Assembly (NCBI GenBank): GCA_029068655.1
Contig: JAIECF010000101.1
Span: 1-32,612 of the forward strand
Reading direction: 5' to 3'
Length of the DNA stretch: 32,612 bases
From: Muribaculaceae bacterium
GTDB lineage: Bacteria > Bacteroidota > Bacteroidia > Bacteroidales > Muribaculaceae
The position numbers were made by a program, and so were the translations under genes. Every line of letters starts with the position of its first letter. Position 1 is the first letter of the stretch. Of the stretch, positions 1 through 32,612 are shown one piece after another. The notes beneath the pieces are model-generated. The model had not been told where the DNA came from. It worked only from the letters and a program-made list of their open reading frames with translations, and did no database searches.

Positions 1-21
1 TACTTACAGTATAATTTCAGA

Positions 22-2163
22 ATGGCAACATTAGAGAAAATCAGAAGCAAATCAGTCATGCTGATCGTGATCATCGGCGTGGCGCTTCTCGCTTTCATCG
101 TGGGTGACGCACTCACAAACAGCCGCAATCTCTTCGGCGACACTACCACAGTGGCTAAGATAGGCGGCAAGAAGATCGACTATACCGAATATCAGCGTAA
201 GCGTGAAGAACTCAACCGTCAGCTTGAACAGCTTAAGCAGACCAATCCCCAGCAGTATGCAAACTTCGACGCGCAGATGCTCGGCCAGATGGCAGTAGAG
301 CAGCTCGTAGGTGAGCGCCTGCTCGACGACGCTGTGAAGAACGCAGGCATCGAGTCAAGCCCCGAACAGCTCCGCTTCTTTGTACTCGACAATCCAATCA
401 ACCGCGAAGCGATGAGCAACATTATCCAGCAGCTCAACGCAGCTGGCTTCAGTGCGCAGACTCCCGCGCAGGCGTATGAAGTGATATTCAATCCGGGCCG
501 CAACGGTATGTCGGAGCAGCAGGCAAAGCCTTTCCAGAATGCATGGGTGGCTATGGAAGAAGAGACAAAGCAGCTTATCAAGCGTCAGAAATATCAGCAG
601 CTTGTGGTAGGAACTGTGAAAGCCAACGATCTTGACAAGAAGGCTCTCTACAACGATTATGTAGCTACCAACAATGTTTCGCTCGCATATCGCCCCTATG
701 GCGCCATCGATGAGAAGAAATATCCCGTAAGCGATGCCGAGATCAATGCCGCTTACTCCGATGAGAAGTCAAGTTTCGAGGTTCTTGAGCCCACTAAGGA
801 AGTGTCTTTCATCGCCATCAATATCGCGGCTTCCGACGCTGACCGCGCCGCAGCCAAGGCTCTTGCGCAGAATACACTCAAGGCGCTCAACGATTCCGCT
901 TCCACCGGCCTTCCTTCAGATATAAAGAAAGAAGGAGTAGTAATGACCCGCAGCAATCTCCGTGCATCCGACCTGCGCAACGGTCCGGTGAAGAACTTCG
1001 TTTCTTCCGCCAAGCCGGGCGAAGTGAGCATGGTGACAGAAAACCTCCGCGGTTTTGAAATCGTGAAGATGGGCAAGCGCTCTTATGAAGTAGACTCCAT
1101 CCAGATCAACATAGTGCAGGTGGCAGGCGAAGCTCTTCCCGCCAAGGTGGCGGCAAGCCTCAACGCAGGTCTCCCCATCGACAGCATCAACAAGACTTTC
1201 TCTGCCGACAGCGTGTTTGCCCAAAAGGAGCAGTGGATTCCCCTCTTCGCTCAGGATGGTCCCACCAACGCTCTCGCTTCCTCACAGCTTGACTCCCTGC
1301 GTCAGGCCGGAGGCAAATATGTGGCTATAATGAACTCTCCCCAGGGCGCGGTTCTTGCCAAGGTTGTTAAGCAGAACGCACCTGTCGAGGTAGTTGAGTT
1401 TGAAGAATACAACTATCAGCTGAATCCGTCGGCAAAGACAGTAGACGACGAGATGGCTAAGTTTGAGGCTTACCTTGAGAAGAACAATACCGCTGAACTC
1501 TTCAGCAAGAATGCTGCCGAGGCAGGCTACAACGTGCAGACTTTCCAGTTCACTCAGTCTACTCCTGCAGTTCCCCGCATGGCAGGCTACAACCAGTTCT
1601 TCCCCGACAGCCGTTCTGTAGTGCGCTGGGCTATGATCGACGGTAAGCCGGGCCAGGTTTCTCATATTTATGAGTCGAAGGATGCTTCCGCTCCAATGCT
1701 CTACGCTGTGGCTGTCGACGCTCAGTATGACGACTATGTTCCGGTTGCAAACAAGGACGTAAAGAATTATCTTACCAACAAGGTGCGCCGCCAGAAAGCC
1801 GGCAAGGACCTCGTGGCTGAATATCAGAAAGGAGGCTCCAACCTTGAGGCTGTAGCCAAGGCTATGGGCGTCGAGCCCCGTCAGCTTGAGGCTTTCCGCC
1901 TGGGACGAGGCATGGGTGTCAACGACGCAAAGGTGCTCGGACAGATCGCCGGTGCTAAGGCCGATAAGAAGCTCGTCGTAGTCCCGGGTGAAGATGGTGT
2001 CTATGCTTTTGTAGTCAACAGTGCGTCAAAAGCTGACATGCCTTACAACGAGGCTAACTACGAGCAGCAGTACTTCCAGCTTGTCAATCCTAACTTAGAC
2101 CAGATGCTCCGCGGCTCAGACAAGCTCGTCAACAAGAGCTATAAGTTCGAAGGCGGCGACTGA
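22..2163 (+). CDS. PpiD/SurA-like peptidylprolyl isomerase, membrane anchored
   Basis: This 713-residue protein has a short N-terminal cytoplasmic segment, one hydrophobic segment at about residues 12-29, and a long polar periplasmic part. It matches the Bacteroidota PpiD/SurA family: an N-terminal SurA_N-like helical region (about 30-200), parvulin-type (PpiC) regions in the middle, and more helical chaperone-like sequence behind. The family helps outer-membrane and secreted proteins fold in the periplasm. The length is usual for Bacteroidota members, which are longer than E. coli PpiD. The start is the first ATG of the frame, 21 bases from the window edge, so its promoter is not visible. 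Family assignment is by overall pattern; I did not confirm the active-site residues of each PpiC domain. Confidence 0.85.
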   Translation: MATLEKIRSKSVMLIVIIGVALLAFIVGDALTNSRNLFGDTTTVAKIGGKKIDYTEYQRKREELNRQLEQLKQTNPQQYANFDAQMLGQMAVEQLVGERLLDDAVKNAGIESSPEQLRFFVLDNPINREAMSNIIQQLNAAGFSAQTPAQAYEVIFNPGRNGMSEQQAKPFQNAWVAMEEETKQLIKRQKYQQLVVGTVKANDLDKKALYNDYVATNNVSLAYRPYGAIDEKKYPVSDAEINAAYSDEKSSFEVLEPTKEVSFIAINIAASDADRAAAKALAQNTLKALNDSASTGLPSDIKKEGVVMTRSNLRASDLRNGPVKNFVSSAKPGEVSMVTENLRGFEIVKMGKRSYEVDSIQINIVQVAGEALPAKVAASLNAGLPIDSINKTFSADSVFAQKEQWIPLFAQDGPTNALASSQLDSLRQAGGKYVAIMNSPQGAVLAKVVKQNAPVEVVEFEEYNYQLNPSAKTVDDEMAKFEAYLEKNNTAELFSKNAAEAGYNVQTFQFTQSTPAVPRMAGYNQFFPDSRSVVRWAMIDGKPGQVSHIYESKDASAPMLYAVAVDAQYDDYVPVANKDVKNYLTNKVRRQKAGKDLVAEYQKGGSNLEAVAKAMGVEPRQLEAFRLGRGMGVNDAKVLGQIAGAKADKKLVVVPGEDGVYAFVVNSASKADMPYNEANYEQQYFQLVNPNLDQMLRGSDKLVNKSYKFEGGD

Positions 2164-2232
2164 TGGATTGCGCGAACCGCGGTTATATACAGTCGGGAAG
2201 CTGACTTCCCGTATGAAATATCCCCGAATATC

Positions 2233-2270
2233 GAGGGTCATCCCCATTCAGGGTGATGGCCCTCTTTTTT
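2233..2270 (+). terminator. Intrinsic terminator after the foldase gene
   Basis: A stem formed by GAGGGTCATC and GATGGCCCTC, with a short CCATTCA-type loop, is followed by a run of six T. One mismatch and one bulge are present. A second small perfect hairpin (CGGGAAG, CTGA loop, CTTCCCG) lies just upstream at 2194-2211. Confidence 0.8.
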
Positions 2271-2319
2271 ATTTAAGGCCCTATGCCTATCTCGGTGTCA
2301 GAGCCTCTCGTGAGTCTTG

Positions 2320-2354
2320 AATTATGCATTATGAATTAAGAATTATGAATTGAT
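2320..2354 (+). repeat. Heptamer tandem tract before rlmN
   Basis: Five 7-base units in perfect register (AATTATG, CATTATG, AATTAAG, AATTATG, AATTGAT) end one base before the rlmN start codon. It is one of several similar tracts at gene boundaries in this window. Confidence 0.8.
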
Positions 2355-2355
2355 T

Positions 2356-3393
2356 ATGAAACCCTCATTAATAGGCATGACCCTTAATGACCTCGAGGGA
2401 GTGGCCAAGCAGGGCGGCATGCCGCGCTTCGTGGCTAAGCAACTCGCCGACTGGCTCTATGCCAAGCGGGTGACATCTTTCGAGGAAATGGCCAATATAT
2501 CTAAGAAAAACCAAGCATGGCTTGCCGAAAACTATGAGATAGGTAGAAGCAAACCGGTCAAGGCCTCCAAGTCGCAAGACGGCACCGTGAAATATCTTTT
2601 CGATGCAGGCAACGGCAATCGCGTGGAGTCGGTGATGATTCCGGATAAAGACAGGGCAACGCTATGCGTCAGCTCGCAGTGCGGATGCAAGATGAACTGC
2701 TACTTCTGCGCTACCGGAAAACTTGGCTTCAAATCCAATCTCTCGGCAGCTCAGATCATGAATCAGGTGCTCTCCATGCCTATACGTCAGAACAAGACCG
2801 GCGGAAGCGAGCAGGGTGAGCTTACCAATATCGTTTTCATGGGCATGGGTGAGCCTCTCGACAATTTTCCTGAGGTACTGAAGGCCATAGAGATCCTGAC
2901 AGCCCCTTGGGGGCTTGCTTGGAGTCCGAAACGCATTACGGTCTCCACCGTCGGAAAACTTCCTCAGCTTAAGGATCTCCTTGAGAAGACAAACGTACAT
3001 GTGGCGATAAGCGTGCATACTGCGGATTTGCTGCAGCGTGAGTCGATGATGCCTGCTCAGAAAGCGTTCCCTATCCAGTCTGTGATGAAGATGCTGAAAT
3101 CTTATGATTTTTCCGGTCAGCGGAGGCTTTCTCTTGAATATATCATGTGGCGGGGAGTCAACGACGACGTCGCTCATGCCAATATGCTTATAAAGCTGAT
3201 AGGCGACCTCGACTGCAGGGTAAACCTCATACGATTCCACCGGATTCCTGGTGTGGATCTATATCCGGCTTCCGACGACCGCATGCAGATGTTTCGCAAG
3301 ATACTAAACGACAACGGTATCACAGCTACTATCCGTGCCTCCCGCGGAGAAGACATCGACGCTGCCTGCGGTATGCTCGCGGCAAAAAAATAA
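2356..3393 (+). CDS. rlmN: 23S rRNA (adenine-2503) / tRNA (adenine-37) methyltransferase RlmN
   Basis: Radical-SAM enzyme that methylates C2 of A2503 in 23S rRNA and of A37 in some tRNAs, in the cytoplasm. With the ATG at 2356 the protein has 345 residues, a normal RlmN length. The [4Fe-4S] motif CxxxCxxC is at C111, C115 and C118, and the methyl-carrying cysteine near the C terminus is C338 (context AACGML). The TLCVSSQ block before the cluster is also typical. A TTG two codons upstream (2350) is in frame, but the ATG is preferred. The heptamer tract abuts the start. The gene lies between a terminator and the pdxA promoter, so it is probably transcribed alone. Confidence 0.95.
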   Translation: MKPSLIGMTLNDLEGVAKQGGMPRFVAKQLADWLYAKRVTSFEEMANISKKNQAWLAENYEIGRSKPVKASKSQDGTVKYLFDAGNGNRVESVMIPDKDRATLCVSSQCGCKMNCYFCATGKLGFKSNLSAAQIMNQVLSMPIRQNKTGGSEQGELTNIVFMGMGEPLDNFPEVLKAIEILTAPWGLAWSPKRITVSTVGKLPQLKDLLEKTNVHVAISVHTADLLQRESMMPAQKAFPIQSVMKMLKSYDFSGQRRLSLEYIMWRGVNDDVAHANMLIKLIGDLDCRVNLIRFHRIPGVDLYPASDDRMQMFRKILNDNGITATIRASRGEDIDAACGMLAAKK

Positions 3394-3425
3394 TTTGGCC
3401 GTTTGCGAATTATTTTGTAACTTTG
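3394..3425 (+). promoter_or_regulatory. Bacteroidota-type promoter for pdxA
   Basis: TTTG at 3394-3397 directly follows the rlmN stop codon. After exactly 20 bases comes TAACTTTG at 3418-3425, which fits the TAnnTTTG -7 element. Transcription would start about 50 bases before the pdxA ATG. Confidence 0.75.
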
Positions 3426-3450
3426 AAAGTTAAATCTCCTCACAACTTTT

Positions 3451-3482
3451 CAACTCACCAACTTATCAACTCATCAACTCAT
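3451..3482 (+). repeat. Octamer tandem tract before pdxA
   Basis: Four 8-base units (CAACTCAC, CAACTTAT, CAACTCAT, CAACTCAT) lie in the predicted 5' leader and end three bases before the pdxA ATG. Confidence 0.8.
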
Positions 3483-3485
3483 AAT

Positions 3486-4565
3486 ATGCACAACCCCATA
3501 CGAGTGGGTATTACCCACGGCGATTTCAACGGCATCGGTTATGAGGTCATCATAAAGGCTCTTGACGAGGAGGAGATCACGGATCTCTTCACTCCAGTCA
3601 TTTTCGGTAGCGCAGAGATCCTCAACCAGGTGCGTAAGGATATAGGAACGGAAACTTTCCGCTTCACTCCGGTCAGAAGCGCCGCCGATGCCCAGAACGG
3701 CAAGGTAAACGTGGTGGATGTCTGTCCACGAGGCCTTGAGGTGACTCCCGGACATCCTTCAAAGGAAGCCGGAGAGGCGGCTGTGGCCGCACTCGAGGCC
3801 GCATGTCTTGCTCTTGAAGAAGGAGACATCGATTTCATAGTGACAGCTCCTATTAATAAGAAAACGGTCTACAGTGAACGGTTTCCCTTCCCCGGACATA
3901 CTGAATTCCTCGCGCAGCGTCTCGCTGATGAAGGCGATAAAGCCACGATGATTTTATTCGACGATGATCTGCGTGTAGCCCTTGTCACTACGCACAAAGC
4001 TATGCGTGAGGTGCCTGACGCCATTACCAAGGATTCGGTAAGCCGAACGATAAGGAATATGGATGCGGCCCTGCGTCAGGACTTCCGGATGGACAAACCA
4101 CGCATCGCAGTGCTCTCCCTCAATCCGCATAATGGAGACAACGGTCTTCTCGGCGCCGAGGAGATCCGCGAGATAGAACCCGCCATAGCGGAATGTGTGG
4201 CCGATGGAATCCTTGTTTTCGGCCCGTTTGCTGCAGATGGATTCTTCGGTACGGGAGATTATGCTAAGTTTGACGGTATAGTGGCCATGTATCATGATCA
4301 GGGACTTGCTCCCTTCAAGGCTCTTGCTCGCGAATATGGCGTGAACTATACGGCAGGGCTGAAATATGTCCGCACCAGTCCCGACCATGGCACCGGCTAT
4401 AACATCGCCGGCAAGAACGAGGCTGACCCCACATCAATGCGGCAGGCTATATATCAGGGAATCGACCTCACCCGCAATCGTGCCATGCACGTCGAGGCTA
4501 CATCCAATCCAATGCCTAAGATGAAGCAGGAACGCCGCCAGAAAGGCTCCCCTGAAGAATCCTGA
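3486..4565 (+). CDS. pdxA: 4-hydroxythreonine-4-phosphate dehydrogenase PdxA
   Basis: NAD-dependent oxidation of 4-phosphohydroxy-L-threonine in DXP-dependent pyridoxal 5'-phosphate synthesis. The product has 359 residues, close to other Bacteroidota PdxA and somewhat longer than the E. coli enzyme. The three divalent-metal histidines can be placed by spacing as H170 (VTTH), H215 (LNPH) and H270 (MYHDQG), the same 45/55 spacing as in E. coli. The GHTE and DHGTGYNIAG blocks are also present. The frame is open upstream to 3147 inside rlmN, but the ATG at 3486 is chosen because a promoter and a repeat tract sit immediately before it and homology starts there (IRVGITHGD). No terminator is evident before the next gene, so the lipid-type operon may be read from this promoter. 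Confidence 0.95.
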   Translation: MHNPIRVGITHGDFNGIGYEVIIKALDEEEITDLFTPVIFGSAEILNQVRKDIGTETFRFTPVRSAADAQNGKVNVVDVCPRGLEVTPGHPSKEAGEAAVAALEAACLALEEGDIDFIVTAPINKKTVYSERFPFPGHTEFLAQRLADEGDKATMILFDDDLRVALVTTHKAMREVPDAITKDSVSRTIRNMDAALRQDFRMDKPRIAVLSLNPHNGDNGLLGAEEIREIEPAIAECVADGILVFGPFAADGFFGTGDYAKFDGIVAMYHDQGLAPFKALAREYGVNYTAGLKYVRTSPDHGTGYNIAGKNEADPTSMRQAIYQGIDLTRNRAMHVEATSNPMPKMKQERRQKGSPEES

Positions 4566-4631
4566 ATGTTTTTTGTCTCCTTAAACAGACTTCATCGAGC
4601 TCTTTTTACCGGATGTGGCTTCAGCCGCATT

Positions 4632-4659
4632 CTGACAACTTAAAACTGACAACTTAAAC
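4632..4659 (+). repeat. 14-base tandem duplication before the ATP-grasp-like gene
   Basis: CTGACAACTTAAAA is followed directly by CTGACAACTTAAAC, 13 bases before the ATG at 4673. Upstream at about 4616-4628 is a small TGTGGC/GCCGCA hairpin with a TTCA loop. Confidence 0.75.
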
Positions 4660-4672
4660 CTACAGACCTCCA

Positions 4673-5539
4673 ATGGCAGACACCTCCATAGCAGCAATCC
4701 TCCGGGCCGGAATCTTCTCGCCAAACCACATCGCAAACGATGCGGCGATACTCCATGCCGTCGTGGCTGAACTGCGTAAGCGAGGCTGTCTGGTCAAGGT
4801 ATATTCAGAGGAGGAGTTCTGCGACGCCGGCATACACGAGGACGTGATCCTTGCCATGTGTCGCAGTGAGCGGGCCCTCGCAAAGATACAGCGGCTTGAG
4901 GATGAGGGGCGTCTGGTGGTCAATTCCGGTTACGGCATCGAAAACTGTATCCGCATGATCATGGTGCGTCTGCTGATGCAGGCCGGCCTCCCGGTGACGG
5001 AAAGCTTTGTCGTGGACACTGATGTCGATGTCCGGCGTCGTCTCAAGGCGGCAGGCTTCGGTGCATGCTGGGTGAAGAAAGGAGAGGCTCCGGTGCATCA
5101 TCTGGAGGATATTGCAAGGTGCCGTCATGTTGAGGAAGCCCAGGAACTTCTGCACGAATTCTTCTTCCGCCACATACGTAAGGCTGTAGTCAGCCGAGTG
5201 GTGGAAGGAGAGAAGATACGTTGCTACGGCGTCGCGTCTTCCGGTTGGTTTCATGCCTTTCTTCCGTTTCGCAGCGGTGGTCCTGAAGATATGGACGAGA
5301 TGTCGGAGGCCTTGCATTCACGTGTGAAGGATATCTGCATGAGGGCCGCTCGCGTTCTGAATGTCGATGTGTTCGGGTGCGATATCGTGCTTGACGGTAA
5401 TGGTGATTGCTGGTTGGTGAATTTCGACGACTGGCCAAGTTTCGCACCTATACGTAAGGAGGCCGCGCGTGCGATAGCGAAAGCCGTACTTGCTCTGGCA
5501 CGAAGATCCTCCACCGGCGCCAAGGGAAAAAGCGTATGA
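4673..5539 (+). CDS. ATP-grasp-like protein of unknown substrate
   Basis: This 288-residue soluble protein resembles the RimK-like ATP-grasp fold by pattern only. It has an N-terminal pre-ATP region with a Rossmann-like start, a central lysine-containing strand (WVKKGEA, about 133-139), and a C-terminal block ending DVFGCDIVLDG...WLVNFDD.PSF (about 231-262). In active enzymes the last block normally carries an E-x-N metal pair; here the equivalent positions look like N and D, so metal binding may be altered. It begins the run of GtrA-like, acyltransferase and CDP-alcohol transferase genes, which suggests a role in making or attaching a small-molecule head group, but nothing in the sequence names the substrate. 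It could also be a non-catalytic relative. Confidence 0.55.
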   Translation: MADTSIAAILRAGIFSPNHIANDAAILHAVVAELRKRGCLVKVYSEEEFCDAGIHEDVILAMCRSERALAKIQRLEDEGRLVVNSGYGIENCIRMIMVRLLMQAGLPVTESFVVDTDVDVRRRLKAAGFGACWVKKGEAPVHHLEDIARCRHVEEAQELLHEFFFRHIRKAVVSRVVEGEKIRCYGVASSGWFHAFLPFRSGGPEDMDEMSEALHSRVKDICMRAARVLNVDVFGCDIVLDGNGDCWLVNFDDWPSFAPIRKEAARAIAKAVLALARRSSTGAKGKSV

Positions 5540-5604
5540 TGCTGCCGACTCCACTCAGTTGAGATATCGAGACTAAATTTATAACCAGAATATATTCCAT
5601 TCCA

Positions 5605-6210
5605 ATGGACACTGACAAGAAAAATACTCCGGATACGGGCGTTCATGACCATAGTCTGAAGCATCTTGGCGACACGTTGCTGAAGAGTAAGTCGCTTGTG
5701 CCCACTTTCCTGCGATCTGCTGTCTCAAGCCAGGCGTCCGGCTGGGTCGACTTCATAGTCGGATTCGTGATGTTCTACTGGATCTTCAATCAGCATCTTT
5801 CCTGGCTGGCCACAGGTATCGGTGTCGTGGCCGGCGGTATCGTAAACTGCATCATTTGCTATAAGTTTACATTCCGTGCTGAAAATTGTTCATGGAAGGC
5901 GGTTGTGGTGAAATACGCGATTGTATGGATCGGAAATCTGATCCTCAACTCCGCAGGAACAGAGGGCCTCTATATTGTCTTGAAAAAATGGCATATTCTT
6001 GAAGAAATGGGTTTCAAGACGGCAGGATATTATACTACGGCCCGTCTCGTCATGTCGTTGCTCGTGTCATGGTTCTGGAATTTCATACTGCAGCGCAATT
6101 TCGTCTACCGCCCTTCACGATTCGATCCGTATGCAGAGCGGTTTATGACAACCCTCATGGATTTCCTCCATATCCGACACAAAGATTCCCAACTGACAGC
6201 TGACAGCTGA
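5605..6210 (+). CDS. GtrA-like four-helix membrane protein
   Basis: This 201-residue protein has about four transmembrane segments (roughly residues 46-65, 70-90, 105-125 and 145-165) and a polar N-terminal tail of about 40 residues. The pattern ...NxxxxYxFTF... after the second helix (CIICYKFTF) and the final NFxxQRxFVY block are characteristic of the GtrA/DPMS family, which is implicated in moving polyprenol-linked sugars or forming lipid-linked glycosyltransferase complexes. Its neighbours point to phospholipid or glycolipid synthesis. Its final codons and stop lie within a CTGACAG triple repeat. Confidence 0.75.
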   Translation: MDTDKKNTPDTGVHDHSLKHLGDTLLKSKSLVPTFLRSAVSSQASGWVDFIVGFVMFYWIFNQHLSWLATGIGVVAGGIVNCIICYKFTFRAENCSWKAVVVKYAIVWIGNLILNSAGTEGLYIVLKKWHILEEMGFKTAGYYTTARLVMSLLVSWFWNFILQRNFVYRPSRFDPYAERFMTTLMDFLHIRHKDSQLTADS

Positions 6211-6213
6211 CAG
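6193..6213 (+). repeat. CTGACAG triple repeat over the gtrA-like stop codon
   Basis: Three exact 7-base copies of CTGACAG. The TGA stop of the GtrA-like gene is formed inside the repeat, so unit-number change could alter its C terminus. Confidence 0.85.
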
Positions 6214-6242
6214 CTCATAAACTGAAAGCACAAAGACTATAT

Positions 6243-7124
6243 ATGACTGAACAGGAAAAACAACAATATTACGCTGATCTTCGCGAAAAATACCAAGTGC
6301 ATCCGGATGTCCTCAACTACGATGACATCGTAGAGCTTGCACCAAAGCTTAAAGGACATAAGAAACTCGTCAATCGTCTGCTGCATTGGCTGAAGGTAGA
6401 TGAGGTCAATACGGTTCATGGCCGTTGGTGCGACACTCCCGGGCCTGATTTCGTAAAGCGAATGGTAGACCTGGACTTCAAGCTGAAACTTCGTGTCGAC
6501 GGCGAGAAAGTGCTTGACGATATGCCCGACGGAAGATTCATCACAGTCTCCAACCATCCTTTCGGAGCTCTTGACGGCATTACGTTGATATATCTCGTCA
6601 CCAGGCGTTTCCCTGATTTCAAGGTTATGGTGAATATGATCCTGAATAAGATCTCTGCCATGCGGCCCAACTTTATAGCCGTCGATGCATTGAGCACCGA
6701 CGATCCTGCCAAACGCCAGGTCTCAGTCAACGGCATTCGTGAGGCTCTCCGCCAGTTGAAGGAGGGTAAGCCTCTTGGCTTCTTTCCCGCCGGGGCTATG
6801 AGCAAGGTAGACATTCACGGCCATCTTGAAGACCGTCCGTGGCAGAAGTCTGTCCTCCAGATAATTGGAAAGTCAAAGGTGCCCGTAATCCCGATATTCT
6901 TCCATGGCAGCAATAGCTGGTGGTTTAACTTTCTCGGGCATGTATGCTGGCCGGCCAGATCGTTGCGTCTGCCGGCAGAGGTGTTCCGTAAGCGTGGGAA
7001 AGAAATACATATCTCTATCGGCGATCCGATCAGTGTGGAGGAAATAGCAGCCCACAATTCAAGTCCGGAAGAACTCGGAAAGTTCCTGCGTGGAAAAACC
7101 TATGCCCTCCGCGCCCTCAAATAA
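6243..7124 (+). CDS. Lysophospholipid acyltransferase-like (PlsC superfamily) protein
   Basis: This 293-residue acyltransferase of the LPLAT superfamily has the catalytic histidine and aspartate in SNHPFGALDG (H105, D111). The H-to-D spacing is one residue longer than classic NHxxxxD, as in the hemolysin-like/ornithine- and glycine-lipid O-acyltransferase branch. A second block, GFFPAGAMSK (about 178-187), replaces the usual FPEG substrate motif, and PVIPIFFHGSNS (about 215-226) is the fourth block. No clear transmembrane helix is present, so it is likely membrane-associated. The acyl acceptor is unknown; position next to a CDP-alcohol transferase suggests a phospholipid or amino-acid lipid. 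Confidence 0.8.
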   Translation: MTEQEKQQYYADLREKYQVHPDVLNYDDIVELAPKLKGHKKLVNRLLHWLKVDEVNTVHGRWCDTPGPDFVKRMVDLDFKLKLRVDGEKVLDDMPDGRFITVSNHPFGALDGITLIYLVTRRFPDFKVMVNMILNKISAMRPNFIAVDALSTDDPAKRQVSVNGIREALRQLKEGKPLGFFPAGAMSKVDIHGHLEDRPWQKSVLQIIGKSKVPVIPIFFHGSNSWWFNFLGHVCWPARSLRLPAEVFRKRGKEIHISIGDPISVEEIAAHNSSPEELGKFLRGKTYALRALK

Positions 7125-7125
7125 T

Positions 7126-7153
7126 CGCATAACGCACAACGTACAACGTAAAT
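7126..7153 (+). repeat. Heptamer tandem tract before the CDP-alcohol transferase gene
   Basis: Four 7-base units (CGCATAA, CGCACAA, CGTACAA, CGTAAAT) fill the gap between the acyltransferase stop codon and the next ATG at 7155. Confidence 0.8.
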
Positions 7154-7154
7154 A

Positions 7155-8093
7155 ATGGAAAAATCAAGATTTCAACGTCTGAAGGAAGAGTATCGCGGCA
7201 GTCTCAAGAGCAGCGATACAGAGGAATGGTTCGATCTCATTTTCTATCGTCCGATAGGGTTTACCTGGGCGGTGATAGCCCGCAAGCTTGGTGTGCATCC
7301 CAACGCCATAACCATAGCCTCCATCTTTATCGGCATAGGCGCCGGAATTGCTTTCTACTATAATAATTTCTGGATCAATCTTGTGGGTATGTTCCTTCTG
7401 ATCTGGGCTAATTCCTACGACAGTGCCGACGGACAGCTTGCCAGAATGACCAAGCAGTATTCCCGTCTCGGCCGAATCCTTGACGGGGTTAGTTCCGACC
7501 TTTGGTTCGTAGCAATATATATAGCAATCTGTCTGCGCGAGAACTACACCTCCGATTTCTTCATGGCCCATAAATGGATGATATGGGTTCTCGCCGTGCT
7601 GGCAGGTATATGCCATGCGCAGCAGGCTGCTATGGCCGACATATACCGCCAGTTCCATCTTTTCTTCCTTAAAGGGAAGGGGGGCTCCGAACTGGAAGAC
7701 GCTCAGGCGCTATGGAAGAAGTTCCACTCGATGTCATGGCGTAAGGAATTCTTCAGCAAACTTGTGATGGGTTTCTATGCCAATTATACCCGAACGCAGG
7801 AACGTTGCACTCCTCAGATGCAGAAGCTTCGCCGCGCTCTCTATGTGAAATATCATTCCCATATTCCCAAAGAGTTTGCGGAGCGTTTCCGTGAATGCAG
7901 CCGCCCACTGATGAAATACACCAATATACTGAGCTTCAATGTGCGCAGCTGGGCTCTTTTCATCTCTATTCTCGTTCTTCAGATGCCTTGGGTATATTTC
8001 GCCTTCGAGGTGACTGTCATGAACATCCTGCTTGTCTATATGGTGGCCCGTCACGAACGTATCTGCCGCCGCCTGCGTCAATCCTTAAATTGA
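7155..8093 (+). CDS. CDP-alcohol phosphatidyltransferase family protein
   Basis: This 312-residue integral membrane enzyme would transfer a phosphatidyl (or similar) group from a CDP-activated lipid to an alcohol acceptor. The signature is visible as D89xxD92Gxx-A96R97, then G106xxxD110. The final aspartate is D115, one residue later than the canonical D(x)3D spacing. Hydrophobic segments lie around 50-85, 117-130, 143-158 and 260-295. The upstream partners (ATP-grasp-like, GtrA-like, acyltransferase) resemble, from memory, parts of Bacteroidota lipid clusters such as those for inositol lipids, but no inositol-phosphate synthase gene is in the window, so the acceptor is open. Confidence 0.85.
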   Translation: MEKSRFQRLKEEYRGSLKSSDTEEWFDLIFYRPIGFTWAVIARKLGVHPNAITIASIFIGIGAGIAFYYNNFWINLVGMFLLIWANSYDSADGQLARMTKQYSRLGRILDGVSSDLWFVAIYIAICLRENYTSDFFMAHKWMIWVLAVLAGICHAQQAAMADIYRQFHLFFLKGKGGSELEDAQALWKKFHSMSWRKEFFSKLVMGFYANYTRTQERCTPQMQKLRRALYVKYHSHIPKEFAERFRECSRPLMKYTNILSFNVRSWALFISILVLQMPWVYFAFEVTVMNILLVYMVARHERICRRLRQSLN

Positions 8094-8106
8094 TATAGAA
8101 CACAAT

Positions 8107-8793
8107 ATGAAAAATTATATATCAGCCCTCTTGATCGCTATTGCGATCGTGATCCTCGGCCTTTCATTGAAAGCCGGTATTGACAATTTCGCCTTTCGTG
8201 ACCGAGAAGTGACGGTAAAGGGTCTTGCCGAAAGAGAGGTCCCGGCAGATCTCGTCACATGGCCGATATCCTATTCAGTGGCCGGCAACGAACTTGCTTC
8301 CCTCTATAATCAGGTAAGCCGCAGCAACGAGACAATTATAAGGTTTCTTACATCCAACGGTATCTCCCGCGAGGAGATTTCCATAAATCCTCCCGATACA
8401 TACAATGCCGAGTCGAACCAATATCGTTCGAACTCTTTCAATTATAACTATTCGATCTCCAGCACCGTAACGGTGACTACAAAGAAAGTAGACAAAGTTC
8501 GCGAGCTCCTCAATCGTCAGTCGGAGCTGCTCAAGGAAGGCATAGCTTTTTCAAACTCATATATAAACTATCAGTTTACAGGTCTTAATGACATAAAGCC
8601 GGAGATGATAGGGGAGGCCACAAAGGCCGCAAGGGATGCGGCGGCCAGGTTTGCCGCAGACAGCGACAGCCGAGTCGGGAAGATAAAGAATGCGCATCAG
8701 GGTCAATTCTCTATCGATGACTCCGACTCCAGCACTCCCTACCTCAAGAAGGTACGGGTCGTCACTACCATTGTCTATTACCTCGAAGACTAA
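8107..8793 (+). CDS. SIMPL (DUF541) domain protein, membrane anchored
   Basis: This 228-residue protein has one N-terminal hydrophobic segment (about 4-24) acting as an anchor or signal, then a SIMPL/DUF541 domain: VTVKGLAEREVPADLVTWPI is the typical opening strand and TSNGISREEISI follows. Members such as E. coli YggE are periplasmic and linked to oxidative-stress tolerance; the biochemical function is not settled. It lies 13 bases after the CDP-alcohol transferase and 4 bases before asnA, consistent with one transcript. Confidence 0.85.
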   Translation: MKNYISALLIAIAIVILGLSLKAGIDNFAFRDREVTVKGLAEREVPADLVTWPISYSVAGNELASLYNQVSRSNETIIRFLTSNGISREEISINPPDTYNAESNQYRSNSFNYNYSISSTVTVTTKKVDKVRELLNRQSELLKEGIAFSNSYINYQFTGLNDIKPEMIGEATKAARDAAARFAADSDSRVGKIKNAHQGQFSIDDSDSSTPYLKKVRVVTTIVYYLED

Positions 8794-8797
8794 CGCC

Positions 8798-9829
8798 ATG
8801 CTCATAATTCCACAGAAATACAACCTCAAGCTCCTACCCGAAACCACCGAGGTGGCTATCCAGCATATCAAGGATTCATTCCAGAAGGAACTTGCCCGCG
8901 CGCTCAACCTCCGTCGGGTGACAGCTCCTCTGTTTGTACTTTCAGGTACGGGAATCAACGACGACCTCAACGGCGTGGAGCATCCTGTCAGTTTCCCTAT
9001 CGATGCCATTGGCGGACGTCGCGCGGAGGTTGTGCATTCGCTTGCCAAATGGAAGCGTATGAAGCTCGGAGCCTATGATATCGCTCCAGGCTACGGCCTT
9101 TATACTGACATGAATGCCATACGCACTTTTGAAGATCTCGACAACCTGCATTCCCTCTATGTGGATCAATGGGACTGGGAAAAGACCATACGCGAGGAAG
9201 ACAGAAACCTCGACTATCTGAAGGATACCGTCCGAAAGATATATTCTGCCGTGAAGAAGGTTGAAACTGAGATATATGAGCGTTTCCCGCATATCACTCC
9301 CTGGCTGCCGGAGGAGGTCACTTTCATTCATTCTCAGGAACTTCTCGACCGCTATCCCGGACTCTCGCCCAAGGAGCGTGAGGATAAGGTTGCCAAGGAG
9401 TATGGCGCTGTCTTCATCATAGGCATCGGTGCTCCTCTGTCTGACGGCCTGCCACATGACGGGCGCGCTCCGGATTATGATGACTGGGTTACAATGAACT
9501 CTGACGGGTACAAAGGTCTCAACGGCGATCTTATCCTCTGGAATCCTGTTCTTCAAAGCGGTTTCGAACTCTCGTCGATGGGAATACGCGTGAGCCCTGA
9601 ATCCCTTAGGGCGCAACTCAAGATGCGTGGGTGTGAGGAGCGGGAGGGTTATGAATTCCACAGATCTCTGCTGGAAGGGCGTCTTCCGTATTCTATCGGG
9701 GGTGGTATAGGTCAGAGCCGACTATGCATGTATCTTCTGCAGAAGGCTCACATCGGGGAGGTGCAGGCCTCCATCTGGCCCGAAGCCCAGATCCGGGAGT
9801 GCGCAGCAGCCGGCATCCCTCTCCTCTGA
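8798..9829 (+). CDS. asnA: Aspartate-ammonia ligase AsnA
   Basis: Ammonia-dependent asparagine synthetase, making asparagine from aspartate, ammonia and ATP through an aspartyl-AMP intermediate, with a class II aminoacyl-tRNA synthetase-like fold. The product has 343 residues, slightly longer than the 330-residue E. coli enzyme. The C-terminal class II-like block GGGIGQSR is intact and the middle block PLSDGLPHDGRAPDYDDW is typical. The ATG at 8798 is chosen because it lies 4 bases after the upstream stop and homology begins at once (LIIPQKYNLKLLPE); the frame is open further upstream only as an overlap with the SIMPL gene. It is the last gene of this rightward run. Confidence 0.95.
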   Translation: MLIIPQKYNLKLLPETTEVAIQHIKDSFQKELARALNLRRVTAPLFVLSGTGINDDLNGVEHPVSFPIDAIGGRRAEVVHSLAKWKRMKLGAYDIAPGYGLYTDMNAIRTFEDLDNLHSLYVDQWDWEKTIREEDRNLDYLKDTVRKIYSAVKKVETEIYERFPHITPWLPEEVTFIHSQELLDRYPGLSPKEREDKVAKEYGAVFIIGIGAPLSDGLPHDGRAPDYDDWVTMNSDGYKGLNGDLILWNPVLQSGFELSSMGIRVSPESLRAQLKMRGCEEREGYEFHRSLLEGRLPYSIGGGIGQSRLCMYLLQKAHIGEVQASIWPEAQIRECAAAGIPLL

Positions 9830-9832
9830 ATC

Positions 9833-9867
9833 AATTGATAATTCTCAATGCATAATTCATAATTGTC
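9833..9867. repeat. Heptamer tandem tract after asnA
   Basis: Five 7-base units based on AATTCAT (AATTGAT, AATTCTC, AATGCAT, AATTCAT, AATTGTC, with small register variation) lie just after the asnA stop, between convergent asnA and ung. Confidence 0.75.
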
Positions 9868-9896
9868 TGTTCTGTACTTATCTGTACTGCGCAGCC

Positions 9897-9924
9897 AATT
9901 ATGCATTGTGCATTATGCATTACC
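9897..9924. repeat. Heptamer tandem tract over the ung stop codon
   Basis: Units AATTATG, CATTGTG, CATTATG, CATTACC. The ung stop codon (TAA on the minus strand, plus-strand TTA at 9920-9922) lies inside the last unit. Confidence 0.8.
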
Positions 9925-10588
9925 ATAGGATGGGGCTCTTTCCCCGAGACGTCAGCCATGCGTTGGCCTGCGAGAAGTGCCTGCATCCGAAAAATCCCCG
10001 CGACGCCGAAAGAGGCGAGGGGTGAGGAGCTGTAAGCACGAGGTGCCTGCTGCGGTCGATCATGCTCCCTTTGCGTATCGCATCCGACCCCCACAGCATG
10101 AACACCACGCCATCGCCATGCTCGTTGATGGCACGGACAGCAGCGTCGGTAAATTCACTCCAGCCGAGGTTGGCATGGCTCCTTGGTTCATGTTCCCTTA
10201 CGGTTAGTGTAGCGTTGAGCAGCAGTACACCCTGTCGGGCCCATCGCGTAAGATCTCCGTCGGTTGGTATCGGTGCACCAGTGTCGGTGTTTATTTCCTT
10301 GAATATATTGCGCAGCGATGGGGGAATCTGAATACCGGGATTTACAGAGAACGCCAGCCCATTGGCTTGTCCGGGCCCATGATAAGGGTCCTGACCGATT
10401 ATCACCACCTTGGTGTCTTTAAAGGGAGAATTGTCGAAGGCAGAGAATATTTTTCCCGCAGGGGGATAGACATGGAAGCGCGGATCCGCATATTCCATCC
10501 TTACCGCATTCGTAAGCGCTCCGAAATATGGTTTGTCGAATTCTTCCCTAAGTTCCTTCTTCCATCCCTCTTCGATTCTAACATCCAT
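9920..10588 (-). CDS. ung: Uracil-DNA glycosylase
   Basis: Family 1 uracil-DNA glycosylase of 222 residues, starting base-excision repair by removing uracil from DNA. The water-activating motif GQDPYHGPGQA (about residues 65-75) and the DNA-intercalation motif HPSPLSASRGFFGCRHF (about 189-205) are both intact, as is the LLLNATLTV strand. The start codon lies 6 bases after the stop of the upstream UbiA-like gene, so the two are co-transcribed, probably from the yeiH-type promoter. The 3' end runs into a heptamer tract. Confidence 0.97.
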   Translation of the reverse strand: MDVRIEEGWKKELREEFDKPYFGALTNAVRMEYADPRFHVYPPAGKIFSAFDNSPFKDTKVVIIGQDPYHGPGQANGLAFSVNPGIQIPPSLRNIFKEINTDTGAPIPTDGDLTRWARQGVLLLNATLTVREHEPRSHANLGWSEFTDAAVRAINEHGDGVVFMLWGSDAIRKGSMIDRSRHLVLTAPHPSPLSASRGFFGCRHFSQANAWLTSRGKSPILW

Positions 10589-10594
10589 ATCGCT

Positions 10595-11530
10595 TCACAC
10601 CAACTGAATCACGTTCAACTTAAAATCATCCATAGAATACAGCACTATCCCCAGCAAGGTAAGGGTCACTACTATATACTGCCACATGGTGACGGTCCTT
10701 ATCCGGCTTGATACTGCAGTGGGATCTCTATGCATCATGTTGAATACCCATATTGATGAGGCGAGCAGGCAAACGCCGATGATGATTCCTATCCATGGAG
10801 TGACGAAGTCTACAGCCGTAGGTCTTATTATCAGGATCGCGGTGACAAAAGCCGCGTTCGCAAGGTAGACGATACGGGTGAAATGACCACCTTTGCTTGT
10901 CACCAAGGTCTCTTTGCCGTTCATCAGGTCTTCTTCATAGCGAAGATACTGCACCGCGATATGTGCGTTGACGGCCAGAAGACCGATTATGAAGGAATAC
11001 ACTATCACCGGAAGCCACATATGGCTGTGTAGGTTCTGGATCAGTGCAGTTCCGCTGACCGCAATAGGTCCGAAGAAAAGAAATGTGAATATCTGCGACC
11101 ATTTTGTGCGAACCGCCGGTCTAGGACCTGCAAAATAGAAATATAGCAGTACAAGGATCAGAAAGAAATATCCGACTCCGATCCATCCGATAAAGGCGAA
11201 GAGCGACAGTCCCGCCGTGATGGTGAGTATGCCGAATCCGTTGGCAACTATCTTCATCAGAAGCACCTTCGATGAATTCGCTGAACGTGAGGATCGGTCG
11301 TTCATCCCTGAGATGTTTTCCCCGGCACCATAGTAAAGGTCAACGTATCCGTGGTAAAGATTGGCCGAAATCTGAAGAAACAAGGCGAAGATAAGGGTCA
11401 TGATGGCCGGGAACAGGGTGATTCCGCCACGTATCACAGATGCCGTCAGCCCTCCCATCACTGCTCCGGCGCTTATGATCAGCGACGCGGGATGGGCGTT
11501 GTATACAATGGTCTTAGTTATGCTGTTCAT
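10595..11530 (-). CDS. UbiA/MenA-superfamily membrane protein with altered Asp-rich motifs
   Basis: This 311-residue protein has about eight or nine transmembrane helices and a MenA-like layout. In active prenyltransferases the first Asp-rich loop reads NxxNDxxD; here it is NLYHGYVD, losing the central N-D pair. The second loop, normally NNxRDxxxDxxxGKxTL in MenA, is QYLRYEEDLMNGKETL, one residue shorter with the R-D pair changed to R-Y. The GKETLV end and the helices are kept. The protein may have a different substrate, bind Mg2+ differently, or be inactive. It sits in an operon with a YeiH-type transporter upstream and ung downstream. A canonical menA would have to be elsewhere in the genome. 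Confidence 0.7.
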   Translation of the reverse strand: MNSITKTIVYNAHPASLIISAGAVMGGLTASVIRGGITLFPAIMTLIFALFLQISANLYHGYVDLYYGAGENISGMNDRSSRSANSSKVLLMKIVANGFGILTITAGLSLFAFIGWIGVGYFFLILVLLYFYFAGPRPAVRTKWSQIFTFLFFGPIAVSGTALIQNLHSHMWLPVIVYSFIIGLLAVNAHIAVQYLRYEEDLMNGKETLVTSKGGHFTRIVYLANAAFVTAILIIRPTAVDFVTPWIGIIIGVCLLASSIWVFNMMHRDPTAVSSRIRTVTMWQYIVVTLTLLGIVLYSMDDFKLNVIQLV

Positions 11531-11556
11531 AATTATTGATTCAATTCATAATTCAT
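11531..11556. repeat. Heptamer tract between the yeiH-type and UbiA-like genes
   Basis: AATTATT, a five-base slip, then two exact AATTCAT units directly abut the start codon of the UbiA-like gene on the minus strand. Confidence 0.65.
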
Positions 11557-11568
11557 AGTCCTTCATGC

Positions 11569-12558
11569 TTACACTCCTAAGTAAACTATAGCCGCCAGAG
11601 ATCCTACGCCGATGATGACCCACAGGATCACCGCCTGTACGAGAGGCTTCACACCTACCTGCTTGATTACCTTTATGCTGAGCCCCGCGCCGATCGCGAA
11701 GAGCACTGCGATAAGACATTGCTTGGCGATAATCACGAGGGTATCATAGACCGGCCTTAGACTGTCTGTGCCGACATAGGTGTTGAAGATCATCGCGAGC
11801 ACGAAGAGGAAGATAAACCATGGGATGCTCACTTTCCCTTTCTTCCCCTCTTCTTCTGATGCAAGAGAGTTGTTTTTGGTGACAAACCACATGGTGAAGA
11901 AGGCCAGCGGAATTATCCAGAGGGCACGGGTGCATTTTATGAGTGTGGCGAGGTCGCATGCCTCATTGCCGTAGATGGCGCCTGCGCCCACTACGGAACT
12001 TGTGTCGTGTATTGCTATAGCCGCCCATGTGCCGAACTGGTGTTGTGTGAGGCCGAGAGCATGTCCCATCGGCGGGAATATGAAGAGGGCGATCGCGTTG
12101 AGTATGAAGATGACGCCAAGCGAGACAGCCATTTCATTTTCTTTCGCGTTGAGAACCCCTCCTACCGCTGCAATGGCGCTTCCGCCGCAGATAGCAGTGC
12201 CTGATGATATCAGATACGAGATCTTTGAGTCTATACGCATATATCTGCCTAACAATACCCCGGCAACCATCACTATTATTACGGATGCTACCGTGAATAT
12301 CATTCCCTCAGCTCCGCTCTGAAGCGACTTCTCGAGATTCATTCCGAATCCGAGTCCTACTACGGATGCCTGAAGAAGGTATTTTGAAAGTTTCTTGTTG
12401 AATTTTGGGTAAGGGATACCGAAGATAAGAGCGAATACAAGTCCTACGAAAAGCGCCACGGGCGCTGAAATTAGAGTTGTACCTGTTATCAGCTTGAAAG
12501 GTATGAACATCAGTACGAGAAGAACCCAATAAAGGTATTTGCCGATTGTAGCCATCAT
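11569..12558 (-). CDS. YeiH family (UPF0324) putative sulfate exporter
   Basis: This 329-residue protein has about ten hydrophobic helices. The blocks SKYLLQASVVGLGFGMNL, SSGTAICGGSAIAAV and IHDTSSVVGAGAIYG are the hallmark conserved segments of the YeiH/UPF0324 membrane protein family. Family members are annotated as sulfate exporters by weak evidence, so the substrate is uncertain. Two consecutive ATG codons (12558 and 12555) could both serve as start. A consensus promoter lies about 20 bases upstream on the minus strand, and the UbiA-like gene and ung follow in the same direction. Confidence 0.85.
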   Translation of the reverse strand: MMATIGKYLYWVLLVLMFIPFKLITGTTLISAPVALFVGLVFALIFGIPYPKFNKKLSKYLLQASVVGLGFGMNLEKSLQSGAEGMIFTVASVIIVMVAGVLLGRYMRIDSKISYLISSGTAICGGSAIAAVGGVLNAKENEMAVSLGVIFILNAIALFIFPPMGHALGLTQHQFGTWAAIAIHDTSSVVGAGAIYGNEACDLATLIKCTRALWIIPLAFFTMWFVTKNNSLASEEEGKKGKVSIPWFIFLFVLAMIFNTYVGTDSLRPVYDTLVIIAKQCLIAVLFAIGAGLSIKVIKQVGVKPLVQAVILWVIIGVGSLAAIVYLGV

Positions 12559-12577
12559 GATATAGTTTAATCTTTTG

Positions 12578-12609
12578 CAAAATTAACACTTTCCCCTCAT
12601 TCCCCCAAA
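12578..12609 (-). promoter_or_regulatory. Bacteroidota-type promoter for the yeiH-type operon
   Basis: Read on the minus strand: TTTG (12609-12606), 20 bases, then TAATTTTG (12585-12578), matching TTTG-N20-TAnnTTTG exactly. Confidence 0.8.
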
Positions 12610-12739
12610 TATTTCCATCGTTTTTTCCAGATTTCCAGTTTTTCCATGATAACCCATGGTAAATCAGGTGTAATCATGTTCAATCATGCCGAAGTCACTA
12701 CCCGGGACTGTTAAAAATACAAAAAAACTCAATTCCGTA

Positions 12740-12771
12740 TTCTCATTTCTCAATAAAAATTCGTATCTTTG
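12740..12771 (+). promoter_or_regulatory. Probable metK promoter
   Basis: TATCTTTG at 12764-12771 is a perfect -7 element. The -33 position (12740-12743) reads TTCT, a weak match to TTTG. The transcript would start near 12778, just at the GNRA-capped hairpin GCA-TCCC-GAAA-GGGA. Confidence 0.6.
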
Positions 12772-12799
12772 CACCCGCAATCCCGAAAGGGAGTGCTTG

Positions 12800-12846
12800 A
12801 GTGGAAAAATTTGGCTGCTTGCAACCACTGAAAAAAATGCTAAAAC
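12800..12846 (+). ncRNA. Probable SAM-II (SAM-alpha) riboswitch upstream of metK
   Basis: The stem AGTGG (12800-12804) pairs with CCACT (12825-12829). The first loop carries ATTTGGC and GCTTGCAA, and an A-rich linker leads to GCTAAAA (12839-12845), where GCT can pair with loop GGC (12813-12815) as a pseudoknot. This order, stem, ATTT, TTGCA, A-rich linker, GCTAAA, is the SAM-II consensus as I remember it, and the gene controlled makes S-adenosylmethionine. SAM-II is best known from Alphaproteobacteria. A covariance search with Rfam RF00521 was not possible here. Confidence 0.75.
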
Positions 12847-12889
12847 TGCTTTCTTATCGCTCTGCCCTTACATGGCGGAGCAAGCTGTC

Positions 12890-12933
12890 GAGGCATTCTG
12901 AGCGCAAGCCCAAGATGCCTCTTTTAGTGTTTT
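12890..12933 (+). terminator. Leader terminator, candidate expression platform of the metK riboswitch
   Basis: GAGGCAT (12890-12896) pairs with ATGCCTC (12915-12921), followed by TTTTAGTGTTTT. It sits about 45 bases after the riboswitch and 80 bases before metK, with no open reading frame that it would end, so it most likely acts as a regulated terminator. Confidence 0.65.
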
Positions 12934-12973
12934 GTATTAACCCCTTCATATGCATGATGAATTCCGCAGCCGG

Positions 12974-13008
12974 AATTATGCATTGTGCATTATGAATTAT
13001 GAATTAGA
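12974..13008 (+). repeat. Heptamer tandem tract before metK
   Basis: Five units in register: AATTATG, CATTGTG, CATTATG, AATTATG, AATTAGA, ending six bases before the metK ATG. Confidence 0.8.
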
Positions 13009-13014
13009 TAAAAA

Positions 13015-14340
13015 ATGAGCTACTTATTCACATCCGAATCCGTTTCTGAAGGCCATCCAGATAAAGTGGCCGATCAGATCTCAGACGCGCTCCTCGACGA
13101 GTTTCTCGTACGCGATCCCAAAAGCCATACAGGCATCGAAACACTTGTGACGACCGGCCAGGTCGTTATCGCCGGTGAGGTATCGTCGGAAGCATACATC
13201 GACCTGCATTCCGTGGTGCGCAATGTGATCGACCGTATAGGCTACAACCGTGGTGCCTATCGTTTCGACTGCGACAGCTGCGGCATTCTTTCCGCCATCC
13301 ACGAGCAGAGCGCCGATATCGCTCAGGGTGTCAATCGCGAGGTGGATGAGCATCAGGGTGCGGGAGATCAGGGTATGATGTTCGGTTATGCTGTCAACGA
13401 GACCGAATCTCTCATGCCCCTTACCCTCGACCTGGCACATATGTTCGTGAAGGAACTCGCCGACATCCGTCGCGAGGGCAAGGAGATGACATACTACCGT
13501 AAAGGTAAGCTTGTGACTTATCTGCGTCCCGACTCCAAAAGCCAGGTGACGGTGGAATATGATGACAACGGCACTCCTCTTCATATAAACACTCTCGTCA
13601 TCTCCACTCAGCATGACGAGTTCATAGAGCCGCTTCAGGACACTCCTGAGGCACGTCGCGTTGCGGAAAACAAGATGCTTGAAGTGATACGCCGCGATGT
13701 CCACAACGTGCTCATACCTCGTGTGCTTGCAAAGCTTCCCGAGAAGACACGCGCACTTTTTGATGACTGTCTGATACTTCATGTCAACCCGACAGGAAAG
13801 TTCGTTCTGGGTGGTCCGCACGCAGATGCCGGCCTCACCGGCCGCAAGATTATCGTCGACACATATGGTGGTCGCGGAGCTCATGGAGGCGGTGCTTTCT
13901 CAGGCAAGGATCCCTCAAAGGTAGACCGTTCGGCGGCCTATGCCTGCCGCCATATCGCCAAGAATCTTGTTGCCGCAGGTGTAGCCGACGAAGTGCTGGT
14001 GCAGGTAGCCTATGCCATCGGCGAGGCCAGCCCGGTAAGCTTCAACATCAATACCTTCGGTCGCTCCAAGGTCAACATGAGCGACGCTCAGATAGCCGAC
14101 GTGGTGAAAGGTCTTTTTGATCTCCGTCCCAAAGCCATCGAGAAGCGCTTCGGCCTTCGTGAACCTATATATCTTGAGACAGCCGCATACGGCCATATGG
14201 GGCGTCAGCCCCGAAAGGTGAAGAAAGTCTTCAAGTCGGGCTATGACGCCAAGCCCATAGAGCGGGAGGTTGAACTCTTCTCATGGGAAAAACTCGACTC
14301 AGTCCCGGCCATCCGTGAGGCTTTCGGCCTTGACGTCTAA
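13015..14340 (+). CDS. metK: S-adenosylmethionine synthetase MetK
   Basis: Makes S-adenosylmethionine from methionine and ATP; cytoplasmic, normally a tetramer. The 441-residue length is usual for Bacteroidota MetK. Conserved blocks are intact: [16 protein letters not shown] near residues 14-29, [12 protein letters not shown] (about 116-127), and the ATP/phosphate-binding [20 protein letters not shown] (about 284-303). The gene has a long leader with a probable SAM-II aptamer and a terminator, fitting feedback repression by its own product. A strong hairpin terminator follows. Confidence 0.97.
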
Positions 14341-14574
14341 TAGTTTATGGGGTCGGCGGTTTGGCTTCGCCCAAGCTAAAGCAAGTCCCGACCGTCGCCT
14401 ACTGCGTAGCCATAGAATGTAAGACTCTATCCTCCGCCAGTTTGTACAGTAAATTCAGCTCGGAGAGCTGACATTATGCAGAAACCCCGGGCTTCAGCCC
14501 GGGGTTTCTTGATAGACTCACATTAGCCTCGGAGAGGCGCTTCATGGTTTTGATTATGCATTGTGCATTATGCA
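14341..14574. repeat. Array of short palindromes between metK and the amylase gene
   Basis: Besides the terminator, this gap holds several tiny palindromes: TTGGCTTCGCCCAA (about 14361), CTAC-TGC-GTAG (about 14399), CAGCTC-GGA-GAGCTG (about 14458-14472) and GCCTC-GGA-GAGGC (about 14526-14538). The GGA-looped pair share the CTCGGAGAG core. They may be REP-like debris; no gene is visible. Confidence 0.5.
14481..14510. terminator. Bidirectional-looking terminator between metK and the amylase gene
   Basis: A perfect 12-base-pair stem, GAAACCCCGGGC / GCCCGGGGTTTC, with a TTCA loop, flanked by short T and A stretches. It lies between convergent genes and could serve both. Confidence 0.8.
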
Positions 14575-14579
14575 TTATG
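14552..14579. repeat. Heptamer tandem tract over the amylase stop codon
   Basis: GATTATG, CATTGTG, CATTATG, CATTATG. The amylase stop (plus-strand TTA at 14575-14577) is inside the last unit. Confidence 0.8.
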
Positions 14580-16005
14580 CATTCACAAACACAAGGTATT
14601 CTCCTGCTTCCAGCGACATCGGAACATCTGCAGGCTCGCCGCGGAAATAATCTTTCATGCCTTCTACGTCAGGCTTGCTTCCGAGAAACTCCACTGCCTT
14701 CTCCTCGCTTCCGAGATTGACCATTGTCACGACCTTGGATCCTTCTTTCTCTCGTGAGAAGACGAGCAGGTCCGGGCTGGTGGTAGCGTAGCTTACTATC
14801 GTGCCACCCTTTGTTCCAGCAGCCAGAGCTTCCTGACCATGCTTCAGCGCATTGAGTTTCTGATAGAATTCGAAGTATTCGTTGCGCGGTTCCCACTGCG
14901 GGGCCTTATCTTTCTCAAAGAACTCAAACGCACGGTTCATACCCGTCTCCTGGCCGGTATATATCATAGGCATGCCGGGGAGAGTGTATGAGAGCACTGC
15001 GAAAGCGTTGGTAAGGTTGCCCAGACGGTCGAATTCCGTGCCTTCCCATGAATTGAGGTCATGGTTAGTCACCATATTCATCAGGTATGTATCCTTCGGA
15101 TAGTCTTCAGCCTGTTGCTCTAAGAGCACATAGATATCGGTAGCATGTTTCTCGGGGAACTCCTTCACCTTTCCGTCGTTACCTTTGAACGTATATTGTC
15201 CGGAGGTGGAGGCTATCTCGCTGAAGAGATCCTTCATCGGCCAGTTGTAGCCCATGTCGAAACCGTTTTTCTGAAGCTCCGGAACGCTTGCCTCAGCAAG
15301 CATGAAGAGATCGGGCTTAGCTGCCTCGAGTTGCGGACGGGCTTCGTCCCAGAAATCAGTTGGCACTTCCATAGCAACGTCGCAGCGGAAACCGTCTACT
15401 CCCACTTCAGTAAGCCAGAACTTCATCGCGTCGATCATACCTTTTCGCATCTCGGGATTGGAATAGTCGAAAACGTATACGTCGGTCCAGTCGTAAACTC
15501 CCTTCATATTACCGAGGGAATCCTTCTCATACCAGTCCGGATGTTCGGTCACCCATTTGTTGTCGCGTCCCGAATGATTGGGAACCCAGTCGAGGATTAC
15601 CTTCATTCCCTTCTCATGTGCATCCTTGACCATCTCCTTGAATTCGTCGATAGTCCCGAACTCAGGGTTGAAGGCTGTATAGTCGGCTACTGAGTAGTAG
15701 CTGCCCAGAGTACCCTTACGGTCCTGCTTGCTGATCGGGTGGATAGGCATCATCCATAGGATATCGACACCGAGATCCTTAAGTCTGGGTAGCTCTTTCT
15801 GAAAAGAAGTGACTTTCCCATCGTCGCTATACTGGCGTAGGTTGACCTCATAGATCACAGCGTTGCGGCTCCAGTCCGGGTGAGTCACGTTGGTGTAGGT
15901 GGAGTCTCTTTCCTCTCCTTCAGCCTCTTTGGCTGCTCCCTTTCCGCCGCAGGCGGAGAAGATAAGTGCGCCGATCATCCCCAGCGCCGGTAAGAATCTC
16001 TTCAT
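14575..16005 (-). CDS. GH13 alpha-amylase family lipoprotein
   Basis: This 476-residue glycoside hydrolase family 13 enzyme, acting on alpha-glucans, is exported as a lipoprotein: the lipobox LIFSAC puts the lipidated cysteine at C19, and the following GGKGAAKEAE linker is compatible with outer-membrane placement. Catalytic residues are visible as nucleophile D209 (GFRCD), acid/base E238 (LAEAS) and transition-state D316 (TNHD). Region I is DWVPNHS (139-145). A short beta domain ends the protein. It is not accompanied by SusC/SusD genes, so it is not in a standard starch-utilisation locus. A consensus promoter lies about 40 bases upstream on the minus strand. Confidence 0.92.
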   Translation of the reverse strand: MKRFLPALGMIGALIFSACGGKGAAKEAEGEERDSTYTNVTHPDWSRNAVIYEVNLRQYSDDGKVTSFQKELPRLKDLGVDILWMMPIHPISKQDRKGTLGSYYSVADYTAFNPEFGTIDEFKEMVKDAHEKGMKVILDWVPNHSGRDNKWVTEHPDWYEKDSLGNMKGVYDWTDVYVFDYSNPEMRKGMIDAMKFWLTEVGVDGFRCDVAMEVPTDFWDEARPQLEAAKPDLFMLAEASVPELQKNGFDMGYNWPMKDLFSEIASTSGQYTFKGNDGKVKEFPEKHATDIYVLLEQQAEDYPKDTYLMNMVTNHDLNSWEGTEFDRLGNLTNAFAVLSYTLPGMPMIYTGQETGMNRAFEFFEKDKAPQWEPRNEYFEFYQKLNALKHGQEALAAGTKGGTIVSYATTSPDLLVFSREKEGSKVVTMVNLGSEEKAVEFLGSKPDVEGMKDYFRGEPADVPMSLEAGEYLVFVNA

Positions 16006-16046
16006 AATTCAGATTTTTAGAGTTACTATAAGTAAAATATCTTTCG

Positions 16047-16078
16047 CAAATTTAATAAAATCCCCCCTCATCTCCAAA
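16047..16078 (-). promoter_or_regulatory. Bacteroidota-type promoter for the amylase gene
   Basis: On the minus strand: TTTG (16078-16075), 20 bases, TAAATTTG (16054-16047), an exact TTTG-N20-TAnnTTTG match. Confidence 0.8.
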
Positions 16079-16308
16079 TTATTTAAGGAATTCCCAGCGT
16101 CATGGTCCGTATATGTCATCGCCACCTTTATAGTTTCCATCATATTGGAAACTTTCCGCAGAAATAATAAAAGTTTCAACATATCCAAATGTTCTCTCTG
16201 CCATCGCGTAGCATTTCCTGCCTCTTTGCGTCCTTACCTGAGATTCAAAGAACCAGCTGATTAGGATAGAACCCAACTTATCACAATAAGGGAGCGCCAC
16301 ACATAAAC

Positions 16309-16346
16309 GGATGTATATTTGCATGACTAATCTGAAATATACATCC
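16309..16346. promoter_or_regulatory. 12-base perfect inverted repeat over the recombinase promoter
   Basis: GGATGTATATTT (16309-16320) and AAATATACATCC (16335-16346) are exact inverted repeats 14 bases apart, ending seven bases before the recombinase ATG. The left arm plus the next G contains TATATTTG (16314-16321), a perfect -7 element; no good -33 TTTG is found at 20 bases. The arrangement suits an operator over the promoter, possibly for autoregulation. Confidence 0.6.
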
Positions 16347-16353
16347 AAAAACC

Positions 16354-17556
16354 ATGACATCCGTAAAAATAAAATTCAAGACTTCTTCAATCCCCGACCG
16401 TGAGGGCACGGTCTTCTATCAGATTCTCCACGAACGCAAACAGCGTCAGCTCTTCACGGATTATCATATATTCCCTTCTGAATGGGATGAAAGCCGCTCG
16501 ATGATGATTGTTCCCCATAAAAGCGAACGCAGGTCTTTCATCCTCTCTATCCGTGAACGCATCCGTTGGGATGTGGAGCGTCTCAACAGGATCATTCAGA
16601 AATTAGATAAAGACTCCTTGACATTTACGGTCGATGACATCATAGACGAGTTTAACCGTCACGTCAATGAGTATTCCCTGTTCAACTACATGGAAAGCAT
16701 TATCATAAAACTGAAGCAGAACGGTAAGATCCGCACTTCCGAAACTTACACATCAACCCTCAACAGTTTTAAGAAGTTCCGCAATAACGAAGACCTGATG
16801 CTTGACTGCCTGAATTCAGAGACGATGGAGGCCTTCGAGGCATGGCACCGGCAGAGGGGAGTAGCGCCAAATACAATATCCTTCTATACACGCATCCTCC
16901 GCGCGGCCTACAATCGTGCCGTTGAAGACGGAATCATAGAAGACCGCCATCCATTCCGGCATGTATACACCGGCATAGACAAGACCGTCAAACGAGCCCT
17001 CCCTCTACAGATAATCAGGAAGATCAAGGCTCTCGACCTGTCCCTCATACCGGAACTTGACTTTGCTCGCGACATGTTCATGATGAGCTTCATGCTTCGT
17101 GGTATGAGTTTTATTGACATGGCTTTTCTCCGTAAATCAGATCTCTCGAATGGCCATATCACCTACCGTCGCCGTAAGACCGGTCAGCAGCTTGTCATCC
17201 GGTGGACAAAAGAAATGCAGATGATACTTGACAAATATCCTGAAAACGAGAGTGACTACCTTCTCCCTATCATCCGGAAGTCTGGATCAAACGACCGCTC
17301 CGTATACAGAAACGTAGGCTATAACATAAATCACAATCTGAAACGTATAGCCATAAAACTGGACATTGCCATCCCGCTCACCCTATACGTAGCCCGCCAC
17401 AGCTGGGCATCGGCAGCGAAAGCCAAAGGCATTCCCCTTAGCGTCATCAGTGAGGGTATGGGCCACGACAGCGAAGCCACCACCCAGATCTACCTCGCAA
17501 GCCTCGACACCTCCGTCGTAGACCGCGCCAACTCCATCATCCTCAAAAGCCTATGA
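16354..17556 (+). CDS. Tyrosine recombinase (phage integrase family)
   Basis: This 400-residue site-specific recombinase of the Bacteroidota type has an N-terminal arm-binding-like domain (about 1-90), a SAM-like core-binding domain (about 93-195) and a C-terminal catalytic domain. Catalytic residues are R249 (LRGMSF), K275 (RRKTG), R348-H349 (YVARHS), H371 (GMGH) and the nucleophile Y380 (TQIYL). The first His of the HxxR box is replaced by Y345, which is common in this group. Relatives mobilise integrative elements or invert small DNA segments. The nearest candidate sites are the two 33-base repeats 75 and 273 bases downstream. No transfer or phage genes accompany it, so a local inversion role is plausible but inferred. 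Confidence 0.9.
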   Translation: MTSVKIKFKTSSIPDREGTVFYQILHERKQRQLFTDYHIFPSEWDESRSMMIVPHKSERRSFILSIRERIRWDVERLNRIIQKLDKDSLTFTVDDIIDEFNRHVNEYSLFNYMESIIIKLKQNGKIRTSETYTSTLNSFKKFRNNEDLMLDCLNSETMEAFEAWHRQRGVAPNTISFYTRILRAAYNRAVEDGIIEDRHPFRHVYTGIDKTVKRALPLQIIRKIKALDLSLIPELDFARDMFMMSFMLRGMSFIDMAFLRKSDLSNGHITYRRRKTGQQLVIRWTKEMQMILDKYPENESDYLLPIIRKSGSNDRSVYRNVGYNINHNLKRIAIKLDIAIPLTLYVARHSWASAAKAKGIPLSVISEGMGHDSEATTQIYLASLDTSVVDRANSIILKSL

Positions 17557-17560
17557 CTCC

Positions 17561-17593
17561 GACCCCGCTTCCTTAGGAAGTCGGGGTCTTTTT
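17561..17593 (+). terminator. Recombinase gene terminator
   Basis: GACCCCG-CTTCC pairs with GGAAG-TCGGGGTC across a TTA loop with one bulge, followed by TTTTT. It begins five bases after the stop codon. Confidence 0.85.
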
Positions 17594-17631
17594 CATTCCG
17601 ATATCCCGAAGCATTCCCTCTCCATTGTTTG

Positions 17632-17664
17632 GCAACCATCCAAATCTCTTGCTAAGAGATACTT
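17632..17664 (+). repeat. Island leader repeat, left copy (core centre GCT)
   Basis: A 33-base unit made of flank GCAACCATCCAA, core ATCTCTTGCTAAGAGAT (17644-17660) and flank ACTT. It matches the right copy at all bases except the three central ones. Confidence 0.9.
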
Positions 17665-17673
17665 ACTGAAGTG

Positions 17674-17705
17674 CAAAGATACATCTAAAATTTGGATTAC
17701 CCAAA
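17674..17705 (-). promoter_or_regulatory. Leftward consensus promoter between the island repeats
   Basis: On the minus strand: TTTG (17705-17702), 20 bases, TATCTTTG (17681-17674), an exact match to the Bacteroidota form. It points away from the island operon, toward the 3' end of the recombinase gene, where no leftward gene exists. If bases 17661-17841 were inverted it would lie at 17797-17828 pointing right into the operon. Confidence 0.7.
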
Positions 17706-17829
17706 TTGTCAAGTATAAAAATTTTAGTTTTATATTCAAAAACTTAGTAAATCTGGATATTCAGCAGTAAAATGGTTGGCTATATATAAAAATTCAAATT
17801 AATCAATTGCATAGAGATCACTTACTTAA

Positions 17830-17862
17830 GCAACCATCCAAATCTCTTAGCAAGAGATACTT
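17830..17862 (+). repeat. Island leader repeat, right copy (core centre AGC)
   Basis: The same 33-base unit in direct orientation, with core ATCTCTTAGCAAGAGAT (17842-17858). This core is the exact reverse complement of the left core, because the arms are palindromic and the centre is reversed. Confidence 0.9.
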
Positions 17863-17909
17863 TTGCAAGTAAACCAATTATTATAACCTTCTAAGAACGA
17901 AATAACATC

Positions 17910-18680
17910 ATGAGATGTAAGAATTGCGGATGGCCCAATAAACCAAACGAAACCAAATGTACGAAATGCGGATCCCCTCTATCCTCAAATGACGATGATT
18001 TCGACATTGCGGGAGCTGTCACAGATAGCGGCTCTGTAAGCCCTCTTAATAAAACGGTACGAGAAGAAGATGTCTTTAATCAAAACAAACCTTACGATCC
18101 AGAACCTCCGGCCTATGGAAGGACTCAAGTTGAGAATCCGGAGCATGTGTCCAATATGGCACAATGTCCCAAGTGCGGATATCCCTTGCGTCCTGGAGTA
18201 GATAAATGCCCTAACTGCAAGTTCCAGATCAGCTCTGCCCATAGACATGATAATCCGGCACCGGATCGACATGGTGATCCGTATGACCTGAATCGAGAGC
18301 CTGCGCGAAGAGCGACCAGGATGGCTTCAGAGCCCGCTCAGAAGCCAAACTTCAGGGGTACCATTAACCCATACATGATGAATCTGGAGATCGAGCCCAC
18401 ATTCATACTGAAGCCTATGAAGCGAATGGAAGAGCGCCGCGATTTCGACGAACAGGAATATGAAGGGAAAGAGGTAGTACTGAATCGCGATAATACTGAG
18501 CCCAACAATCCCTCCATCACTTCCAGACAGCAGGCTGTAATCACAAATGAAGATGGGCGATGGTATATTGAGGACAAGAGCGATCAAAAGACTACTTTCG
18601 TTCGGGCTGGCCAAAAAATAGAGCTCCACGACGGAGATATTATACTCTTAGGAAACCGTCTCTTTGAATTCCGTAAGTAA
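17910..18680 (+). CDS. Two-zinc-ribbon protein with C-terminal FHA-like domain
   Basis: This 256-residue cytoplasmic protein has two CxxC-CxxC zinc ribbons (C3, C6, C17, C20 and C86, C89, C100, C103), a proline-rich charged linker, and an FHA-like domain at about 165-255. In the FHA domain the pThr-binding S205-R206 is kept, but the usual following His is Gln (SRQQA), the early Gly-Arg is Asn-Arg, and the Asn-Gly turn is missing (KTTFVRAG). It may therefore bind phosphothreonine weakly or serve as a scaffold. It opens the island operon, five bases before the first kinase. A role as adaptor or substrate of the kinases is inferred from context. Confidence 0.8.
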   Translation: MRCKNCGWPNKPNETKCTKCGSPLSSNDDDFDIAGAVTDSGSVSPLNKTVREEDVFNQNKPYDPEPPAYGRTQVENPEHVSNMAQCPKCGYPLRPGVDKCPNCKFQISSAHRHDNPAPDRHGDPYDLNREPARRATRMASEPAQKPNFRGTINPYMMNLEIEPTFILKPMKRMEERRDFDEQEYEGKEVVLNRDNTEPNNPSITSRQQAVITNEDGRWYIEDKSDQKTTFVRAGQKIELHDGDIILLGNRLFEFRK

Positions 18681-18685
18681 AAGTC

Positions 18686-19978
18686 ATGGCTGAAGTCGCA
18701 CAAAGATGTAGTTTTTCCATTGGGGATCTTGTCGACGGGCGCTTTCAGGTGAAGAAGATACTTGGAGAGGGCTCTTTCGGTAAGGTCTACGCTGTACAAG
18801 ATTACAACGGCCAGACTTATGCGCTAAAATTACTGAAACTCTGGGAAGTGCCTTCGGAAATACGCCAGTCGTTGGTTGATCGCTTCGATATGGAATTTGA
18901 GACAGGGAGGATAGAAAGTAATTATCTGGTGCATTCCATTTCACATGGTTTTGTGGCTGGCAATCCCTATATAGTCATGGAATACTGCCCCAACGGGGAT
19001 CTGCTTTCACTATCAAACAATTCAAACGTTGACCTCTCAAAAGCCGCCACGCATATATTATGTGGTTTGAAAGCGCTGCATGGGAGGGGAAAGGTGCATC
19101 GAGATCTAAAACCTGAAAACGTTCTGGTGAAACGAAACGGAGATTTCGCCCTGACTGATTTCGGTATATCAGGTGACAGAAACAAGAGAATGACCGAGAG
19201 GAATATTCTCGGAAAGCCCAAACAGATTTTCGGTACTTATGCCTATATGCCTCCGGAACAGCTTAAACCTAACAAAGACGCTACAGTTCTTCCTACCACC
19301 GATATTTTCTCTTTCGGAGTCATGATGTTTCAGCTTCTGACGGGGGATCTGCCTTTCGGACCTCTTGAGTCAGAGCGTGAGCTTATACAGTATATGAAGA
19401 GGGGAAAGAATGGCGATTGGGACAGACATGTGCTTGGGAAATCGCAGCAGATGAGACAGTGGGAGGCTCTGCTTGAGGGATGTCTGACACCAAACTATCA
19501 GCATCGGCTTCAGACTACCGACGAAGTACTTCGGCTTGTGCCACAGAGCCGTGAGGCACAGCGAGAAGTGAAGGAAGAGATAACGGACTATCAGACAAGA
19601 ATCGTAAATGGCGTCCTACTCAGGATAATGCAAGGCGAAGATTACGGCCGTGTATATTATCTTGACAATCTGTTGAGAGGAAACTCAGCAGTTCTGAGCA
19701 TGGGCAGAAGAGACGAAGGTGTCTATAACGACATAGCCATTATTGAAAACGACAGCAGCTATATATCTCGAAAACACTGTACGCTGGAGCTTGATTATGA
19801 AATAGGGTCATGGATTATCCGCGACGGCCAATGGGACAGATACGACACAGGGGGATGGCGACGCTCGACCAACGGTACGTATGTCAACTCTAAGGAAGTC
19901 ACCGTAAGCGGTCTGGCATTCAGTCCGGGTGACATAATATCGATCGGAGACACAAAACTAAGGGCAGAGGCCTACTAA
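18686..19978 (+). CDS. Ser/Thr protein kinase with C-terminal FHA domain
   Basis: This 430-residue cytoplasmic Hanks-type kinase has all core motifs: glycine loop GEGSFGKV (27-34), K48, HRDLKPEN with catalytic D140, DFG (158-160) and an APE-like PPE (189-191). The kinase domain ends near 290. An FHA domain (about 310-430) follows, with GR (340-341), SRKH (361-364) and STNGTYVN (394-401), all intact, so it should bind phosphothreonine. No transmembrane helix is seen. It is the only RD-type kinase of the island; the two membrane kinases have HQD. Self-recruitment to phosphorylated partners through the FHA domain is the expected mode. Confidence 0.92.
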   Translation: MAEVAQRCSFSIGDLVDGRFQVKKILGEGSFGKVYAVQDYNGQTYALKLLKLWEVPSEIRQSLVDRFDMEFETGRIESNYLVHSISHGFVAGNPYIVMEYCPNGDLLSLSNNSNVDLSKAATHILCGLKALHGRGKVHRDLKPENVLVKRNGDFALTDFGISGDRNKRMTERNILGKPKQIFGTYAYMPPEQLKPNKDATVLPTTDIFSFGVMMFQLLTGDLPFGPLESERELIQYMKRGKNGDWDRHVLGKSQQMRQWEALLEGCLTPNYQHRLQTTDEVLRLVPQSREAQREVKEEITDYQTRIVNGVLLRIMQGEDYGRVYYLDNLLRGNSAVLSMGRRDEGVYNDIAIIENDSSYISRKHCTLELDYEIGSWIIRDGQWDRYDTGGWRRSTNGTYVNSKEVTVSGLAFSPGDIISIGDTKLRAEAY

Positions 19979-20021
19979 AAAATGATAACTGATAAATACG
20001 ACTAACTAAAAAACGTATAAA

Positions 20022-21545
20022 ATGGCCAACAAAACGACACAGCCATATAAAAAAACGCTTTCCGGATCAATTGGAGCCGGAATGGGTTCGCTTTTCGCAC
20101 CAGGCGGAAAGAAATATTATATCTTAGAGCATAAGGTATCAAGTAAATATCACAAGGCCGGTGAGTCACAGGAAATTATCGTTGATAATATCGAACTTGG
20201 ACGGGATTCGCACTGTCAGGTGCGTTTTGACGAAAGCTTTAAGACCGTCTCGCGCCGCCACGCGGCCATTGTCAAGGACGGTGACATGTGGAAGCTTGTA
20301 CCGCTCTCTAAAACCAATACGACATTCCTCAACGGTCGCCCGGTAAAAGAAGAGTGGTACCTGCAGAACGGGGATGAGATACAGCTTTCGGTCAATGGTC
20401 CGAAGATGGGTTTCATCACACCTACCGGCAAGAAGTCGACTGTTGGTTCCATAGGCCTTACACGCCGACTGAGTCTATTCCGCCAGCAGGCCTTGCGCCC
20501 ATATAAGACAGCTATAATCTGCCTGTCAGTAGTACTTGTACTTGCAGTTGGTGGATTAGGCACATGGAGCTATCTGAAAGGTCAGGAATATGAAAGCTTG
20601 ATCGCTAACGCGCAGAAAAGACTGGATTCTCTTAAGTCCAAAAATTCTGAGCTGGAGCAACTCATAGCTGATGCAGCAAAAGAACAGCACAGATTGGATT
20701 CATTACTTAAAATCAAACAGCGTCCTGTACATAAAACTGTAGTCGTACATAGTAACGATGGTAATAATGGTGGTGGAAATGTCTCTAATCTTCAGAAACA
20801 TGAGGATGATATTTTCAAGATCATGACTGCCATGTTTGTTGAGTATCAGGGTCAGAGAATTCCGTTGGAGACCGTCAATGGCGGTATATTAGGATGGAGC
20901 GGAACAGGATATCTTTTAACTGATGGCAGATTTGTAACAGCTAAACACTGTGTAGAAGGATGGAAGTTCAACAGTGTCGAGGAATTGAACGAGCAACTTG
21001 ACATGTTGAAGGATGAATCCCTCAAGTCTCTATTCATTGCTGGTCTGACAAGGTCAGAAGGAGCAAAGTTAGGCGCTTTGATAGTCGCAAAATCACCTAC
21101 TAAAGAATTAAAGTTCTATTCTAATCAGTTTGTAATGGATCATTCAGACGAAAAAATGGAAGAATTAGATGGGAATTTAAATATCATAGTAGGCTCGTTA
21201 AGAAGTGGAGGAGACTGGGCTTATGCAAAAGCTGGACAAAGCGGGACAATCATTGGAGATGCATCTTTGTCTGCCAATCTCCCTGCAGGAGCAAGATTAG
21301 AAGTGTTAGGCTATCCTCGCGGAGATTCAGCAAAAAGCGGATCCTGTCTATACGGATCCTGCCAGACAGCAGAAAGAGGCCTGAATAACGGACTAATAAC
21401 AATATCGGCACGGAATTTTGAACAAGGAAATTCAGGTGGCCCCGTATTTTATAATGATAAGGGCACATATAAAGCAATAGGAATTGTTTCTATGGGTACA
21501 GGAGCCACTCGTGGAGGCCTAATACCAATCGCTAACCTTAGATAA
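20022..21545 (+). CDS. FHA - transmembrane - trypsin-like serine protease
   Basis: This 507-residue single-pass protein has a cytoplasmic FHA domain (about 32-130; GR 60-61, SRRH 77-80, FLNG 102-105), a transmembrane helix (about 162-186), a coiled coil (about 187-232), a Gly/Asn linker, and a chymotrypsin-fold protease (about 260-507). The catalytic triad is visible as H309 (TAKHC), D398 (GGDWA) and S471 (QGNSGGP). A positive-inside reading puts the protease in the periplasm, controlled across the membrane by phosphothreonine binding inside. Base composition changes within the gene: one FHA-coding line (20221-20280) has 35 of 60 G+C, one protease-coding line (21121-21180) only 18 of 60. The domain pair may be a recent fusion. 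Confidence 0.88.
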   Translation: MANKTTQPYKKTLSGSIGAGMGSLFAPGGKKYYILEHKVSSKYHKAGESQEIIVDNIELGRDSHCQVRFDESFKTVSRRHAAIVKDGDMWKLVPLSKTNTTFLNGRPVKEEWYLQNGDEIQLSVNGPKMGFITPTGKKSTVGSIGLTRRLSLFRQQALRPYKTAIICLSVVLVLAVGGLGTWSYLKGQEYESLIANAQKRLDSLKSKNSELEQLIADAAKEQHRLDSLLKIKQRPVHKTVVVHSNDGNNGGGNVSNLQKHEDDIFKIMTAMFVEYQGQRIPLETVNGGILGWSGTGYLLTDGRFVTAKHCVEGWKFNSVEELNEQLDMLKDESLKSLFIAGLTRSEGAKLGALIVAKSPTKELKFYSNQFVMDHSDEKMEELDGNLNIIVGSLRSGGDWAYAKAGQSGTIIGDASLSANLPAGARLEVLGYPRGDSAKSGSCLYGSCQTAERGLNNGLITISARNFEQGNSGGPVFYNDKGTYKAIGIVSMGTGATRGGLIPIANLR

Positions 21546-21551
21546 AAGAAT

Positions 21552-22484
21552 ATGAAAGATTTACGAATAATAGGATTTTCAGTATTACTGTTATTACTAC
21601 CATTAACAATAAACTCCCAATTAATAGGATCAATCCAATTCGATCCGAGTGACTTCTCTATGCCTGACAGGGTAGACGGATTCCAGGATACATTTGAAGA
21701 AACTTTGACACCAGGAATCTTTATCGTAAAAACAGGTTTTCAAATCTGTAATAAAGAATCTGGAGAGTTATTCGGTCTAAACGGGAAAGACGAGTTTGGG
21801 GAAATCTATGGAATCGGAGTAAAGACAACTGACGGCATACTCCTTTATGATAAATCAGTAAGACCTTGGAGATATAATCAAAAGTTCGGCAAATATATGG
21901 AAAAATATGACCCGATCTTCACACAGCCTATGTATAGAACCATGTCTGCAAATTCTCAATTGACCTCCTTAGAATTCGACATAGCTACAGGAATCACGCT
22001 GGTTGATTCGACTCTCTATAAATTTGACAGTCCAACATTTGACAAAGATGGATTCAAACTAAACAATGATACAGGCAAGCTAACAGGATGGATTGTATGG
22101 ATCATCGCAAAAGATACCGATAATCTTGGATATGAAGATAAAATTGACTTCAATATCTCTCGACAGGAATGGGATATTTCTGACAGGGGATACGTCGTTG
22201 ACATTGAACAGCCGAACACTGAACTACAAATATTAGGTGGTATCTTTTTAGTGCCAAAGGTAAACGGGCCAGGGGCACTACAATTCAGCATCAGTGGCAT
22301 AGCAGTACCTATCAATGAAAAATGGACTTTGGCCTTCCCTGATTGGTGTGTCCAGAATGAAAAAGAAGTAAAGCCACATCCTCAAGTTGAAGAGAATAAT
22401 GTAGATGGAATAGAGCTTACTCCAATAAATAAAGAGAAAGGGAAAAGCAAGCCCAAGAAAGACGATAAAAAGAAGAAAAGATGA
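21552..22484 (+). CDS. Secreted protein of unknown function, Lys-rich tail
   Basis: I do not recognise this 310-residue protein. It has a signal peptide (about 1-22, cut near INSQ), a mainly beta-type globular region, and a strongly basic C-terminal tail of about 20 residues (KGKSKPKKDDKKKK). No catalytic motif is evident. It starts six bases after the protease gene and its stop overlaps the start of the phosphatase gene (ATGA at 22481), so translation is coupled. Its AT-rich composition (19 of 60 G+C in 21841-21900) matches the protease half of the preceding gene, so the two may have entered together. It is a candidate substrate or regulator of that protease. Confidence 0.75.
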   Translation: MKDLRIIGFSVLLLLLPLTINSQLIGSIQFDPSDFSMPDRVDGFQDTFEETLTPGIFIVKTGFQICNKESGELFGLNGKDEFGEIYGIGVKTTDGILLYDKSVRPWRYNQKFGKYMEKYDPIFTQPMYRTMSANSQLTSLEFDIATGITLVDSTLYKFDSPTFDKDGFKLNNDTGKLTGWIVWIIAKDTDNLGYEDKIDFNISRQEWDISDRGYVVDIEQPNTELQILGGIFLVPKVNGPGALQFSISGIAVPINEKWTLAFPDWCVQNEKEVKPHPQVEENNVDGIELTPINKEKGKSKPKKDDKKKKR

Positions 22485-23980
22485 GCAATATACAATTCAG
22501 AATTGCGGCGAAGACTGATGTCGGACTCGTAAGAACCAATAATGAAGATAATTTCCAGGCATCATCTGATCTTTCAAAGAATCAGATGAGATGGATCAAC
22601 AATGAAGTCTGCTCTTTAGGAGATAAGGGAGCTCTCATAGTGGTAGCCGACGGAATGGGAGGCATGAATGCCGGAGAAGTCGCTTCTGAATTGGCTATAG
22701 AGACCGTCAGAGAATACTTCTCGCTTGAAAATCTCACGGCAGACGTGATGAAGACACGCTATTCCATAGAGAAATTCATGAATGAAGTCATCGTGGCAGC
22801 CGATGCAAGAATAAAGGAAGAGGCTCGCCGGAATCCTGAGACCAAAGGGATGGGTACGACGATTGTTATCGGATGGATTCTTGACGGAAAACTCTATGTC
22901 TCCTGGTGTGGCGACAGCCGAGCATATGTATACAATCCGGCTGCAGGTCTTCACCAGATAACAAAAGACCATTCATATGTGCAGGGATTAGTGGATAAGG
23001 GATCCATTACAAGGGAAGAGGCTTTTGATTTTCCAGACAGCAATATAATAACACGTTGTCTAAGTGATTCGACAGCCAAAGCGAAACCGGAATCTCTGCT
23101 TAAGCCATATGACCTTTGCGACGGAGACATAATTCTGCTTTGCACTGATGGCCTTAGCGGAATGATTCGGGATTCCGAGATGGAAGCCATAATAAGGGCT
23201 AACGAGCAGGATATGGATGTTCTTGTCGATGAACTTATCAAAGTGGCCTGCGAAGCAGAAGGTTCTGACAACATCACTATTTGCATCTGCCAGATACTCC
23301 GGGGAGCCTCCCAATGCAAGCCGGAAGTGTTCACGGACTATGACAAAAGAAACAATGGCAATCAAACAGGTTTCATAAAGACGATCATCAATAAGCAGGA
23401 GGACATATCAGGCAAAAGACGAGGTTGGCTCTATATCTTGCTGGCATGTGTAGCCCTTGCTCTTATAGGAATCTGCGTATGGTGGTTTTTCCTTAAGGAA
23501 AAAGGTGACAAGAATATTCAACAAAACATTCCTGAGGCCATTGAAATGCAAGATGCTCCTATGGACGTCCAGACTGAGGATGCCTCAATTCAGAGCGAGA
23601 GTGCCGATTCAAATGATGAGTCACAGTCTGATGCCATAGTTGACGCTGTGCCTTCAACAAATCAACAAACCTCCCAGAAAGGAAAAGGCAAGACTGGATC
23701 CAGCGGCTCAGTTTTCGATGGCCCGAAACAGGAAAGTCCCAAGGAGCAAGCTACTGACAAAGATGAAGACGAGCTTACCTTGATTGGAAACATCGAGGAT
23801 CCTAAACCCGCCAAGCAACAGGAAGAAGAAGCAACGCCTGTCTATCAGGATTACATGGTAAAACGCGGAGACACATACTCCAAACTTGCCAAGAGATTCA
23901 ACACAGATGTGGAAACACTGCAGAAAATCAACAACGGCAAGGACCTTAAGGAAGGAGACACCATTAAAGTACCAAAATGA
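22481..23980 (+). CDS. PP2C-type phosphatase - transmembrane - LysM protein
   Basis: This 499-residue protein has a cytoplasmic PP2C domain (about 5-275) with the Mn/Mg ligands in place: NED (21-23), VADGMGG (55-61), GDSR (144-147), TDGLSG (222-227) and GSDN (261-264). A transmembrane helix follows (about 315-338), then a long acidic Ser/Gln-rich linker and a C-terminal LysM domain (about 456-499, VKRGDTYSKLAKRFNT...). LysM binds peptidoglycan-type GlcNAc chains, so the phosphatase is probably tethered to, or senses, the cell wall. It should reverse the action of the island kinases. Confidence 0.93.
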   Translation: MSNIQFRIAAKTDVGLVRTNNEDNFQASSDLSKNQMRWINNEVCSLGDKGALIVVADGMGGMNAGEVASELAIETVREYFSLENLTADVMKTRYSIEKFMNEVIVAADARIKEEARRNPETKGMGTTIVIGWILDGKLYVSWCGDSRAYVYNPAAGLHQITKDHSYVQGLVDKGSITREEAFDFPDSNIITRCLSDSTAKAKPESLLKPYDLCDGDIILLCTDGLSGMIRDSEMEAIIRANEQDMDVLVDELIKVACEAEGSDNITICICQILRGASQCKPEVFTDYDKRNNGNQTGFIKTIINKQEDISGKRRGWLYILLACVALALIGICVWWFFLKEKGDKNIQQNIPEAIEMQDAPMDVQTEDASIQSESADSNDESQSDAIVDAVPSTNQQTSQKGKGKTGSSGSVFDGPKQESPKEQATDKDEDELTLIGNIEDPKPAKQQEEEATPVYQDYMVKRGDTYSKLAKRFNTDVETLQKINNGKDLKEGDTIKVPK

Positions 23981-23986
23981 AAGCTT

Positions 23987-24799
23987 ATGAACGGAAACAG
24001 AATAACCATTGGAAGAGACCCGCGCAATGATATCCGTATAGATGACCGCTGGGATACAGTAAGCAACCGTCATGGCGAGATTTCATACTCCGGAGGACAG
24101 CTTTCATTCACGGACCACAGCACCAACGGCACCGTCATTAACGGACAGAAGATACAAAACATGACAGTCGGCATATACCGAGGCGACAGCATACGCCTTG
24201 CAAACGCCTTCGAACTGGAATGGAGCGTCATCGAGCGCTTCTTCCCGGAAATGAACCGTCCGACAGTAACACGCAACGTAAGAGGTGAAAGTCAGAATGC
24301 AGGAAGGCATACCATGCATATTAATGTACGCGAACAGGGTTTGTCAGGATTAAAGACATCTGACTCAAAGCAGGGGCGGGCTACTGAAAAATTCGACCCG
24401 CAACAGTCAAAGCTACATGAGGAACATACCCATGCAGGAAGCTATAATTTCGGTATCGCTAATGAATACTCACAATCAGAAATAGACCAGCAGCTTGAGA
24501 AATGGAATTGGGGCGCTTTCTTCTGCAGCTGGCTATGGGGTGCATTCAACGGTGTATTCTGGCCGCTCTTCATAATAGCAGTCTCAGGTATACCCTATCT
24601 TGGTCAGATAGCAGAACTATGCCTGTGTGTCTATCTTGGCATGAATGGATCAAAGATGGCCTGGAGATCAGGGAAAAACCAGAATTTCGAGAGATTCTTG
24701 AAGTCTCAGCGCATCTGGGCCATCATAGGAGTCTTATGGTTTGCACTGACCGTCGCAGTTAATGTTTTCCTTCTTAAATACACTTTATCACTTATTTAA
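23987..24799 (+). CDS. FHA domain fused to a DUF2628-like multi-helix membrane domain
   Basis: This 270-residue protein has an N-terminal FHA domain (GR 9-10, SNRH 26-29, STNGT 45-49), slightly short because only eight residues precede the Gly-Arg. A polar linker (about 85-165) leads to a membrane domain opening WNWGAFFCSWLWG, typical of DUF2628-like proteins, with about three helices (roughly 176-200, 203-220, 243-265). The ATG at 23987 is six bases after the phosphatase stop. An ATG overlapping that stop (23977) is in another frame and is not used. It probably recruits phosphorylated partners to the membrane. Confidence 0.82.
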   Translation: MNGNRITIGRDPRNDIRIDDRWDTVSNRHGEISYSGGQLSFTDHSTNGTVINGQKIQNMTVGIYRGDSIRLANAFELEWSVIERFFPEMNRPTVTRNVRGESQNAGRHTMHINVREQGLSGLKTSDSKQGRATEKFDPQQSKLHEEHTHAGSYNFGIANEYSQSEIDQQLEKWNWGAFFCSWLWGAFNGVFWPLFIIAVSGIPYLGQIAELCLCVYLGMNGSKMAWRSGKNQNFERFLKSQRIWAIIGVLWFALTVAVNVFLLKYTLSLI

Positions 24800-24835
24800 A
24801 AAGCCAAACCAACAACATCATAAAATCTGTCAAAC

Positions 24836-27800
24836 ATGTCTGAACTTCATAAAGGACAATTATTCCACAACAGGTACATTTTAGTCAGGGCTCTCGGACA
24901 AGGAGCTTCAGCTGAGGTATGGATGGCACGTGACACTCGCGCCAACAACCTACTTGTGGCATTGAAGATATTCTCCCAGAACTCCGGAATGGACTCTTCC
25001 GGCATGCAGGATTTCGAGAGGGAATTCACTACAGTCTACAACATGAAGCACTCCAACCTGCTTCCTCCTACGGGTTACGACATATGCAACGGGCGACCAT
25101 ACCTAGTCATGCAATACTGTGAGAACGGATCGTGCAACGGAATGGCCGGAAGAATGGAGGAAGAAGACATTATAAAGTTTCTCCACGATGTATCAGCAGG
25201 ACTTGAATACCTCCATGACCATAACATAATACATCAGGACATCAAACCCGACAACATTCTGCTTGACGACAACTGCAACTTCATGGTGACTGACTTCGGA
25301 ATAAGCGTGAATTCCGATGGCGGCCTATTCAATTCCAATGGAATGTCAGGAGGCACACGCGCTTACATGGGACCCGAACGATTTGAGGGAATTACCAACA
25401 GTGCATCAGACATGTGGTCGCTCGGAGCTACTGCAGTGGAGCTATTGACGGGCAATCCACCGTACGGCGATCATGGAGGTCTTTTGCAGGCTGAAGGTGA
25501 GCCACTTCCAGAACTTCCTAAACTACAGCCAGAGGTTAAGGACATGATCATGTCATGTCTTGCTAAGGATCCAGCCAAACGAATCAAGGCAAATGAAATA
25601 CGTCAGAAAATCGACCTCTATCAGGAGACCGGGTCATGGGAAAAGAATTCTCAAAAGAAAATAATAGCAATTGTTGCTACCGGAGTAATCAGTGTTCTGA
25701 TGTGTCTTGGAATCTTCCTGTGGGACTATAACCGCACGAAGGTGTATTACTATAAAGACTACGCTGAATTCTGGGGAGTTCCTCATGGAATTGGCCGCCT
25801 AAGCAGCAACGAAATGGCACATAGGGAACTGAGCTACAGGTTCGAATATAACAAGCATAAGCTACGCCGCGTATCGCTGGTAAATTCAAAGGGAAAGGTG
25901 ATTGATCACACTGATACCGAACTGAAGAACAGCCGCTATGCAGACGTTCAGTATTTCTATACTGATAACGGCAATATCGACTATACCTTCATATCCGACC
26001 CGAACGGGCGCGTTCTCTTCAAGATGGACTACGATGACAATCTGAAGACCGCCACATTCCGTCAGAACGATGAGTACGGCACGGAAATGAACCTCTATGC
26101 CAATACTAACGTGCTCTATAAGTACGGCTTTTCAGCAATGGACGAGAAAAGCCGTATCTCACGTTATCTCCTCACATATGATGAAGACGGCTTGCTGAAA
26201 GAACGCCGCTATGTTGGCCTTCAGAATGTACCGGCATGTGACAAAGACAATATCTATGGTTCCCGCTATAAATACGATCACAAAGGGCGTAAAATCGAGG
26301 AAGCGTATATAGGTGCGGACGGCAACATTACGAGCAATTCAGACGGTATGGCCATTCGACGATACACCTATGATGATAACGACAACTGGGACAGCGTCAC
26401 TTACCTCAACTCAGACGGAGAAGGATCGCATGACGGGAATAACTGCAGTGTGGTCCGGATAGGATACGACGATTATGGCAACCGCATATCGGAAATGTAC
26501 TATACTCTGGAAGGAGAGCCCTCAATTCGCACCGACTGCAAAGCCGCCGGATTCAGATATGAAATCGATAATGAAGGGAACAGAACAGGACAAATTTATT
26601 TAGGGGTTGACGGTAATCCGACATACAGCGATGCTGGAATTGTCAAGGTTTCAGACCGTCATGATGAAAACGGCTTCATTGTGGAGCGCACATTCCTGGA
26701 TGAAAACGGGTCCCCGACACTATATTCTAAAGACGGAGAAACCTACGGGAAAATAATATATAAAGTGGGAGAGACCGGATTACCGTTAGAAATCAGTATC
26801 TATGATGAGTACGGCAATCCTACGGAAGATGACAAAGGGGGATTCAAGTATGTGAGTACCTATGATGCGAACGGTAATATAACCAGTCAGAAGACTTTCG
26901 ACAAAGACGAGTCTCCAACTCTCTCAAATGGATTCTATCATGAATGCAGATGGGAATATGATGAACACAACAACCTCATCAAGGAAAGCTACTTCGATAT
27001 AGAAGGGAATCCAACCACCTGCGACGGAAGAATTTCTACATTCGGCATGGAGTACAACCGCCAGGGGGCAATGACAAAAATGAGTTATCTCGGTAAAGAC
27101 GGCAGACCCATCTCCGGGGATGCTCTATATTCTGGCTATGTCATTGAATATGATGAATTAGGCAATCAGAAGACTTTTCAATATGTAGATACTCAAAACA
27201 AGCCGACTATGTCGAGCTACGGCTATTCAAAGATTGAATATGTCTATGACCCGAAGACCAACTTCCTCACTGAAATCAAGGACTACAACACGACCGGAAG
27301 ACTCGTATATGACATTCACAGGAAATTTGACAGCCGTGGCAATATAGTGGAGGCATACACCCTGGTAGATGGTAAGCTAAAACCCGGATCAGCGGTAGAA
27401 CACTCTGAATACGATGCCAATAACAGAGAGACCTCCCAATGGGTGAGCGATCTGTCCGGCAAGAAAATCAATTACCCAGGTAAGGCATACTCGCTCGTAA
27501 GACACGAATATGACCATATGGGCAACTGCATATCATCCACCTATTGGAAGGCCGACGGCACCCCTGGGACAGACGAGCAGAAATCGCATAGACGCGTAAG
27601 AACATTTGATGCCATGAACCGAGTCATCTCTGAACTCAACTACGGCGTAGATGGGAAACCATTATCGGGAAGCAACGTAAATCCTGAAGGCCGCGTCAAG
27701 TATGACCAATGGGGAAATATGGCTGAAATCTCATGTTATGACGGCTACGGAAATCCACGCCTCTCATCTGACGGATTCTTCGCATCTCGTGCGGTTTACG

Positions 27801-28180
27801 ACAGAAGAGGCAATGTGCTCAAACAGGAATTTGTAGGAGTCGACGGAAATCCGGTATGCAGCAAGAACAATGGATATGCAAAAGCCGAACACACCTATGA
27901 CCAGCACGGCAACCAGCTCGAATCAAAATATTACGACACGACTAAGTGCATTCGAGTAGAACAATTCAAGTATAATGATAAGAATCGCCTTACAGAGCAG
28001 AGAGTGTGTGATGCAAATGGCAAGCTTACCGACCAGTTCTATGGAGTAAGCAGAGTAAAGATAGACTATGATGAAGATGACACAACTCCTAAGAAACGCA
28101 GTTATTATACTCAAACAGGAGCCGTGCTTGGCTCACAGACATGGAATAAAACAAAAGGAGAATGGAACGATATAAGATAG
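24836..28180 (+). CDS. Receptor-like Ser/Thr kinase with long YD-type repeat ectodomain
   Basis: This 1114-residue protein has an N-terminal kinase domain (about 10-262; GQGASAEV 21-28, K44, catalytic HQD 133-135, DFG 153-155, PE 180-181), a transmembrane helix (about 274-297), and some 800 extracytoplasmic residues. From about 330 to 1100 the ectodomain is a tandem repeat with a period close to 32 residues and the pattern YDxxGNxxxxxYxxxDGxP. About sixteen units are clear and a few degenerate ones lie near the membrane. The pattern resembles RHS/YD repeats but with a longer period. HQD in place of HRD marks a non-RD kinase. It is probably a sensor of an envelope or extracellular ligand; the ligand is unknown. 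Confidence 0.85.
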   Translation: MSELHKGQLFHNRYILVRALGQGASAEVWMARDTRANNLLVALKIFSQNSGMDSSGMQDFEREFTTVYNMKHSNLLPPTGYDICNGRPYLVMQYCENGSCNGMAGRMEEEDIIKFLHDVSAGLEYLHDHNIIHQDIKPDNILLDDNCNFMVTDFGISVNSDGGLFNSNGMSGGTRAYMGPERFEGITNSASDMWSLGATAVELLTGNPPYGDHGGLLQAEGEPLPELPKLQPEVKDMIMSCLAKDPAKRIKANEIRQKIDLYQETGSWEKNSQKKIIAIVATGVISVLMCLGIFLWDYNRTKVYYYKDYAEFWGVPHGIGRLSSNEMAHRELSYRFEYNKHKLRRVSLVNSKGKVIDHTDTELKNSRYADVQYFYTDNGNIDYTFISDPNGRVLFKMDYDDNLKTATFRQNDEYGTEMNLYANTNVLYKYGFSAMDEKSRISRYLLTYDEDGLLKERRYVGLQNVPACDKDNIYGSRYKYDHKGRKIEEAYIGADGNITSNSDGMAIRRYTYDDNDNWDSVTYLNSDGEGSHDGNNCSVVRIGYDDYGNRISEMYYTLEGEPSIRTDCKAAGFRYEIDNEGNRTGQIYLGVDGNPTYSDAGIVKVSDRHDENGFIVERTFLDENGSPTLYSKDGETYGKIIYKVGETGLPLEISIYDEYGNPTEDDKGGFKYVSTYDANGNITSQKTFDKDESPTLSNGFYHECRWEYDEHNNLIKESYFDIEGNPTTCDGRISTFGMEYNRQGAMTKMSYLGKDGRPISGDALYSGYVIEYDELGNQKTFQYVDTQNKPTMSSYGYSKIEYVYDPKTNFLTEIKDYNTTGRLVYDIHRKFDSRGNIVEAYTLVDGKLKPGSAVEHSEYDANNRETSQWVSDLSGKKINYPGKAYSLVRHEYDHMGNCISSTYWKADGTPGTDEQKSHRRVRTFDAMNRVISELNYGVDGKPLSGSNVNPEGRVKYDQWGNMAEISCYDGYGNPRLSSDGFFASRAVYDRRGNVLKQEFVGVDGNPVCSKNNGYAKAEHTYDQHGNQLESKYYDTTKCIRVEQFKYNDKNRLTEQRVCDANGKLTDQFYGVSRVKIDYDEDDTTPKKRSYYTQTGAVLGSQTWNKTKGEWNDIR

Positions 28181-28219
28181 GGTTTTATCCTCCGATTCAA
28201 ACGACATAAACAGAAACAG

Positions 28220-29572
28220 ATGGAAGTCAACAATCTATTTAACGACCGGTATTTCCTTGAGAGACTTCTCGGAAGGGGCAACTTCTCTGAAGTGTGGCTC
28301 GCAAAGGATACGAAGACCGATATAAAGGTGGCGTTAAAGATCTATGCCCCGGCCACAGGACTGGACGATGCAGGACTCAATGTGTTCGCACGCGAGTTCT
28401 CTCTTGTGATCAATGCCAATCACAAGAACTTGCTTAAGCCGATGCACTATGATTCATGCGATCGGAAACCCTTCCTCGTGCTTCCTTTCTGCGAGAAAGG
28501 AAGTATCATGAAGGATGTAGGCAAGATGACTGAAGAAGATGCCTGGAGACTGCTGCGTGACGTCGCGAGTGGCCTGGCATGGCTCCACAACATGAATCCA
28601 CCGGTGATCCATCAGGACATCAAGCCTGACAATATCATGGTTGGAGAAAATGGCGATTTCATGATTACTGACTTCGGAGTGAGCACACACGTTAAGTCAA
28701 CACTAAGGAAAAGCATGAGCGCGGCTTTCAGTTCAGCGGGCACCATAGCCTATATGGCACCGGAACGCTTCAGTAAAGACAACACCCCAATCATGGCCAA
28801 TGATATATATTCTTTGGGTGCGACAGTCTATGAGATGCTGACGGGTGACACTCCTTTCGGAGATGATGGTGGTCTTATTCAGATGAAGGGAGCTGAGGTG
28901 CCTGAACTTAAGGGAGATTATTCTAAACAGCTTAAGGAAGTTATATCCCGATGCCTTCGTACCAATCCTTGGGAACGTCCGACTGCTGAACAGCTTGAAA
29001 AATATGCAGAGGATGGTCTAAACGGGCGAAAAATAATGTTTGCAGGAGATAAAACATTCTGGGGAAAATACAAAATGATGATAATTGGTGGTGTAGCACT
29101 CCTTGCATTGGCTGTAATAGTGATAAGCGTAATTTCGTCTAACCGCCGGGAAGAACAACAAGCTGAATTAATGGAGTGCCAGACTAATGCCTACAATGAT
29201 TCTGTCCAATCACTTATGAAATCAGCTATAGCCCGCGGCGACAGCCTTGCAAGAGTGGGGGCCCAGCATGATGAAGCATATGAGGTAGAACTGCTTAAAG
29301 CCTATGGGATATACGGAGATGCAATGGATTATAAACTTAAAGACGGGCAGATACCTGAAGGAGCTTCAGCTCTTGAGGGCAAACGCAAGACTCTGGAATC
29401 ACAATTGTATGAGGCTTACTGCTCCTTTATCGAGAAAGCAGAAATCTTCTCCGATGATGAAGAGATATCCTCAGAATTTAAGGAACGCGCTAAATCCATC
29501 AGCGACGTAATCGACATATCCAAGCTAAAAAAAGACGAAGGCAAGAACACTGACATAAAAACCGAAGAATAA
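28220..29572 (+). CDS. Transmembrane Ser/Thr kinase with helical periplasmic domain
   Basis: This 450-residue protein is a paralogue of the preceding kinase: the kinase domains align throughout (FNDRYFLER.LGRGNFSEVW, K40, HQD 131-133, DFG 151-153, APE 180-182). A transmembrane helix (about 284-307) leads to a 140-residue charged, helical periplasmic part without repeats. Like its neighbour it is non-RD (HQD). The two may form pairs, with this one as the short partner, or respond to different signals. It starts 39 bases after the preceding stop with no promoter seen. Confidence 0.9.
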   Translation: MEVNNLFNDRYFLERLLGRGNFSEVWLAKDTKTDIKVALKIYAPATGLDDAGLNVFAREFSLVINANHKNLLKPMHYDSCDRKPFLVLPFCEKGSIMKDVGKMTEEDAWRLLRDVASGLAWLHNMNPPVIHQDIKPDNIMVGENGDFMITDFGVSTHVKSTLRKSMSAAFSSAGTIAYMAPERFSKDNTPIMANDIYSLGATVYEMLTGDTPFGDDGGLIQMKGAEVPELKGDYSKQLKEVISRCLRTNPWERPTAEQLEKYAEDGLNGRKIMFAGDKTFWGKYKMMIIGGVALLALAVIVISVISSNRREEQQAELMECQTNAYNDSVQSLMKSAIARGDSLARVGAQHDEAYEVELLKAYGIYGDAMDYKLKDGQIPEGASALEGKRKTLESQLYEAYCSFIEKAEIFSDDEEISSEFKERAKSISDVIDISKLKKDEGKNTDIKTEE

Positions 29573-29584
29573 AGACTAGAAAAA

Positions 29585-30205
29585 ATGAAAGGACTAAGAA
29601 TAATCGTCGTTCTTATCGCCGGCTTGATGACACTTTCCGCAAATGCCCAGTCATCATGCGAAAAACTCTATTCGAGTGGCGTGAAATTACAACAGACAAT
29701 GACAGTTGCTTCTCAGAAAAAGGCTATAACTTATTTTGAAAAGGCAAAGGTTTGTTACGATTCCAAAGCGAAGAAAGATCTGTGTGAACAACAGATAAAA
29801 TCGTGCAAAAACATCATCGCTCAATTGTCGAAGAAAGATAAGCAGCCTGCCGCCTCGGGATCATCCAATAAAGAAGAGGGTTCACAATCAGCCACACCAA
29901 ATAATATAAAGGCTGAACCAGCTAAAAAGGATGTGCAACTTTCCATCGACTGCACCTATCTAAAATTCAAGGGCAAAGGAGGCGAGTTCAAGAAAGCAAA
30001 AGTGACATGCAATTATCCTGACTGGAAGATAGCTGAGAAACCGGAATGGGTAAAATGCTCCAAAAATGAGGATGAAATCGTAGTGGAATGTGAAAAGAAT
30101 CCAAGTAAAGACGAACGTTCCGGATCAATCATCATTGAATGCGGCGACAAGAGTGTCACGCTGACTATAATTCAGGAAAAATTCAAAAAATTCGGAGTAA
30201 TCTGA
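29585..30205 (+). CDS. Secreted BACON-domain protein
   Basis: This 206-residue protein has a signal peptide (about 1-22, cut near NAQ-S), an N-terminal helical region with five cysteines (about 25-80), a low-complexity linker (85-115), and a C-terminal BACON-like beta-sandwich (about 116-198; the PDWKIAEKPEWV and SGSIIIECGDKSVTLTIIQE strands are typical). BACON domains occur in secreted Bacteroidota proteins and are thought to bind carbohydrate or mucin, or to act as spacers. It is the last intact gene of the island operon, followed by a strong hairpin. It may be the ligand-side partner of the kinases' ectodomains. Confidence 0.8.
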   Translation: MKGLRIIVVLIAGLMTLSANAQSSCEKLYSSGVKLQQTMTVASQKKAITYFEKAKVCYDSKAKKDLCEQQIKSCKNIIAQLSKKDKQPAASGSSNKEEGSQSATPNNIKAEPAKKDVQLSIDCTYLKFKGKGGEFKKAKVTCNYPDWKIAEKPEWVKCSKNEDEIVVECEKNPSKDERSGSIIIECGDKSVTLTIIQEKFKKFGVI

Positions 30206-30226
30206 TAAAGAGAAAGAACTGAAATT

Positions 30227-30270
30227 AATTGCTTCGTCTGCAACTGCTTTAAGTCGCAGACGAAGTAATT
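30227..30270. terminator. Long hairpin closing the island operon
   Basis: AATTGCTTCGTCTGC (30227-30241) pairs with GCAGACGAAGTAATT (30256-30270) over 15 base pairs with one G-T wobble and a 14-base loop. There is no long T run after it, but its A/T-rich ends and position suggest termination. Confidence 0.65.
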
Positions 30271-30311
30271 CAAGCTGTAATCATTAAATATCGCCAAGTG
30301 CTTAATTATTT

Positions 30312-30425
30312 ATGATGAGGCTTTTTAGGTATGCGTCGTTTCTCATATTTCTGACTGTAATAATACAAACAACATCTTCTCAAAAGTCACATCCCTCGGT
30401 CTGCGCGATTTTTATTTACATATGA
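30312..30425 (+). pseudogene. Possible truncated secreted-protein gene (signal peptide only)
   Basis: A 37-codon frame starts MMRLFRYASFLIFLTVIIQ and reads like a signal peptide ending near TTSSQ, then runs into a stop five bases before the end of the oppositely oriented ATPase gene. It looks like the 5' remnant of another exported island gene cut off at the junction. A short genuine peptide or chance are alternatives. Confidence 0.35.
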
Positions 30426-30430
30426 TACTG

Positions 30431-32014
30431 TCAGTTTTTCTCCATCCTTTCGATCTCATACTGCAGCCCCCGCTCCTCCTTCTTCTCATTGAAATTGGCC
30501 CCGATTAGATACACTGTCCTTGGGTCAAGCGCATATCTCCCGGCATAATCGCGCGAGTGGATCTGCTCCATAGCCTCCTCCACGCTCTTGTCGTACTTGA
30601 ACTCGAACACATATACATAGTCTGTCGTAAGCACCTCCAGGTCGCTTCTTCCCTTGTATGAGTGTCTCTCAGGTATGGCCTCCGTGCCCGAAAGCAGACA
30701 AAGAAGATAAGTGACGGCTCTGTATGTGGATTCCCGATGATCCTCCACCGGCAGATCCTTGAAAAGAGCCTGCAAACGCTCCATGAAAGCATACGGATCC
30801 CCGTAATAAAGATTATCCTTAAATGCCTGGAGGTTGAATCGGCCGTTGATGGCGCTTGTCGCCGGCACGTAAAGCGGCAACAGATTCTGAGCAAAAGCAA
30901 CCTCAACTTCCCTGTTGGGGAAACGCAGTGTATAGATTTGCCTGCGCGCGTCATATGAGTCAATGGTGAGATATCCGGTCTGAAACATCAGCGCGATGAC
31001 ATTGTTGGTCCCGAGTCCGACCGCAATTAGTTCGCTGTAGCTCTGTGTCTGGCCGTTGAGTGATTCCGGGTCTATTCCTTCTTTTCTTATCCGGTTTGCA
31101 AGGAAAGTAGGTGTTCCGGTATCGAACCAGTATGGCAATATAGCCTTTGCTTTCAAAGCCTTGAGTATACTGAAAGGATTATACAGCCGTGATCCATTTG
31201 GGGCGAACAGATAACCGTCATAATACTCCCGCAATTCCTTAATGGTTAGGCTTACCTCTTCAGCCCTGAATTTGGCAAGCTCACGGATGCCGAATTCGAA
31301 ATTATCAGTTAATTCCGCCTCTGTCCAGCCGCAGATATTGGCATAGCCGCTTTCCATAGATATATCGTCGAGATTGTTGAGGTCGCTGAAGATACTTACC
31401 TTGCTGAAGCGTGCCACACCCGTGAGCATTGCGAACTCGATATGGTCATCCATCGACTTCAGGTTTGAGAAGAAACCCTTGAGCATTCTTTGGTTTTTTT
31501 CATAGAGTTCCGGATTTTCCTCAATGCCGAGAAGGGGTTTGTCGTATTCGTCCACAAGAATGACAACTTTCTTGCCTGTGTCTTGATGGATTCCATTGAT
31601 AAGATTCTCAAAGCGTAAAGCAGGATCTGACTCCATACTCGGTAGGATACCGAATCTACCCTCATATGTGGTCAGTGAAGCGGATAGTCTGTTAAGCAAT
31701 CCCTCCGGTTGATCATACTTGCCTGTATTCAGGTCGAAATGAAGCACCGGCCTCGGAGTCCAGTCCATATCCATCTTGTCGATTGCCAGCCCCTTGAACA
31801 GATCGCGTCTGCCATCGAAATAGGCATGGATCGTTGAGAGCAGAAGGCTTTTCCCAAACCGACGGGGGCGGCTCAGGAATACGTATTGAGTTTCCTTCAC
31901 AAGCTTGGCTACAAAAAAAGTCTTGTCAACATATGTATATCCTTCTTCAATGATTTTTTGGAAGGATTGGATTCCGATGGGATATATCCGTCCTCCTATA
32001 GTCTGCTCTGCCAT
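30431..32014 (-). CDS. AAA-ATPase-like protein with C-terminal PD-(D/E)XK nuclease domain (DUF1703 type)
   Basis: This 527-residue protein belongs to the large Bacteroidota family combining an AAA-ATPase-like domain with a PD-(D/E)XK domain. The P-loop-like RPRRFGKSLLLS (49-60, K55) and Walker B-like VILVDEYDKPL (151-161) are clear. The nuclease signature is D458 (GRSDLE), E471 and K473 (FEFK). Members occur in many copies per genome; function is not established, with defence or mobile-element roles suggested. It has its own consensus promoter and is unlikely to belong to the island operon. Confidence 0.88.
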   Translation of the reverse strand: MAEQTIGGRIYPIGIQSFQKIIEEGYTYVDKTFFVAKLVKETQYVFLSRPRRFGKSLLLSTIHAYFDGRRDLFKGLAIDKMDMDWTPRPVLHFDLNTGKYDQPEGLLNRLSASLTTYEGRFGILPSMESDPALRFENLINGIHQDTGKKVVILVDEYDKPLLGIEENPELYEKNQRMLKGFFSNLKSMDDHIEFAMLTGVARFSKVSIFSDLNNLDDISMESGYANICGWTEAELTDNFEFGIRELAKFRAEEVSLTIKELREYYDGYLFAPNGSRLYNPFSILKALKAKAILPYWFDTGTPTFLANRIRKEGIDPESLNGQTQSYSELIAVGLGTNNVIALMFQTGYLTIDSYDARRQIYTLRFPNREVEVAFAQNLLPLYVPATSAINGRFNLQAFKDNLYYGDPYAFMERLQALFKDLPVEDHRESTYRAVTYLLCLLSGTEAIPERHSYKGRSDLEVLTTDYVYVFEFKYDKSVEEAMEQIHSRDYAGRYALDPRTVYLIGANFNEKKEERGLQYEIERMEKN

Positions 32015-32034
32015 AGTTTTCTACGTTTATCCCG

Positions 32035-32066
32035 CAAATATAATGCTTTTTCCCTAATCCGCCAAA
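32035..32066 (-). promoter_or_regulatory. Bacteroidota-type promoter for the ATPase/nuclease gene
   Basis: On the minus strand: TTTG (32066-32063), 20 bases, TATATTTG (32042-32035), an exact match. Confidence 0.8.
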
Positions 32067-32241
32067 TAAAGCTGTCGGAATCGCCGGAATCCTCCACGGC
32101 TCTTTCATTTATGATGTCATTCCTACGGAAAATTCACATAAAGTCCGCAGCCCTCTGCCTCTCCGTACCTCCGCGATAAATTCTCATAATAAGGTGTACT
32201 CTCAATCATGCTGCATTGTATTCGCATCCCGGATCCGGCGT

Positions 32242-32358
32242 CTAATTCAAGGCGAATCCTTCCTCGCCGTCTTCAGCACCGATTGCATCCATCTTTTCGG
32301 ACGGTATGTCGTCACTAAACCAGCGATGACGTCTTATTCTCTCAAGTAATAGCTGCAT
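32242..32358 (-). CDS. Possible 38-residue small protein
   Basis: A short frame reads MQLLLERIRRHRWFSDDIPSE at its start (first 20 residues plus one shown in part) and ends EEGFALN. It is charged, without a signal peptide or membrane segment, and has no recognisable promoter. It fills part of an otherwise empty gap but could be chance; conservation would decide. Confidence 0.2.
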   Translation of the reverse strand: MQLLLERIRRHRWFSDDIPSEKMDAIGAEDGEEGFALN

Positions 32359-32379
32359 AAGTTGAGTCTGTTTAACCGT

Positions 32380-32400
32380 AATTCTCAATTCTCAATTATT
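32380..32400. repeat. Heptamer tandem tract before the pheT promoter
   Basis: AATTCTC, AATTCTC, AATTATT in register, ending at the base before the -33 region of pheT. Confidence 0.7.
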
Positions 32401-32401
32401 A

Positions 32402-32433
32402 TTTGCATATTAGCCGATTATTTTGTACTTTTG
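32402..32433 (+). promoter_or_regulatory. Bacteroidota-type promoter for pheT
   Basis: TTTG (32402-32405), 20 bases, TACTTTTG (32426-32433), an exact match. Start of transcription would be about 60 bases before the ATG. Confidence 0.8.
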
Positions 32434-32502
32434 CAAGTTGAAAGCGGATGCGGGGGTAAATTCCCTCTTCCGATGGCTTAAACAACGGATAACAATACCT
32501 TT

Positions 32503-32612
32503 ATGGATATCTCATACAAGTGGCTTAAACGCTATATCGATTTCAATGAGTCGCCCAAGGAACTGGCGGCTGTGTTCACATCCACCGGTCTGGAATGCGA
32601 CCAGATTGAAGA
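32503..32612 (+). CDS. pheT: Phenylalanine-tRNA ligase beta subunit, 5' part
   Basis: The first 36 codons, cut by the window edge. The opening MDISYKWLKRYIDF and the block FTSTGLECDQIE are the standard N terminus of bacterial PheT, the beta subunit of the alpha2-beta2 phenylalanyl-tRNA synthetase. A consensus promoter precedes it. Confidence 0.9.
   Translation, partial: MDISYKWLKRYIDFNESPKELAAVFTSTGLECDQIE

Follow-up and report, generated by a model that had tools for sequence, protein, structure and literature searches.

The window analyzed here is a stretch of 32,612 nucleotides from a Muribaculaceae bacterium. As can be seen from the list below, nine adjacent open reading frames (G1 to G9), all on the plus strand, occupy positions 17910-30205. 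Domain assignments are from Pfam where so marked, and the terms core and accessory refer to recurrence among related loci.

16354..17556, + strand: tyrosine integrase with Arm-DNA-bind_5, SAM_5, and Phage_integrase domains (Pfam), directly upstream of the island
17632-17664 and 17830-17862, no strand: 33-base pair direct repeats, 91% alike, in the leader between the integrase and G1
17910..18680, + strand: G1, cytosolic, zinc ribbons and a C-terminal FHA domain; core (Pfam)
18686..19978, + strand: G2, soluble RD-type Hanks kinase with a C-terminal FHA domain; core (Pfam)
20022..21545, + strand: G3, N-terminal cytosolic FHA domain, a helix near residue 158, and a C-terminal periplasmic trypsin-like protease; core (Pfam)
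21552..22484, + strand: G4, secreted, predicted chymotrypsin-fold pseudoprotease
22481..23980, + strand: G5, cytosolic PP2C, one membrane helix, and an exported tail, here bearing LysM; core (Pfam)
23987..24799, + strand: G6, FHA domain and a hydrophobic C-terminal part; accessory (Pfam)
24836..28180, + strand: G7, receptor-type kinase with an ectodomain of ~800 residues, Rhs/YD-like β-repeats; accessory receptor-kinase form (Pfam, structure model, and Foldseek)
28220..29572, + strand: G8, receptor-type kinase (HQD, non-RD) with a short ectodomain; core receptor kinase (Pfam)
29585..30205, + strand: G9, secreted, BACON domain, a member of the islands' variable secreted proteins (Pfam)

The gaps between successive open reading frames, from G1 to G9, are 5, 43, and 6 bases, an ATGA overlap, and 6, 36, 39, and 12 bases, in keeping with an earlier note that described a nine-gene, same-strand island with short gaps. 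The Pfam searches likewise agree with its count of three kinases (G2, G7, and G8), one PP2C phosphatase (G5, which also carries LysM), four FHA domains (G1, G2, G3, and G6), a trypsin-like protease (G3), and a BACON domain (G9), and add the zinc ribbons of G1. No secretion genes were seen within the island, as the note had stated. Its three proteins with large exported domains become four, however, given that a crude hydropathy scan places a single hydrophobic helix ahead of an exported portion in G3, G5, G7, and G8; G6 also contains a hydrophobic stretch. The topologies of the island's membrane proteins are predicted.

The signature residues of the cytosolic proteins are well conserved. In G1, eight cysteines are invariant in all 8 sequences. 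For G2, 78 full-length sequences out of 85 were compared, and K48 together with the HRD and DFG motifs of the kinase are retained in 78 of 78, as is S361 of the FHA domain; R341 is found in 75 of 78. The FHA domain of G3 displays R61 in 83 of 84 sequences and both S77 and N104 in 84 of 84. On the other side of the predicted membrane helix, H309, D398, and S471 are conserved in 83, 84, and 83 of the 84 sequences, respectively, with one protein lacking the serine and another the histidine. Judged from these alignments, the His-Asp-Ser triad of G3 is intact, as expected for a serine protease. The placement of its N-terminus in the cytosol follows the positive-inside rule in 80 of 86 proteins.

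The earlier note could not recognize the nature of G4, until now an unknown secreted protein, the gene of which lies beside that of the active-site-intact G3. Its predicted structure matches the chymotrypsin fold over most of the domain, and the list of fold matches is headed by the HtrA family. In an alignment of 61 rows (the window protein plus 60 of 61 listed relatives), no His-Asp-Ser triad was found: the aligned serine position is Ser in 0 of 61, the GxSGG motif occurs in 0 of 61, and any histidine in the aligned stretch is present in only 10 of 61. G4 is thus predicted, from its modeled fold, to be a secreted pseudoprotease. Direct profile comparisons of G4 with G3 are weak (E 4e-4 with probability 34, and E 0.0011 with probability 20). 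We infer a pairing of G3 with G4.

Membrane-anchored periplasmic trypsin-fold serine proteases are familiar from the DegS/HtrA and Rv3671c types. G3 differs from these in its cytosolic FHA domain, in the lack of a PDZ match (Pfam, E 0.01), and in its pseudoprotease neighbor. General envelope quality control of the DegS/HtrA kind, in which the protease would clear misfolded proteins and the kinases would merely tune it, accords with a single-pass G3 bearing a trypsin domain and with the HtrA entries heading the G4 fold list. The missing PDZ domain, the patchy distribution, the varied ectodomains, and the dedicated FHA/kinase/PP2C set are unlike a housekeeping system, and make such a role very unlikely.

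Five conserved aspartates, which we take to be the metal-site residues, are present in G5 in 78 of 78 full-length sequences (out of 82). Its orientation by the positive-inside rule is ambiguous (43 in, 34 out). The LysM domain noted earlier is present in the window's G5 but is not a general trait; by a strict motif, which degenerate copies could escape, the window's own G5 is the sole match among 82 homologous PP2C proteins. The tail of the PP2C protein at locus L026 is somewhat like that of the window's G5. Relatives of G6 occur in a subset of loci only, and G6-type and G7-type genes are found together in 9 of 84. The secreted proteins, clustered with G9 itself excluded, form a loose single-linkage cluster in 60 of 83 loci; 73 of 77 were aligned, and BACON was detected in 27 of the 73 scanned.

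For the receptor kinases, 86 of 94 sequences were aligned (Pfam was run on 69 of those 86), and K44, H133, D135, N140, D153, and F154 are conserved in 86 of 86. Their positive-inside signal (60 in, 28 out) is weaker than that of G3. The YD repeats claimed previously for G7 fall short by Pfam, with an RHS score of 20.3 bits versus the 22 needed, but its predicted ectodomain is similar to Rhs/teneurin shells in local Foldseek comparisons (best E 2.7e-30), with a poor global superposition (TM ~0.2). The repeats are accordingly described as predicted Rhs/YD-like. Some loci contain tandem receptor-kinase paralogues with variable FGE-type tips. A diversity-generating retroelement was considered for these, as the tips at L105, L060, and L045 have the look of variable regions. 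None is claimed, because the reverse transcriptase family PF00078 was matched in 0 of these 3 genomes, as against 3 of the 14 that served as controls.

A query with G3 yielded 161 encoding stretches in a species-level genome collection, of which 80 were kept. Locus L106 was excluded given that no G3 reading frame was called there, and duplicate records (L096 and L021, L102 and L023, L104 and L022) were counted once each. A single-protein scan of genome contigs with G5 returned no relative; the alignment with G3 did find loci. In the 42 loci that extend at least 6 kb to either side of G3, with the window and its paralogue counted, the following are encoded within 8 kb of G3 on the same strand: G1 in 42, G2 in 41, G5 in 42, a receptor kinase in 41, and G4 in 36. 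Under another filter that kept the longest of overlapping reading frames, the values for G1, G2, G5, the receptor kinase, and G4 were 41, 41, 42, 41, and 35. Since G4 is absent from 6 of the 42 loci and from both loci outside the class (L123 and L124), it is not indispensable.

The order G1-G2-(up to four inserts)-G3-(G4)-G5 is kept in 70 of 84 loci, with incomplete loci scored as misses, and the median gaps between adjoining core genes are 4-21.5 bases. Mantel tests between the distance matrices of the five core proteins give r of 0.46-0.66 (p 0.001, 60 loci), values from which shared host ancestry is not removed. The co-occurrence of the same core genes in most of the 84 loci argues that the island is more than chance. 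The conserved core consists of six genes, G1 to G5 and one receptor kinase, and the shell is variable. Indeed, the ectodomains and secreted proteins differ by locus and include BACON, OMP barrel, Sel1, WG, MORN, FGE, TPR, and Rhs-like domains. The genes flanking related islands are ordinary and differ between loci. The gene order thus bears out the self-contained unit proposed previously; the gene set listed in the earlier note is real, although only six of its genes form the core. No description of the cluster was found in searches of open-access papers, in agreement with the note's statement that no such system was known.

The cluster resides mainly in Bacteroidales and has most likely spread horizontally. 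Its occurrence is patchy: with its own genome included, the island is present within the genus in 2 of 61 genomes and within the order in 7 of 198. It is low in G+C in the window's genome, which carries a second, paralogous island. The adjacent integrase is likely a mobility gene; homologous integrases accompany 6 of 83 loci, the window among them. In a sister species (G202), homology ends at position 16065, and the island is not at the same site. No clean att site was found, and no direct repeat among those listed bounds the island. Viral contigs produced one weak match, over the FHA region, and none with G2. In phage and plasmid records there was no match at E 1e-5; at E 1, plasmid records gave seven partial matches, the five of these that were listed lying mostly over the FHA part. 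Two of the records encoding G3 read as isolates, those of Palleniella intestinalis strain PINT (L027) and Barnesiella sp. An22 (L038).

These features raise the question of an anti-phage or conflict system, in which receptor kinases or secreted proteins would sense infection and the cascade or protease would harm the envelope. The closest comparison is KKP, a three-gene, prophage-linked module reported primarily from Proteobacteria but also from Bacteroidetes, with a kinase-FHA protein (PfkB), a second kinase (PfkA) with a C-terminal cold-shock domain, and a PP2C (PMC11341870). The window's G2 and G5 fit the PfkB/PP2C pattern as given there. The island differs in having receptor kinases and a protease anchored in the membrane, together with a predicted pseudoprotease and further secreted products, and no cold-shock domain was matched in G2, G7, or G8 (Pfam, E 0.01). 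Among the 25 best PADLOC families per kinase, the best matches are to MADS and PD-T4-6 kinases, a likeness of the kinase domain; no full-length match of a window protein to a PADLOC system was obtained, only partial kinase-domain, protease-domain, and other matches. The patchy, integrase-linked island with its variable outer parts would suit a role in defense. Against it, Pfam reveals neither a nuclease nor a cold-shock kinase in the window's island, the viral, phage, and plasmid matches are as sparse as noted above, and the flanks are poor in defense genes: in 103 of 192 flanking reading frames, the 25 of 32 families listed have one or two members each, including restriction-modification enzymes, a GlgB-like protein, and a mad2 model. 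We therefore regard an anti-phage function as unlikely.

In type VI secretion, the Ser/Thr kinase PpkA, the PP2C PppA, and the FHA protein Fha work as one switch. The island contains the same three kinds of domains and might be a remnant or satellite of such a regulon, and the FHA domain of G6 matches TagH weakly (53.5 bits, with 120 needed). No secretion apparatus was found in it, however, and its output is probably the protease. Of 7 island genomes, 0 gave a match to VipB (PF05943), whereas E. coli, as the control, did; TssC (PF17541) was matched in 0 of 7, but in that search the controls were silent too, which leaves the result little weight. No type VI family is among the 25 commonest flank families (103 flanking reading frames). 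A nearby type VI locus, which the earlier note had raised as another explanation of the gene order, was thus not encountered, and on the VipB result the link was rejected; a remnant of this kind is extremely improbable. As for other kinase families, the PknB/Stk1 NCBIfam equivalog scores 143 bits for G8 and 120 bits for G2 versus the 450 needed, and no PASTA repeats were matched in the window's kinases (Pfam).

Some variant loci encode a protein with a MotA_ExbB domain (E 5.8e-12). Stator-like genes (MotA/ExbB together with MotB-like) are present at 16 of the 84 loci, 13 of which have them immediately ahead of G3, and the pair occurs in both loci examined outside the class, L123 and L124, the former of which also encodes G1 and G2. 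The island might accordingly be the control unit of an energized envelope machine, its older form having joined the protease and kinases to a MotA/ExbB-MotB-like proton channel that was lost or replaced in the window's copy. No stator is found in 68 of 84 loci (some of them incomplete), including both islands of the window's genome, and no other machine genes were recognized in the loci; we consider this origin improbable. The variant proteins resemble ZorAB of Zorya, MotAB, and ExbBD, but match ZorA models only at E 2e-6 to 1.3e-3, over the membrane part and not at full length, and the pair is absent from the window.

The reading that we favor, with a probability of roughly 0.5, is that of a horizontally spread transmembrane phospho-signaling cluster with controlled envelope proteolysis as its output. 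G7 and G8, with their interchangeable ectodomains, and secreted partners of the G9 type would meet a signal from the periplasm or outer membrane, whereupon the receptor kinases would phosphorylate cytosolic threonines and the kinase-FHA protein G2 would amplify the phosphorylation. G1 and G3 could then dock on the phosphorylated sites through their FHA domains, and this docking may gather or reorient the single-pass G3 such that its periplasmic trypsin domain is activated or placed. G4, which resembles the protease domain of G3, would be its partner as a regulator, a substrate adaptor, or a decoy, and the PP2C activity of G5 would reset the switch. The earlier note's scheme of sensing outside, processing inside, and acting through a protease holds insofar as the unit and the conserved kinase, PP2C, and protease active sites are concerned; its envelope sensing and output are conjectural, and we infer the direction of signaling, the ligands, and the substrates. 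More tentatively, and with somewhat greater doubt than belief, the cluster may be a bacterial equivalent of receptor-kinase-to-protease signaling, with FHA docking inside switching a protease across the membrane, a secreted pseudoprotease assisting, the ectodomains diversifying, and the stator being ancestral.

An FHA domain N-terminal to a trypsin domain, as in G3, has been seen before in the same bacterial order. NP_811686.1 from Bacteroides thetaiotaomicron was listed as FHA-FHA-trypsin in a 2008 survey, its entry being that of a single protein with no gene cluster or partner given alongside (PMC2605481).

Many gut Bacteroidales carry this cluster, in which cytosolic kinases, a phosphatase, and phospho-binding domains are predicted to be joined with a protease outside the inner membrane and its secreted look-alike devoid of an active site. 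Hanks-kinase/PP2C/FHA modules are known chiefly for cytosolic or secretion-machine outputs; the candidate output conserved here lies in the periplasm, in a protease that carries an FHA handle and has a pseudoprotease beside it. Because 161 stretches were found, two of them in apparent isolate records, the question of how phosphorylation inside the cell might control proteolysis at the envelope of gut commensals is directly testable. If the receptor-kinase-to-protease reading is true, the cluster would represent a new class of transmembrane signaling, outside-in by kinases and inside-out by proteolysis.

The window (32,612 bases) is contig C4 in its entirety, one of the 264 contigs of a 3.6 Mb draft genome, and contains all nine of the adjacent same-strand open reading frames claimed at 17910-30205 in the earlier note, and they indeed lie on one strand. 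They are listed below with their immediate neighbors; the folds and topologies of the island proteins are predicted.

Genes of the island (G1 to G9, plus strand, 17910-30205) and its immediate neighbors, with the basis of each assignment
G1: zinc ribbons and FHA (Pfam)
G2: kinase and FHA (Pfam)
G3: FHA, then a membrane helix, then trypsin (Pfam, hydropathy scan)
G4: secreted, without a Pfam match
G5: PP2C, membrane helix, LysM (Pfam, hydropathy scan)
G6: FHA and a hydrophobic part (Pfam, hydropathy scan)
G7: kinase, membrane helix, ~800 exported residues (Pfam, hydropathy scan)
G8: kinase, membrane helix, ~150 exported residues (Pfam, hydropathy scan)
G9: secreted, BACON (Pfam)
16354-17556: tyrosine integrase, directly upstream of the island (Pfam)
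30431-32014, strand opposite to the island: AAA-ATPase_like/PDDEXK_9 gene, directly downstream (Pfam)

An AT-rich leader separates the integrase gene from G1 and contains two direct repeats of 33 bases (17632-17664 and 17830-17862), nearly identical and with an inner palindrome. A second, diverged copy of the island (L009) is located on contig C232 of the same genome and encodes G1 to G5 and a receptor kinase, followed by a protein with Sel1-type repeats and a further secreted protein. The genome has eight FHA matches, with four in the window island, three in the second island, and the last in a distinct operon of the kinase/AAA/PP2C type. This operon (L011:2280-11352) encodes a 1158-residue kinase-like protein, a zinc-ribbon FHA protein, a PP2C, a membrane protein, and a 1120-residue protein that is presumably a tandem AAA ATPase.

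A search of a species-level genome collection with a G3 alignment as the query yielded 161 encoding stretches, the best 80 of which were kept. Of these 80, 79 carry Bacteroidota names. The remaining one, L031, is labeled Clostridia, which is probably a binning error given that its G7 is 77% identical in sequence to that of the window. Gene presence was counted on the same strand and within 8 kb of G3 in the 42 loci, the window and L009 included, having at least 6 kb on either side of G3. All 42 contain G1 and G5, 41 contain G2, 41 contain a receptor kinase, and 36 contain G4; with a stricter reading frame filter the counts were 41 (G1), 41 (G2), 42 (G5), 41 (receptor kinase), and 35 (G4). The median gaps are 7 bases for G1-G2, 21.5 for G2-G3, 10 for G3-G4, 4 for G4-G5, and 7 for G5-kinase. 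The earlier note had proposed a self-contained system and named conserved order with variable flanks as support for a unit; this arrangement is observed. With truncated loci scored as misses, 70 of 84 loci show the order G1-G2-(up to four inserts)-G3-(G4)-G5, and 39 of the 84 have G1 through G5 in an uninterrupted run. The flanks beyond the same-strand gene run served as the internal control: their most frequent protein cluster, an integrase, occurs in 6 of 83 loci, and no flank Pfam family occurs in more than three (103 of 192 flank reading frames scanned), those among the matches listed being ordinary chromosomal genes and integrases. The protein distance matrices of G1 to G5 are correlated (Mantel r of 0.46-0.66, p of 0.001, from the 60 loci in which all five proteins are full length, shared host ancestry not removed). 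The nine-gene island is thus one copy of a recurrent unit.

Sixteen of the 84 loci contain additional genes, one or two each, usually placed between G2 and G3. The first encodes a MotA/ExbB homologue (E of 5.8e-12) and the second a protein of 270-310 residues with a single N-terminal helix carrying an aspartate, followed by a coiled coil. The two loci found outside the class, L123 and L124, each contain this stator pair together with G1, G2, G3, G5, and a receptor kinase, and G4 was not detected in either at E 1e-5. On the basis of these two loci, which are few, it is suggested that an older form of the island had the stator and that G4 was added later. Stator-like MotA/MotB genes also lie within the island of L089, as in L123 and L124. 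Other variants include a fusion of an FHA domain with an IFITM-like (CD225/dispanin) membrane domain inside an island (L060:16453-16968, E of 1.8e-19) and an extra 195-residue G3-like piece ahead of the full G3 (L034:8145 and L058:3965).

Judging from the residues retained, the island enzymes look intact. In G2, Lys 48, the HRD motif, and the DFG motif are present in 78 of 78 sequences, as is FHA Ser 361, with Arg 341 in 75. All 86 receptor kinases compared retain the catalytic Lys, His, Asp, and Asn and the first two residues of DFG, and 83 retain the DFG glycine. Immediately before the catalytic aspartate, 62 have Gln, 15 have Arg, and 7 have His, and thus most are non-RD kinases, unlike G2. 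The five conserved aspartates of G5 occur in 78 of 78. In G3, the protease His, Asp, and Ser are found in 83, 84, and 83 of 84 sequences, and the FHA Arg, Ser, and Asn in 83, 84, and 84, respectively.

The outer parts vary. A loose secreted-protein cluster is present in 60 of 83 loci; the 73 of its 77 members that were scanned contain BACON (27), BACON_2 (16), OMP barrel (8), Sel1 (7), and WG (5) domains and, more rarely, MORN, Lcl_C, TonB_C, and Ig-like domains. Most of the 69 receptor kinases scanned have ectodomains without a recognized family, six carry an FGE-sulfatase domain, and TPR, MORN, WG, Sel1, and BACON each occur in one or two. At L105:1770-9116, three tandem paralogous receptor kinases have FGE-type tips with scattered differences around a constant RVLRGG frame. 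These tips resemble the variable regions of diversity-generating retroelements; reverse transcriptase PF00078 was not found in that genome. The G7 ectodomain, for which Pfam gave no further domain match, is predicted to form ~20 β-hairpin repeats, with pLDDT values mostly above 75 from residue 300 on, except for ~360-370 and 410-440. The model matches Rhs/teneurin shells locally (E of 2.7e-30, TM of ~0.2), and its kinase part is poor. The LysM assignment holds for the window's own G5 but not as a general feature, the strict motif being found in 1 of 82 G5 proteins, that of the window.

The island is probably mobile. Within the order, 7 of 198 genomes contain a G3 relative; the figure is 2 of 61 for the genus and, at E 1e-40, 3 of 394 for a phylum sample, each count including the genome of the window. 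In a second genus of the family, 4 of 14 genomes contain one, one of the four having been known beforehand. The G+C content of the island is 0.447 versus 0.508 to its left, and it is below that of the flank in 36 of 49 loci with sufficient flank, the window included. In the sister species G202 (85% complete), the neighboring GH13 protein is 94% identical, homology to the window ends at base 16065, the island is absent from that site, and a G3 match was not found in the genome. The G3 of L009 is 97% identical to that of locus L065, in a metagenome-assembled genome labeled Muribaculaceae; the best match to the G3 of the window is 66% identical (L027).

Several known systems share components with the island. 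According to the excerpted text of PMC11341870, the kinase-kinase-phosphatase module requires a cold-shock kinase. A Pfam scan of the window island did not reveal one, and that module is without the membrane and secreted parts present here. As had been claimed, the island shows no secretion genes. For type VI phospho-regulation, the sheath gene VipB was not found in any of seven island genomes, with the Escherichia coli control positive. A second sheath search (TssC, PF17541) gave 0 of 7, its controls likewise giving no match. HtrA/DegS proteases require a PDZ domain, for which G3 has no Pfam match. The PADLOC matches listed for the window proteins (the 25 best families per kinase) are only partial, at the level of domains, and the neighborhood is not rich in defense genes among the flank reading frames scanned. 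A 2008 listing, in the excerpted text of PMC2605481, contains an FHA-FHA-trypsin protein of Bacteroides thetaiotaomicron as a single architecture. A published description of this gene set was not found in the open-access literature. The island is real and recurrent, is undescribed as far as that literature could be searched, and is assembled from already known kinds of parts.

The composition of the island, its conservation, and its active site residues are direct observations. The direction of signaling, the ligand, the substrate, and the role of G4 are inferred. Key to the proposed working is G3, which would be the point joining phosphorylation to proteolysis, because a cytosolic FHA domain and a periplasmic protease are predicted to sit on this one single-pass protein.
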